Source: an uncultured Formosa sp. (GTDB taxonomy: Bacteria; Bacteroidota; Bacteroidia; Flavobacteriales; Flavobacteriaceae). Taken from it: a DNA stretch of 60,700 nt. Below are positions 1 to 60,700 of this stretch, piece after piece. The stretch spans positions 1-60,700 of the forward strand of contig CAJXDP010000005.1 of assembly GCA_913052445.1 (NCBI GenBank), given 5' to 3'. The notes beneath the pieces were generated by a model. The model was not told the origin of the DNA and ran no database searches. It saw only the letters and a program-made list of their open reading frames with translations. Each line of letters opens with the position of its first letter. Position 1 is the stretch's first letter. Made by a program: the position numbers and the translations under genes.

Positions 1-1178
1 CACAATCCATCTGGATATGCGTTTGGGGAATTGGAATCATTGGTTCTATTTATGCTGTTTTTGGTGGATTAAAAGCCGTTGCGGTTTCCGATTCTATTAA
101 CGCAGTTGGTTTGTTAATTGGTGGAATTTTAATTCCAATATTTGGATTAATGATGATTGGTGATGGGAGCATTTTAGATGGACTTTCTACGCTAACAACT
201 GAAAACCCAGATAAGTTTAAATCTATGGGAGGACCAACAGATCCAGTACCATTCTATACCATATTTACTGGTATGATGTTAGTACAATTATTTTATTGGG
301 GAACAAACCAACAAATTATTCAAAGAGCACTTGGAGCTAAGGATTTAAAAGAAGGACAAAAAGGTTTATTATTAGCATCGTTTATAAAAATATTAGGACC
401 ATTAATTGTGGTATTACCAGGTATTATTGCATATCACTTATTTCAAGGGAATTTAGAAAGTGCAGATAGTGCTTACCCAATGTTGGTGAAAAAAGTATTA
501 CCAGGTGCTTGGGTTGGTTTCTTTGCGGCTGTATTGTTTGGAGCTATTTTGAGTTCGTTTAATAGTGTTTTAAATAGCTCTGTAACCTTATTTGGAATTG
601 ACGTTTACAAAGAACACATTAATAAAAATGCAGATGAAAAAACGATTGTAAAATATGGTAAAACCTTTGGTGTTTTTTTAGCAATAGCTTCTATGTTTAT
701 AGCACCACTTATTGCAAATGCAGGAAGTCTGTTTGACTATCTACAAGAAATAAATGGTATTTACAGTATTCCTATTTTCTCTATTATTATTGTAGGTTAT
801 TTAACAAAACGAGTGCCTGCAATTGCAGCAAAAATCGGCTTAGTTTCTGGATGTTTACTATATATTGTAAGTCAATTTTTTATGAAAGACTATTTTATAA
901 ATAAAGCATTAGAAACAGCAAAAGCATCAGGAGTAACTGATCAGGCAGCTTTAGCCCTAGTAGAAGTGCAAGCTTATCCTCACTTCTTAGATGTTATGGC
1001 AATTCTATTCATCCTCAACGTAGTGATTATGCTCATTATCGGAAAAATAAAACCAAGAGAGGAGCCTTTTGTACAACAATACACAAAACAGGTAGATATT
1101 ACACCTTGGAAATATGTAAAACATGCTGGTATAGTAATCTGCGTGATTGTAATAGGTGTCTATGTTTATTTTGCATAA
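1..1178 (+). CDS. Sodium/solute symporter (SSS family), 5' end cut by window edge
   Basis: The open frame runs from the first in-phase codon at position 3, so the true start lies upstream of the window and about 150 residues are missing compared with the usual 530-550. The visible 391 residues form about ten hydrophobic segments. They carry the SSS pattern GGLKAVAVSDSINAVGLLIGG near the left edge and a WGTNQQIIQRALGAKDLKEG loop typical of SGLT-like members. The family couples inward sugar movement to the sodium gradient in the inner membrane. Because galK starts 5 bp after the stop and galT follows, galactose or a galactose derivative is the likely substrate; this is inference from context. 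The gene leads the sugar operon 1-3366. A 50-residue SSS N-terminus occurs again at 3492-3641, fused to an agarase. Confidence 0.9.
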   Translation, partial: QSIWICVWGIGIIGSIYAVFGGLKAVAVSDSINAVGLLIGGILIPIFGLMMIGDGSILDGLSTLTTENPDKFKSMGGPTDPVPFYTIFTGMMLVQLFYWGTNQQIIQRALGAKDLKEGQKGLLLASFIKILGPLIVVLPGIIAYHLFQGNLESADSAYPMLVKKVLPGAWVGFFAAVLFGAILSSFNSVLNSSVTLFGIDVYKEHINKNADEKTIVKYGKTFGVFLAIASMFIAPLIANAGSLFDYLQEINGIYSIPIFSIIIVGYLTKRVPAIAAKIGLVSGCLLYIVSQFFMKDYFINKALETAKASGVTDQAALALVEVQAYPHFLDVMAILFILNVVIMLIIGKIKPREEPFVQQYTKQVDITPWKYVKHAGIVICVIVIGVYVYFA

Positions 1179-1183
1179 TAATT

Positions 1184-2335
1184 ATGAACAAAAAATTAAT
1201 TAAACAAGTAAAGCGTAGTTTTAAAGAGCAATTTAAAACAAAACCTCTTATTGTGTTTTCTCCTGGCAGAATCAACCTTATTGGTGAGCATACCGATTAT
1301 AATGATGGCTTTGCATTTCCTGCTGCCATCAATAAAGGGATTGCAGTTGCTATAAGCAAAAGTGATGCTAAAACCAGTAACGTTTGTGCTTTAAATAAGA
1401 ATGAAATTCACAACTTCAATACAGAAAATATAAGACCTTTAAAAGATGGAGGTTGGCGAAATTATATACTTGGTGTTGTAGCAGAATTGCAAATATTAAG
1501 AAAACGAGTTGGAAACTTTAATGCTGTTTTCGCTGGAAATATTCCAGGTGGAGCTGGCATGTCCTCTTCTGCTGCATTAGAAAATGGTTTTGTGTATGGA
1601 CTTAATAAATTGTTTCATCTAGGCTTATCAAAGCACGATATGATTTTAGTCTCTCAAAAAGCCGAACATAATTTTGCTGGTGTAAAATGTGGTATAATGG
1701 ATCAGTACGCAAGTATGTTTGGTCTAAAAAAGAGTGCGCTTCTATTAGATTGCAGAACTATAGAATCTCAACCTTATAAAATAGATTTTAAGGATTACAA
1801 ATTGATGATTATTAATACAAACGTAAAGCACGATTTATCTGAAAGTGAATATAACGATAGACGTGAAGTCTGCGAAAGAGTATCGGGTTTATTACATCTT
1901 GATGCTTTGAGAGATGCTTCTAAAGAAGATTTAGATCGCATAAAAAATGATATTTCAGGCGAAGATTATCAAAAAGCGCTTTACGTAATTAATGAAAATA
2001 ATCGTGTAAAGAAGTTTTCTGAAGCTATAAAAAAAGATGATATCCAAGCTTTAGGTGTTTTGTTATACCAATCTCATGAAGGTTTAAGCACTAAGTATAA
2101 AGTCAGTTGCAGAGAATTAGATTTTCTTGTGGATAGAGCAAAAGAAAATCCTAATGTTTTAGGTTCTCGTATGATGGGAGGAGGCTTTGGTGGCTGTACT
2201 ATTAACCTGGTTAAAAAAGACGCGTTTAAAACCTTTAAAAAAGAGATTTCTAAAAAATTTAAAGTAGCATTTGAATATGATTGTTCTGTGTATAGTGTAA
2301 AACTATCTAGAGGAACACAAATCGTTAAAAAATAA
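1184..2335 (+). CDS. galK: Galactokinase
   Basis: Galactokinase phosphorylates D-galactose to galactose-1-phosphate with ATP, the first Leloir step, in the cytoplasm. The 383-residue product has the GHMP-kinase order: the substrate signature PGRINLIGEHTDYNDGFAFP near residues 25-45, the ATP loop GGAGMSSSAALE near residues 122-134, and the C-terminal GSRMMGGGFGGCTINLV. The length matches E. coli GalK (382). I chose ATG at 1184 rather than an upstream in-frame ATG at 1106, because the upstream residues overlap the symporter gene and do not resemble GalK. The gene follows the symporter by 5 bp and precedes galT by 11 bp, so the three are probably one transcript. Confidence 0.95.
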   Translation: MNKKLIKQVKRSFKEQFKTKPLIVFSPGRINLIGEHTDYNDGFAFPAAINKGIAVAISKSDAKTSNVCALNKNEIHNFNTENIRPLKDGGWRNYILGVVAELQILRKRVGNFNAVFAGNIPGGAGMSSSAALENGFVYGLNKLFHLGLSKHDMILVSQKAEHNFAGVKCGIMDQYASMFGLKKSALLLDCRTIESQPYKIDFKDYKLMIINTNVKHDLSESEYNDRREVCERVSGLLHLDALRDASKEDLDRIKNDISGEDYQKALYVINENNRVKKFSEAIKKDDIQALGVLLYQSHEGLSTKYKVSCRELDFLVDRAKENPNVLGSRMMGGGFGGCTINLVKKDAFKTFKKEISKKFKVAFEYDCSVYSVKLSRGTQIVKK

Positions 2336-2346
2336 GATAATCTAAG

Positions 2347-3366
2347 ATGAATACAAATTTGCAAGACTATTCGCATAAGCGGTTTAATATACTAACAGGA
2401 GAATGGGTTCTAGTTTCGCCTCATAGAGCAAAAAGACCTTGGCAAGGACAAAACGAAGAAATCGCTAACGAAAAACGTCCTACACATGACCCTAGTTGCT
2501 ACTTATGCTCAGGTAATACCAGAATCAATGGCGAAACCAACCCAGTTTACAAGGATGTTTTTGTTTTTACTAATGATTTTGCTGCACTACAAACAACTTC
2601 GCCAACATTTAATGTATCTGAAGGTTTATTTAAAGCTGAAAGTGAACATGGTATCTGTAAGGTTATTTGTTTTAGTCCAGATCATTCTAAGAGTTTAGCG
2701 GATATGGAAGTTCTAGATATTGATAAAGTTGTTAAAACTTGGCAAAATGAATACACAGAATTAGGTGCTAATGATATGATTAATTATGTTCAGATTTTCG
2801 AAAATAAAGGATCTGTAATGGGCTGCAGTAATCCACATCCTCATGGACAAATATGGAGTCAATCTACATTACCAAATGAAGTAGATAAAAAAGATCAACA
2901 ACAAAGGGCATATTTCAGTAAGAACAATAGTAGTTTATTAGGAGATTACTTAAGGCAAGAACTAGAAGCAAATGAGCGCACCATTTATCAGAATGATGAT
3001 TTTGTGGTACTAACCCCTTTTTGGGCAGTTTGGCCTTTTGAAACTATGATAGTTCCTAAAAAACAATTTGCAAACATCACAAAAATTTCTGAACAAGAAA
3101 GTTTAAACTTTGCTGACGCGATTTCTAAAATAACTAAAGCTTACGATAAATTATTTGATTGTTCGTTTCCTTATTCAAGTGGAATTCATCAATCTCCTAC
3201 AAATGGAAAAATTAATGATTATTGGCATTGGCACATGAGTTTTTATCCTCCATTATTAAGAAGTGCAACGGTTAAAAAATTTATGGTTGGATATGAAATG
3301 TTTGGTTCACCCCAACGAGATATTACAGCAGAACAAGCAGCCAAAAGACTACGGAACTTAATTTGA
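2347..3366 (+). CDS. galT: Galactose-1-phosphate uridylyltransferase, slightly short C-terminus
   Basis: GalT exchanges UMP between UDP-glucose and galactose-1-phosphate through a uridylylated histidine. The active-site motif NPHPHGQIWSQ is present near residues 162-172. Zinc-site and substrate residues in the region DPSCYLCSGNTRINGETNPVY and the C-terminal HWHMSFYPP are also present. At 339 residues it is about nine shorter than E. coli GalT: the conserved end AAKRLRNL is followed directly by Ile and a stop, where homologues continue with a short tail. The stop lies 1 bp before the 84-bp repeat at 3368, so the tail was probably lost at a recombination joint. The catalytic core is intact, so activity is likely kept (inference). 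Confidence 0.93.
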   Translation: MNTNLQDYSHKRFNILTGEWVLVSPHRAKRPWQGQNEEIANEKRPTHDPSCYLCSGNTRINGETNPVYKDVFVFTNDFAALQTTSPTFNVSEGLFKAESEHGICKVICFSPDHSKSLADMEVLDIDKVVKTWQNEYTELGANDMINYVQIFENKGSVMGCSNPHPHGQIWSQSTLPNEVDKKDQQQRAYFSKNNSSLLGDYLRQELEANERTIYQNDDFVVLTPFWAVWPFETMIVPKKQFANITKISEQESLNFADAISKITKAYDKLFDCSFPYSSGIHQSPTNGKINDYWHWHMSFYPPLLRSATVKKFMVGYEMFGSPQRDITAEQAAKRLRNLI

Positions 3367-3367
3367 T

Positions 3368-3451
3368 AACATTAAATAGTTCGAACCTTGAATTGGCTAT
3401 TGATAAAGCGCTTAGTTTATCCGAATCTCTCGAGAAGATATGGGTAGATGG
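3368..3451 (+). repeat. 84-bp direct repeat, copy 1 (recombinase 3' fragment)
   Basis: This stretch is identical, base for base, to 5693-5776. It can be read as NSSNLELAIDKALSLSESLE plus IWVDG, part of the C-terminal region of a Bacteroidota serine recombinase. In this copy the frame ends at a TGA (3456-3458), five bases past the repeat. After the repeat the sequence changes at once to the leader of the symporter-agarase fusion. The offset between copies is 2325 bp, the length of the unit that holds the fusion gene. No independent expression is expected. Confidence 0.95.
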
Positions 3452-3491
3452 CAATTGAAACTCTTAATACTAACCAACTAATTCATAAACT

Positions 3492-5669
3492 ATGCAATTC
3501 TTAACATTTATTGGATTTACAGCTTTAGTTGCTATAATATCCTATTACAAAACAAGAAATACTGAAGAATCGTCTTCAGATGGTTACTTCCTTGGTGGTC
3601 GTAGCATTACCGCTGGTGTAATTGCTGGATCACTATTATTATTTATTCCAGTTAAGGGATTTTCTCAAAGTAATTCAGAAATATTTTTTGATTTCACAAG
3701 ATCAAACACTGCGCAAATTGTAAATGCTAAAAATGCTATAATTAGCCCAAGTAAAAATGGTCTTACCATCAAAATCAATAAAAACCAGGAGGCTCTATTA
3801 ACAATAAATGGTGAGTGGGATTTAACAGCATGGGTTTATGTGTCATTTACTATTAAAAATAACGGGACAGAAACAGTTCGTTTTGACCCTATTATTTCAG
3901 GGGAAAAAGAGAACAATAAGTGGAGTAAAGCTCTTTGGACTATCGGCTGGATTAAACCCGAAGAAACTAGAGTTTATAATAGTATTTTGCTACCGGACTA
4001 TTCAACCCGAAAGAAAAACTACCCTAAAATGCATAAAGATTTCCCTAATATGCGTGGCATGCCAGATGGAATCTCTTTTGCAAGATCTTTTGATTTAAAA
4101 CGAACTAAAAAGATTCAAATTAAGTTTCCAGCCTCCCCCGAAAACAAAGATTTGGTACTCGTTTCTATCCAAACAAATAAACCTTCTAAGTCGAAATTAT
4201 ATCTAAACAATTCAGAAAATTTCTTTCCTTTTATTGATCCATACGGACAATATAAATATGCAGATTGGGAAGGTAAATTTACATCCGATACTCAATTTAA
4301 AGAAGCAATTAAAACAGAAGAAAAAGATTTAGCAGCTCATAAAGGATCAAGTGAATGGAATGAATATGGCGGCTACAAAAACGGACCAACGTTAAAGGCA
4401 ACTGGTCAATTTAGAACAGAAAAGTTAGATGGAAAATGGTGGATTATAGATCCAATAGGTAATTTATTTTGGTCTTCAGGAGTAAATTCTGCTGGACAGT
4501 TAAAAGTACTAACTCCTTATCAAGGAAGAGAACATTTCTTTGAACATTTACCCTTAAAATCCGATTCTATTTATGGCAAATTTTATAAAAAAAAGGAATA
4601 TAATTTTGGTGCAGCCAACTTATACAAAAAATACGGAGAGATGAAACCAATAGTCTATGTTGAAAAAAGTTTACGTCGTATGAAAAGTTGGGGTTTAAAT
4701 ACCTTTGGAGGATGGTCTTTTGAAGAGGTAAATCAAATCCAAAAAGAAAAGCGTGTTCCCTACACGGCATACGTAGGTACTCAAAGCACTATATTAATCG
4801 ATAAATTTCCAGATGTATATCATCCTAATTGGGGTAACAATGTACATAATGCAATAAAACGTAAAGCAGGTAAAATAAATAAAGACCCATATTTTTTCGG
4901 GTATTTTGTTGACAATGAAATGCATTGGTTCGAACCTAATGAGATGGCATCTAAAGTGCTAAAATCAAAGGGAACTTTTGGCAAAAAAGAATATATCAAA
5001 TTACTAAAAAAGGAAATTAAAGATATTTCCATTTTTAATACTGTAGCAAACACAAATTTTTATAATTGGAGTGAACTTGAAAGAAACAGTAATAAAATGA
5101 ATCTAAAAGCATTTGAAAAATTGAATATTCAATTTTATGAAAACCTATGTCATATTTATTTTAAAACAATTAAAGAGGCAATTGATAAATGGTCTCCTGG
5201 AAGTTTGTATTTAGGTTGCCGATGGCATGTTGGCGGTAAACATAGAAACAAATACAATGTACCTATTGGTGCTCAGTATTTAGATATTATTTCTCTTAAT
5301 CAGTACGATAATGATCTCGTTGGCTTTAAATACCCGGGAAGTGATACTTTTGATAAACCTTATATTATTTCAGAATTCAACTTTGGGGCTTTAGATAGCG
5401 GTAAATTTTACCCAGGACTGGGTTATGCTTCTGACCAACGTAACAGAGGTGAGAAATATAAAAATTTTATTGAAAGTGGCCTTCGAGACCCCAATTGTGT
5501 TGGCGCACATTGGTTTATGTGGGGCAATTCTACAACTGCAGGACGAAGTACCGTTGGAGAAAATGCAAATTGTGGTATCGTATCTGAACTTGACACGCCT
5601 TACTATCAACTCATAAATTATATGAGACAAATAAATTATAATTTATATAACTATCGAATATCAAATTAA
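3492..5669 (+). CDS. Secreted GH50-type beta-agarase fused to a symporter N-terminus
   Basis: Residues 1-50 read as the start of an SSS symporter: a first membrane segment (about 3-18), then YFLGGRSITAGVIAGSLLL, where normal symporters would continue with a TNLSTEQ-like stretch. From residue 51 the sequence is instead the end of a signal peptide (FIPVKGFSQ) and a mature glycoside hydrolase. Residues about 62-220 look like a beta-sandwich carbohydrate-binding part; about 225-720 form the catalytic part with the GH50-like patterns FFPFIDPYGQYKYADWEGK and GKWWIIDPIGNLFWSSGV. Likely acid/base is Glu476 (FVDNEMHW) and nucleophile Glu628 (IISEFNFG). GH50 enzymes hydrolyse agarose or agaro-oligosaccharides. 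There is no type IX secretion C-terminal domain. The frame is open across the joint and the ATG at 3492 has symporter-like surroundings. Function as an agarase rests on family resemblance; another beta-galactan may be the substrate. Confidence 0.8.
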   Translation: MQFLTFIGFTALVAIISYYKTRNTEESSSDGYFLGGRSITAGVIAGSLLLFIPVKGFSQSNSEIFFDFTRSNTAQIVNAKNAIISPSKNGLTIKINKNQEALLTINGEWDLTAWVYVSFTIKNNGTETVRFDPIISGEKENNKWSKALWTIGWIKPEETRVYNSILLPDYSTRKKNYPKMHKDFPNMRGMPDGISFARSFDLKRTKKIQIKFPASPENKDLVLVSIQTNKPSKSKLYLNNSENFFPFIDPYGQYKYADWEGKFTSDTQFKEAIKTEEKDLAAHKGSSEWNEYGGYKNGPTLKATGQFRTEKLDGKWWIIDPIGNLFWSSGVNSAGQLKVLTPYQGREHFFEHLPLKSDSIYGKFYKKKEYNFGAANLYKKYGEMKPIVYVEKSLRRMKSWGLNTFGGWSFEEVNQIQKEKRVPYTAYVGTQSTILIDKFPDVYHPNWGNNVHNAIKRKAGKINKDPYFFGYFVDNEMHWFEPNEMASKVLKSKGTFGKKEYIKLLKKEIKDISIFNTVANTNFYNWSELERNSNKMNLKAFEKLNIQFYENLCHIYFKTIKEAIDKWSPGSLYLGCRWHVGGKHRNKYNVPIGAQYLDIISLNQYDNDLVGFKYPGSDTFDKPYIISEFNFGALDSGKFYPGLGYASDQRNRGEKYKNFIESGLRDPNCVGAHWFMWGNSTTAGRSTVGENANCGIVSELDTPYYQLINYMRQINYNLYNYRISN

Positions 5670-5692
5670 GAATTAAACAATGACAAAAATCC

Positions 5693-5776
5693 AACATTAA
5701 ATAGTTCGAACCTTGAATTGGCTATTGATAAAGCGCTTAGTTTATCCGAATCTCTCGAGAAGATATGGGTAGATGG
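5693..5776 (+). repeat. 84-bp direct repeat, copy 2 (within recombinase remnant)
   Basis: This copy is identical to 3368-3451. Unlike copy 1 it continues into more recombinase sequence (LKQRQKLQNLVFPSGLGYDK), so it is probably the parent copy and copy 1 the duplicate. It begins 23 bp after the agarase stop codon. Confidence 0.95.
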
Positions 5777-5920
5777 GAATTTAAAACAAAGACAAAAACT
5801 TCAAAATTTAGTGTTTCCATCCGGTTTAGGTTACGACAAGTCAAACGATAGAGTTCGAACCCCAAAAGTGAACGCTATTTTTGGCTCAATTCCGATTTTA
5901 ACGAAGGAAATATCAAACAT

Positions 5921-5957
5921 AAAAAATGGAGAACCGATTCCAGTGAATCAATTCTCC
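5921..5957 (-). terminator. Intrinsic terminator of tRNA-Arg
   Basis: Read on the - strand, GGAGAATTGATTC pairs with GAATCGGTTCTCC (13 pairs including two G-U) around the loop ACTG and is followed by ATTTTTT. It begins 8 bases after the tRNA 3' end. It lies inside the open frame of the recombinase remnant. Confidence 0.8.
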
Positions 5958-5964
5958 GATTTAG

Positions 5965-6038
5965 TGACCCAGAAGGGATTCGAACCCCCAACCGTCAGAG
6001 CCGAAATCTGATATTCTATCCAGTTGAACTACTGGGCC
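5965..6038 (-). tRNA. tRNA-Arg(UCG)
   Basis: The - strand folds into a 74-nt cloverleaf: acceptor GGCCCAG with CTGGGTC, D stem GTTC/GAAT, anticodon stem TCAGA/TCTGA with loop TTTCGGC, and T arm with GTTCGAAT. The anticodon is TCG, reading the arginine codon CGA. CCA is not encoded. The discriminator base is A. It lies 7 bp from the stop of the YqeY-like gene on the same strand and faces the recombinase remnant with its 3' end, the usual layout of a tRNA used as an integration site. Confidence 0.93.
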
Positions 6039-6045
6039 ATTATGC

Positions 6046-6492
6046 TTAAGTTAACTTTGCTTTTACCAAAGTAGAAATTGTTTTACCGTCTGTTTTTCCT
6101 GCAAGTGTTTTGCTAACTACTCCCATAACACGCCCCATATCTTTCATTCCAGAAGCTCCTAATGAAGCAATAGTTTCAACTACTACTTTTTCAACTTCTG
6201 AAACTTCTAGCATTTGAGGTAAAAATTGACTAATCACCTCGAGTTCTGCCAATTCAGGCTCCGCCAAATCCAAACGATTTTGTTCTGTAAATATCGCTGC
6301 ACTGTCACGACGTTGTTTGACTAATTTCTGTAATAATTTAAACTCATCTTCTTCTTTCATAGCGACATCTGCTCCACTGGTTCTTGCTAATAAAATAGCA
6401 GATTTAATAGACCTTAATGCGGTTAAGGCTACGGTATCTTTGGATTTCATAGCGGTTTTAAGCGAAGACATAACTAAATCTTGTAAGCTCAT
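6046..6492 (-). CDS. GatB/YqeY domain protein
   Basis: The 148-residue product is the stand-alone YqeY form related to the C-terminal tail domain of the amidotransferase subunit GatB. Residues such as MKSKDTVALTALRSIKSAIL and the later FLPQMLEVSEVEKVV fit this helical family. The precise role is not settled; a tRNA-related function is assumed from the GatB relationship. It follows ftsZ on the same strand, but a terminator at 6553-6590 separates them, so it probably has its own promoter and may be read together with tRNA-Arg. A neighbour just after ftsZ of this kind is frequent in Flavobacteriia. Confidence 0.88.
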   Translation of the reverse strand: MSLQDLVMSSLKTAMKSKDTVALTALRSIKSAILLARTSGADVAMKEEDEFKLLQKLVKQRRDSAAIFTEQNRLDLAEPELAELEVISQFLPQMLEVSEVEKVVVETIASLGASGMKDMGRVMGVVSKTLAGKTDGKTISTLVKAKLT

Positions 6493-6552
6493 AAGATTGA
6501 ATTTTAATTAGTGTACGAATATAATAAAAACAAACCCTCTTCTTCTTAAAAT

Positions 6553-6590
6553 TAAAAAAAACCTGAAAAAATAAAATTATCTTTCAGGCT
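6553..6590 (-). terminator. Intrinsic terminator of the dcw operon after ftsZ
   Basis: On the - strand CCTGAAA and TTTCAGG form a stem followed by a run of eight T. It begins about 25 bases after the ftsZ stop, so it probably ends the whole cell-division transcript. Confidence 0.7.
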
Positions 6591-6613
6591 TTATAAGGAT
6601 ATACAATATATAC

Positions 6614-8527
6614 TTAATCTACATTGTCGTGTAAATAAGAGTTGTTAGAGCGTAATTGAACCTCATCATTATCGTCAAGACCAATAGTAGTTCTAGACGC
6701 TTGTGTTTCTGAAGAATGCTCAACGTCATTGAGGCTAATTCCTTGACGCTTATAGGCTGGCTCTTTTTCAATTTCTTCTATTTTAGATGTATTAAACTTA
6801 TAATTGAAAGCTTTCATTTTTTGCCTTCTTTCGTCTGCTCTATCTCGAAGAGTTTTAGAAATTGGAATATTGAATGGATCTTGTTTTTCCTCAGGCTCAG
6901 AGGTGACTACCCGTTCTTTAACTGTAACCTTCGTAAATACCATTTCTTCTTCAACATCTACTGGTGCTTCCTGCTTATCTCCATCATACTTATTTTCTGT
7001 TTGTTCTAATACAATAAAATCATCCAAAGCATAGTGTATTTCTCCTGATTCATTGGATTCAGTGACAGGAATGAGTTCAATGTAGTCATTAACTTCAATA
7101 TCATTGACGTTATCCTCGAGAGTGAATACCTCAACTTCTTCAGATTCTGTCAACGATGTTTTATTTGATATTGGTAGATCAAATGTTAGCATAGTTTGAT
7201 CTTCTTGCTCAGGTTCAAGTTCAATATCTTCCACTTGTATTGCAGATACCTCATTAATTATAAAATCATTCTCATCAATATCAAAGTCTACTGTTTCATA
7301 AATGACATCAATATTTTTAATAAGCTCTGAAGTGGGGATTAAATTATTTTCGGTAAAAGCATCTTCTTCTGTTTCTGTATTTTCCTCCTCCAGCTTGTAT
7401 ACGATTGTCTCTTCTTCATTCGGCGCTATATGAGCTGTTGCTGATTTAGGGGGGGCAGACGACATCAAATCGTGTTCCATTATTTGCTCATCTTCAAGCG
7501 CATGTATTACCTTTTTTACTTCGGTATTTGTGATTTCGTTTTGTTGATCCACATCAAAACCCGTAGCAATAATTGTAACTGAAATAGCTTCTACTAAGCT
7601 ATCATCTTCTCCTACTCCCATGATGATATTAGCTCCGTAACCAGCCTCTGCTTGAATGTGATCATTTATTTCTCCTATTTCGTCAATCGTAATTTCTTTA
7701 GAACCAGAAACTATCAGCAGTAATACATTTTTGGCTCCAGTAATTTTATTATCGTTAAGTAATGGAGAATCTAAAGCATTTGTAATGGCTTGTTGTGCTC
7801 TATTTTGTCCAGAAGATGTTGAGGATCCCATGATCGCAGTTCCACTGTTACTCAATACAGTTTTAGCATCTCGCAAGTCAATGTTTTGCATATAGTGATG
7901 CGTAATTACTTCTGCAATTCCACGTGCAGCGGTAGAAAGAACTTCATCAGCTTTAGAAAAACCAGCCTTAAATCCTAAGTTTCCATAAACATCTCTAAGC
8001 TTATTATTATTAATGATCACTAAAGAATCAACTGTTTTACGGAACTTCTCAATACCTTGGTGAGCTTGTAAATTTCTAATTTTTCCTTCGAACTCAAAGG
8101 GCATTGTGACAATCCCGACCGTAAGAATCTCCATTTCCTTAGCCATTTTTGCTATTATCGGCGCAGCACCAGTACCTGTTCCACCCCCCATGCCAGCAGT
8201 TATAAATACCATTTTGGTATTAGAAGTTAACATGGCTCGGATATCTTCTAGACTTTCGACTGCGGATTGCTCACCAATTTCAGGATTTGCTCCGGCTCCA
8301 AGGCCCTCAGTTAGATTGACTCCAAGTTGTATTTTGTTAGGAACTCCACTATTATTTAAGGCCTGCGAATCGGTGTTACATATTACAAAATCGACTCCCT
8401 TGATTCCCTGCTTAAACATGTGGTTAATAGCATTACTTCCTCCCCCACCAACGCCAATAACTTTGATGACGTTAGATTGGTTCTTTGGCAAGTCAAATGT
8501 AATTCCAAAATCATTACTGCTGCTCAT
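6614..8527 (-). CDS. ftsZ: Cell division protein FtsZ with long acidic C-terminal extension
   Basis: FtsZ is the tubulin-like GTPase that polymerises into the division ring. The GTP loop GGGTGTG is at residues 114-120 and the catalytic T7 loop NIDLRD at 215-220, so GTPase function should be normal. The globular core ends near residue 330. The total of 637 residues is far longer than the 380-400 of E. coli or Bacillus. The extra 300 residues are strongly acidic, rich in Glu, Asp, Thr and Val with little secondary structure, then a basic stretch (TLRDRADERRQKMKAFNYKF). The final residues SNNSYLHDNVD may be the partner-binding tail. Long tails are known in Flavobacteriia. It follows ftsA by 26 bp. 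Confidence 0.97.
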   Translation of the reverse strand: MSSSNDFGITFDLPKNQSNVIKVIGVGGGGSNAINHMFKQGIKGVDFVICNTDSQALNNSGVPNKIQLGVNLTEGLGAGANPEIGEQSAVESLEDIRAMLTSNTKMVFITAGMGGGTGTGAAPIIAKMAKEMEILTVGIVTMPFEFEGKIRNLQAHQGIEKFRKTVDSLVIINNNKLRDVYGNLGFKAGFSKADEVLSTAARGIAEVITHHYMQNIDLRDAKTVLSNSGTAIMGSSTSSGQNRAQQAITNALDSPLLNDNKITGAKNVLLLIVSGSKEITIDEIGEINDHIQAEAGYGANIIMGVGEDDSLVEAISVTIIATGFDVDQQNEITNTEVKKVIHALEDEQIMEHDLMSSAPPKSATAHIAPNEEETIVYKLEEENTETEEDAFTENNLIPTSELIKNIDVIYETVDFDIDENDFIINEVSAIQVEDIELEPEQEDQTMLTFDLPISNKTSLTESEEVEVFTLEDNVNDIEVNDYIELIPVTESNESGEIHYALDDFIVLEQTENKYDGDKQEAPVDVEEEMVFTKVTVKERVVTSEPEEKQDPFNIPISKTLRDRADERRQKMKAFNYKFNTSKIEEIEKEPAYKRQGISLNDVEHSSETQASRTTIGLDDNDEVQLRSNNSYLHDNVD

Positions 8528-8553
8528 ATACTTAATTTTACTGGTTATTATTT

Positions 8554-9864
8554 TTATTCTGCGTTATCCAAAAAGTGTTTAACTCTTTCTGTTAGTTTAT
8601 CTAAAAACCCTCTATCTTTATTTCTATTAGAATCCGGAGTTTGAGTAATCTCTTCTTCCGCTTCACTATCGTTATTTTCAGGCATTTCTTTCATTGTCTT
8701 TTCTTGTCTAATCAAGCTGTCCATAACCAATCCTACTGCAGTAGAATACATAGGACTTGTAATATCGCTATCACTATCGCCTGCTAAGTGCTCATTTGGA
8801 TACCCAACTCTAGTGTCCATTCCAGTGATATATTCCACCAACTGCTTTAAATGCTTTAACTGACTCCCACCACCTGTTAATACGATACCGGCAATCAATT
8901 TTTTCTTTTGCTCTTCGTGTCCATAATTTTTAATTTCAACATATACCTGTTCAATGATTTCAACAACTCTTGCGTGAATTATTTTAGATAGATTTTTGAG
9001 TGTGATCTCTTTAGGGTCACGACCTCTTAATCCTGGGATCGAAACAATCTCATTATCTTTATTTTCTCCAGGCCAGGCGGATCCAAATTTTATTTTCAAT
9101 AATTCTGCTTGCTTTTCTATAATCGAGCATCCTTCTTTAATATCTTCTGTAATCACATTTCCTCCAAATGGGATGACAGCTGTATGCCTTATAATTCCGT
9201 CTTTAAAAACAGCTAAATCAGTAGTTCCACCTCCAATATCTATTAGTGCAACTCCAGCTTCTTTCTCTTCCTGACTAAGTACAGCATTTGCAGAAGCCAA
9301 AGGCTCAAGAGTAATGCCCTCTAAATTTAAGCCTGCTGTTTGCACACATCTACCAATATTTCTGATTGAAGATACCTGACCAACAACCACGTGGAAATTG
9401 GCTTCAAGACGCTCACCATACATACCAATAGGCTCATTAATTTCAGCCTGTCCATCAACTTTGTAATCTTGAGGTAAAACATGAATAATTTCTTCACCTG
9501 GCAACATAACAAGCTTATGAACCTGATTAATGAGGCGGTCAATATCTTGTTCATTAATTACTAATTCAGAGTTTTCCCTGGTGATATAGTCACTGTGCTG
9601 AATGCTACGAATGTGCTGTCCAGCAATACCTACGGTAACATCCCCAATCTTTAAGCCTGAGTTAGCCTCCGAGTCATAAACAGCTTGCTGAATAGACTGA
9701 ATCGTTTGTGTGATATTATTTACAACACCTCTGTGCACTCCGAGGCTTTTAGACTTTCCAATACCAAGTATTTCTAGTTTATCATACTCGTTTTTACGTC
9801 CTATCATAGCCACAATTTTTGTGGTACCAATATCTAATCCTACTGAAATATTCTGAGCTTCCAT
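8554..9864 (-). CDS. ftsA: Cell division protein FtsA
   Basis: FtsA is an actin-like ATPase that ties FtsZ filaments to the inner membrane. Phosphate loop 1 is in SVGLDIGTTKIVAMIG near residues 7-22; phosphate loop 2 is ALIDIGGGTTDLAVF in the middle. The 1C domain lies between. The C-terminus RGFLDKLTERVKHFLDNAE is an amphipathic helix suited as a membrane-targeting sequence. The start at 9864 (MEAQNISVG) is preferred over an in-frame start 12 codons upstream, which would overlap ftsQ and does not match the family. The product is 436 residues. The gap to ftsQ is 4 bp. Confidence 0.95.
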   Translation of the reverse strand: MEAQNISVGLDIGTTKIVAMIGRKNEYDKLEILGIGKSKSLGVHRGVVNNITQTIQSIQQAVYDSEANSGLKIGDVTVGIAGQHIRSIQHSDYITRENSELVINEQDIDRLINQVHKLVMLPGEEIIHVLPQDYKVDGQAEINEPIGMYGERLEANFHVVVGQVSSIRNIGRCVQTAGLNLEGITLEPLASANAVLSQEEKEAGVALIDIGGGTTDLAVFKDGIIRHTAVIPFGGNVITEDIKEGCSIIEKQAELLKIKFGSAWPGENKDNEIVSIPGLRGRDPKEITLKNLSKIIHARVVEIIEQVYVEIKNYGHEEQKKKLIAGIVLTGGGSQLKHLKQLVEYITGMDTRVGYPNEHLAGDSDSDITSPMYSTAVGLVMDSLIRQEKTMKEMPENNDSEAEEEITQTPDSNRNKDRGFLDKLTERVKHFLDNAE

Positions 9865-9868
9865 ACAA

Positions 9869-10588
9869 TTATTTTTTTGTGCAAACAACCTGATTGTCAA
9901 ATTGCAAATTCACGCTTTTATAAACATCTAACATCTTATCTTTTTTGGCTTTTTGATAAAATGCTTTAAAATTTTTTAATTTAATATCTAAGTTGTCTAA
10001 GGTTCCTACTAATACCTCAAAATCTAACAACCTTAACTTTAGACTTATTTCTTTATTTTCATTATAATGAATTTCAGTTACATACGTTTTTAAAAACGAA
10101 TCATTATAAATAGTCAACACTAGCTTATGGACCGATTGTAAATCATCTTTATCAACTATTCCATACATCAATGGAACTCGAGCACTATGCTGAGAAGACA
10201 AAGGCATTCTAAAACCATCTTCGTCCATATAAAATACCTCGTCAGAAACAACCCTAGCAATGGGACGTTTTTGCTCAACTTTAGCTCTAACTTCTCCACT
10301 TACAGTAAGATACACTTGAGCCGACTTTATCATATCATTTGACTCAAGCAAAAACTCCATCTCTTTCAAAGCTATATCATCTTTTGGTAAAAAATATAGT
10401 TTTTCTTGACTTTGTATTAACAATTTGTTAACCATTTTAGAGGTAATAAAAACGTTATCTTCTCCCGTAAAATATACATTTACACTCGACACTGGACGAC
10501 TATTGTTTTTGAAAGATGAAAAGGCATACAAAAACATTACTAAACCTAGCAAAAAAACACCTTTAATAACATTCCAATTAATACGCAT
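9869..10588 (-). CDS. ftsQ: Cell division protein FtsQ
   Basis: This 239-residue bitopic protein has one N-terminal membrane segment (about residues 8-26) and a periplasmic part. Residues 35-110 fit a POTRA domain, followed by a beta domain containing EVFYMDEDGFRMPL, a pattern seen in flavobacterial FtsQ/DivIB. FtsQ links early and late divisome proteins. Sequence conservation is weak in this family, so its place between murC and ftsA is important support. Its start overlaps the murC end by 11 bp. Confidence 0.88.
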   Translation of the reverse strand: MRINWNVIKGVFLLGLVMFLYAFSSFKNNSRPVSSVNVYFTGEDNVFITSKMVNKLLIQSQEKLYFLPKDDIALKEMEFLLESNDMIKSAQVYLTVSGEVRAKVEQKRPIARVVSDEVFYMDEDGFRMPLSSQHSARVPLMYGIVDKDDLQSVHKLVLTIYNDSFLKTYVTEIHYNENKEISLKLRLLDFEVLVGTLDNLDIKLKNFKAFYQKAKKDKMLDVYKSVNLQFDNQVVCTKK

Positions 10589-11930
10589 AGCTTAATTTAT
10601 CTTTTAATTCAGACACTTCAACTCCAATATCTCCAGCTCCAATTGTTATAAACACGGGGTACCCTAAATCTTTTATTTCATCAACTATCTGAGATTTGGA
10701 TATTAGCTTTTTTATTGGACTTTTAATTTTTCCCAATAGCCAATCAGAATTAACTCCATGTATGGGCAACTCTCGCGCAGGATAAATCTCTAATAAAAAA
10801 GTGGCATCAAATTTAGATAAACTTGCTGCAAAGGCATCAGCAAAATCTCTAGTTCTCGAAAAAAGATGTGGCTGAAACACCACTGCTACTTTTTTGAAAG
10901 GATACATTTCTCTGACTGCCTGATGAACCGCATTAATTTCTGTTGGATGATGCGCATAGTCGTCAATAAATATAAATTCTTTTGATTTAATTTGATAGGT
11001 AAAACGTCTCTGAACTCCTTTATAAGATTCCAATGCTATCTTTAAGTCTGACTCTAAACACCCAAATTCAACAGCCATAGCTAGAGCAACCACTGCATTA
11101 GATAAATTATGAGCTCCCGGTAGACTAAAGCTTAGGCTTTCAATCAACCCAAGTGGGGTTAGAACATCAAAAACATAAACACCATTCACAATGTGAATAT
11201 TAGTAGCGCTATAGTCAGCCTCTTCGTTGACCGCAAATGTAATACCATCGAATGGTAGTCCTTTTTTTATAAATAATTTTCCTGAAGGTTTAATTTTTTC
11301 AGCGAATTGCTCAAATGACTTCACCAAGTCATCTTCTGAACCATAAACATCCAAGTGATCGGCATCCATTGAGGTTATGCAAGCAAAATCTGGGCTTAAT
11401 GTTAAAAATGAACGATCAAACTCATCCGCCTCAACTACAGAAACTTCCATTCCACGTTGAATAAAGTTTGATTGATAGTTTTCTGAAATACCACCAACAA
11501 ATGCAGTAACTTTTTCATTACACTGATACAATAAATGTGCTAAAATACTGCTAGTGGTTGTTTTTCCGTGGGTACCAGCGACCGCCAAACAACGAGTATT
11601 TTTAGTTATGATTCCCAGGACCTCGGAACGTTTTAAAACTTGAAAATCATTAGATTTGAAAAAACTTAAAAGAAGATTAGTGTTCGAAACCGCAGGAGTA
11701 TACACTACCAAGGTTTTCAAAGGATCCATAAACAATCTATCAATATGAACAGGGTCAGAGTTAAACTGAACACAGATTCCCGACTTAATGAGTGATTCAG
11801 TCACTGGAGAAGCTGTTTTATCATATCCACCCACAGTTTTTCCTAAGGATGCAAAGTACCTAGCAAGCGCACTCATTCCAATACCGCCGATACCTATAAA
11901 ATAAATAGTATGGATAGATTTCAAATTCAT
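10578..11930 (-). CDS. murC: UDP-N-acetylmuramate--L-alanine ligase
   Basis: MurC adds L-alanine to UDP-MurNAc with ATP in the cytoplasm. The N-terminal nucleotide fold has [14 protein letters not shown] (10-23), the ATP loop GTHGKTTT is at 119-126, and [10 protein letters not shown] and [11 protein letters not shown] mark the central and C-terminal domains. The 450 residues match the family. The gene is translationally linked to murG (4-bp overlap at its start) and to ftsQ. Confidence 0.97.
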
Positions 11931-13021
11931 TTAACTAGTAATTTTTCTATTTCGTCAACAATAGTTTCTGTCGCTTTAATTAAAGCGAGTTTTTTAATGT
12001 TTTCTGATAATAATTCTTGCTGTGGTTTTGAGTTTAAAACTATCGAAAACTCCAATTCAAATCTTGAATCTAGATCCTTTTCAGGAATCAATATTGCTGC
12101 CTTATTTTTTGTTATTGTTAGTGCATTTTTAGTTTGATGATCTTCAGAAACATTTGGAGACGGAATGAAAATCACGGGCTTTCCAACAACACAAAGCTCA
12201 GACACAGAACTGGCCCCAGATCGAGAAATCACAAAATCGGCAGAAGCATATGCTAAATCCATACGATTGATAAAAGCATGAACCTGTACAAGATCACTTG
12301 CGTTATGTTGAATATAATCGTCTGAATATAATTTCCCACACTGCCATACAATCTGGACTCCTAACTCATTGAAATATTTAAGCTTAGATTCAATAAGCTG
12401 ATTAATACGACGAGCACCTAGACTACCACCTAACACCAATAGTGTTTGCTTAGCTGAATCTAAATTGAAAAACGCAAGAGCTTCTACTCTTTTTTGTTCC
12501 AAATCCAAAAGATCTTGTCTAATTGGGTTACCACTTAGTATTAATTTATTTTTTGGAAAAAACCTTTCTAAACCATCATAAGCAACGCAAACTTTATTAA
12601 CCTTTTTGGATAATAATTTATTTGTAATTCCTGGATATGAGTTTTGCTCTTGAATAAGAGTTGGCACCCCTTTTATTGATGCTATATGTAAAACAGGACC
12701 ACTTGCAAAACCTCCAGTTCCGATAACAATATCGGGCTTAAATGCATTAATAATCTGAACTGATTTTAGTAAACTAAACAACAACTTAAATGGAAATAAT
12801 AAATTTCCAAACGAAACTGTTCTTTGAAAACCTGAGATCCATAAACCTAAAATACGATAACCCGCTTGCGGCACTTTTTGCATTTCCATTTTATCACTTG
12901 CACCAACAAATAGAAAATCGGTCATTGGAAATCGTAATTTCAATTCATTCGCAATTGCTATCGCAGGGTATATATGTCCCCCCGTTCCTCCACCTGATAA
13001 TATGATTTTATAAGATTTCAT
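11927..13021 (-). CDS. murG: UDP-GlcNAc transferase to lipid I (MurG)
   Basis: MurG transfers GlcNAc to lipid I, making lipid II, on the inner face of the inner membrane. The N-terminal [15 protein letters not shown] motif (10-24) and the C-terminal donor-binding [20 protein letters not shown] are intact. The length of 364 is standard. The gene shares one base with the ftsW stop and overlaps murC by 4 bp, so it is tightly coupled in the dcw operon. Confidence 0.97.
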
Positions 13022-14214
13022 TATAATGCTTCGCTTAGTATTTCTAAAGGATGCTGATCACCCTCTTGTATGTTATTATCTTCATCTCGTTTTGCGCTCA
13101 CACTTAATACAATACCCAATGCTAAACTGGTCACCCATATAGAAGTCCCCCCGCTACTTATAAGTGGTAATGTTTGTCCAGTTACAGGGAATAACTGTAC
13201 AGCGACACCCATATTAACTAAGGCTTGAAATATAACTGGAATTCCAACACCTATAGCCAATAGCTTTCCGAAAACAGAGTCTGACTTTTGGGCAACGATT
13301 ACAATCCTAAATAATAACCATAGATAAAGAATCAACAAGAATACACCCCCTATAAGCCCATACTCTTCAATAATAATTGCAAAAATAAAATCCGAAGAAG
13401 ACTGTGGTAAAAAGTTCTTCTGTATACTTTTTCCTGGCCCTAAACCCTGTAATCCTCCAGTAGCAATTGCTATTTTTGCTTTTTCAATTTGATAATCTTC
13501 CTGAGTGACTTCAGAATCTAAGAAACTTGAAACTCGACTGGTCCAGGTATCAACGCGGTTCGGCATTAAATCAGGAAATGCCTTTGCTGTTAAAACAAAT
13601 AAAGCAAGCACAACAACCCCAGATCCGATAATAATTACTAAAAACTTAAATGGATAACCTCCGATATAAGTTAGTAAAATTACCATAGAAAAAATCAGTA
13701 CTGCAGTTGAGAGATTAGCCGGAAGAATCAAGGATGTAACAATAAAAACAGGCAGCCACAAAGGAAAAATAGACTCTTTAAAAGAAATCATCTTGTCTTT
13801 AACTTTAGATAGATAACGAGCTACATATACCATTAAGACTAGAGCAGCTAGGGTAGACGGCTGAAATGTAAACCCAACAATAGGCACTCGAATCCAACGA
13901 CTAGCATTGGCACCTCCAACAGTTGCGCCTTGAAGCATGGTAATTATTAATAAGATTAATACAACTGGTATCATAACCATTGAAAGGCCTCTAAAATATC
14001 TGTATGGAATCTTATGAATGCCATATATAATCGAGAAACCTAGGAATAGATGCACAAAATGCTTGATAAAATAACTAAAGGTATTACTACCGGTTCCTAT
14101 ATAGGCCAAATTACTTGCAGCACTATACACAGGCAGGAATGAGAATATTGCCAATAATGCAGCAATAGCCCAGATAATTCGATCCCCTTTTATATTTTCA
14201 AATGCTCTTTTCAT
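13021..14214 (-). CDS. ftsW: Lipid II glycan polymerase FtsW (SEDS family)
   Basis: The 397-residue protein has about ten membrane segments and the SEDS patterns [20 protein letters not shown] and [20 protein letters not shown] followed by PLISSGGTS. FtsW polymerises glycan chains at the septum together with FtsI. The place between murD and murG inside the dcw cluster supports FtsW rather than RodA. It shares single bases with both neighbours' stop codons. Confidence 0.93.
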
Positions 14215-15545
14215 TATAACTTCCTTACCGCAGATTTAAATTGATTACCCCTGTCTTCATAGCTCTCAAATAAGTCAAAGCTAGCACACGCAGGAGACAA
14301 TAATACGGACTCACCAGCAACAGCAACATTGTAAGCAATTTTAACAGCTTCACTCATGTACTGTGTTTCTATTATGACATCTACCATGTTCCCAAAGGCA
14401 TCAAACAAAGCCTCATTATCTTTACCCAAACATATAATTGCTTTTACTTTTTCATTTACAAACGGAAATAATGAGCTATAATCGTTTCCTTTATCAATCC
14501 CTCCAACAATCCAGACAGTAGGAACATTCATGCTTTCCAAAGCGTAGTACGTAGCGTTTACATTAGTTGCCTTAGAATCATTTACATATTTGACCTTGTT
14601 AATTGTTAAAACCTGCTCCAAACGGTGCTCAGCACCCTGAAATCCTTCAAGACTTTCTCTAATAGTGGCTTTTCTAATTTTCAACAGATGTGCAACCGTG
14701 GCTGCAGCCATCGCGTTTTTTACGTTGTGCTTTCCTTCTAAAGCTAAGTTTGTTGTTGGCATAATTATGTCTCTATTGTTAAATTCTATTATTATATTGT
14801 TTTCTTCTAAATACGTACCGTTTGCTACTATTTTAGACAGCGAAAAAGGCACTAATATTGATTGAATTGTGTGGGTATTTATATAAGAAGTAATGACCTT
14901 GTCATCTGAATCATATAGTAAATAGTCATCTGCAGTCTGATTCATAATAATCCTGAATTTGGATGCTATATAGTTTTCAAAGTTATAATTATAACGATCC
15001 AAGTGATCAGGGGTTATGTTGGTTATAACAGCTATATGTGGCCTAAAATCTTTTATACCATCCAACTGAAAACTACTTAATTCCAGAACATAATTGGCCG
15101 TGTTAGTAAGGACTTGTTCTGCAAAGCTTTCACCAATATTTCCACCCATTGCCACATCCAAACCAGCCTGTCTTAAAATATGATAAACCATCATAGTCGT
15201 GGTGGTTTTCCCATTACTTCCCGTAATACCAATGATATTAGCAGTGGTATATAATGCTGCAAATTCAATTTCTGATACCACAGGGATGGCCAAACTCTGT
15301 AACTTCTGAATAATAGATATTTGATCTGGAATACCAGGACTTTTGACAACTATATCTGCACTTAAAATCTCAGATTCTGTATGACCACTATCTTCCCATT
15401 CAATCTCATTATGTATAAGAACGTATTTATATTTGTCTGCAATCTTTCCAGAATCAGAAAGAAATACGTTGTACGCTTTTACTTTGCCTAACAAAGCAGC
15501 ACCAACACCACTTTCACCACCGCCTAGAATTACTAATCGTTTCAT
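14214..15545 (-). CDS. murD: UDP-MurNAc-L-alanine--D-glutamate ligase
   Basis: MurD adds D-glutamate to the muropeptide precursor. The ATP loop GSNGKTTT is at residues 109-116; NITPDHLDRY and VNDSKATNVNAT are typical Mur ligase and MurD patterns, and the end has SPACASFDLFESYEDRGNQF, characteristic for MurD. The 443 residues are normal. The start directly abuts the mraY stop. Confidence 0.97.
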   Translation of the reverse strand: MKRLVILGGGESGVGAALLGKVKAYNVFLSDSGKIADKYKYVLIHNEIEWEDSGHTESEILSADIVVKSPGIPDQISIIQKLQSLAIPVVSEIEFAALYTTANIIGITGSNGKTTTTMMVYHILRQAGLDVAMGGNIGESFAEQVLTNTANYVLELSSFQLDGIKDFRPHIAVITNITPDHLDRYNYNFENYIASKFRIIMNQTADDYLLYDSDDKVITSYINTHTIQSILVPFSLSKIVANGTYLEENNIIIEFNNRDIIMPTTNLALEGKHNVKNAMAAATVAHLLKIRKATIRESLEGFQGAEHRLEQVLTINKVKYVNDSKATNVNATYYALESMNVPTVWIVGGIDKGNDYSSLFPFVNEKVKAIICLGKDNEALFDAFGNMVDVIIETQYMSEAVKIAYNVAVAGESVLLSPACASFDLFESYEDRGNQFKSAVRKL

Positions 15546-16778
15546 TTAGCGAATTTTCAAAGTAACTATCGTGAGTATTGCCAAAAGGATTCCCACAATC
15601 CAAAATCGAGTAACAATTTTACTTTCATGGTAGCCTGATTTTTGATAATGATGATGCAGAGGTGACATCTTAAAAATACGACGACCAGCACCATACTTCT
15701 TTTTCGTATACTTAAAATATCCAACTTGCAGTACCACAGATAAATTTTCTGCTAAGAAAATTCCACATAGAACTGGAATTAGCCATTCCTTACGAACTGC
15801 AATAGCAATCACAGCTATAATCCCTCCAATAGTTAAACTACCCGTATCGCCCATAAAAACCTGAGCGGGATAGGCATTGTACCACAGAAAACCTATTAAA
15901 GCTCCTACAAATGAAGCTATATAGATTGAAATTTCCTCTACTCTAGGTATATACATTATATTTAAATAGTCAGAAAAAATAATATTTCCAGAAACCCAGG
16001 CAAAAATTCCTAGAGTTAATGCTATGATTGCAGAAGAACCTGCAGCAAGTCCGTCGATACCATCTGTTAAATTAGCACCATTTGACACCGCAGCTATGAT
16101 AAATATGACTGCAAACACAAATACAATCCAGGCATACTTTTCCAAGCCTGGGTGAATCCAAGTGATGAGATCGGCGTAGTCAAACTCATTTGATTTAACA
16201 AAAGGAATCGTTGTCTTAGTCGATTTTGTTTCTGAGTAAAACTGAACTAAAGGTGCCTCGTTTGATAGAGATTCAACCTGCAAATGAGCAGGAATTTTTT
16301 CCTTTATAGTAACATCGCTATGAAAAAACAAAGTCATTCCAACAATAATACCTAATCCCAACTGTCCCAAGATTTTAAAACGGCCTTTCAATCCTTTCTT
16401 ATCATTTTTAAATTTTTTGATATAGTCATCAACAAAGCCTATAACACCCATCCACAGTGTTGTAATAAGCAATAAAATAATGTAAATATTATCTAGCTTA
16501 GCTAATAATAAAACAGGAATTATTGTAGCCAAAATAATAATCACACCACCCATAGTTGGAGTTCCTGCTTTTTCTTTTTGCCCTTCTAAGCCTAAATCTC
16601 TTATCGTCTCGCCAAGCTGTTGTTTTTGAAGAAAACCAATAATACGCTTTCCAAAGACAGTAGAAATTAATAGTGATAAAATAATAGCAACTGCCGCCCT
16701 AAACGTAAGAAACCCAAAGAGTGATGCTCCTGTAAACTGGTACGTTTCTTCTAAATACTTAAATAAATAATACAGCAT
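15546..16778 (-). CDS. mraY: Phospho-MurNAc-pentapeptide transferase MraY
   Basis: MraY moves phospho-MurNAc-pentapeptide to undecaprenyl phosphate, forming lipid I in the inner membrane. The catalytic aspartates DDY lie at 117-119, [12 protein letters not shown] at 236-247, and [12 protein letters not shown] and SPLHHHYQ follow. At 410 residues it is longer than E. coli MraY (360). Much of the difference is a polar insert at about 155-205, of the kind common in Bacteroidota. It lies between murE and murD with almost no gap. Confidence 0.97.
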
Positions 16779-16779
16779 G

Positions 16780-18243
16780 TTATTTGTTTAGTTGTTTCAA
16801 AAATTCTTCTGTTATTTTATAGTCGTTAAACTCACTTTTTACCCCATTAACATCTTGATAAGTTTCGTGACCTTTTCCAGCTACAAGTATGATATCATTA
16901 GGCTCCGCTAATTGACAGGCCGTCTTAATCGCTTGCTTGCGATTGGTAATTGACATAGTTTTTTTGAAGTTATGAGCCTCTACACCAACTTCCATTTCAG
17001 AAATAATTTGATCTGGATTTTCTGACCTTGGATTATCGCTTGTAAAAATCACTTTGGTACTCAACTCAGAAGCAATATGTGCCATCTTTGGGCGCTTTTC
17101 CGTATCACGATCTCCTCCGCATCCTACTACAGTAATTACGGTCTCATTCTTAGTGCGAATTGAATTGATGGTTTCCAAAACATTTTTTAGAGCATCTGGT
17201 GTATGTGCGTAATCTATAATTGTTGTGATATTTGAGTCTGAAATAAAATGCTCAAACCGCCCTTTTACGTTCTCTAATGCACTCATATGACGCAAGGTTT
17301 CGGAAGATTTCAGTCCTAAAAGCCCGGCAACTCCATAAATGGCCGATAAGTTATAGGCATTAAAGCTACCTATTAGCTTGACCCAAAGCTCATTATCGTT
17401 TACTTTCAATAAAAGCCCTATAAACTTATTTTCTAAAATTTGAGCTCGAAAGTCTGCATAATTTTTTAGTGCATAAGTGTAATGTTTTGCCTTGGAGTTT
17501 TGAAGCATTATAGAGCCATTTTTATCATCTCCATTAACTAAAGCAAATGCCGTTGATGGAAGATTATCGAAAAAATATTTTTTAACATCTCTGTATTCTG
17601 AAAAAGTTTCATGATAATCCAAATGATCGTGAGAAAGATTGGTGAAAACGCCTCCAGCAAAGTTTAGCCCTTCTGTTCTACGCTGATGTATCCCATGAGA
17701 GCTCACTTCCATAAAACAGAAATCTACACCTTCAAAGCTCATTTTATTTAAATAGGCATTTATAACTAGTGAATCTGGAGTCGTATGAGTAGTTGGATAT
17801 TCTTTATTATCCACCATAATTTTTACAGTAGAAATAAGACCTACTTTATATCCAGCTTTTTTAAATAACTCGTACAAAAGTGTGGCAATGGTTGTTTTTC
17901 CATTTGTTCCAGTGATCCCAACGAGTTTTAAATTTTCTGAAGGATTTTCATAATAGTTAGAAGCCATTATTGCCAAGGCTTTACTCGAGTTCAAAACAAC
18001 AACATAAGTAACTGATTCAGCCAATTCGACTGGAAGCTCCTGACACACAACAACAGCTACTCCTTGACTGATTGCTTTAGAGATAAATTCGTGGCCATCA
18101 AAAATACTTCCTTTAATAGCAACAAAAACATCATCCTTACCCACATTTCGGGAATCATATTGTAGAGCTTCTACTGGGCGGTCAGTGTTTCCTATGACAG
18201 ACTCAATAGATACTTTGTATAATATGTTTTTTAAAAATTTCAA
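16780..18243 (-). CDS. murE: UDP-MurNAc-tripeptide synthetase (meso-diaminopimelate adding)
   Basis: MurE adds the third stem residue. The ATP loop GTNGKTT is at 112-118, and the C-terminal SDNPRSENP contains the DNPR motif that selects meso-diaminopimelate, so the cell wall should be of the Gram-negative DAP type. GKGHETYQ is the expected end motif. The 487 residues fit the family. The start overlaps the ftsI stop by 4 bp. Confidence 0.97.
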
Positions 18244-20249
18244 GATAGTTCGAGTGTTATTAAAGATTGAGGTATAATTTTTTGACCCGTTTTTATCGAT
18301 TGTTTTGAAACACGACCAATTCCAGAGGTCTGAACCTTAAGACCCATGTTTTCTAATATAGAAATAGCATCCATTGCTGACATCCCCTTTAAATTAGGCA
18401 TTACCGTTTTGTAATCTTGTGCCACGGCATAATACTTACTGTAGTTGGCTTCAACAGATTCTGATTTTTTATTCACATCTTCAACCTTATCAATAATAGG
18501 AGAATCCCTATATATTTTCTGTGCTATTTTCTTAAACACAGGGCCAGAAACATCCGCTCCATAATATCCTACGCTTTTGTTTGGTTCATGAATTACTACT
18601 ATACAAGAATATTTAGGGTTTTCCGCTGGAAAATAACCAGAAAAAGAGGATATATAACTTAACTGATCTTTGTTTAAATAGTCTTTTTGACACGTACCTG
18701 TTTTTCCTGCCATTGAGAATTTTTCAGAGTACAATTTATGTCCAGTCCCGTGGGCTTTTTCAACTACATTCTTAAGCAGCTGCTGTAATTTTAATACGGT
18801 TTCTTTCGAACAAATCTGAGGATTGATTACTTCTGTCTGAAAAGTTTCAATTGAGTTATCAATTTCTTTTATTTCTCTTAAAAACTTTGGTCTTACCATA
18901 ACACCATCGTTAGCAATAGAGTTATAAAAAGTTAACGTTTGAAGTGGGGTGAAAGAAACTCCGTAACCATAGGCCATCCATTCTAAAGCAATACCACTCC
19001 AACGACCATTTTTAATTCTTGGATCCGGAATAATAGATCGCCCTTCACCAATAAGAGGTAACCCAAGAGAATCCTGAAGATTCATCCGATACAACCCATC
19101 CACAAATTTTTCTGGGTTATTTTTATATGCGCCATGAATGGCTTTTACAATTCCTGTATTTGAAGAAACTTCAAAAGCTCTGGCGATTGATATATTTCCA
19201 TATCCACCACTTTTTGCATCCCTTACCTTTTTTCCATAATATGACAAAACACCTTTTTCAGTATCAACCATCGATGTAGTATCAATGACTTTATCTTCTA
19301 GAGCAACCGCTAATGCCATTAGCTTAAAGGTAGACCCAGGCTCATGTGATTCTCCAACAGCATAGTTAAGCCGTTCATAATACAAGCCTTCACTATTTCT
19401 TCCTAGATTAGATATGGCTCTAATTTCACCTGTTTTTGTTTCCATTACAACAACCGTTCCATGGTCGGCTTTGTACATTTCTAACTGATCTAAAAGAGCA
19501 TGATGAGCTATATCTTGAATATTAACATCAATCGTAGTGTAAATATCATAACCGTCTTGGGGATCAAGTTGATTAAAATCATCTATTGGCTTCCATTGTC
19601 CTTTACCAATTTTTTGCTTACGTCTCTGCCCATCAACACCTCTTAAGTATTTTTTACCAAATGCTCCATCAATACCAACACGTGTAACGTTACCAAAGTC
19701 ATCAAAACGCTCATACCCAATTAATCTTTGTGCTATTGCCCCCATAGGATAGTCACGTTTCGTGTATTGTTCTACAATCAACCCGCCTTTGAAAGCTCCT
19801 AGTCTCAAAAGAGGGAAGTTTCTAAATTTTAAATATTGTGAATACCCTAAATTGCTAGCTAAGAGAAAGAAGCGGTTTTTATTCTTTCGTGCTAAATTCA
19901 ACTTTTGTACATATTCGTTGGATGAAGCTCCATGAAAGCTAGCCAAAGAATCGCTTAATGCACTGATGTATTTTTCATAGTTTTTGATTGAGGGAGCCAA
20001 TAGATCAATTCGAATATCATATTTTGGGACTGATGTCGCCAACAAGCTACCGCCCACAGAATATACATTACCTCGATTAGCTGGAATCTTAACATCTTTA
20101 ATCGTTCGCTGCTCTGAAAGTCCACGATAATCAGCTCCATGAACAAACTGGATTGTGATTAATTTATAAACCACTAAAAGCGCAAAAATGAACATGACTA
20201 CAGATGTGAAGTACAGTTTGTTCATAATAGACTTTTCAGTTGATAGCAT
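18240..20249 (-). CDS. ftsI: Septal penicillin-binding protein FtsI (PBP3) with PASTA domain
   Basis: FtsI is the transpeptidase that cross-links septal peptidoglycan. One membrane segment is near the N-terminus (YFTSVVMFIFALLVVYKLI). The active-site serine is in EPGSTFKLMALA (SxxK), then SSNTG (SxN) and KTGTC (KTG). A single PASTA domain is at the C-terminus (VMPNLKGMSAMDAISILENM). I chose ATG at 20249 (MLSTEKSIMNKLY, 669 residues). A start 16 codons upstream is possible, but it would overlap ftsL by over 40 bp and adds residues not seen in relatives. Confidence 0.94.
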   Translation of the reverse strand: MLSTEKSIMNKLYFTSVVMFIFALLVVYKLITIQFVHGADYRGLSEQRTIKDVKIPANRGNVYSVGGSLLATSVPKYDIRIDLLAPSIKNYEKYISALSDSLASFHGASSNEYVQKLNLARKNKNRFFLLASNLGYSQYLKFRNFPLLRLGAFKGGLIVEQYTKRDYPMGAIAQRLIGYERFDDFGNVTRVGIDGAFGKKYLRGVDGQRRKQKIGKGQWKPIDDFNQLDPQDGYDIYTTIDVNIQDIAHHALLDQLEMYKADHGTVVVMETKTGEIRAISNLGRNSEGLYYERLNYAVGESHEPGSTFKLMALAVALEDKVIDTTSMVDTEKGVLSYYGKKVRDAKSGGYGNISIARAFEVSSNTGIVKAIHGAYKNNPEKFVDGLYRMNLQDSLGLPLIGEGRSIIPDPRIKNGRWSGIALEWMAYGYGVSFTPLQTLTFYNSIANDGVMVRPKFLREIKEIDNSIETFQTEVINPQICSKETVLKLQQLLKNVVEKAHGTGHKLYSEKFSMAGKTGTCQKDYLNKDQLSYISSFSGYFPAENPKYSCIVVIHEPNKSVGYYGADVSGPVFKKIAQKIYRDSPIIDKVEDVNKKSESVEANYSKYYAVAQDYKTVMPNLKGMSAMDAISILENMGLKVQTSGIGRVSKQSIKTGQKIIPQSLITLELS

Positions 20250-20253
20250 TGAC

Positions 20254-20574
20254 TTAATTAGATTTAGATTTAATAATGATTTTAAAAGGCGGATCAACAG
20301 AGGTCTTAATCCTGTTGGAAGAAAGTCGTTTTTTAATAACGGACTCCATTTTAAACTCCATTAACAAGGCACGTGTTTCGACATAAGATGAACGACGCTC
20401 CTTAACCCTTTCATTTAATCGAGCAATTTCATGCACCTTGCGATCAGTCGTATGAGAGCTGGCAATCATTAATATGGCTAATGTTAAAAAAAAGAAAATG
20501 AGACGCCAATTTTTAAAAGCTCCATCGCTAACGAGAAAAGTTCCTTTTAAAATATTATATATTCTGTTTTTCAT
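20254..20574 (-). CDS. ftsL: FtsL-like cell division protein
   Basis: The 106-residue protein has a single membrane segment (LIFFFLTLAILMIASS, about 25-40) followed by a short heptad-rich helix (HEIARLNERVKERRSSYVETR). That is the build of the divisome protein FtsL, which pairs with FtsB/DivIC and FtsQ. The sequence itself is poorly conserved; the place between rsmH and ftsI decides the call. Confidence 0.85.
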   Translation of the reverse strand: MKNRIYNILKGTFLVSDGAFKNWRLIFFFLTLAILMIASSHTTDRKVHEIARLNERVKERRSSYVETRALLMEFKMESVIKKRLSSNRIKTSVDPPFKIIIKSKSN

Positions 20575-20583
20575 TTACAGCTA

Positions 20584-21492
20584 TTAATTTACTTTTTTAG
20601 CAATTCTTAACTTAGCACTTCGCGCTCTGTTATTTGACTTTATTTCAGATAATGTTGGAACAATTAAGCCTCCAACTTTTTTGAAAGGAACTTCAAAATT
20701 TCCAAAAACATCTTTTTCAGGCTCACCTTGGAATAAACCATTTCTTATAAACCGCTTAACCAAGCGGTCTTCTAATGAGTGATACGAAATAATACTTAGT
20801 CGTCCATCAGTTTTTAGTAAATAAGGCGTCTGTAATAAAAAAGCTTTAAGTACTTCAATCTCTTGATTCACTTCTATTCTAATCGCTTGATAAATTTGCG
20901 CTAGTATCTTATTTTCTCTGCCTTGAGGTAAATGTTTTTTCAAAATAGCTTTCAAACTAAACGTAGTATCTATTGACTGTATTTGACGAGCTTGAACTAT
21001 TGTTTTTGCCAATACTGGAGCAGTCCTTAATTCTCCATACTTCCATAGCACTTGACGTAGAGCCTCTTCTTCATAGTTATTAACTAATGAATGTGCTGAT
21101 AACACATCCTGTTGATTCATCCTCATATCTAACATCGCATCAAAACGAATCGAAAATCCCCTCTCTGGCTCATCAAATTGATGCGACGAAACGCCAAAAT
21201 CAGCTAAGATTCCATCTACAGACTTAACTCCATGAAATCTCAAAAATCGCTGTATAAATCTAAAATTTTCATTGATCAATAAAAATCGAGGATCATCTAT
21301 CATATTTAAAAGAGCGTCTTTATCTTGATCAAAAGCGATAAGTCGACCGTTAGGCCCTAAGCATGCAAGGATTTCCCTACTGTGACCGCCACCCCCGAAA
21401 GTTACGTCAACATATACACCATCATGCTTTATGTTTAAACCAGCTACGGTCTCTTTAAGCAATACTGGCTTATGATACTCCATCTGTATCAT
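20584..21492 (-). CDS. rsmH: 16S rRNA (cytosine-1402-N4) methyltransferase RsmH
   Basis: RsmH methylates C1402 of 16S rRNA using S-adenosylmethionine. The SAM site VDVTFGGGGHSREIL, the motif DFGVSSHQFDEPERGFSIR and the late SYHSLEDRLVKRFIR are all intact. The start is either 21492 or the second Met at 21483 (MEYHKPVLL), which fits homologues well; both overlap the end of mraZ. The product is about 300 residues. Confidence 0.96.
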   Translation of the reverse strand: MIQMEYHKPVLLKETVAGLNIKHDGVYVDVTFGGGGHSREILACLGPNGRLIAFDQDKDALLNMIDDPRFLLINENFRFIQRFLRFHGVKSVDGILADFGVSSHQFDEPERGFSIRFDAMLDMRMNQQDVLSAHSLVNNYEEEALRQVLWKYGELRTAPVLAKTIVQARQIQSIDTTFSLKAILKKHLPQGRENKILAQIYQAIRIEVNQEIEVLKAFLLQTPYLLKTDGRLSIISYHSLEDRLVKRFIRNGLFQGEPEKDVFGNFEVPFKKVGGLIVPTLSEIKSNNRARSAKLRIAKKVN

Positions 21493-21937
21493 CTTGCCCC
21501 ATTACATCTTCAGCAAGACCGGCAAAATCACCCGCAGCATCATTAATGGCTTTTTCATATTTATCTTTGTCCCAGATTTCAATAATATTAACTGCAGAGG
21601 TCACGACGATTTCCTTGGATATCCCAGCAAAGCCCACAAGATCCTTTGAAATAAGTAAACGACCAGAGACATCTAAATCTACCGGCTTGACTCCCGCAGT
21701 AAAACGTCTTATGAAATCATTATTTTTTTTCTTAAATCGATTGAGCTTATTAACGTTTTGCATCAAATCCTCCCACTCACCCATTGGATACAACTCAAGA
21801 CATGGCTGAAAAACCGCACGCTTCAAAACAAAGCCGGCGCCCATTACAGAAGCCAGCTGTTTTTTGAAGGCGACCGGCAGCATCAAACGCCCCTTGGTAT
21901 CAACCTTACATTCATATGTTCCAATTAAAGTATTCAA
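21470..21937 (-). CDS. mraZ: Transcriptional regulator MraZ
   Basis: MraZ is a ring-forming DNA-binding protein with two AbrB-like half domains, visible as YECKVDTKGRLMLPVAFK (8-25) and PVDLDVSGRLLISKDLVGFA (about 80-100). It represses the dcw operon that it heads. The product is 155 residues. The family start aligns with a TTG codon at 21937; an in-frame stop lies four codons upstream and no ATG lies between, so TTG is the likely start. Three direct repeats upstream are the probable binding site. Confidence 0.94.
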   Translation of the reverse strand: MNTLIGTYECKVDTKGRLMLPVAFKKQLASVMGAGFVLKRAVFQPCLELYPMGEWEDLMQNVNKLNRFKKKNNDFIRRFTAGVKPVDLDVSGRLLISKDLVGFAGISKEIVVTSAVNIIEIWDKDKYEKAINDAAGDFAGLAEDVMGQDDTDGVS

Positions 21938-21971
21938 TTTTTGATATTATAATTTAACAGATTAATTAATT

Positions 21972-21979
21972 CAAAGCTA
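21972..21979 (-). promoter_or_regulatory. Promoter -7 element of mraZ/dcw operon
   Basis: Read on the - strand this is TAGCTTTG, matching the Bacteroidota -7 consensus TAnnTTTG. It lies 34 bp before the mraZ start. The expected -33 position falls inside the three MraZ repeats, and no good TTG is seen there. Confidence 0.6.
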
Positions 21980-21987
21980 AAAAATAT

Positions 21988-22015
21988 TTACCACATTTTA
22001 CCACATTTTACCACA
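21988..22015 (-). promoter_or_regulatory. MraZ operator: three TGTGGT repeats with 10-bp period
   Basis: On the - strand TGTGGTAAAA appears twice, followed by TGTGGTAAAT, all spaced by exactly one helical turn. Known MraZ sites are short direct repeats containing TGG or GTG with a 10-bp period upstream of mraZ. The repeats overlap the -33 region, so binding should block RNA polymerase. The site is inferred from position and pattern. Confidence 0.75.
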
Positions 22016-22259
22016 ATATTATTAAAATTCTATTAACGGCAAAATACTTCGATTAAATGCGTAAATTTATTATCTATATTAAATATTTATAGAGTGGAAA
22101 ATGGTATTTAAAATAGCCTATTAATTACTTTAATTAGACCAAAAAAGGGCCTAAAAAAAAGCTTAATGGGTCAATACTTATATATGCTGAAGAATAAAAA
22201 ATCAATATTTTTTAATTTAATTTGTGTAGATTTGCATTAAACCAATTTTCAGTGATCAA
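22016..22259. other. AT-rich divergent intergenic region between mraZ and the hydrolase gene
   Basis: No coding frame is convincing here. Apart from the hydrolase promoter at 22227-22234 I see only AT-rich sequence and an inverted pair of short T- and A-runs near 22140-22160 without clear meaning. Confidence 0.5.
22227..22234 (+). promoter_or_regulatory. Promoter -7 element of the alpha/beta hydrolase gene
   Basis: TAGATTTG matches TAnnTTTG and lies 25 bp before the start codon at 22260. The region about 20 bp upstream is T-rich but without a clear TTG. Confidence 0.5.
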
Positions 22260-23024
22260 ATGAATTATAGTTTTAAAAAAAAGGGTAAATTCAATTATGT
22301 AGAAATTGGTAAAGGACGACCAATAATAATCCTTCATGGGTTAATGGGAGGCTTAAGCAATTTCACTGGAGTTACTGAATTTTTTAATGAAAATGGTTAT
22401 AAAGTAGTACTGCCTGAACTTCCTTTATATTCTTTACCACTACTTAGCACGAATGTCAAAACTTTTGCAGAATACCTTAAGGAATTTATTGACTTTCTAG
22501 GTTTTGATGAAGTTATTCTACTTGGGAATTCTCTTGGAGGACATATTGGATTACTTTACACAAAACTATACCCCACTAAAGTAAAAGCACTGGTTATTAC
22601 AGGAAGCTCTGGACTTTACGAAAGTGCTATGGGCAGTGGTTACACAAAACGCAGTGACTACGAAGTCATGAAAGCAAAAGTTCAGGAAGTGTTTTATGAT
22701 CCTGAAGTCGCTTCTAAAGAAATGATAGATGAGGTATTTGCAAGCGTCAATGACCGAAGTAAACTTATAAAAACTCTTGCTATTGCTAAAAGTGCTATTA
22801 GACACAATATGGCAAAAGATCTACCAAATATCACAACACCAACTTGTATTGTTTGGGGGAAAAATGACATCGTCACTCCACCTGACGTAGGGTTAGAGTT
22901 TAATAATCTTCTACCCGACTCAGAATTATTCTGGATCGATAAATGTGGTCATGCAGCAATGATGGAACACCCAGACACATTCAATAAGATCGTATTTGAT
23001 TGGCTTAATAATAGAGAGCTGTAA
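22260..23024 (+). CDS. Alpha/beta hydrolase
   Basis: The 254-residue protein is an alpha/beta-fold hydrolase without a signal peptide, so cytoplasmic. The oxyanion motif HGLMGG is near residue 26, the nucleophile serine sits in LLGNSLGGHIGL, the acid is probably in WGKNDIVTPP, and the histidine in DKCGHAAMMEHP. The substrate is unknown. It is followed by engB after 13 bp on the same strand, an order common in Flavobacteriia. Confidence 0.88.
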   Translation: MNYSFKKKGKFNYVEIGKGRPIIILHGLMGGLSNFTGVTEFFNENGYKVVLPELPLYSLPLLSTNVKTFAEYLKEFIDFLGFDEVILLGNSLGGHIGLLYTKLYPTKVKALVITGSSGLYESAMGSGYTKRSDYEVMKAKVQEVFYDPEVASKEMIDEVFASVNDRSKLIKTLAIAKSAIRHNMAKDLPNITTPTCIVWGKNDIVTPPDVGLEFNNLLPDSELFWIDKCGHAAMMEHPDTFNKIVFDWLNNREL

Positions 23025-23037
23025 AAATCAAATCATT

Positions 23038-23664
23038 ATGCAAATTAAAACTGCTGAATTTGTAGTAAGCAACCAAGAGGTTTCTAAATGCCCTACAAAT
23101 CAACTACCTGAATATGCTTTTATTGGACGTAGTAACGTTGGAAAATCTTCGTTAATTAACATGTTAACCAATCAAAAGAGTTTGGCCAAAACATCTGGAA
23201 GGCCTGGAAAAACTCAGCTTATTAATCATTTTTTGATTAACAAAGATTGGTTTTTAGTTGACTTACCTGGGTATGGATATGCTCGCGTGTCAAAATCTGC
23301 GAAGAAAACATTTCAGAAATTTATAACTATTTACTTTAGAGAACGAAAACAATTAATTTCTGCCTTTGTTTTGGTTGATATTAGACATGATCCCCAATCT
23401 GTTGATTTGGCATTTATGCAATGGCTTGGAGAACACAACATACCGTTTTCAATTATTTTTACAAAAGCAGATAAATTACGCCCAAAAGCTATTGAAAAAC
23501 ATATTGAGAGTTACAAAAATAAGTTGCTTGAATTTTGGGAAGAAATACCAAACTACTTTATTACATCTTCTACAAATTATTCTGGAAAAGAAGCATTATT
23601 AAACTACATTGGTGGGGTTAATAATGAGATCGCTAACGAAACTAATAAATCACATTTTCAATAA
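23038..23664 (+). CDS. engB: Ribosome biogenesis GTPase EngB (YihA/YsxC)
   Basis: EngB is a GTPase needed for large-subunit assembly. The G1 loop GRSNVGKSSLINML, G3 DLPGYGYA and G4 TKAD are present. The start at 23038 (MQIKTAEFVV, 208 residues) is chosen over an upstream frame start that would overlap the hydrolase gene. The 3' end overlaps the end of the convergent phosphatase gene by 23 bp. Confidence 0.95.
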   Translation: MQIKTAEFVVSNQEVSKCPTNQLPEYAFIGRSNVGKSSLINMLTNQKSLAKTSGRPGKTQLINHFLINKDWFLVDLPGYGYARVSKSAKKTFQKFITIYFRERKQLISAFVLVDIRHDPQSVDLAFMQWLGEHNIPFSIIFTKADKLRPKAIEKHIESYKNKLLEFWEEIPNYFITSSTNYSGKEALLNYIGGVNNEIANETNKSHFQ

Positions 23665-25288
23665 CAGTTCCTGTAGCCCCACTAGGAAATGATATACCCA
23701 GTAGTGCCGAAATCGTAGGCGCTATGTCAGTTACGCTTGTAGGCTCATAAGACGTTCCCTTCTGAACACCGTTTCCGTAAAACAATAAGGGTACATGCGT
23801 GTCATAGGTATATCCTGACCCATGAGTTGTTCCTTTAGAACCATATACAATCACACCCGGTTGAAGAGTAAATAGGACGTCTCCAGATATTTTTTGATTG
23901 TAACCATTTTGGAGCAACATTGGCAAGCCACTCTCAAAGTAAGTAGACTGCATCGTTGTGGCTGTATAGGCATTACTCAAGAAAGGATACTTGATAATTT
24001 CATTCACCACAAACCTCTGTACCTCATCTAAGTTTAGTTGCAAAGAAAGAATTCGTTCTTGGTTTAAGAAAACTTGATCATTACTTATATTTTTAACTAA
24101 ATCAGAAGCTCCATATTTTGTTTTAAGAGCCTCAAATAAAGGAGAAAAATCGTCTTTTGCTATGTTTGAACCTGGTATATTAATATCACTCAAATAAGCA
24201 GGAACCTCAGCTGCTCCGTGATCGGCAGTTAGAAATAAAGTATAATTCCCTTCTCCTATATTTTTATCTAAATAATTTAGTAAGCGCTCAATCTCTAAAT
24301 CAAGACGCAGATAAGTATCCTGCAACTCTACAGAGCTTAAACCAAAATTATGCCCTACATAATCAGTAGACGAATAACTTATGGTAAGAAAGTCCGTAAA
24401 CAAGTCATCGCCTAAACCTTCCGCCTCAATGGCAGATAAGGCAAAATCTGTGATCATTGTATTCCCAAAAGGACTTGTTTTGATGACATCAAACCCTTCA
24501 TTTGACCCCATTAGATCTTTTAAATCATAAGGAAAGATCGGGGTAGTTTTTCCATTAAATCCTTTTTCATAATTTGAATTATCAGGTCCACTTTCTTGGT
24601 ACAAATTAATATCGTAAAGCGTATTCCATGTCTTAACATAGTTTGATATATTTGAGCGAGTATTAAATTTTCTTACCCATTCAGGAAGTTCGTCCATGTA
24701 ATAAGAGCTTGTCATCCACTTTCCTTCATCTAAACCTTCAAACCAATAGGCTCCATTTGCTGTGTGTCCAGAAGGAAAAACAGCGCCTCGATCTTTGATA
24801 GAGACCCCTATCGTTTTACCTTTCATTTGTGTAAATATTCGATTTTGATCGGCAACAGTAGTAACTTTCAAGTTCGTTGGAGCTACTTTACCGTATTTAG
24901 AGTCAGCTCCGACTGGAATATACTTCCTATCTGTAGTACAATAGACCATACTTTCCTTTGTTTTATCATACCAATCATTACCTACAATCCCATGAACACT
25001 AGGGGTCGTCCCAGAAAATATCGAAGCATGGCCAGGACCAGTTAACGTCGGAATATAATTAAAATGATGATTGTTGCAGCTATATCCTTGATTCATTAAT
25101 CTTAAAAACCCTTGTGAACTGTATTTATTTTTAAAACGGTTCAGGAATTCGAAACGCATTTGATCTACCACAACGCCCACTACAAGTTTAGGCTTATTAT
25201 TTGAGACTTTATAAGATGATACTTCTAAGGAAGTGTTACATGAAAAAATGCTTAATAGCAAAAACAAATACGTGACTTTGGAATACAT
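23642..25288 (-). CDS. PafA-like alkaline phosphatase lipoprotein
   Basis: The N-terminus (VTYLFLLLSIFSCNTS) is a lipoprotein signal with Cys17 in a lipobox, so the protein is probably anchored to a membrane and exported. The body is of the alkaline phosphatase superfamily: VGVVVDQMRFEFLNRF supplies the first metal ligand, the nucleophile Thr is in GHASIFSGTTPSVHGIVGND, and TADHGAAEVP supplies further ligands. The 548 residues match PafA-type phosphatases of Bacteroidota, which release phosphate from many monoesters. A nucleotide pyrophosphatase-like activity is an alternative. Confidence 0.87.
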   Translation of the reverse strand: MYSKVTYLFLLLSIFSCNTSLEVSSYKVSNNKPKLVVGVVVDQMRFEFLNRFKNKYSSQGFLRLMNQGYSCNNHHFNYIPTLTGPGHASIFSGTTPSVHGIVGNDWYDKTKESMVYCTTDRKYIPVGADSKYGKVAPTNLKVTTVADQNRIFTQMKGKTIGVSIKDRGAVFPSGHTANGAYWFEGLDEGKWMTSSYYMDELPEWVRKFNTRSNISNYVKTWNTLYDINLYQESGPDNSNYEKGFNGKTTPIFPYDLKDLMGSNEGFDVIKTSPFGNTMITDFALSAIEAEGLGDDLFTDFLTISYSSTDYVGHNFGLSSVELQDTYLRLDLEIERLLNYLDKNIGEGNYTLFLTADHGAAEVPAYLSDINIPGSNIAKDDFSPLFEALKTKYGASDLVKNISNDQVFLNQERILSLQLNLDEVQRFVVNEIIKYPFLSNAYTATTMQSTYFESGLPMLLQNGYNQKISGDVLFTLQPGVIVYGSKGTTHGSGYTYDTHVPLLFYGNGVQKGTSYEPTSVTDIAPTISALLGISFPSGATGTVIENVIY

Positions 25289-25396
25289 GAATTTTTAGCT
25301 TAATTAATTTCAAAAATACACTAATTTTTATGATTCAATTTTATTAAAAGTAAATTAATGGATAGAATTTTTTACTTTAGCATCAATTATAATTCC

Positions 25397-26134
25397 ATGA
25401 AATACCTTCACAATATTGGGTCCTATTTTTTAATGATTGCCGAAATGTTCCGCAAACCTACCAAATGGTCTGTAATGAAACAGCTGATTCTAAAAGATAT
25501 TGAAGATCTAATCATTGGATCTTTAGGAATTGTCGCCTTTATCTCTTTTTTTGTAGGCGGCGTAATTACAATTCAAACAGCCTTGAATATTGACAACCCA
25601 TTAATTCCAAGATACTTAGTTGGATTTGCAACCAGACAATCCATTATTTTAGAGTTTGCCCCTACATTTATTTCAGTAATTATGGCTGGTAAAGTAGGGT
25701 CTTTCATTACTTCTAGCATTGGAACAATGCGTGTTACCGAACAAATTGATGCTTTGGAGGTCATGGGGATTAACTCGGTAAATTATTTAGTGTTTCCAAA
25801 GACTGTTGCTCTTTTACTTTATCCTTTTGTAATTTCTATAGCCATGTTTTTAGGAATCATTGGAGGAATGGCGGCTTGCGTGTTTGGAGGATATTCTACT
25901 TTTGAAGACTATGTGACTGGAGTTCAAATGGACTTTATGCCCTTTCACATGGTATATGCATTTATTAAAACATTAGTATTTGCATTTTTACTAGCAACTA
26001 TTCCATCCTTTCATGGATATTACATGAAAGGTGGGGCTTTAGAAGTAGGTAAAGCAAGTACTACTGCTTTTGTATGGACGAGTGTTGCTATTATTTTACT
26101 GAATTATATTTTAACTCAAATGCTTCTAAGCTAA
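25397..26134 (+). CDS. MlaE-type lipid ABC transporter permease
   Basis: The 245-residue membrane protein has about five hydrophobic segments and the family motif TEQIDALEVMGIN, with FVGGVITIQTA near the N-terminus. MlaE permeases work with an ATPase and an MCE protein to move phospholipids between membranes. The start at 25397 (MKYLHNIG) fits the family; an in-frame ATG 13 codons upstream is less likely. The ATPase gene overlaps the stop codon (TAATG), so the two are co-translated. No MCE-domain gene is adjacent here. Confidence 0.88.
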   Translation: MKYLHNIGSYFLMIAEMFRKPTKWSVMKQLILKDIEDLIIGSLGIVAFISFFVGGVITIQTALNIDNPLIPRYLVGFATRQSIILEFAPTFISVIMAGKVGSFITSSIGTMRVTEQIDALEVMGINSVNYLVFPKTVALLLYPFVISIAMFLGIIGGMAACVFGGYSTFEDYVTGVQMDFMPFHMVYAFIKTLVFAFLLATIPSFHGYYMKGGALEVGKASTTAFVWTSVAIILLNYILTQMLLS

Positions 26135-26898
26135 TGATCGAAGTTAAAAATTTACACAAATCATTTGGAGACTCTCAAGTATTGAAAGGGATTTCAACCT
26201 TATTTGAAAAAGGAAAAACCAATCTTATCATTGGTCAAAGTGGCTCTGGTAAAACAGTCTTATTAAAGTGCTTACTTGGACTTTTTGACTACCATAAAGG
26301 CAGTATAGGCTATGATGATAAATTGTTTTTGAGTCTATCGGCTAATGAAAAACGAACATTACGCTCACAAATTGGAATGGTATTTCAAGGAGGTGCTTTA
26401 TTTGACTCGTTAACCATAGCTGAAAATGTTATGTTTCCACTAAGAATGTTCACTGACCAATCACAAAGTGAAATGGAGGAGCGTGCCAACTCTGCTTTAA
26501 AAAGGGTGAATCTTCAAAATGCTCATAATAAAATGCCTAGTGAGGCTTCTGGAGGAATGCAAAAACGTGTCGCTATAGCTAGGGCTATTGTTAACAACCC
26601 TAAATATTTGTTTTGTGATGAGCCAAATTCTGGCTTGGATCCAAAAACTGCTATTGTCATTGATAATTTAATTCAAGAAATTACAAAAGAATACGATATT
26701 GTCACAGTAATAAACTCTCATGACATGAATTCAGTCATGGAGATTGGAGAGAAAATTATATTTCTAAAAGACGGACTCAAAGCCTGGGAAGGAAATAAGG
26801 ACACCATCTTTAAAACGGACAACGAAGTGGTTACAGACTTTGTATATTCCTCCAACTTATTTAAAAAAGTGCGTAAGATGTACTTAGACGACCATTAG
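26134..26898 (+). CDS. MlaF-type ABC transporter ATPase
   Basis: The 254-residue ATPase has Walker A GQSGSGKT, the signature ASGGMQKRVAIARAI and Walker B YLFCDEPNSGLDP. The ASGGMQKR form with KR after the signature is typical of MlaF-like ATPases. It powers the permease encoded just upstream. The start ATG shares a base with the permease stop codon; a longer frame from 26074 was rejected since it lies within the permease gene. Confidence 0.9.
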   Translation: MIEVKNLHKSFGDSQVLKGISTLFEKGKTNLIIGQSGSGKTVLLKCLLGLFDYHKGSIGYDDKLFLSLSANEKRTLRSQIGMVFQGGALFDSLTIAENVMFPLRMFTDQSQSEMEERANSALKRVNLQNAHNKMPSEASGGMQKRVAIARAIVNNPKYLFCDEPNSGLDPKTAIVIDNLIQEITKEYDIVTVINSHDMNSVMEIGEKIIFLKDGLKAWEGNKDTIFKTDNEVVTDFVYSSNLFKKVRKMYLDDH

Positions 26899-26901
26899 AT
26901 G

Positions 26902-28344
26902 TTATTTACCAATCATTTCTAAATTCTCAACATCCAACTCTGATTTTAACCATAACTTTAGGCTATCAACACGGATACCTACCAAACTGTCTGCCAGTGA
27001 GGAATCCCATTGAGTTCTAACGACAATTAATGTATCTGTGGTTCGAAAATCTGAGGAGATTAACATTTTTGAATAGCCGAAGTATTTTAATTCTGTGAAT
27101 TGGATTTTAGCATCTTTGGAAAGCGTAGAAAACACATTCAAATCCATCATAGTTTTATTAGAACCCGAATTTAACTTTAAACTATCTATCTCCATTACTA
27201 AAGTCGAAATCGTCGTTTCGCGTTCCTCAATTTTATCAATAGCTAAGTCATACAATTCTAAAATCTTGTCTGAACTTCTATTTTTATTTCCGTTAATAAT
27301 GAGACTAAAATCTTGAAGATACTCATAACCGTTCAGTTCATTTATTAAATCAGATTTAGTCGCCTCACTAATCTCTCCATTAAAGTTAAGTGTAATTGAT
27401 TTATTATCCAAGTCCCTGTTTGAACTTCTCAACCACAGACTATTGTTGCCTTCTATTTCAGATTCTAAATACATGTTATAATCGGATTCAATCCTCGTTT
27501 CATTTAAAACGCTGTAAAAAGACCAGCTTGCTGGAAGCATCGCCGCTAAAGCAATAATAGTGGCAAAACGAGAAATGTTTTTTCGTCGCTTAGAGTTTGC
27601 ATAAGTAACCATTGGAAAACGCAGAATCTTCAACACTAAAAAGGTGGCAAAGGCAATAAAAATAGTGTTAATCGCAAAAAGGTGCATAGCGCCACGAAAG
27701 TAGATCCAATTACCTTGAGACAAACCATACCCTGCCGTACAAAGGGGCGGCATCAAAGCGGTGGCAATGGCGACACCAAATACAACAGAGGCAATCGTTC
27801 CTTTTTTTGTTCGAGCAATAATTAGCGCTAAACCTCCAAAAAATGCAATAAGAACGTCTCGAATATCGGGCTTAACACGACCCAGTAATTCGGAATTATC
27901 TTGATTTAAAGGAAAGATGTAAAAAAACAAAAATGCAGTAAACAAACTCAACACAAGCATGGTTGCTAGGTTGATTAAAGACTTTCTAAGCGTATCTATA
28001 TCATTGATGGCAATAGACAACCCAATTCCAAGGATAGGCCCCATTAATGGTGAAATTAACATGGCACCAATTACAACGGCTGTAGAGTCAGCATTTAAGC
28101 CTATAGAAGCGACAAAGATCGAGCAAATTAAAATCCATACTGTTGCACCTTTAAATGGAATATCGGCCTTAATCGCCGCTACAGTAGCATCTCGATCCGT
28201 GTCGTGACGAAAATCTAACAACTCTATTAAAAATATTTTTAATGAGGACCAGAGTCCTAAGGCATCATTTTTTACGGCTGCCTTAGATTGTTCTGCTTTT
28301 GTGTTCTCTGACTCTGTATTTAAATTCTCATTCATAACTAACAA
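26902..28344 (-). CDS. DUF389 family membrane protein
   Basis: The 480-residue protein has a hydrophilic N-terminus, a DUF389 core of about six membrane segments (with GAMLISPLMGPILGIGLSIA and ALMPPLCTAGYGL) and a soluble C-terminal domain from about residue 285. The function of DUF389 proteins is not known. The start may be 28344 or the second Met at 28335. Its end lies 3 bp from the convergent MlaF-like gene. Confidence 0.87.
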   Translation of the reverse strand: MLVMNENLNTESENTKAEQSKAAVKNDALGLWSSLKIFLIELLDFRHDTDRDATVAAIKADIPFKGATVWILICSIFVASIGLNADSTAVVIGAMLISPLMGPILGIGLSIAINDIDTLRKSLINLATMLVLSLFTAFLFFYIFPLNQDNSELLGRVKPDIRDVLIAFFGGLALIIARTKKGTIASVVFGVAIATALMPPLCTAGYGLSQGNWIYFRGAMHLFAINTIFIAFATFLVLKILRFPMVTYANSKRRKNISRFATIIALAAMLPASWSFYSVLNETRIESDYNMYLESEIEGNNSLWLRSSNRDLDNKSITLNFNGEISEATKSDLINELNGYEYLQDFSLIINGNKNRSSDKILELYDLAIDKIEERETTISTLVMEIDSLKLNSGSNKTMMDLNVFSTLSKDAKIQFTELKYFGYSKMLISSDFRTTDTLIVVRTQWDSSLADSLVGIRVDSLKLWLKSELDVENLEMIGK

Positions 28345-28371
28345 TATTAATCACAATGGTTATATTTTTTC

Positions 28372-28971
28372 TCACTCCTTTACGAGTTCTACTTCCGCAT
28401 TTGGATTAAAAACGTACAAGCGGCCCGTCGCAATTTCAGTCCCTTCAAATCGCGTTCGCCTTTTTGGTCCTTTTTGAAATAATTTGCCGTTATGCAATCG
28501 AAATGTAGACCCAATTGGCACTTCAAATATAAATATTTTTCCGTTAGGGGGGTCGTACTGCTTTAACTTCAAGGCTAATACCGCATCCGAATCGCTGCTT
28601 GCTTTTGGGTTTTTAAAGTGAGATGCTAGAAGTGGCAAGATATCTGTAGGGAATACTTCTGGTCTTAAAAAGCCTAACATAAGTTGTTGAAAAACGGACT
28701 TCCATTCCGGACCGTGCGGCTTTATTTGTCTGCCATAAGACTTATACGTTTCAAAGTGGGAGATTTCATGAATCAACGTAATTAAAAAACGATAAGGATT
28801 TAAATTTGAATTGATTGTGATTTGGTGTTTACCTGTTGGTAAACGACGGTAATCGCCGTGACGGGTTTTGCGTTCTTGTTTGACTTTAACAATTAAATTA
28901 TCATGCGACAAAAGAGCGGTTACTTGATCATAAGAGGCTTCTGGAATAAAATGTTGTAACGAGTCAAGCAT
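28372..28971 (-). CDS. SprT-like zinc metalloprotease-fold protein
   Basis: The 199-residue protein has a zinc motif HEISH with a following PHGPEWKSVFQQL, the SprT-like pattern. The C-terminal half is a small beta-rich domain. SprT-like proteins resemble the protease domain of Spartan, but the bacterial role is not established. It lies between argS (11-bp gap) and the DUF389 gene (27-bp gap), apparently in one transcript. Confidence 0.83.
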   Translation of the reverse strand: MLDSLQHFIPEASYDQVTALLSHDNLIVKVKQERKTRHGDYRRLPTGKHQITINSNLNPYRFLITLIHEISHFETYKSYGRQIKPHGPEWKSVFQQLMLGFLRPEVFPTDILPLLASHFKNPKASSDSDAVLALKLKQYDPPNGKIFIFEVPIGSTFRLHNGKLFQKGPKRRTRFEGTEIATGRLYVFNPNAEVELVKE

Positions 28972-28982
28972 AGAATTTAAAA

Positions 28983-30761
28983 TTACATACGCTCAGGAAC
29001 TTTAATTCCTAATAAACTAAATGCGTTTTTGACCGTGTCTGCAACTGCTTTAGAAACTTGAACTCTAAATGAGATTTCTACAGCAGAGTCTGCTCCTAAT
29101 ATAGATACATTTTGATAAAAAGAATTGAATTCTTTTACCAAATCATATGAAAAATTAGCAACGAGTGCTGGGCTATAATTGGCTGCTGCTTGTTGAATAA
29201 CTTCTGGAAATAGCTGCAACTGTTTTAACAATGATTTTTCTTTATCGTGCAAGGAATATGAAGTCGGAATTTCTGGGTGTGAATCTTGCGCTGATTTTCT
29301 TAGAATGGCTTGAATTCGAGCATAAGTATATTGAATGAACGGACCTGTATTTCCTTGGAAATCTACGGAAGCCTTCGGATCAAATAGAATTCGTTTTTTA
29401 GGATCAACTTTAAGAACAAAATACTTAAGTGCCCCTAAACCAATCGTCGAATAAATCGCTTCTTTATCAGTCTCTGAATATCCTTCCAATTTCCCTAATT
29501 CTTGTGAAATCTGCTTTGCAGTAGCACCCATTTCAGCAATTAAATCATCAGCATCAACAACGGTACCTTCACGACTTTTCATCTTACCACTCGGCAAATC
29601 TACCATTCCATAGCTAAGATGAGACAAATTCTTAGCCCACTCAAAGCCAAGTTTTTTCAAGATCAAAAACAACACTTTAAAATGATAATCTTGCTCATTC
29701 CCTACGGTGTATACCATCCCTACAACATCGGGAAAATCTTCTAAACGTTGAATGGCAGTTCCAATATCTTGAGTCATATAAACGGCCGTTCCGTCGGCTC
29801 GTAGTACAATTTTCTCATCCAATCCATCAGCGGTGAGGTCACACCAAACAGAGCCATCTTCTTTTTTTACAAAAACCCCTTTTTGAAGCCCTTCAACAAT
29901 AAATGATTTCCCTAATAAATAGGTTTGGCTTTCGTAATAGTAACTATCAAAATCAACTCCGATCGCTTTATAGGTGACATCAAATCCAGCATAAACCCAC
30001 TGATTCATTTGGTCCCAAAGTGCGACCACTGCTCCATCTCCAGCTTCCCACTTTAAAAGCATCTCCTTGGCATCTAACAAGATAGGAGCTTGGTTTTTAG
30101 CGTCTTCTAAAGAGAGTCCTTTTGCTTCTAATGCACTAATTTCTTGTTTGTATACTTGATCAAATTTTACATAATAATTTCCAACTAGCTTATCGCCCTT
30201 CAGCCCTGTAGATTCTGGGGTTTCGTTATTTCCATAACGCTGCCATGCCAACATACTTTTACATATATGAATGCCTCGGTCATTAATAATTTGAGTTTTA
30301 TAAACTTTCCTTCCGGATGCCTTTAATATTTCAGCAACACTATAGCCTAAGAGAACATTTCTAACATGCCCCAAATGCAAAGGCTTGTTTGTGTTTGGAG
30401 AGGAATACTCAACCATCACAGCTTGATCTCCTGATGGTTCTAAAAAACCAAATTTAGAGCTGCTAGTTAGGGTCTGAAAAAAGTCCATAAAATAGGCGTC
30501 AGAAATCACCAAGTTTAAAAAACCTTTGACCACATTATATCCAATAACTTCCGCAGAGTTTTCACATAAATAGGCTCCTAAGTCCTCCCCTAATTGAGCC
30601 GGGTTCATTTTTACAGTTCGTAACATTGAAAACGTCACAACCGTAAGATCTCCTTCAAAATCTTTACGAGTTGATTGAAACTCAACAGATATTAAGGGTG
30701 TTTGATAAAGTGTTAAAAAGGCTTGTTTAATGTGTTGCGCTAGCGATTCATGAAGAGTCAT
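28983..30761 (-). CDS. argS: Arginyl-tRNA synthetase
   Basis: ArgRS charges tRNA-Arg. The class I HIGH box appears as NKPLHLGHVRN and the KMSKS-like loop as SGKMKSREGTVVDADDL; the DALR anticodon-binding domain is at the C-terminus. The length of 592 is usual. It follows ctlX by 42 bp. Confidence 0.97.
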   Translation of the reverse strand: MTLHESLAQHIKQAFLTLYQTPLISVEFQSTRKDFEGDLTVVTFSMLRTVKMNPAQLGEDLGAYLCENSAEVIGYNVVKGFLNLVISDAYFMDFFQTLTSSSKFGFLEPSGDQAVMVEYSSPNTNKPLHLGHVRNVLLGYSVAEILKASGRKVYKTQIINDRGIHICKSMLAWQRYGNNETPESTGLKGDKLVGNYYVKFDQVYKQEISALEAKGLSLEDAKNQAPILLDAKEMLLKWEAGDGAVVALWDQMNQWVYAGFDVTYKAIGVDFDSYYYESQTYLLGKSFIVEGLQKGVFVKKEDGSVWCDLTADGLDEKIVLRADGTAVYMTQDIGTAIQRLEDFPDVVGMVYTVGNEQDYHFKVLFLILKKLGFEWAKNLSHLSYGMVDLPSGKMKSREGTVVDADDLIAEMGATAKQISQELGKLEGYSETDKEAIYSTIGLGALKYFVLKVDPKKRILFDPKASVDFQGNTGPFIQYTYARIQAILRKSAQDSHPEIPTSYSLHDKEKSLLKQLQLFPEVIQQAAANYSPALVANFSYDLVKEFNSFYQNVSILGADSAVEISFRVQVSKAVADTVKNAFSLLGIKVPERM

Positions 30762-30803
30762 TATATATTCAATTTCAATTTCAAAGATACATTTTTTTTA
30801 ATC

Positions 30804-31748
30804 CTATTTTGATACGGTTGCGGGCAAAAACACTTCTGCCATCATGCAACGAGCACTTCCACCTCCACAAGACTCAATGGTGTCTAGAGGACTTGAAAGA
30901 ATCGTTGTGTGAGACTCTATAATCTTAATCTGTGCAGGCCTTAGTGAATTTAGTGCAGACTGACTCATTACTAAATAACTGGCCGCATCCGCCCCTTTAA
31001 GCTGCAGCATGTTTCCTGCAAATTGGTTTACTTGATCCTCGGATATTTCGATGACTTTTTTTCCGTCTTCTTGAAGATGATTAATCAGGCTTTTTCGTTC
31101 TTTTTTATCATCGATACAAGGCAAGCATACCACTGCAAACGTCTCACCAATGCACATCATAACATTGGTATGGTATATTTTTTCGCGCTTACCATTGACT
31201 GTTTGATAAGCCGAAAACACCACTGGAGTGTATTCAAAATCTTCACAGAATTCAATAAAAAGCTCTTCATCGGCTCGATCAGATATGGCACAGTAAGCCT
31301 TATTATTTACACGATCTAATAAAATACTTCCGGTGCCTTCTAAGAAAAGATTATCTGCTTCTGCAGCTGTGTAATCAACCACGTTTTTAACAACGAAGCC
31401 CTGGGCTTCCACCGCTTCTAAAACAGACTCCTTTCGTTCAAGGCGTCTATTTTCAGCAAACATCGGATATAGACCAATAGTTCCATTGGCATGAAATGAA
31501 ATCCAATTGTTAGGAAATATGGAGTCTGGCGTATCAAACTCTTTGGTATCCTTAACAACTATAACATGGATGCCTGCTTTTTTAAGTTTTCTTACCAAGC
31601 CGTCAAATTCCTTGACAGCCATTTTATTCACCGCTTCGGGAAGTGTGTTTTCAGGCGTTTTTTGGTAATAATTATTGACAGATGTTTGCTCGTTCATTCG
31701 AAATTGAATGGGACGAATCATTAAAACTGTATTGGTAATTTGTGACAT
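30804..31748 (-). CDS. ctlX: Citrulline hydrolase CtlX-like, guanidino-group-modifying enzyme
   Basis: The 314-residue protein belongs to the arginine deiminase/amidinotransferase superfamily. Met-rich RPIQFRMNEQTSVNNYYQ at the N-terminus is typical of CtlX. The catalytic Cys is in GGGSARCMMAEVFLP at the C-terminus; DSIFPNNWISFH and YHTNVMM hold further active-site residues. CtlX proteins have been linked to citrulline use in Francisella; activity in Flavobacteriia is assumed. The start lies one base after the stop of the next related gene, so the two paralogues are made together. Confidence 0.85.
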   Translation of the reverse strand: MSQITNTVLMIRPIQFRMNEQTSVNNYYQKTPENTLPEAVNKMAVKEFDGLVRKLKKAGIHVIVVKDTKEFDTPDSIFPNNWISFHANGTIGLYPMFAENRRLERKESVLEAVEAQGFVVKNVVDYTAAEADNLFLEGTGSILLDRVNNKAYCAISDRADEELFIEFCEDFEYTPVVFSAYQTVNGKREKIYHTNVMMCIGETFAVVCLPCIDDKKERKSLINHLQEDGKKVIEISEDQVNQFAGNMLQLKGADAASYLVMSQSALNSLRPAQIKIIESHTTILSSPLDTIESCGGGSARCMMAEVFLPATVSK

Positions 31749-31749
31749 T

Positions 31750-32664
31750 TTAATCGCGTATTAGTGGGAGGGTTGAACAACGGAGTAATCCCCCTTGTTT
31801 AGATATTTCAGAATAAGGTACTTTTTCTACTGTAAACCCCTGTGCAACGAGCCAGGTGTTTAACCTTATAAAGTTTTGTTCAGAAATCACAACGGAATCT
31901 GATATAGAAAATACATTGCAATTCATTTGAGTCATTTCTTCTTTAGTCGGCTCAAACACATTGTCTTTTCCAAAAAAATCAATCAACCATTCATAATCAT
32001 TTGGGTTTAAAAATCCATTAGCATGAATTAAGGCTTTACCTTGACCTAAAGGCTGAAAACAACAATCTAAATGCAACGCATTTTCAAGTGGATTTGAGTT
32101 AGATTTACGAAGCTCAAAAGTTTTAACAATTTTTTCAGGAAATAATTCCTGAATCGCTTTTGCAGCATTAAGATTGGTTCTAGCCGTTATGTAATCTGAA
32201 TAATCAGGACCCGAATAGACGCCTATAAAAACATATTTACCACAGACAATTACGTCACCCCCTTCGATATGACAATCTTCAGGAAGTGCAATACTATTTT
32301 CTGGAGCGATTAATTTAAAAAGCGTTTTTAGAGCGTTAATTTCTTGATCTCTTTCTGGGAGAATATTTGATTTAAAGAATTTATCTTCAATGACAAAGGC
32401 AATATCCCTTGCAAATATTTGGTTACAATTCTCAATAATGCTTGGGCGGAATACTTGAACTTTATATCTTTTAAAGACTGCCAATACAGCTGCCATCTCT
32501 GCGCTCATATCAGCCTCGACTGGGTAAGTACCTGAACGCACGTGCTGTAAACTACTTGGATCATAGCAGTCTTCAATTAAAGGAACAGGACCGTTACTAT
32601 GAGCAATACCAAGGAGGACAGACCTCAATCGGGAAAACTCATTATTTATGAGAAGAGATAGCAT
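31750..32664 (-). CDS. DDAH/arginine deiminase family protein
   Basis: The 304-residue protein also has the pentein fold of guanidino-modifying enzymes: EGGDVIVCGKYVFIG in the middle, the histidine in ALHLDCCFQPLG and the catalytic Cys in KQGGLLRCSTLPLIRD near the end. It may be a dimethylarginine dimethylaminohydrolase, an arginine deiminase or an amidinotransferase; sequence reading cannot decide. It starts 23 bp after gltA and is joined to ctlX with a one-base gap. Confidence 0.8.
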   Translation of the reverse strand: MLSLLINNEFSRLRSVLLGIAHSNGPVPLIEDCYDPSSLQHVRSGTYPVEADMSAEMAAVLAVFKRYKVQVFRPSIIENCNQIFARDIAFVIEDKFFKSNILPERDQEINALKTLFKLIAPENSIALPEDCHIEGGDVIVCGKYVFIGVYSGPDYSDYITARTNLNAAKAIQELFPEKIVKTFELRKSNSNPLENALHLDCCFQPLGQGKALIHANGFLNPNDYEWLIDFFGKDNVFEPTKEEMTQMNCNVFSISDSVVISEQNFIRLNTWLVAQGFTVEKVPYSEISKQGGLLRCSTLPLIRD

Positions 32665-32687
32665 ATGTTACTTCCTTAAGAAGGATT

Positions 32688-33989
32688 TTATTTAGACACA
32701 GACTTGAATGGGCGGTAAGTACTTCCAGTATATATTTGTCGCGGTCGACCTATAGGTTCATTACGAAAACGCATTTCTTTCCATTGACCTATCCAACCTG
32801 GAAGACGACCTAGAGCAAACATAGCTGTAAACATTTCTACAGGAATTCCCATAGCACGATAAATAATCCCAGAGTAAAAGTCAACGTTAGGATAAAGTTT
32901 TCTATCCACAAAGTAAGGATCTGTTAAGGCTTCATTTTCAAGACCTTTGGCGATATCTAAAATAGGATCTTCAACTCCTAAATCTTTGAGAACTTCATCA
33001 GCTGCTACTTTGATGATCTTAGCGCGTGGATCAAAGTTTTTATAAACTCTATGTCCAAATCCCATTAAACGAAAAGGATCACTTTTATCTTTAGCTTTTG
33101 CCATATATTTTTTCGTGTCGCCACCATCTTCTTTGATAGCCTCCAACATTTCTAAAACTGCCTGGTTAGCTCCTCCGTGAAGGGGGCCCCATAAGGCAGA
33201 AATACCAGCGGATATAGAAGCAAATAAACCAGCATGAGAAGAACCAACTATTCGAACTGTAGATGTAGAGCAGTTTTGCTCATGGTCAGCATGTAAAATG
33301 AGTAACTTATTTAATGCATTAACAACAACTTGGTTTTGAACATAAACCTCATTAGGCTTATTAAACATCATTTTAAGGATGTTTTCTACATACCCCAAAG
33401 AGCTATCTCCATAATCTAGAGGGAGCCCATTCTTCTTTCTTAAAGTCCATGCTACTAATACTGGAATCTTTCCTAAAACTTTAACTATATTGTTATACAA
33501 GGCCTCTCTAGTCCTTTCGTAATCAATATTACTGACTTGGTCGTTTGTAGGGTTAAAAGCTGTAAGCGCACTTGTAAGTGAGGATAAAACACCCATAGGA
33601 TGTGCAGACTTTGGAAAAGCATCTAATATTTTACGAATATCATCATCTACGATAGTTTCGGATTTTATATCTGAATGAAATTTATCTAATTGTTCTTTAG
33701 ATGGTAATTCTCCAAAAATTAATAAATATGTGACTTCTAAAAAATCAGCTTTGTCAGCTAATTCTTCAATGGAATACCCTCTGTATCTTAAGATACCTTT
33801 TTCGCCGTCTAAGAATGTGATTTCACTTTTACAAGAACCTGTATTTTTAAAACCTGGATCTATTGTTGTTACTCCTCCTGTAACCGACCTCAGAGTACTA
33901 ATATCTATGGCAACTTCATTTTCAGAACCTTTAAAAGTTGGGAATTCATATTTTTGACCGTTTATTTCTAAAATTGCTTTATCTGACAT
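32688..33989 (-). CDS. gltA: Citrate synthase
   Basis: Citrate synthase condenses acetyl-CoA and oxaloacetate. The active-site patterns HADHEQNCSTSTVR, GPLHGGANQAVLEML and MGFGHRVYKNFDPR are intact. The 433 residues and N-terminal beta-rich extension are of the hexameric Gram-negative type, which is usually NADH-sensitive. It heads a run of same-strand genes (DDAH-like, ctlX, argS, sprT-like, DUF389) and has its own promoter just upstream. Confidence 0.97.
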   Translation of the reverse strand: MSDKAILEINGQKYEFPTFKGSENEVAIDISTLRSVTGGVTTIDPGFKNTGSCKSEITFLDGEKGILRYRGYSIEELADKADFLEVTYLLIFGELPSKEQLDKFHSDIKSETIVDDDIRKILDAFPKSAHPMGVLSSLTSALTAFNPTNDQVSNIDYERTREALYNNIVKVLGKIPVLVAWTLRKKNGLPLDYGDSSLGYVENILKMMFNKPNEVYVQNQVVVNALNKLLILHADHEQNCSTSTVRIVGSSHAGLFASISAGISALWGPLHGGANQAVLEMLEAIKEDGGDTKKYMAKAKDKSDPFRLMGFGHRVYKNFDPRAKIIKVAADEVLKDLGVEDPILDIAKGLENEALTDPYFVDRKLYPNVDFYSGIIYRAMGIPVEMFTAMFALGRLPGWIGQWKEMRFRNEPIGRPRQIYTGSTYRPFKSVSK

Positions 33990-34014
33990 TTTTGGGAAGT
34001 ATTATAATGACTAA

Positions 34015-34046
34015 CAAATTTACAAAAAAAAAATGTTTTATTCGAA
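34015..34046 (-). promoter_or_regulatory. Promoter of gltA
   Basis: On the - strand TAAATTTG (34015-34022) is a perfect -7 element, and TTCG (34043-34046), 20 bp upstream, is one change from the -33 TTTG. The leader to the gltA start would be about 20 nt. Confidence 0.6.
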
Positions 34047-34130
34047 AGGCTTACAGAGAATCTCTAGGCAACTATTTTTTTCTTAAACTGGAATATTATT
34101 AATTGAGAAGTGCAGTCTCAAAATCTTATT

Positions 34131-34167
34131 TAAAAAAAAGACACCTCAAATAAGGTGTCTTTTTTTT
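34131..34167 (-). terminator. Intrinsic terminator after eno (works in both directions)
   Basis: AGACACCT (34139-34146) pairs perfectly with AGGTGTCT (34153-34160). A-runs and T-runs flank both sides. It begins 16 bp after the eno stop. Confidence 0.85.
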
Positions 34168-34182
34168 CATAAACTAAGCATG

Positions 34183-35490
<1,308 letters not shown>

Positions 35491-35592
35491 TTAGTTATAG
35501 AATGTAAACTTACGAAATAGTATTTTTTTAGAATTATTCTAAAGTAGAATTCTAGTAATTATTAGCTAAAACGTTGTAGTAATAAAAATAAA

Positions 35593-35627
35593 AAAAGGCA
35601 ATATTTTTTTAATTAAATATTGCCTTT
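35593..35627 (-). terminator. Intrinsic terminator after carA
   Basis: AAAAGGCAATATTT and AAATATTGCCTTTT form a long perfect stem with a short AT loop. It starts 11 bp after the carA stop. Confidence 0.85.
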
Positions 35628-35637
35628 TATGAATTAG

Positions 35638-36735
35638 TTATTTTAAACTTTGGATAAACTGATCAAACAAGTAAGATGAATCGTGAGGACCAGGACTTGC
35701 TTCAGGATGGTATTGAACGGAGAAGCAATTTTTTGACTTCATCGCAATCCCTGCCACTGTATCATCGTTTAAGTGCAAGTGCGTAATCTCTAAATCTGCG
35801 TGTGCTTCCGCTTCTTGTTTATTGACAGCAAACCCATGGTTTTGAGAAGTGATTTCACCTTTACCAGTAACAAGGTTTTTTACAGGATGATTGATCCCCC
35901 TATGACCATTATGCATCTTATAAGTAGACACACCATTAGCTAATGCAATTACTTGGTGACCTAAACAGATTCCGAAAAGGGGAAGATTTTTATCTATAAT
36001 TGTTTTGGCTAGTATTTGGGCTTCTGCCAATGGTTCCGGATCTCCTGGTCCATTAGACAAGAAATAACCGTCAGGATTCCAAGCACTTAATTCTTCAAAA
36101 GTTGAATTGTATGGAAACACCTTTATGTAAGCGTCTCTTTTTGCAAAATTTCTAAGAATATTTTCTTTGACCCCAATATCTAGAGCTGCAATTTTATAAC
36201 TTGCATTTTCATCTCCATAAAAATAAGGCTCTTTAGTTGATACTTTAGATGCCAGTTCAAGACCTTCCATTTGAGGGATTTGTAAAAGCTGTTTTTTAAG
36301 TCCTTCTAAATCATCTACATCAGTAGAGATAACGGCATTCATCGCACCATTATCACGGATATAACTCACCAAAGCTCTGGTGTCTACATCTGAAATTGCG
36401 AATAAGTTGTGGGTGTTAAAGAAATCCTCTAGCGATCCCTCAGCATCAACACGAGAATAGTTGTAACTAAAGTTTTTGCAAATAAGGCCTGAGATTTTGA
36501 TAGAGTCTGATTCTATCTCATCAGCATTAATTCCATAGTTTCCTATGTGCGGGTTTGTGGTCACCATAAGCTGACCAAAATAAGAAGGATCAGTAAAAAT
36601 CTCTTGATAACCAGTCATTCCGGTATTGAAACAAACCTCTCCGAAGGCTGTTCCCTCATTTCCAATTGCTTTACCGTGGAAAATAGTACCATCTGCTAGA
36701 ACTAAAACGGCTTTCTTTCTTGCTTTGTATTTCAT
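35638..36735 (-). CDS. carA: Carbamoyl-phosphate synthase small subunit
   Basis: CarA releases ammonia from glutamine for carbamoyl phosphate used in pyrimidine and arginine synthesis. The nucleophile Cys is in LFGICLGHQVIALA, and the His/Glu pair in VQYHPEASPGPHDS. The N-terminal domain has FGEVCFNTGMTGYQEIFTDP. Its length of 365 is usual. carB is not in this window. Terminators on both sides suggest a single-gene transcript. Confidence 0.97.
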   Translation of the reverse strand: MKYKARKKAVLVLADGTIFHGKAIGNEGTAFGEVCFNTGMTGYQEIFTDPSYFGQLMVTTNPHIGNYGINADEIESDSIKISGLICKNFSYNYSRVDAEGSLEDFFNTHNLFAISDVDTRALVSYIRDNGAMNAVISTDVDDLEGLKKQLLQIPQMEGLELASKVSTKEPYFYGDENASYKIAALDIGVKENILRNFAKRDAYIKVFPYNSTFEELSAWNPDGYFLSNGPGDPEPLAEAQILAKTIIDKNLPLFGICLGHQVIALANGVSTYKMHNGHRGINHPVKNLVTGKGEITSQNHGFAVNKQEAEAHADLEITHLHLNDDTVAGIAMKSKNCFSVQYHPEASPGPHDSSYLFDQFIQSLK

Positions 36736-36778
36736 TATAATTGACTGCTTATAAAAGTTTTACAAAATTGCAGAAAAA

Positions 36779-36805
36779 AAGGATAAACTAAAAAAGTTTA
36801 TCCTT
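36779..36805 (-). terminator. Intrinsic terminator of the ribosomal protein operon after rplQ
   Basis: GGATAAAC (36781-36788) pairs with GTTTATCC (36796-36803); on the - strand a run of seven T follows. It lies 25 bp after the rplQ stop. Confidence 0.82.
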
Positions 36806-36829
36806 AAAATTTCAAATGCTTATTAACAT

Positions 36830-37306
36830 TTATTCTTCTTCTTCAGTTGATGATGTTTCTACCGCAGTAGCAACTGGTTTTGCAGCGGCTCCTTTTCGGC
36901 TTCTACGAGTTGTTTTTTTCTTAGGTTGCTTATCAGCATTATAGATTTCATTGTAATCTACTAATTCGATCATAGCCATATCCGCATTATCTCCAAGACG
37001 ATTGCCTAACTTTATGATTCTGGTGTAACCACCTGGACGATCAGCGATTTTAGTTGCGACAGCACCAAACAATTCAGTGATAGCTTCTTTTTGTCTTAAA
37101 CGAGCAAAAACTAAGCGCCTGTGATGAGTTGTATCGTCTTTTGCTTTTGTAATTAAGGGCTCAACAAATTGTTTTAAAGCTTTAGCTTTAGCTACTGTTG
37201 TATTAATACGCTTGTGTTCTATTAAAGAACAAGCCATGTTAGCTAACATTGACTTTCTGTGCGCAGTTTTTCTACCTAAATGATTTATTTTTTTTCCGTG
37301 TCTCAT
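36830..37306 (-). CDS. rplQ: 50S ribosomal protein L17
   Basis: The first 115 residues ([20 protein letters not shown] and onward) are standard bL17, a large-subunit protein near the exit tunnel. The 158-residue total includes a C-terminal tail of about 40 residues rich in Lys, Arg, Ala and Glu, of a kind frequent in Bacteroidota. It is the last gene of the long ribosomal transcript. Confidence 0.96.
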
Positions 37307-37367
37307 GACATTTTCTTTTAAACCTTATCTTGCATCAACCCATTAAGAGGAGCAAATTATAAGGTAA

Positions 37368-38360
37368 TTAATCTTTATCTAGTTTGTACTTACTTAGGTC
37401 CATTCCAAAATTTAGGCCTTTTACATTCACTAGTTCCTCAAGCTCAGTTAATGACTTCTTTCCGAAATTTCTAAACTTCATTAGGTCATTCTTATTAAAA
37501 GATACTAAATCTCCCAAAGTATCTACTTCAGCTGCTTTTAAGCAGTTAAGAGCACGAACTGAAAGATCCATGTCAATTAGTTTAGTTTTGAGTAACTGGC
37601 GCATGTGAAGCGATTCCTCGTCATAAGTTTCAGTCTGAGCAATTTCATCAGCCTCTAGAGTTATTCGCTCATCGGAGAATAACATGAAGTGATGGATTAA
37701 GATTTTTGCAGCTTGTGTCAGAGCGTCTTGAGGGGAGATTGAACCATCTGTTTGAATTTCGAAAACTAATTTTTCGTAATCTGTTTTTTGTTCTACACGA
37801 AAATTTTCAACACTATATTTAACGTTTTTAATTGGAGTATAGATAGAGTCAGTAAAGATTGTTCCAATAGCAGCAGATGATTTTTTATTTTCTTCTGCAG
37901 GAACATATCCACGACCTTTTTCTAAGGTCAATTCCATATTGATAGTAACTTTTGGGTCAAGGTTACAAATCACTAAATCTGAGTTTAGGACCTGGAACCC
38001 AGAAATAAACTTCTGAAAATCTCCAGCGGTTAATTTATCTTGTCCTGAAATAGAAATAGAAATAGATTCGTTGTCCACTTCTTCAATTTGTCGTTTGAAA
38101 CGAACTTGCTTTAAGTTTAGAATTATTTCTGTAACGTCTTCAACAACTCCAGGAATTGTAGAGAATTCATGTTCAACTCCTTCCATTTTGACTGAAGTAA
38201 TTGCAAATCCTTCTAATGAGGAAAGTAAGACGCGTCTTAAAGCATTACCTACTGTTAATCCGTAACCAGGCTCTAGTGGTCTGAACTCGAACTTACCTTC
38301 AAAATCAGTAGAATCAATCATGATTACTTTATCGGGCTTCTGAAAATTTAAAATTGCCAT
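37368..38360 (-). CDS. rpoA: RNA polymerase alpha subunit
   Basis: The N-terminal dimerisation domain has [20 protein letters not shown]; the C-terminal domain (about 250-330) has [20 protein letters not shown], the helix-hairpin-helix that touches DNA upstream of promoters. The 330 residues are standard. It lies between rpsD and rplQ. Confidence 0.98.
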
Positions 38361-38380
38361 ATTGCTTAGTGTATCAGTTA

Positions 38381-38986
38381 TTATTTAGAATATAATTCGA
38401 CGATGAATTGTTCGTTGATGTTTTCTGGAATTTGAATTCTAGCTGGAATAGAAACATATGTTCCAGATTTAGTGTCATTGTTCCATGTAATCCACTCATA
38501 AACAACAGATGAATTTGACAAAGCAGATTCAATTGTTTCTAATGATTTAGATTTCTCTCTAACGGCAACTACATCTCCAGCTTTTAAAGAGTACGAAGGG
38601 ATATTTACGATACCTCCGTTTACGGTAATGTGTCTGTGAGACACTAGTTGTCTGGCTCCACTTCTTGAACGGGACAACCCCATCCTGAAAACAACATTGT
38701 CTAATCTAGATTCACATAATTGTAAAAGGACTTCACCAGTAATTCCTCTAGATGCAGTTGCTTTTTTAAACATGTTTCTAAATTGTTTTTCTAGTACTCC
38801 GTAAGTGTACTTAGCTTTTTGCTTTTCCATTAACTGGATAGCGTACTCAGACTTTTTACCACGGCGTCTGTTATTTCCGTGCTGCCCTGGAGGGTAATTT
38901 CTTTTTTCAAAGGATTTATCTTCTCCAAAGATTGCTTCGCCAAACTTACGGGCGATTTTAGTTTTAGGACCAGTATATCTTGCCAT
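38381..38986 (-). CDS. rpsD: 30S ribosomal protein S4
   Basis: Primary-binding small-subunit protein of 201 residues. It has the N-terminal S4 region ([16 protein letters not shown], with PPGQHG) and the S4 RNA-binding domain around [20 protein letters not shown]. The gap of 87 bp to rpsK upstream is the largest within this part of the operon and may hold an S4-responsive element; no firm structure was seen. Confidence 0.98.
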
Positions 38987-39073
38987 TTCGTTTTGTTTTT
39001 GAGAGTGATTGTGAATTAAGGTCTTAAGCTTATCCTTCGACAGTCGTTGATCTCTCGTTTATACTATTAAAAA

Positions 39074-39457
39074 TTAAACTCTTCTTCTTTTTGGTGGTCT
39101 ACATCCGTTGTGAGGAGTAGGAGTTACGTCAATGATTTCAGTAACTTCAATCCCACTATTATGTAAAGAACGGATTGCTGACTCTCTTCCATTTCCAGGT
39201 CCTTTAACGTATACTTTAACTTTCTTAAGGCCTGCATCTTTAGCAGGACCAGAAGCATCTTCTGCGGCTAACTGGGCTGCATAAGGAGTATTCTTTTTGG
39301 AACCTCTAAAACCCATTTTTCCAGCTGATGACCATGAGATCACATCACCTTTCTTGTTGGTTAATGAGATGATAATGTTATTAAAAGATGCAGTAATGTG
39401 CGCTTCTCCCGTAGATTCTACGATAACTTTACGTTTTTTAGTACTTGACTTTGCCAT
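39074..39457 (-). CDS. rpsK: 30S ribosomal protein S11
   Basis: The 127-residue uS11 protein of the platform has [20 protein letters not shown] and ends with [16 protein letters not shown], the invariant family end. It follows rpsM by 11 bp. Confidence 0.98.
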
Positions 39458-39468
39458 ATTACTAATTA

Positions 39469-39843
39469 TTATTTAGTTACTTTTTTCTTGTTAGCAACTG
39501 TTTTTCTTCTACCTTTTCTAGTTCTTGAATTGTTCTTCGTTCGTTGTCCACGCAATGGAAGACCCGCTCTGTGACGAATACCTCTGTAGCAACCAATATC
39601 CATTAAACGTTTGATGTTTAATTGGACTTCTGAACGAAGCTCTCCTTCAATTTTAAAAGTTCCTACAGAATCACGAATATTACCGATTTCTTCATCGGAC
39701 CAGTCGGATACTTTAGTACTTTCATCAACTTTTGCTTCTGCTAATATTTCTTTAGCTCTACTTCTACCTATCCCATAGATATAAGTTAAAGAGATTACTC
39801 CTCTTTTTTGTTTTGGGATGTCTACCCCTGCAATTCTAGCCAT
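39469..39843 (-). CDS. rpsM: 30S ribosomal protein S13
   Basis: The 124-residue uS13 head protein starts [21 protein letters not shown] and has the basic tail [20 protein letters not shown] that reaches the P-site tRNA. It follows rpmJ by 2 bp. Confidence 0.98.
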
Positions 39844-39845
39844 AA

Positions 39846-39962
39846 TTAACCTTGTCTTTGTTTGAACCTAGGATTCTTTTTGTTTATAACGTAAAGTCTT
39901 CCTTTTCGGCGTACGATTTTACAATCTACACTTCTCTTTTTAATTGATGCTCTTACTTTCAT
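39846..39962 (-). CDS. rpmJ: 50S ribosomal protein L36
   Basis: This small gene encodes 38 residues, beginning [20 protein letters not shown] and ending NPRFKQRQG. Only part of the usual zinc-binding Cys/His set is present (a single Cys at residue 14), so this is the zinc-independent form. It sits 12 bp after infA and just before rpsM, its common place. Confidence 0.96.
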
Positions 39963-39974
39963 CTTTACTTCTAA

Positions 39975-40190
39975 TTAGTATCTATAAGTTATTCTTGCCT
40001 TAGATAAATCGTAAGGACTCATTTCTAATTTCACTTTATCTCCAGGTAATAATTTAATATAATGCATACGCATCTTACCAGAGATATGGGCGGTCACTAC
40101 GTGACCATTTTCTAATTCTACTCGAAACATCGCATTTGACAATGCCTCTATGATGCTTCCGTCTTGTTCTATTGCTGCTTGTTTTGCCAT
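39975..40190 (-). CDS. infA: Translation initiation factor IF-1
   Basis: The 71-residue OB-fold protein ([20 protein letters not shown], then [20 protein letters not shown]) binds the A site of the small subunit during initiation. It lies between secY and rpmJ, 14 bp after secY. Confidence 0.97.
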
Positions 40191-40204
40191 GTATTTATAT
40201 TGAG

Positions 40205-41560
40205 CTATTGAACTGCTTTTCTATTTTTACCTGTTTTCATCAAGCCATCATAATGTTTATTTAACAAGTAAGAATTTACTTGTTGCATTGTGTCGATCGC
40301 AACCCCCACCATTATTAACAATGAAGTTCCTCCAAAAAATAAGGCCCATCCTGGCTGGATATCCATGAGACGTACTATTATGGCTGGAAACACAGCTATA
40401 AGTGCTAGAAACATAGACCCCGGCAAGGTAATCTGAGACATTATTTTATCAAGGTATTCTGAAGTTTCCGAACCAGGTCGGATACCAGGAATAAATCCTC
40501 CACTTCTTTTTAAATCATCAGCCATTTTATTTGTTGGGACTGTTATCGCAGTGTAAAAATATGTAAAAATTATAATTAATAATGCAAACACTATATTATA
40601 CCACAATCCAAACATACTATTACCACCAAAATTTGCTACCAACCACTGTCCTACTAATGAATCTTTGAGGACATCCAGACCACCTACTAATCCAGGAACA
40701 AACATGATTGCTTGTGCAAAAATAATTGGCATAACTCCCGAAGCATTAAGCTTTAAGGGTATATATTGTCTTGAACCCGTAATATTTTTTTCATAACCAC
40801 CAGATGCTGTTCTTCTAGCGTACTGGACTGCTATTTTTCTCACAGCCATTACCAGCATTATAGAAGCAAGTATTATTACAAACCATATGACAAGTTCAAT
40901 TAATATTTTAATTAAACCTCCTTGGGATTGATTCACCGCAGAATCAAATTCTTGAGCAAATGAAAGAGGCATCGTTGCAATGATACCTACCATAATCAAT
41001 AATGAAATACCATTTCCAATTCCTTTATCAGAGATCTTTTCACCAAGCCACATTGCAAAAACACAACCAGTAACTAAGATTACAATAGAAGAAAAATAGA
41101 ATACACCACCTTGACCTAAAGTAAACGCTGAAGTACCACCCATTAATGCAGGAAGACTTGCTAAATAGGCTGGGGCCTGTACTAAACAAATACCTATAGT
41201 TAACCAACGTGTAATTTGAGTAATTTTCTTTTGTCCGCTAGCACCTTCTTTCTGAAGTTTCTGCAAGTAGGGTATTGCTATTCCCATTAACTGAACAACG
41301 ATTGAAGCAGAAATATAAGGCATTATACCTAAAGCAAATATAGATGCTTTTGCAAATGCACCACCAGTAAAAGCATTTAAGAGTCCAAGTAATCCCGAAT
41401 CAGTTTTGGAAGCCAATGATCCTAACTGAGAAGCGTCAATTCCTGGAAGCACAACTTGTGCTCCAAAACGGTAGACCAACAACAACCCTAAAGTTAGAAT
41501 AATTCTATCTTTAAGTTCTGTGATTTTCCAAACGTTTTTTAATGTCTCTATAAATTTCAT
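40205..41560 (-). CDS. secY: Preprotein translocase subunit SecY
   Basis: SecY is the protein-conducting channel of the inner membrane. The 451-residue product has about ten membrane segments, the plug and first-segment region [14 protein letters not shown], the motif [16 protein letters not shown] and the cytosolic loop [20 protein letters not shown]. It follows rplO by 11 bp, the conserved order. Confidence 0.97.
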
Positions 41561-41571
41561 TTTCTGGGATA

Positions 41572-42024
41572 TTATAAGGTTACAACTTCTCCACCAGCTG
41601 CTTCAATAGCAGCTTTTGCCGATGCTGTGAATTTATGAGCTGAAACTTTAAGTTTAGCTTTAAGCTCTCCTCTTCCTAAAATTTTAACAAGTTCGTGCTT
41701 CCGTGCTAAACGTAGCTCTACGATCATGTTAAAATCTAATTCTGTCTTAATTTTCTTTTCATCTACTAATTGTTGTAGCGTGTCAAGATTAATACCTTGG
41801 TAGTCCTTACGATTGATATTGGTAAAACCAAATTTAGGCACACGTCTTTGTAGTGGCATTTGACCTCCTTCAAATCCTACTTTTCTAGAATAGCCAGAAC
41901 GAGACTTAGCTCCTTTGTGACCACGAGTTGCTGTCCCACCTTTACCAGAACCTTGGCCTCTACCAACTCTTTTACCTTGACTCTTAACTGAACCTTCTGC
42001 AGGTTTTAAATTACTTAAATTCAT
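41572..42024 (-). CDS. rplO: 50S ribosomal protein L15
   Basis: The 150-residue uL15 protein starts MNLSNLKPAEGSVKSQGKRV, has the Gly/Arg-rich GRGQGSGKGGTATRGHKGAK extension and a globular C-terminal part. It lies between rpmD (14-bp gap) and secY. Confidence 0.98.
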   Translation of the reverse strand: MNLSNLKPAEGSVKSQGKRVGRGQGSGKGGTATRGHKGAKSRSGYSRKVGFEGGQMPLQRRVPKFGFTNINRKDYQGINLDTLQQLVDEKKIKTELDFNMIVELRLARKHELVKILGRGELKAKLKVSAHKFTASAKAAIEAAGGEVVTL

Positions 42025-42038
42025 TTTTCAGTATTATT

Positions 42039-42218
42039 TTAAGCTTCTTCAACAGAAACTAAATGTTTTACTTTATTGACCATCCCTAAAATATTAGAGG
42101 TCGCATCGTGTTCTACAGTTTGACCAATCTTTTTAAGACCAAGGGCTTCTAACGTTCTTTTTTGTCTCTGTGTACGTTTAATCGCACTTTTCTGTTTTGT
42201 TACTTTTATCTTAGCCAT
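42039..42218 (-). CDS. rpmD: 50S ribosomal protein L30
   Basis: The frame encodes 59 residues: MAKIKVTKQKSAIKRTQRQK, then LEALGLKKIGQTVEHDATSN and a C-terminal VNKVKHLVSVEEA, typical of bacterial uL30. It lies between rpsE (11-bp gap) and rplO. Confidence 0.96.
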   Translation of the reverse strand: MAKIKVTKQKSAIKRTQRQKRTLEALGLKKIGQTVEHDATSNILGMVNKVKHLVSVEEA

Positions 42219-42229
42219 CGTGTTCTAAA

Positions 42230-42754
42230 TTATCCGTTAAAAACTTTTGTAAGTGAAATGCCTCTCTCACGTGCTATTGCCTTAGCATCTCTTAATTGTA
42301 ATAAGGCATCAAAGGTTGCTTTCACAACATTGTGAGGATTTGAAGAACCTTGAGATTTTGATAATACGTCATGAACCCCAACGGCTTCCAAAACTGTTCT
42401 TACAGCTCCACCAGCAATAACTCCTGTACCAGGTGCGGCAGGAATAATATTTACTCTTGCTCCACCATACTTGCCCTTTTGTTCGTGTGGCAATGTCCCT
42501 TTAATTAATGGGATTCTGACTAAGTTTTTCTTAGCATCTTCCACTGCTTTTGCAATTGCACTAGCAACATCTTTAGATTTACCTAAGCCTTGCCCAACCA
42601 CGCCAGCTTCATCTCCTACAACTACAATCGCTGAAAAGCCAAATGCTCTACCACCTTTTGTTACTTTTGTAACTCTTTGAACACCAACCAAACGATCTTT
42701 TAAATCTAATCCACTTGGTTTTACTAGTTCTGCACTTTTGTATTTTTGATACAT
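42230..42754 (-). CDS. rpsE: 30S ribosomal protein S5
   Basis: The 174-residue uS5 protein has the double-stranded-RNA-binding S5 domain ([20 protein letters not shown]) and the C-terminal domain with [20 protein letters not shown]. It supports decoding fidelity. It follows rplR by 6 bp. Confidence 0.98.
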
Positions 42755-42760
42755 AATTTT

Positions 42761-43117
42761 TTAAAATTTAAGTCCTGCTTCTCTAGCGCCTTCCGCTAAT
42801 GATTTTACTCTACCATGGTATAAATAACCCCCTCTATCAAAAGTAATGGATTCAACTCCTGCTTTCAAAGCTTTTTCTGCAACTGATTTCCCAACTAACG
42901 CTGCGATATCAAGTTTAGAACCTGTAGTTGAAATAAGTTCCTTATCTCTCGAGGAGGACGCACTAATGGTTGCACCACTAACGTCATCTACTAGTTGAGC
43001 ATAAATTTCTTTATTACTTCTAAAAACAGCCAATCGAGGCTGAGACGCTGTCCCAGTTACAATCTTTCTGATTCTGTTTCTTATCCTTTGTCTTCTATCG
43101 TTTTTTGATAATGCCAT
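42761..43117 (-). CDS. rplR: 50S ribosomal protein L18
   Basis: The 118-residue uL18 protein binds 5S rRNA. It starts with a basic stretch ([20 protein letters not shown]) and ends with the typical [20 protein letters not shown]. It follows rplF by 10 bp. Confidence 0.98.
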
Positions 43118-43127
43118 AACTTACTTA

Positions 43128-43670
43128 TTAAGCTGATTTACCTGCTTTTCTTCTTATTATTTCACCAACGAACCTAATTCCTTTTCCTTTATATGGCTCA
43201 GGCGATCTGAATCCACGGATCTTAGCTGCAACCTGTCCTACAAGTTGTTTGTCGTGAGATGTTAATTTAATAATTGGGTTTTTTCCCTTTTCTGATACTG
43301 TTTCAACTTTAACTTCTGGAGCAATATTTAAAACAATATTATGGGAAAACCCTAATGCTAGATCAAGTTTTTGACCTTGATTGGAGGCCCTGTATCCTAC
43401 GCCAACTAATTCTAATTCCTTGACCCATCCAGACGTTACTCCTTCAATCATATTGGATATTAAAGCGCGGTAAAGCCCATGTTTAGCTTTGTGCTCTTTA
43501 TTTTCAGATGGACGCTCTAAATAAACGACACTGTCTTCAATTTTTATACTTACAGCAGAGTATTCTTGGGTTAGTTCTCCTAATTTACCTTTGACAGTAA
43601 TAAGGTTATCTTTGATTTCTAAACTAACACCTTCTGGAATTGCTACTGGATTTTTTCCTATTCTTGACAT
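43128..43670 (-). CDS. rplF: 50S ribosomal protein L6
   Basis: The 180-residue uL6 protein has two repeated L6 folds and the end motif PEPYKGKGIRFVGEIIRRKA. The gap to rpsH is 17 bp. Confidence 0.98.
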   Translation of the reverse strand: MSRIGKNPVAIPEGVSLEIKDNLITVKGKLGELTQEYSAVSIKIEDSVVYLERPSENKEHKAKHGLYRALISNMIEGVTSGWVKELELVGVGYRASNQGQKLDLALGFSHNIVLNIAPEVKVETVSEKGKNPIIKLTSHDKQLVGQVAAKIRGFRSPEPYKGKGIRFVGEIIRRKAGKSA

Positions 43671-43687
43671 TTCTTAAAATCTTTAAA

Positions 43688-44086
43688 TTAGTAGACGTAA
43701 CACAAAACTTCACCTCCAACGTTTTCTCTTTGTGCTTGTTTGCCTGTCATAACTCCACGTGAAGTGGAAACAATTGCAATACCAAGACCATTGAGAATAC
43801 GAGGTAAATCTCCAGAACTAGAGTATTTACGTAAACCTGGTTTACTTATTCGTTGTATCTTTTTTATTACTGGGTCTTTAGTCTCTTTGTTGTACTTAAG
43901 TGCTATTTTGATAGTACCTTGTGCAGTTGAGTCATCAAACTTATAACTTAAAACATATCCTTGCTCGAATAATATTTTGGTAATTTCTTTCTTTAAATTA
44001 GAGCCAGGGATCTCAACGACCCTGTGATTTGCACGGACTGCATTTCTAATTCTAGTTAAATAATCCGCTACTGGATCTGTATACAT
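43688..44086 (-). CDS. rpsH: 30S ribosomal protein S8
   Basis: The 132-residue uS8 protein starts MYTDPVADYLTRIRNAVRAN and has the signature STSRGVMTGKQAQRENVGGE. In E. coli S8 represses this spc operon by binding mRNA near rplE; whether that applies here is not known. The gap to rpsN is 59 bp. Confidence 0.98.
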   Translation of the reverse strand: MYTDPVADYLTRIRNAVRANHRVVEIPGSNLKKEITKILFEQGYVLSYKFDDSTAQGTIKIALKYNKETKDPVIKKIQRISKPGLRKYSSSGDLPRILNGLGIAIVSTSRGVMTGKQAQRENVGGEVLCYVY

Positions 44087-44145
44087 AGTGTATTAATTTA
44101 CGGTTTTGGTTTTCTAATATTAGAACCTTGAACCAATTTATAATT

Positions 44146-44415
44146 TTACCAACTTGCTTTTCTAACGCCTGGAATTAAACCTTTGTTAGCCATTTCTCTA
44201 AACATAACTCTTGAAAGTCCAAACTGACGCATGTAGCCTTTTGGACGACCCGTTAATTTACATCTATTATGCATACGAACAGGTGATGCATTAACAGGAA
44301 GTTTTTGCAAACCTACATAATCACCAGCTTCTTTTAAAGCCTTACGCTTATCAGCATACTTAGCAACTACTTTCTCTCTTTTCACCTCGCGGGCTTTCAT
44401 TGATTCTTTAGCCAT
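44146..44415 (-). CDS. rpsN: 30S ribosomal protein S14 (zinc-free form)
   Basis: The 89-residue uS14 protein is the longer form without the CxxC pairs. It has the motif [20 protein letters not shown] and ends [12 protein letters not shown]. It follows rplE by 3 bp. Confidence 0.98.
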
Positions 44416-44418
44416 AGC

Positions 44419-44970
44419 TTAATTCTTTTTAAAAGGAACGCCTAGTTCAGTTAATAATGATTTTGCTTCTTTATCAGTGTCGGCATCTGTTACAAATGTT
44501 ATGTCCATTCCAGAAATTTTGTTGACTTTATCAATGTTTATTTCTGGAAAGATAATTTGTTCAGTAACCCCTAAATTATAATTACCTCTACCGTCAAATC
44601 CATTAGCTTTAATTCCGTTGAAGTCCCTTACACGTGGAAGTGCAGAGGTCACTAAACGATCTAAAAACTCATACATTTTTTCACCTCGTAAAGTTACTTT
44701 AACACCTATTGGCATTCCTTTACGTAATTTAAAAGATGCTACATCTTTTTTAGAAATAGTAGCAACTGCTTTTTGACCAGATATTTTTGTTACTTCTTCG
44801 ATTGCGTAATCGATGAGTTTCTTATCAGCAACAGCCGCACCAACACCCTTAGATATTACTATCTTTTGCAGTTTAGGAACTTGCATTATATTTTTATATC
44901 CGAATTCTTCTGTAAGAGCTGACATTACTCTGTCTTTGTACTCTTGTTTTAACCTTGGAATGTACCCCAT
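44419..44970 (-). CDS. rplE: 50S ribosomal protein L5
   Basis: The 183-residue uL5 protein binds 5S rRNA. Family patterns are [36 protein letters not shown] and [20 protein letters not shown]. It follows rplX by 5 bp. Confidence 0.98.
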
Positions 44971-44975
44971 AATTA

Positions 44976-45287
44976 TTAAATTACTTCGTTAGATTTCTTT
45001 GCAAATCTTACTTTTTTACCTTCTTCCATTTTGTAACCTACTCTTGTTGTTTCACCCTTAGAGGTTAGCAATGAAAGATTAGAAATTTGGATAGACGCTT
45101 CTTTTTCAACAATACCACCTTGAGGGCTTTGAGCACTAGGCTTCATGTGTTTTTTTACCATGTTTACCCCTTCAACGATAACCTTATTTTTTTCTAGCGA
45201 TACTTTTATGATTTTTCCTTCAGATCCTTTATGATCCCCGGCTATAACCCTAACAGTATCTCCTGTTTTTATTTTAAGCTTTCTCAT
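44976..45287 (-). CDS. rplX: 50S ribosomal protein L24
   Basis: The 103-residue uL24 protein, an early assembly protein, has the KOW motif [20 protein letters not shown]. It follows rplN by 10 bp. Confidence 0.98.
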
Positions 45288-45297
45288 GTTTCTTAAA

Positions 45298-45666
45298 TTA
45301 AAGCACTTCTGGTGCTAATGATACAATCTTCATAAACTGCTTATCGCGAAGTTCTCTTGCTACAGGCCCAAAAACACGAGTTCCTCTCATTTCTCCTGTT
45401 GGATTTAAAAGAACACAAGCGTTATCGTCAAATCTAATGTAAGATCCGTCAGGACGTCTAACTTCTTTAACTGTTCTAACTACTACAGCAGTCGAAACAG
45501 CTCCTTTTTTTATTCCACCGTTAGGAGTAGCGTCTTTAACAGTAACAACAATTTTGTCGCCGAGTGAAGCATACCTACGTTTTGTACCTCCCAGAACACG
45601 GATGGTCAACACCTCTTTTGCTCCAGTATTATCAGCTACTTTTAATCTTGATTCTTGTTGTAACAT
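45298..45666 (-). CDS. rplN: 50S ribosomal protein L14
   Basis: The 122-residue uL14 protein starts [20 protein letters not shown] and contains [20 protein letters not shown]. It lies on the intersubunit face near bL19. It follows rpsQ by 2 bp. Confidence 0.98.
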
Positions 45667-45668
45667 AA

Positions 45669-45926
45669 TTATTTAGCTCTTTCAATGATTTCTACTAATC
45701 TCCAACATTTAGATTTACTTAAAGGTCTTGTTTCCATGATTCTTACAGTGTCTCCTTCGTTACAGTCGTTTGTCTCGTCGTGTGCTACATACTTTTTAGT
45801 CTTTAGCACGAACTTTCCATACATAGGATGTTTTACTTTTTTCACTTCAGAAACCACAATTGATTTCATCATTTTGTTACTTGTAACAACTCCTATACGT
45901 TCTTTTCTTAAATTTCTTTTTTCCAT
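45669..45926 (-). CDS. rpsQ: 30S ribosomal protein S17
   Basis: The 85-residue uS17 OB-fold protein starts [20 protein letters not shown] and has the signature [20 protein letters not shown]. It follows rpmC by 17 bp. Confidence 0.98.
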
Positions 45927-45943
45927 CTTTCAGCAGAATACAA

Positions 45944-46135
45944 TTATTGCACTTCTCTATTAGTTAACTCCGTTGCCAATCGTGCTACAGATCGTCTAAC
46001 TGATCGTAATTGGATTGGGTTTTCGAGTGGTGATATTGCGTGTGTCATTTTTAGATCCACGTAAGTTTTTTTGGTATCACTAAGTTTTTCCTGTAACTCA
46101 GCTGTCGATAGTTCTTTAATTTCAGATTGTTTCAT
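45944..46135 (-). CDS. rpmC: 50S ribosomal protein L29
   Basis: The 63-residue uL29 protein forms two helices near the tunnel exit. It starts MKQSEIKELSTAELQEKLSD and has the usual SPLENPIQLRSVRRSVARL. It follows rplP by 13 bp. Confidence 0.97.
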   Translation of the reverse strand: MKQSEIKELSTAELQEKLSDTKKTYVDLKMTHAISPLENPIQLRSVRRSVARLATELTNREVQ

Positions 46136-46148
46136 AATATCAATAAAA

Positions 46149-46568
46149 TTAAGCTTCGTAGTCTCTAGCGATTACAAATTTGGTTTTAACTGGTAATTTT
46201 TGAGCAGCTAAGCGTAATGCTTCTTTAGCTACGTCTAATGGCACACCACCAACTTCAAATAAAATTCTTCCTGGTTTCACAACAGCTGCCCAATATTCTA
46301 CGGCACCTTTTCCTTTACCCATACGTACTTCAAGTGGCTTTTTGGTGATAGGCTTATCTGGAAATATTTTTATCCATAGCTGACCTTCTCTTTTCATATG
46401 GCGTGTTGCAGCAATACGAGCAGCCTCAATTTGACGAGAAGTTAAAAAATTTGAATCTAGTGATTTTATACCAAACATTCCGTTAGAAAGTTGATGACCT
46501 CTCTCTGAGTTCCCTTTCATACGTCCCTTTTGGACTTTTCGAAATTTTGTTCTTTTTGGTTGTAACAT
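46149..46568 (-). CDS. rplP: 50S ribosomal protein L16
   Basis: The 139-residue uL16 protein starts [20 protein letters not shown] and has the signature [20 protein letters not shown]. It helps shape the A site. It follows rpsC by 21 bp. Confidence 0.98.
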
Positions 46569-46589
46569 TTTCTTTTAATTTATAAAAAA

Positions 46590-47303
46590 TTAATTTCTAC
46601 GGCGAGGCTTTGAATTCGATGAACGATTTCCTTTAGATTGACCTTTTGAAAGACCAACCAAAGGAGACAACTCACGCTTACCATAAACTTCGCCTTTCAT
46701 AATCCATACTTTGATACCTAATCTACCGTAAGTAGTATGAGCTTCTACCAAAGCATAATCTATGTCAGCTCTAAATGTTGATAAAGGGATTCTGCCATCT
46801 TTGTAGTGCTCACTACGTGCCATTTCTGCACCATTTAAACGACCACTAATTTGAATCTTAATTCCTTCTGAGTTCATTCTCATCGTAGCTTGAATAGCCA
46901 TTTTGATTGCACGTTTATAAGAAATACGATTTTCAATTTGACGAGCAACACTCGACGCTACTAAATACGCATCTAATTCTGGACGCTTAATCTCAAAGAT
47001 GTTCAATTGAACTTCTTTATTTGTGAGTTTTCTTAATTCTTCCTTCAACTTGTCTACCTCTTGGCCACCTTTACCAATAATGATACCAGGTCGAGCTGTT
47101 GTGATAGTAACGGTTACAAGTTTAAGAGTTCTTTCAATAATAACTCTAGATACACTAGCTTTTGCTAAACGAACAAAGATGTACTTTCTGATTTTATCAT
47201 CCTCAGCAAGCTTGTCTCCGTAATCATTTCCTCCGTACCAGTTAGATTCCCATCCTCTGATGATTCCAAGGCGATTTCCTATTGGATTTGTCTTCTGTCC
47301 CAT
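46590..47303 (-). CDS. rpsC: 30S ribosomal protein S3
   Basis: The 237-residue uS3 protein has the KH domain loop [20 protein letters not shown] and the C-terminal domain with [20 protein letters not shown]. It sits at the mRNA entry. A short Ser/Arg/Lys-rich tail follows. The gap to rplV is 3 bp. Confidence 0.98.
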
Positions 47304-47306
47304 TTA

Positions 47307-47717
47307 TTAATTGCTTTGAGTGTTATTGTTAGCTCCTAGAACCACTGTAACATGGTTGGATCTTTTTCTGATTCTGTGTGCACGTCCTTGAGGTGCAGGA
47401 CGAAGTCTCTTCAACATAGAACCTCCATCAACTGTGATTTCTTTTACAAAAAGATCAGCATCTTCTATACTTGCTTCTTCATTTTTAGATTGCCAGTTAG
47501 CAACAGCAGATAGAACTAATTTTTCTAAACGGCGTGAAGCTTCTTTAGGACTAAATCTTAAAACGTTAAGTGCCTTTTCTACCTTTTCACCCCTTACTAA
47601 ATCAGCTACTAAGCGCATCTTTCTTGGTGACGTAGGACAGTTATTAAGCTTAGCAAAAGCAATTTGCTTTTTACCAGCTTTAATAGCGTCTGCCATTTGT
47701 TTTTTACGACTTCCCAT
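47307..47717 (-). CDS. rplV: 50S ribosomal protein L22
   Basis: The 136-residue uL22 protein has the pattern [20 protein letters not shown] and the tunnel hairpin around [20 protein letters not shown]. The N-terminus carries about 20 extra residues ([20 protein letters not shown]) compared with E. coli, as often in Bacteroidota. Confidence 0.97.
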
Positions 47718-47722
47718 AGCTC

Positions 47723-48001
47723 TTATTTTTTACCTTTATTTTTAGCACCTGCATGTCCACGGAATGAACGTGTTGGTGAAAATTCTCCTAATTTGTGACC
47801 TACCATGTTTTCAGTTACATAAACTGGAACAAATTGACGGCCATTGTGAACTGCAATTGTTTGGCCAACAAAATCAGGTGTAATCATACTGGCTCTTGAC
47901 CAAGTTTTGATAACAGTCTTCTTGTTAGCTTCTACATTCGTAGCTACTTTTTTCTCTAACTTATAATGAACGAAAGGTCCTTTTTTTAATGATCTTGCCA
48001 T
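47723..48001 (-). CDS. rpsS: 30S ribosomal protein S19
   Basis: The 92-residue uS19 protein starts [20 protein letters not shown] and has the signature [20 protein letters not shown]. It follows rplB by 6 bp. Confidence 0.98.
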
Positions 48002-48007
48002 GTCTTA

Positions 48008-48832
48008 TTATTTCTTTCTACGTTCTATAATATATTTACTACTTGCTTTAGTCTTAGAACGAGTTCTAAATCCTTTTGCAGGAATACCATTTCTAGAACG
48101 AGGATGTCCACCTGAAGATTTCCCTTCACCACCACCCATTGGGTGATCGACTGGATTCATAACTACTGGTCTAGTTCTTGGTCTTCTTCCTAACCAACGA
48201 CTTCTACCCGCTTTACCAGATACCATTAACTGATGGTCTGAGTTGGAAACAACTCCAATAGTTGCGAAGCATCCTAACAATAGTAAACGTGTTTCGCCTG
48301 AAGGCAATTTCACAGTAGCAAACTTACCATCTCTGGCCATTAATTGCGCAAATGCACCAGCACTACGTGCCATAACAGCTCCTTGTCCCGGACGAAGTTC
48401 GATACAGGAGATAATTGTTCCTAATGGTATTTGACTTAAAGGCATTGCATTTCCAACTTCGGGATCAACATCTTGACCAGAGACTAACTTTTGGCCTACT
48501 TTAAGACCACTTTGTGCAATGATATAACGTTTTTCACCGTCTTGATAGTTTAGAAGCGCAATAAATGCCGTTCTGTTTGGATCATATTCAATAGACTTAA
48601 CTTCTGCTGGAATTCCAGTTTTATTTCTTTTAAAATCTACAATACGATACCTTTTCTTATGACCTCCGCCAATATAGCGCATGGTCATTTTTCCTTGACT
48701 GTTTCTACCACCTGAACGTTTTTTCGGAGTCAATAAACTCTTCTCCGGCTTATCAGTAGTAATAGCATCATAACCATTTACTACTCTAAATCGCTGTCCT
48801 GGGGTGATTGGTTTTAATTTTCTTACTGACAT
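48008..48832 (-). CDS. rplB: 50S ribosomal protein L2
   Basis: The 274-residue uL2 protein lies next to the peptidyl transferase centre. The signature [20 protein letters not shown] contains the conserved histidine implicated in catalytic-centre function. It follows rplW by 10 bp. Confidence 0.98.
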
Positions 48833-48842
48833 GTTTGTCTAA

Positions 48843-49133
48843 TTATATATTAGCGTATAAATCAATCGTTTCACCTTCCGCCAGTTGTACAAGTGCCTTT
48901 TTAACAGCATTTGTTTTACCATGTTGAATCCCGGTTTTAGTAAACTTAGTTTTTCGATCTGGACGGACATTTATAGTACGAACTTTAGTAACAGAAACGC
49001 CGTAAGCAGCTTCTACCGCTTTTTTAATTTCTACCTTGTTCGACTTCGTATTCACTTGAAAGCTATAGCAGTTTTTTGACTCACTGGCAAGTGTTGCTTT
49101 CTCTGTGATAATTGGTTTAATTAAGATACTCAT
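48843..49133 (-). CDS. rplW: 50S ribosomal protein L23
   Basis: The 96-residue uL23 protein is at the tunnel exit and docks trigger factor and SRP. It starts MSILIKPIITEKATLASESK and has KVRTINVRPDRKTKF. It follows rplD by 7 bp. Confidence 0.97.
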   Translation of the reverse strand: MSILIKPIITEKATLASESKNCYSFQVNTKSNKVEIKKAVEAAYGVSVTKVRTINVRPDRKTKFTKTGIQHGKTNAVKKALVQLAEGETIDLYANI

Positions 49134-49140
49134 GGTTTTC

Positions 49141-49770
49141 TTATTTACTTAAATTCGTTTCAATATTTTTCAAAGCACTTTCAAAAAGCACAACTTGATT
49201 CGCGTTTAATATTTTATAAGTGCTTAATTCTGAGTCTATTAATACTTCGGAGCTCTTTAAATTGCGCGACGACAAATATACATTATTATTGGAGCCACCC
49301 AAGACAAACAAAGATTTTTTGCTATCAAGGTTTAATGCCTTTAAAACAGCTGTAAAATTCTTAGTCTTTGGAGAATCAAAAGTAAAATCTTCTAAAACTG
49401 TAATTGATTTTTCAGTAGCTTTAATAGTTAATGCTGACTTACGCGCTAAACGTTTAACATTTTTATTCAGTTTAAAACCGTAGTTTCTAGGTCTTGGTCC
49501 GAACATACGACCACCACCTTTAAATAAACCAGACTTAATACTACCCGCTCGGGCTGTACCTGTTCCTTTTTGCTTTTTAATCTTACGAGTACTTCCCGTA
49601 ATCTCAGCTCGTTCTTTAGCTTTGTGAGTTCCCTGACGTTGATTAGCAAGATATTGCTTAACATCTAAATAAACTGCATGGTTATTAGGCTCTATAGCGA
49701 ATACATCTTTAGAAAGGTCTGCCTTTCTACCTGTATCTTTTCCGTTTAAATCTAAAACTGCTACTTTCAT
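49141..49770 (-). CDS. rplD: 50S ribosomal protein L4
   Basis: The 209-residue uL4 protein has the tunnel loop with GSTRKIKKQKGTGTARAGSI and GGGRMFGPRPRNYGFKLNKN. In E. coli L4 also controls its own S10 operon. Here rplD is second in the rplC-led unit, whose 5' leader is at 50388-50562. It shares one base with the rplC stop. Confidence 0.98.
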   Translation of the reverse strand: MKVAVLDLNGKDTGRKADLSKDVFAIEPNNHAVYLDVKQYLANQRQGTHKAKERAEITGSTRKIKKQKGTGTARAGSIKSGLFKGGGRMFGPRPRNYGFKLNKNVKRLARKSALTIKATEKSITVLEDFTFDSPKTKNFTAVLKALNLDSKKSLFVLGGSNNNVYLSSRNLKSSEVLIDSELSTYKILNANQVVLFESALKNIETNLSK

Positions 49771-50387
49771 TATTTCTGAATCGTTACATAAGCGTTCTTA
49801 GCTCCAGGAATACATCCTTTAACTACTAGTAAGTTTTTTTCAGTTACTACTTTTAAAACTCTTAAATTTTGAACTTTAACTGTGTCGGTTCCCATACGAC
49901 CTGCCATTTTCATTCCTTTGAAAACTCTTGCAGGATATGAAGCCGCACCAATAGATCCTGGCGCACGCAAACGGTTATGCTGTCCGTGAGTCGCTTGTCC
50001 TACTCCGGCAAAACCATGACGCTTAACAACTCCTTGAAATCCTTTACCTTTTGAAGTACCAGTAACATCAACAAACTCACCTTCACTGAAGTGCTCTACT
50101 GTTATGGTATCTCCTAACTTGTAATCCACATCAAAACCTTTAAATTCCGCGACTTTTCTCTTAACAGAAGTGCCAGCTTTTTTAGCATGACCTAAGTCAG
50201 CTTTTGTAGCACTTTTTTCTGTCTTGTCATCGAAACCAAGTTGTAAGGCTGAATAGCCATCAACTTCTTCGGTTCTGACTTGGGTAACAACGCATGGTCC
50301 AACTTCTAATACAGTACATGGCATGTTTTTGCCATTCACGTCGAAGATGCTGGTCATTCCGATTTTTTTTCCAATTAACCCAGACAT
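49770..50387 (-). CDS. rplC: 50S ribosomal protein L3
   Basis: The 205-residue uL3 protein starts [20 protein letters not shown] and has the signature around [20 protein letters not shown]. It is the first gene of the large downstream unit that runs to rplQ. A 492-bp non-coding gap separates it from rpsJ, with which it is tightly joined in many bacteria. Confidence 0.98.
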
Positions 50388-50562
50388 AATTATTTATTTA
50401 ATATTTAACTTTTTATTTATTCCAAAACAAAGGGTCAAATACGTTTCAACCCTGAATTGTATTTTATCCGCTTTTCCCTTGCGCTAAGCTTGGGACATGT
50501 AAATCGCTGATTTTCAGAGATTATTTCTAGAAACATAGGGGTGTCCTAAGTTTTTCGAGCTG
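50388..50562 (-). promoter_or_regulatory. Candidate structured 5' leader of the rplC operon
   Basis: Read on the - strand, the putative transcript holds several possible stems. GGACA near its start can pair with TGTCC about 45 nt later. TTTCTAGAAA is self-complementary. GGGT..AAA CGTA TTT..ACCC (50432-50452) is a hairpin followed by TTTGTTTTGG. The layout resembles autoregulated ribosomal leaders, but I recognise no named family. This is a proposal from sequence only. Confidence 0.4.
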
Positions 50563-50570
50563 CAAATTTA
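50563..50570 (-). promoter_or_regulatory. Possible promoter -7 element of the rplC operon
   Basis: On the - strand TAAATTTG matches TAnnTTTG and is followed by GCAGC, much as at the rpsL promoter (TACATTTG then GCAGC). No TTG lies at the expected 19-bp distance, so confidence is limited. The leader would be about 170 nt. Confidence 0.45.
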
Positions 50571-50797
50571 ATTAAATTTAATCTATCCACCTAAATTATT
50601 TGGGGATTATTTTAAATTTATCTTCTTTGGATACGCATAATTGTAAAGGGAAGTGCTGGGGCTTAAAAACTCAAGTTGACACAAAATAAAAAAAATCATA
50701 AAAACACAAGCTTTACAAGCATAATCAGCAGGTATAAAATTAACAATCAAACCTTATAAATACCTACAATTAAAAAATCTAACAGAAGCTTTCTGAA
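50571..50797. other. Non-coding spacer between rpsJ and rplC
   Basis: This AT-rich part holds no coding frame that I can support. The only notable points are the rpsJ terminator on its right and the promoter-like element on its left. Confidence 0.5.
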
Positions 50798-50829
50798 ATA
50801 AAAAAAAACAGCATCCAAATGAATGCTGT
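50798..50829 (-). terminator. Intrinsic terminator after rpsJ
   Basis: On the - strand ACAGCAT and ATGCTGT form a stem (50808-50829) with a short loop, followed by a run of about ten T. It lies 51 bp after the rpsJ stop and ends the rpsL-rpsG-fusA-rpsJ transcript. Confidence 0.85.
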
Positions 50830-50879
50830 CTTTATATGAAAATTGATTTTTTGTGATAGTCACAAATCAATATAAATAA

Positions 50880-51185
50880 TTACACTTTGATCTCTACTTC
50901 AACGCCACTAGGTAACTCAAGCTTCATTAGTGCATCAATTGTTTTAGATGATGAACTATAAATATCTAGTAGTCTCTTGTAGGAGCTTAATTGAAATTGT
51001 TCTCTCGACTTTTTATTTACGTGCGGAGAACGCAATACAGTAAATAATTTTTTGTGTGTTGGCAAAGGAATTGGTCCAGTGACAACAGCACCAGTGCTTT
51101 TAACTGTTTTTACAATCTTATCCGCAGACTTGTCTACTAAGTTGTAATCGTAAGACTTTAATTTTATTCTGATTTTTTGACTCAT
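50880..51185 (-). CDS. rpsJ: 30S ribosomal protein S10
   Basis: The 101-residue uS10 protein starts [20 protein letters not shown] and has [20 protein letters not shown]. It also acts in transcription antitermination as NusE. Here it ends the str-type transcript, 11 bp after fusA, and not the start of the S10 operon. Confidence 0.98.
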
Positions 51186-51196
51186 GTTCTTAACTT

Positions 51197-53323
51197 TTAA
51201 GATTGGATTCCTTTAGCTTCTTTAATAACTTCTTCTGAAATGTTTGAAGGTGTCTCAGCATAATGTGAAAATTCCATTGTGGAAGTCGCACGGCCTGATG
51301 ACAACGTTCTTAAGGTCGTAACATAACCAAACATTTCTGAAAGAGGTACTGTAGCTTTTACAGTTTTAGCTCCTGCTCTATCGCCCATATCACTAACTTG
51401 ACCACGACGACGGTTGAGGTCTCCTACAATATCACCCATGTTTTCTTCGGGTGTAATTACTTCTAATTTCATAATAGGCTCCATGATTACTGCTTTCGCT
51501 GCTTTGGATGAGTTCTTAAACCCAAGCTTAGCTGCTAACTCAAATGAAAGCTGGTCTGAATCAACATCATGATAAGATCCATCTTTCAATGTGACCTTAA
51601 CCGAGTCTACTTCGTAACCGGCTAATGGACCATTAACCATTGCCATTTTGAATCCCTTTTCAATAGATGGAATAAATTCCTTAGGAACATTACCACCTTT
51701 AATTACAGATTCAAACTGAAGACCTACTACTCCTTCGTCTGCAGGCTCTATTGTGAAAACAATGTCCGCAAATTTACCACGACCACCAGATTGTTTTTTA
51801 TAAACTTCTCTATGATTAGCAGTTTGTGTTATTGCCTCTTTATATTCGACTTGTGGCTGACCTTGGTTAACCTCTACTTTAAATTCTCTCCTTAAACGAT
51901 CTACAATAACGTCTAGGTGAAGCTCTCCCATTCCAGAAATAATAGTCTGTCCTGAAGCTTCATCAGATCTTACTGTGAAAGTTGGATCTTCTTCAGCTAG
52001 TTTAGCTAAGCCCATTCCTAATTTATCAACATCTGCTTTTGTCTTTGGCTCTACCGCGATACCTATTACTGGATCAGGGAAGTCCATTGATTCTAAGACT
52101 ATAGGATGTTTTTCAGCTGTTAAGGTATCTCCTGTCTTGATAGATTTAAATCCAACAGCAGCTCCAATATCACCAGCTTCGATGAAATCAATTGCATTTT
52201 GTTTATTAGCATGCATTTGGTAAATACGAGAAATACGCTCTTTTTTTCCAGAGCGATTATTTAAAACATATGAACCTGCATCTAAACGACCAGAATAAGC
52301 TCTAAAAAATGCAAGTCGACCTACAAAAGGGTCTGTTGCAATTTTGAAGGCCAAAGCAGCAAACGGCTCCTTCACATCTGGTTTGCGTATTTCTTCTAAT
52401 TCAGTATCTGGATTAACACCAACAATACCTTCTTTGTCTGTTGGAGCAGGTAAATAACGACAAACAGCATCTAGTAAGAATTGAACTCCTTTATTTTTGA
52501 ATGCAGATCCACAAATCATGGGTATGATAGCCATGTCCATAACCGCAGCCCTAAGTGCGTTGTGTACCTCTTCTTCAGTTATAGAATCTTCATCTTCCAT
52601 GAATTTCTCCAATAGAACTTCATCGTAACTTGCAACCTCTTCTATAAGGTTTGCACGAAGGATTTTGGCTTCTTCTTTAAGTTCTTCAGGAATATCAACA
52701 ATATCAAAAGTTGATCCCATTCCTTCTTCATGCCAAACAATTGCACGATTTTTAACTAAATCAACAATTCCTTTAAAGTTTTCTTCATCGCCAATATTCA
52801 AAACAATAGGCACGGCATTTGAGCCTAACATTTCTTTAACTTGACTACAAACCATCATAAAATCCGATCCTTGACGATCCATTTTATTAACAAACCCAAT
52901 ACGAGGTACATTGTAGTTATCAGCTAATCTCCAGTTAGTTTCTGACTGAGGTTCAACTCCGTCAACTGCACTAAATAAAAAAACTAATCCGTCAAGCACA
53001 CGTAATGACCGATTTACTTCAACTGTAAAATCAACGTGTCCAGGTGTGTCAATTATATTAAAATGATAATCCTCAGCTTCTTCTGTTGGCTTTCCATTTT
53101 CAGTTGGGAATTGCCATTCACAGGTTGTAGCAGCAGAGGTAATTGTAATACCTCTTTCTTGTTCTTGTTCCATCCAATCCATTGTAGCAGCACCATCATG
53201 TACTTCACCAATTTTATGAGAAACACCTGTATAATAAAGAATACGTTCGGTTGTAGTAGTTTTTCCTGCATCAATATGAGCAGCAATCCCTATATTTCTT
53301 GTGAATCTTAAATCTCTTGCCAT
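51197..53323 (-). CDS. fusA: Elongation factor G
   Basis: EF-G moves tRNA and mRNA through the ribosome with GTP. The G1 loop [20 protein letters not shown]3 DTPGHVDF and G4 NKMDR are intact. Domains II to V follow ([14 protein letters not shown] and [16 protein letters not shown] near the end). The 708 residues are standard. It follows rpsG by 6 bp. Confidence 0.98.
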
Positions 53324-53329
53324 TTCTAA

Positions 53330-53806
53330 TTAGAATCTAAAGTGTGAGAATGCTTTATTCGCTTCAGCCATCTTGTGAGTGTCTGTACGTTTTTTAACAG
53401 CAGCACCTTCTTCTTTAGCCGCAGCTAAAACTTCAGAGGCTAACTTTAAAGCCATAGATTTTTCATTACGCTTTCTTGCAAAGCTAATCAACCACTTCAT
53501 AGCGGTAGATATCTTACGATCAGGTCGTATTTGCATAGGAATCTGAAATGTAGCGCCCCCAACGCGACGACTACGTACTTCTACGTGTGGCATCACATTT
53601 GATAGAGCATCTTTCCAAATTTCTAAAGCTGTTTTTTCTTCGTCTGTTTTCTTTTCTTCAACGATGGCAATCGCATCATAGAAAATTTTAAATGCTGTTG
53701 ACTTTTTACCATCCCACATCATCATATTAACGAAACGTGTTACTAATTGATCGTTAAACTTTGGATCTGGCAACAGCGGTCTTTTCTTCGCTTGCTTTTT
53801 TCTCAT
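53330..53806 (-). CDS. rpsG: 30S ribosomal protein S7
   Basis: The 158-residue uS7 protein starts [20 protein letters not shown] and has [20 protein letters not shown]. It organises the head of the small subunit. It follows rpsL by 20 bp. Confidence 0.98.
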
Positions 53807-53826
53807 GTCTTCTTAATTAAAAATAA

Positions 53827-54201
53827 TTATTTCTTAGGGCGTTTTGCACCATACTTAGATCGACGTTGTGTACGACCAGAAACACCAGCGGTGTCTAAAG
53901 CCCCACGTACAATGTGATATCTAACTCCTGGTAAATCTTTTACCCTTCCACCTCTAACTAATACTATCGAGTGCTCTTGTAGATTGTGTCCTTCACCACC
54001 GATGTATGCATTGACTTCGTTTCCATTTGTCAACCTAACTCTAGCTACTTTACGCATTGCTGAATTTGGTTTTTTTGGAGTCGTCGTGTAAACACGAGTA
54101 CACACACCACGTCTTTGTGGACAAGAATCTAAAGCAGCCGATTTACTCTTCTTAGTTATTTTGGCTCTTCCTTTTCTTACTAATTGTGAAATTGTTGGCA
54201 T
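53827..54201 (-). CDS. rpsL: 30S ribosomal protein S12
   Basis: The 124-residue uS12 protein lies at the decoding centre. The two lysines whose change gives streptomycin resistance are wild type: Lys43 in [16 protein letters not shown] and Lys88 in [13 protein letters not shown]. It heads the rpsL-rpsG-fusA-rpsJ unit with a strong promoter just upstream. Confidence 0.98.
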
Positions 54202-54244
54202 ATTATATATACTGTTTTTTTAAATACCTCTTCTTAGAGGGCTG

Positions 54245-54274
54245 CAAATGTAAACATTAAAATGAATTATTCAA
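54245..54274 (-). promoter_or_regulatory. Promoter of rpsL (str operon)
   Basis: On the - strand TTG (54272-54274), a spacer of exactly 19 bp and TACATTTG (54245-54252) fit the Bacteroidota consensus TTG-N19-TAnnTTTG fully. The leader to the rpsL start would be about 38 nt. Confidence 0.85.
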
Positions 54275-54353
54275 ATCATAATCTTATATTTTTAAAATAA
54301 TATGTTTTTTTTTATCCAGAAAATATTTGGAAACGTTTTTACGTTAGATTTAC

Positions 54354-56057
54354 ATGAAAATTATATTTGTGTCCTTTCAATTGAAATTATTCCTATCTAT
54401 TTTATTTATGTTGTCTGTTTTCAACAAAACTGATGCACAGGATCTTCAACTAACCATTTTGAGCAGTAATGCTCAAGAAAACAAAACCATAGAGTTGATT
54501 GGCTACTCAAAATCATTCAAAAACTACGAAACATTATTATTGGAAATAAAGCGCTTTAAAAATCGAGCTTACGTGCAAGGATATATTGAGGCTAAAGTTC
54601 AAAACATAACTAAAAATATTGCAGAAACATCAATTGATATTGAACTAGGGCCAAGATATGAGTCTATAAATGTATATGTAGACAAAACTCTATTTGAGCT
54701 TTTAGAAATTAAAACAATAAAAAGTAAGGGTTCTCTGACGTATTTTAATGTAAAAGTATCTGCTTTAGAAGAATTAATGAACCAATTCACAAACACATTA
54801 GCAAATAAGAGCTACCCCTTTGCATCTGTAAATTTAAAAAACCTTAAACCAATTGATAAAACTAGACTTAAAGCCGATCTATCTATTTCTACAAAAAAAG
54901 CTAGAGAGTTTAATAAAGTGGAAATTAAAGGATATGAAAAATTTCCACAGTCATTTATTAAATATTATTTGGGGATTAAGACCAATATTCCTTTTAACCT
55001 AGAAGCTATTCAAGCAAAAACTGAAGCGCTAGATCAAATCAGCTTTGCTAAACAACTCAAGCCTGCAGAAGTGTTATTTACTCAGGACTCAACGAGTGTT
55101 TATTTATACTTAGAAAAAAATAAAAGTAATAGATTTGATGGGTTTTTAGGGTTTGGATCAGAAGAAACGACTGGGAATTTAAATCTAAACGGATATTTAA
55201 ATCTCAACTTAACAAATAATCTGAATTATGGCGAATCATTTGTATTGAATTACCGAAACGATGAAAATGATCTTAAAACATTTGATACCAAACTGACTGT
55301 TCCTTATTTGCTAAAAACGCCAATTGGAAGTGAACTCAGTTTAAATATATTTAAAAAAGATAGCACATTCACAACGTACGACCAATCTGTGAACTTATAT
55401 TATCAGCTGGACTCTAAACAAAGACTCTTTGTAGGAATTAGGTCAACAAAGTCAAATATTCTAACTTCAGATGAATCTAGTACAAATAGTGACTACAAAT
55501 CAAATGCGTACGAATTAAGTTACACATATATATATAGGACTCCTAAAGACATCTTATTTCCGGTAAAAAGCCAAATCGAAATAAGATTATCAATGGGGAA
55601 TAGAAAAACATCATTGATAAAGACAAGACAAGAGATGTACCTAATAAAGGCTTTCTATCTATTTAACTTAAATAGATCTAACAGTATTTATATAAGGGGG
55701 AATTATCAAGCTATAGACTCAAAAGAATATTTCTCTAATGAACTCATCAGGTTTGGAGGAATTAGAACAATTCGGGGTTTCAAAGAAAATAGCATTAATG
55801 CTATTTCATTTGGAATGCTTAGCTCAGAGTATCGTTACAAATTAAGCCAGTCCTTATATATACACTCAATAATTGATGCAGCATACTTCAACACCCCAAT
55901 TAAAAAAAACAATAAGCTAGTTGGGATTGGGTTTGGATTTGGGATAATTACTCAGGGCGGGCTACTAAAGTTTAATATTGCAAATGGAAAAGCAGAAAAC
56001 CAAAGCTTTAAATTCTCAGACTCTAAGGTACACCTTAGCTTGACTGCTAATTTCTGA
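54354..56057 (+). CDS. Omp85/BamA-like outer membrane protein
   Basis: The 567-residue protein has a signal peptide (FLSILFMLSVFNKTDAQ, cleaved near residue 28), a periplasmic part of about 220 residues that may hold POTRA-like domains (REFNKVEIKGYEKFPQSFIK), and a beta barrel from about residue 255. The barrel has the Omp85 sign IRTIRGFKENSI, where RGF is the lid-lock motif of the family. It ends with Phe, as outer membrane barrels often do. Whether it inserts barrels, secretes proteins or moves lipids is not clear. It is shorter than BamA (about 800) and has no neighbours of the Bam machine. The start codon lies very close to a promoter-like TAGATTTA. Confidence 0.78.
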   Translation: MKIIFVSFQLKLFLSILFMLSVFNKTDAQDLQLTILSSNAQENKTIELIGYSKSFKNYETLLLEIKRFKNRAYVQGYIEAKVQNITKNIAETSIDIELGPRYESINVYVDKTLFELLEIKTIKSKGSLTYFNVKVSALEELMNQFTNTLANKSYPFASVNLKNLKPIDKTRLKADLSISTKKAREFNKVEIKGYEKFPQSFIKYYLGIKTNIPFNLEAIQAKTEALDQISFAKQLKPAEVLFTQDSTSVYLYLEKNKSNRFDGFLGFGSEETTGNLNLNGYLNLNLTNNLNYGESFVLNYRNDENDLKTFDTKLTVPYLLKTPIGSELSLNIFKKDSTFTTYDQSVNLYYQLDSKQRLFVGIRSTKSNILTSDESSTNSDYKSNAYELSYTYIYRTPKDILFPVKSQIEIRLSMGNRKTSLIKTRQEMYLIKAFYLFNLNRSNSIYIRGNYQAIDSKEYFSNELIRFGGIRTIRGFKENSINAISFGMLSSEYRYKLSQSLYIHSIIDAAYFNTPIKKNNKLVGIGFGFGIITQGGLLKFNIANGKAENQSFKFSDSKVHLSLTANF

Positions 56058-56334
56058 TAAATAAAAATAAGAACTAAACATAACTAGTTCAACGTTTTAA
56101 CTGTCAAAAGTAAATACTTTATTTTTTAATTTATAAATGTCTTAAATTGAGAAATGAATTAAAAATTAAAAACTCAATAAACCTTATACAGGTTGAAAAC
56201 ACTCATATCAGCAATAAATAACAATAAATCTTTAATTTTTTGAAGAATTAAATTATATATTTTTAAAACATTTTGTTGGTTATTAGAGTTTTTATTAGCA
56301 CATTTGCGAAGACTAATTCAAATAAATAACAAAA
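56058..56334 (+). promoter_or_regulatory. AT-rich region with the probable susC promoter
   Basis: Near the right end TTG (56276-56278) and CACATTTG (56299-56306) are 20 bp apart, close to the Bacteroidota promoter form but with CA in place of TA. The leader would be about 20 nt. The rest of the 277 bp is AT-rich without clear structure or coding frame. Confidence 0.5.
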
Positions 56335-59300
56335 ATGAAAACAAAGTTTAATGTTATACTTACGCTTTTACTAGCGTTAGTGGTGCAATTTTCTTTTGCA
56401 CAGGAAAAAAAAGTTTCAGGTACTGTATCTGATGATAATGGTTTACCTCTTCCAGGTACTACAATCATAATCAAAGGTTCTTCAACTGGAGTTTCTTCAG
56501 ATTTTGACGGAAACTACTCTATTAACGCAAATGTTGGAGATGTTCTAACGTTCAATTATGTAGGTTACTCAGACCAAGAACAAACAGTTGGAAGTTCAAA
56601 CCAAATTAATGTAACAATGTTAGCGGATACTTCTCTAGAAGAAGTTATCGTTATTGGTTACGGCTCAACTACTAAGGAGTCATTTGTAGGAACTGCAACA
56701 AAAATTGAAACAGAAAACGTAACTGCTAAGGCAAACGGGAATTTCTCTCAGGCTCTTAGAGGTGAAGTTGCGGGTGTACAAGTTACAACAGGTTCAGGTG
56801 CTCCTGGATCAGATGCAACTATTCGTATTCGTGGAACAGGTTCTGTAAATGGTAACAGAGCACCACTATACGTAGTGGATGGAGCTCCCTACGCCAGTGA
56901 TATATCAGCTATCAACCCTTCTGATATTGAAGATATAACAATACTTAAAGATGCAGCGGCAACATCAATTTATGGATCTAGAGGTTCAAATGGTGTAATT
57001 GTTGTAACAACTAAAAAAGGTAAATCAGGAATGTCTAACATTTCTGTAGATGTAAGAACTAGTATTAACAGTCTTTCATTACCACAGTACTCAGTTATAA
57101 CTTCTCCAGAAGAATATATAGAAACTACTTACTCTTCTTTAGTTAACAAAGGAAGAATTCAAGGAGAAGCTAATCCAAATGGATGGGCTAGTGATAACTT
57201 GTACGGAACTGTAGAAGGAATAAACAATGCATACAATATTTGGGATGTCCCAGGAAATCAGTTGATAAATCAATCAACTGGTCGATTTAACCAAGGAATC
57301 AATCGTAGATGGACACCAACCCTTTGGGCTGATGCAGCTTTTGGAACTGGAGTAAGACAAGAAGCAAATATACAATTTGACGGAGGTAACGACAAGACTC
57401 AATATGCAGCATCTTTTGGTTATCTAGATGATGAAGGTTTTGTAACAAACTCTGGATACACAAGATATACTACTCGTATTAACCTACAACACAAGCCAAA
57501 AGAATGGTTAAGAGTTGGAGCTAATATGGCATTCACTGGAGCTCAGTATAATAGATCTTCAGGTTCTGAAGGTAGTACTGGTTCATCAGGAAACATATTC
57601 GCACTTACATCAACTACACCATCTATATATGATGTATTCCTTAGAGATACTGATGGTAATTTAGTTGCAGATCCAATTTTTGGTGGTAACCAGTATGATT
57701 ATGGTAATGAATATGGACGAAGAGCTTGGAATGCAACAAATGGTATTGCAGATTCTAGATATGACATTTCAAGATCAAATTCTATTACTCTATTAGGAAA
57801 CTTTAATATGGGAATCGATCTTACAGAATGGTTGTCATTTGATATTCGTTACAGTGGACAATTCAGTGATAACGATGCTGCTTCAAGAGGGAATCCTTAT
57901 TACGGAGGTAATGCTGGAAGTGGTTTCTTATCTAAGTCACTTAGCCAAAATGTGAACCAAAACTGGAACCAGATATTAAGATTCAACAAATCTTTTGGAG
58001 AACTTAATGTTGATGGTATAATCGGTCACGAATCAAATGAAAATAGATTTAAAAATATGAATGCTGCTGCTCAAAACGCAATACTTCCTAACAACTTGGA
58101 TTTAGATCAGTATACTATTCCTTTTGGAAGAGCAGGTTCTTATTCTACAGCTTACTCACTTGAAAGTTATTTCGGAGCCCTTAACTTAAGTTATGCTGGT
58201 AAATATTTTCTAAGTTCTTCTGTTAGACGTGATGGTTCATCCCGTTTCAAGAAAAACAAATGGGGATCTTTTGGTGCTGTTGGTTTAGGATGGGTGATGT
58301 CTAAAGAAGACTTCTTTCCACAAGGTACATTTGTAGATTACTTTAAAGTTAAAGCTAGTTACGGAGTAAATGGTGATCAAGGTAATAACCTACAATATGG
58401 ATGGCAAATATTTGGCATCAACCAAACACCAGATGGATCGTATTCATTCACACAAAGTTCAACTTTAGCTAACCCTGAGTTAACATGGGAAGAAAAGAAG
58501 AAAACTCAATTTGGTTTTGAATCAATATTATTTAACAGCAAAGTTACTCTTGATATGGATTATTTTGTTGATAATACTGAAAACCTGTTTTTTAACCAAT
58601 CATTACCTGGATCAAGTGGATCTACACTTATTCAGTATAATGATGGTAAGTTAACAAATAGTGGTATTGAAATTAATGCTAACATCAGTTTAGTACAAAC
58701 TGAAGATTTTAGTATGTCATTAAATGTTAATGGTGCGATGCTAACAAATGAGCTTGAGGAAATGCCAACTGATTATTTCACTGGTGAACCAAAAATACTC
58801 GATGGTCGATATTCTGCTGGAAAATCATTATATGATTGGTACATGAGAGAATGGGCAGGAGTAAATCCAGCTACCGGTGCAGCAATGTGGAATTTATATT
58901 ATGATGATATGAATGGAGATGGGATATTTAACTCTGGAGATTCTGCAATAAATAGCATGACTCTATATATGGCTGATTTCCCTGAAGCAAACGTACAGAA
59001 AACATCAACTGAAACTTATTCAGATGCTACACAAAAATATGTAGGTAAAAATAATCAGCCTGATATTGCAGGAGGGTTTAGATTAAACGCAGCTTACAAA
59101 AACTTTGATATTACTGCACAATTCACATACAGTATTGGTGGTTATATTTATGACAATGGATATGCAACTGTTATGCAAAACAGAAGTCTTGCAGGTAGTG
59201 ATAACTTTCATACAGATGTTAGAAATGCATGGAAACAACCAGGTGACATTACTAATGTACCGAGATTCTCTGCTGGATACAGCTCAGATGTTCAACACAA

Positions 59301-59553
59301 TTCATATTCGACTCGTTTCTTAACTAAAGCTGATTACTTATCACTAAACAATGTAAGATTAGGCTATACATTACCAGACGATGCAGTAAGTAAAGCTAAG
59401 CTAGAAAATGTGAGTTTTTTCGTATCTGGAGATAACTTAATGATGTTAAGTGCTAGAAAAGGATTAAATCCACAAACTTTAATTAGTTCTTCAGGATCAG
59501 GTATATATATGCCAATGACTACATTTAGCATTGGTACAAAAATTCAATTTTAA
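56335..59553 (+). CDS. SusC/RagA-family TonB-dependent outer membrane transporter
   Basis: The 1072-residue protein has a signal peptide ending VQFSFAQ, a CarboxypepD_reg-like domain (KVSGTVSDDNGLPLPGTTII, about 27-100), the TonB-box-like LEEVIVIGYG, a plug (LRGEVAGVQV to VIVVTTKKGKSG) and a large 22-strand barrel that ends in Phe. Such proteins form the pore of the lid-and-barrel complex with the SusD partner encoded next. Substrates may be glycans or peptides; nothing nearby in this window tells which. The susD-like gene starts 12 bp after the stop. Confidence 0.95.
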   Translation: MKTKFNVILTLLLALVVQFSFAQEKKVSGTVSDDNGLPLPGTTIIIKGSSTGVSSDFDGNYSINANVGDVLTFNYVGYSDQEQTVGSSNQINVTMLADTSLEEVIVIGYGSTTKESFVGTATKIETENVTAKANGNFSQALRGEVAGVQVTTGSGAPGSDATIRIRGTGSVNGNRAPLYVVDGAPYASDISAINPSDIEDITILKDAAATSIYGSRGSNGVIVVTTKKGKSGMSNISVDVRTSINSLSLPQYSVITSPEEYIETTYSSLVNKGRIQGEANPNGWASDNLYGTVEGINNAYNIWDVPGNQLINQSTGRFNQGINRRWTPTLWADAAFGTGVRQEANIQFDGGNDKTQYAASFGYLDDEGFVTNSGYTRYTTRINLQHKPKEWLRVGANMAFTGAQYNRSSGSEGSTGSSGNIFALTSTTPSIYDVFLRDTDGNLVADPIFGGNQYDYGNEYGRRAWNATNGIADSRYDISRSNSITLLGNFNMGIDLTEWLSFDIRYSGQFSDNDAASRGNPYYGGNAGSGFLSKSLSQNVNQNWNQILRFNKSFGELNVDGIIGHESNENRFKNMNAAAQNAILPNNLDLDQYTIPFGRAGSYSTAYSLESYFGALNLSYAGKYFLSSSVRRDGSSRFKKNKWGSFGAVGLGWVMSKEDFFPQGTFVDYFKVKASYGVNGDQGNNLQYGWQIFGINQTPDGSYSFTQSSTLANPELTWEEKKKTQFGFESILFNSKVTLDMDYFVDNTENLFFNQSLPGSSGSTLIQYNDGKLTNSGIEINANISLVQTEDFSMSLNVNGAMLTNELEEMPTDYFTGEPKILDGRYSAGKSLYDWYMREWAGVNPATGAAMWNLYYDDMNGDGIFNSGDSAINSMTLYMADFPEANVQKTSTETYSDATQKYVGKNNQPDIAGGFRLNAAYKNFDITAQFTYSIGGYIYDNGYATVMQNRSLAGSDNFHTDVRNAWKQPGDITNVPRFSAGYSSDVQHNSYSTRFLTKADYLSLNNVRLGYTLPDDAVSKAKLENVSFFVSGDNLMMLSARKGLNPQTLISSSGSGIYMPMTTFSIGTKIQF

Positions 59554-59565
59554 AAAAACAAAAAG

Positions 59566-60700
59566 ATGAAAAGAAATTTAATTTATTCAATTTTACTTAC
59601 ATCCCTAGCTTTTGTAGGGTGTAGTGAGGACTTTTTAGATCCGCAAAGAAACACAAGTGTGCTTACTGCAGAAGATCTATCTCAATTCTCAGATATTAAC
59701 CCTGCATTAGTAGAGGGAACTCTTGAGGGTATTGGTAGTTTCATGATTCAGGATTTCGGGGTTACTGGAAGTAGACACTATGATTTCGGTCAGAAGGGTG
59801 TTGATATCTGGACAGATCTTGTTTCTGGAAGTATGGCTTTATCAGGAAGTGCATATGGATGGTATAACAATTCAGCAAACTTAGTTTGTACTGTTGATTT
59901 CACTCGTGAAGAAAACACAATTATTTGGGAATATTATTACAAAATTGTAAACTTAGCTAACACAGTAATTCAAACTACCGGCGGTAATGCTGGTGTGCCA
60001 GAAACTGCTGCAGCTAGAAAGATAATGGGTCAAGCAAAAGCTTCTAGAGCTTATGCTTACTATTATTTAGCACAACTTTTCCAAAACAGTTATGATCCTG
60101 CACAACCAATTTTACCTTATTATGATGGCGAACTTACTGAAACAGCTAAAGTTCCAGCATCACAAATATATGGTTTAGTAGTTAGTGATTTAACTGAAGC
60201 TATCGAATTGTTAGATGGTTATGTTAGAACTGACAAGAGCAAAATTGACAAAACAGTAGCTCAAGGTTTATTAGCAAATGTTTACGCAGGTATGGGCAAC
60301 TTTACAGAAGCTAAGGTTATGGCAGATGCTGTGATAGCTAGTGGATATCCACTAACTACTGCAGGTGCATTAGCTTATCCAGGTGCTGGTTCAGGATTTA
60401 ACGATGTTAATTCACCTTCATGGATATGGGCTTTTGATTTAACAGAAGAATTAGGACACCAATTAATTGACTGGTGGGGACAAATGGATCCATTCACATA
60501 TAGTTATGCATGGGCAGGAGATCACAAATCTATAGATGATGCTCTTTTTGCACAAATAGATGACTCAGATGTAAGAAAAGGTCAATTTGGTACTGGAACA
60601 GCTCCTTTACAAGCAATAAACAAATTTTTTGATCCAAATAGACAAATTGGTGGGCAATACATTATTACTACTGATTTAATTTTTATGAGAGTTGAAGAGT
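59566..60700 (+). CDS. SusD/RagB-family nutrient-binding lipoprotein, 3' end cut by window edge
   Basis: The visible 378 codons start MKRNLIYSILLTSLAFVGCS, with a lipobox LAFVGC (Cys19), so the mature protein is a surface lipoprotein. SEDFLDPQRNTSVLTAEDL is the typical SusD beginning, and the middle AKASRAYAYYYLAQLFQNSY is the TPR-like part. It caps the SusC pore and binds substrate. The stop lies beyond the window; a full protein would be about 500 residues. Confidence 0.93.
   Translation, partial: MKRNLIYSILLTSLAFVGCSEDFLDPQRNTSVLTAEDLSQFSDINPALVEGTLEGIGSFMIQDFGVTGSRHYDFGQKGVDIWTDLVSGSMALSGSAYGWYNNSANLVCTVDFTREENTIIWEYYYKIVNLANTVIQTTGGNAGVPETAAARKIMGQAKASRAYAYYYLAQLFQNSYDPAQPILPYYDGELTETAKVPASQIYGLVVSDLTEAIELLDGYVRTDKSKIDKTVAQGLLANVYAGMGNFTEAKVMADAVIASGYPLTTAGALAYPGAGSGFNDVNSPSWIWAFDLTEELGHQLIDWWGQMDPFTYSYAWAGDHKSIDDALFAQIDDSDVRKGQFGTGTAPLQAINKFFDPNRQIGGQYIITTDLIFMRVEE

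Follow-up and report, generated by a model that had tools for sequence, protein, structure and literature searches.

How did an agarase gene come to begin with the first 50 codons of a sodium:solute symporter, and does such a gene exist outside the assembly? The window, i.e. the whole stretch of DNA analysed here, is a complete contig (C5) of 60,700 bp from a draft genome (G000) of 1.73 Mb, which comprises 51 contigs and is 80.85% complete. Our preferred answer, to which we assign a probability of roughly 55%, is a young gene fusion by illegitimate joining in an integration island that is decaying and has a galactose operon on one side and a tRNA-Arg gene on the other. This figure covers the origin of the gene; its export and expression are graded separately, at about one chance in three. 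Which pieces are present, in what order and frame, and that the agarase has lost its start can be read directly from the contig:

3-1175, + strand: last 391 codons (158-548) of a sodium:solute symporter truncated at the left contig end (NF007790 positions 162-524, E 2.4e-161; 87% to G023 residues 158-548)
1181-2335, + strand: galK, galactokinase (TIGR00131, E 4.7e-87, above cut-off)
2347-3366, + strand: galT, UDP-glucose--hexose-1-phosphate uridylyltransferase (NF008724, E 5.6e-157, above cut-off)
3368-3451, + strand: left member of a pair of exact 84-bp direct repeats, a serine recombinase fragment (tblastn, residues 430-458) directly after galT
3471-3641, + strand: end of the symporter leader and symporter codons 1-50 (77% DNA identity to G023 over 3471-3637; NF007790)
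3492-5669, + strand: fusion open reading frame (ORF), 725 aa, ATG start, from the ORF list
3633-3641, + strand: joint, CTATTATTA, three Leu codons assignable to either part (comparison with the G023 symporter)
3642-5669, + strand: GH50 agarase from the end of the signal-peptide core onward, including the stop (homology searches)
5685-5993, + strand: relic of a serine-recombinase tail (residues 427-529) that extends into the tRNA gene (92% to the G013 recombinase in tblastn)
5693-5776, + strand: right copy of the 84-bp exact repeat, inside the recombinase tail relic
5964-6038, - strand: tRNA-Arg (TCG)

The symporter and agarase parts each match a family of their own, with the changeover at one common point. 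An earlier note on this DNA had read residues 1-50 as the N-terminus of an SSS symporter, residue 51 onward as a GH50-type enzyme, and the joint as a frame-keeping one at a shared LLL around 3630-3642, all of which agrees with our searches. A profile search aligns residues 2-50 with NF007790 positions 5-53 (E 4.7e-15), and the symporters of G691 (535-codon open frame) and G023 (555-codon open frame) match residues 1-50 at 90% and residues 1-51 at 88%, respectively. Since the symporter part is a 50-residue piece, the score of the ORF as a whole (55.4 bits) stays below the model's whole-protein cut-off of 401; a complete SSS transporter core is absent, codons 1-50 being the sole symporter part. 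A Pfam search of the ORF returned neither an agarase nor an SSF model, its best match (E 0.052) being to an unrelated family. Structure-sequence comparison assigns residues 51-725 to the GH50 agarases (4bq2/4bq3, E 1.5e-63; 4bq4/4bq5, E 3.5e-63). The PDB entries are named beta-agarase, 4bq2 is presumably Aga50D, and GH50 is what we take to be the family number of 4bq2-type agarases. In the agarase part, residues 148-282 and 308-673 are homologous to 4bq2, the second stretch being the best. VDNE and SEFNFGALD of the window align with IDNE and GEFHIGAMD of 4bq2, the DNE and EF segments being kept, in which the two catalytic glutamates of GH50 agarases presumably lie. The agarase frame is open over 675 codons and both putative catalytic glutamates are retained; as a GH50 agarase, the fused enzyme would be expected to act on agarose.

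Symporter DNA homology to G023 starts at 3471, 21 bp 5' of the ATG, and stops at 3637, and the joint is placeable no more finely than the CTATTATTA run at 3633-3641; its agarase side we infer, since the native agarase start is lost. The ATG at 3492 is the sole in-frame ATG, GTG or TTG between 3492 and 3700. As far as sequence can tell, this confirms that the N-terminus of a symporter is fused in frame to an agarase without a start of its own. By itself, the chance of the reading frame surviving such a join is 1 in 3. In the symporter part, 45 of 50 residues are identical to G023 and 20 of the 25 changed codons are synonymous, compared with 162 of 212 in codons 158-548 at the left end of the contig; the part thus carries symporter-like constraint relative to G023, so that the fusion is either recent or constrained.

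Could the symporter-like N-terminus be native to this agarase family? The nearest agarase found, from an Algibacter metagenome-assembled genome (65% identity in its top tblastn segment; 444 of 702 aligned columns identical), offers the only hint in this direction: in tblastn the similarity already sets in at window residue 37, 14 residues ahead of the joint. This similarity over residues 37-50 is weak in pairwise alignment, and we take it to be a chance resemblance between hydrophobic stretches. By inspection, the Algibacter gene has its own start, a signal-like N-terminus and sulfatase-like neighbors. Besides the source genome, 20 of the 397 family genomes searched match the agarase part at E 1e-10, and the N-termini at 14 of the agarase loci listed, read by eye, are all their own; a symporter-like one, as the earlier note would have expected on many unrelated GH50 proteins had it been native, occurs at none of them. 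Nor is the joint spanned in any of the 10 plasmid records listed of 13 that match. For the relatives examined, a native origin is thereby rejected, and we consider its chance negligible. Compared with the GH50 beta-agarases (4bq2), the fusion shares the homology of the catalytic domain, but its start and the first part of its signal peptide are replaced by 50 symporter residues.

The joint itself appears in no second genome among the matches listed from 60, 397 and 395 genomes; these sets overlap, the 397 were queried with the agarase part alone, and in the 397- and 395-genome searches scoring was confined to the top 2 or 3 candidates of each genome. In the search of 60 relatives, each of the 20 matches to the symporter part listed outside the source genome falls in an open frame of 523-577 codons, apparently a complete symporter, and the other 3 matches listed hit the agarase part. 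With the whole fusion as query against 395 genomes of the order, the source genome alone, among those listed, matches across the joint. Among 72,556 plasmid records, none of the 10 listed of the 13 with matches covers both parts, and viral contigs contain no exact match to joint and repeat and no relative of the fusion protein. In the literature, the titles and abstract openings listed mention no agarase-symporter fusion, signal-peptide chimera or promoter capture by a membrane segment of such kind, nor is such a fusion described in those on GH50 agarase loci of Flavobacteria and on serine recombinases at tRNA genes.

Gene fusions that arise through deletions or microhomology joins and exchange the N-terminal export signal are known in general. 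The present case resembles them in its in-frame join at a short ambiguous run and in its relic-rich island, but differs in its donor, which is not a secreted protein but a polytopic transporter. Its formation would require deletions or template switches at four places: between galT and a recombinase scrap, between this scrap and the start of a symporter copy, between codon 50 of the symporter and the point where the agarase signal-peptide core ends, and between the agarase and the recombinase tail. The need for four joins speaks against a real event, as does the lack of a second genome with the joint among those listed. Both repeat copies, which flank the fusion with 93 nt at 98% identity (84 nt exact), are parts of one recombinase gene, as judged by tblastn with the G013 protein, and a scan of the contig for direct repeats of at least 45 nt found no others. 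No resolvase-domain gene was found in the source assembly; the recombinase pieces are therefore remains, as far as the assembly goes. Their breakpoints are clustered, at residues 430 and 427 for the left and right window copies and at 425 in G015, with G001 broken elsewhere, at 387; this clustering favors a real event.

The tail relic has counterparts in related genomes: window 5686-5971 matches 3378-3663 of a G015 locus (L094) and 4613-4898 of a G001 locus (L092), the end at 5971 corresponding to the tRNA gene start. Near the equivalent of this position, the G015 relic itself begins and the G001 recombinase continues. About 52 bp of the recombinase tail (window 5919-5971) also occur close to a contig end at two other places in the source genome (G000:C18:13-64 and G000:C4:246-298), and G013 has a serine recombinase that is almost complete but spread over two reading frames (L093 5594-7187).

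Upstream of the fusion, the cut symporter is followed by galK and galT, an arrangement behind such a symporter that recurs in two (G030 and G022) of nine relatives' stretches examined, two of the nine, L112 and L118, being 12 kb or shorter; the link between symporter and galactose operon is thus found elsewhere but is not general. The fusion has the first 50 residues in common with SSS symporters of the NF007790/PRK10484 kind found beside galK-galT, and the contig shares the sym-galK-galT order of G030 and G022; unlike these symporters, the fusion has two hydrophobic segments only and would presumably be unable to transport.

The same arrangement can be read as an assembly or amplification chimera, in which the 84-bp repeat, together with a chimeric read across the leucine codons, misjoined the first 50 codons of a single ordinary symporter gene to an agarase whose true place, with its own start, is elsewhere. 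We regard this as a serious contender with somewhat less than even odds, given the contig edge and the exact repeat, neither of which was weighed in the earlier note. The left edge of the contig falls within a symporter of this type, and an exact 84-bp repeat, unique in the contig, surrounds the fusion, a pattern that a mis-join would give too; the genome is a fragmented, incomplete draft; and codons 1-50 (88-90%) and 158-548 (87%) are about equally close to one G023 gene, which is what two pieces of a single gene should show. No copy of symporter codons 51-157 turned up in the source assembly, where only more distant symporters match. However, the repeat by itself does not yield the joint between symporter and agarase, and has no match on other contigs of the source assembly among those listed, a point in favor of a real event. 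Likewise, the left end of the contig overlaps no other contig, and its first 300 bases lack a second copy in the assembly. Had the symporter been genuinely duplicated in part, the assembly would tend to break at this place as well, so that the contig edge presumably does not decide the matter.

A further argument against a chimera comes from a separate assembly. Among 18 genomes of the genus, four (G000, G005, G007 and G001) contain matches of more than 50% identity to the symporter of the contig. In G001, this match, the sole one to the query there at E 0.01, is a 41-codon piece (codons 56-96) at 59%:

G001:C9, L092 5006-5128: symporter piece adjoining the broken 5' end of a recombinase relic, on the opposite strand

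The symporter and recombinase homologies overlap here by about 6 bp (L092 5016-5021), which suggests that microhomology joining may have acted in a separate genome; beyond the symporter piece, no genus match is listed at E 0.001. While this junction differs from the joint of the fusion, it places a scrap of such a symporter against this recombinase relic in a separate assembly, which favors a real, scarred island. Overall, we judge the odds that the fusion is real in a living genome to be somewhat better than even. In a bolder version, the scars of a tRNA-associated serine recombinase would breed gene fusions by microhomology joins; the agarase, hooked onto the galactose operon, would have gained a start, expression linked to galactose and, as a leader that doubles as export signal, two transporter helices, and G001 would hold a second, independent product. 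This we consider doubtful.

If the young fusion is real, is it expressed and exported? The earlier note had proposed that the agarase gained the promoter of the symporter. This finds no support, as recognizable symporter DNA starts only 21 bp before the ATG and is preceded by the recombinase fragment and galT. Promoter-like sites over 3000-6100 number 17 against a shuffle mean of 12.5 (sd 3.4), which is near chance, and the scan covered sigma-70 types, from which promoters of Bacteroidetes differ. With a leader of 21 bp, a galT stop 125 bp upstream of the fusion ATG and no terminator-like site found on the + strand of 3000-6100, read-through from sym-galK-galT is the likelier source of a transcript than a captured symporter promoter. 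For export, the N-terminus comprises a first helix, a charged loop YYKTRNTEESSSDGYFLGGR, and then ITAGVIAGSLLLFIPV and KGFSQ; 17-residue hydropathy reaches 1.95 at residues 1-17 and 1.88 at residues 39-55. Of a candidate Sec signal, which calls for a positive n-region, a hydrophobic core and small residues at -3 and -1, hydropathy and inspection show two hydrophobic peaks and a cleavage-like site, GFS/Q. This site resembles GFAQ, FGQ and ISQ of the relatives, in line with the earlier proposal that the agarase kept its own cleavage region. In solved transporters of the symporter's superfamily, the N-terminus lies outside; the second segment would therefore run from inside to outside and place the agarase outside, where cleavage at GFS/Q would free the exported enzyme. 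Export through the second symporter helix is plausible from hydropathy, and for the ORF to function as an exported agarase we allow about one chance in three.

Within the reading as a real fusion, the ORF could also be a dead deletion scar, unexported or unexpressed, its open frame merely young. Little of the symporter leader is recognizable, the neighbors are relics in an assembly devoid of any resolvase-domain gene found, the direct repeat could let the fusion be lost, and the agarase part is the only agarase of its kind matched in the source genome. Set against this are the lack of any stop or frameshift across all 725 codons of the ORF and the retention of a hydrophobic core and cleavage region; a dead scar appears unlikely to us, although we do not dismiss it.

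Provided that the young fusion is real, it represents a freshly made gene, caught before later changes hid its origin, in which a piece of a membrane transporter was reused as the export leader of a polysaccharide-degrading enzyme, and a galactose-using operon could drive an enzyme that releases galactose. If it is an artefact, it is a warning that chimeric joins can mimic meaningful fusions.

Foreign DNA attached to the contig was weighed by composition, which was not decisive. The tetranucleotides of the galactose operon are not unusual (30% of 74 background windows are as far) whereas those of the agarase deviate somewhat (8% of 76 background windows lie as far out), which counts against the young fusion; GC is 0.32-0.34 for both, versus 0.355 (sd 0.015) in the remainder. 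An origin of the agarase in a sulfatase-rich locus of contig C2 was rejected: blastn of window 1-6100 gave one 55-bp match there, inside a different symporter, the recombinase protein reached a best E of 0.13, and the symporter protein hit only a complete 31% relative (first 56 kb). The start of that contig (L125-L127, G000:C2:1-56000) holds 11 of the 15 sulfatase matches of the genome, at 0.5-48 kb. In the window itself, a sulfatase match lies at 23693-23836 on the - strand, within a 550-codon frame.
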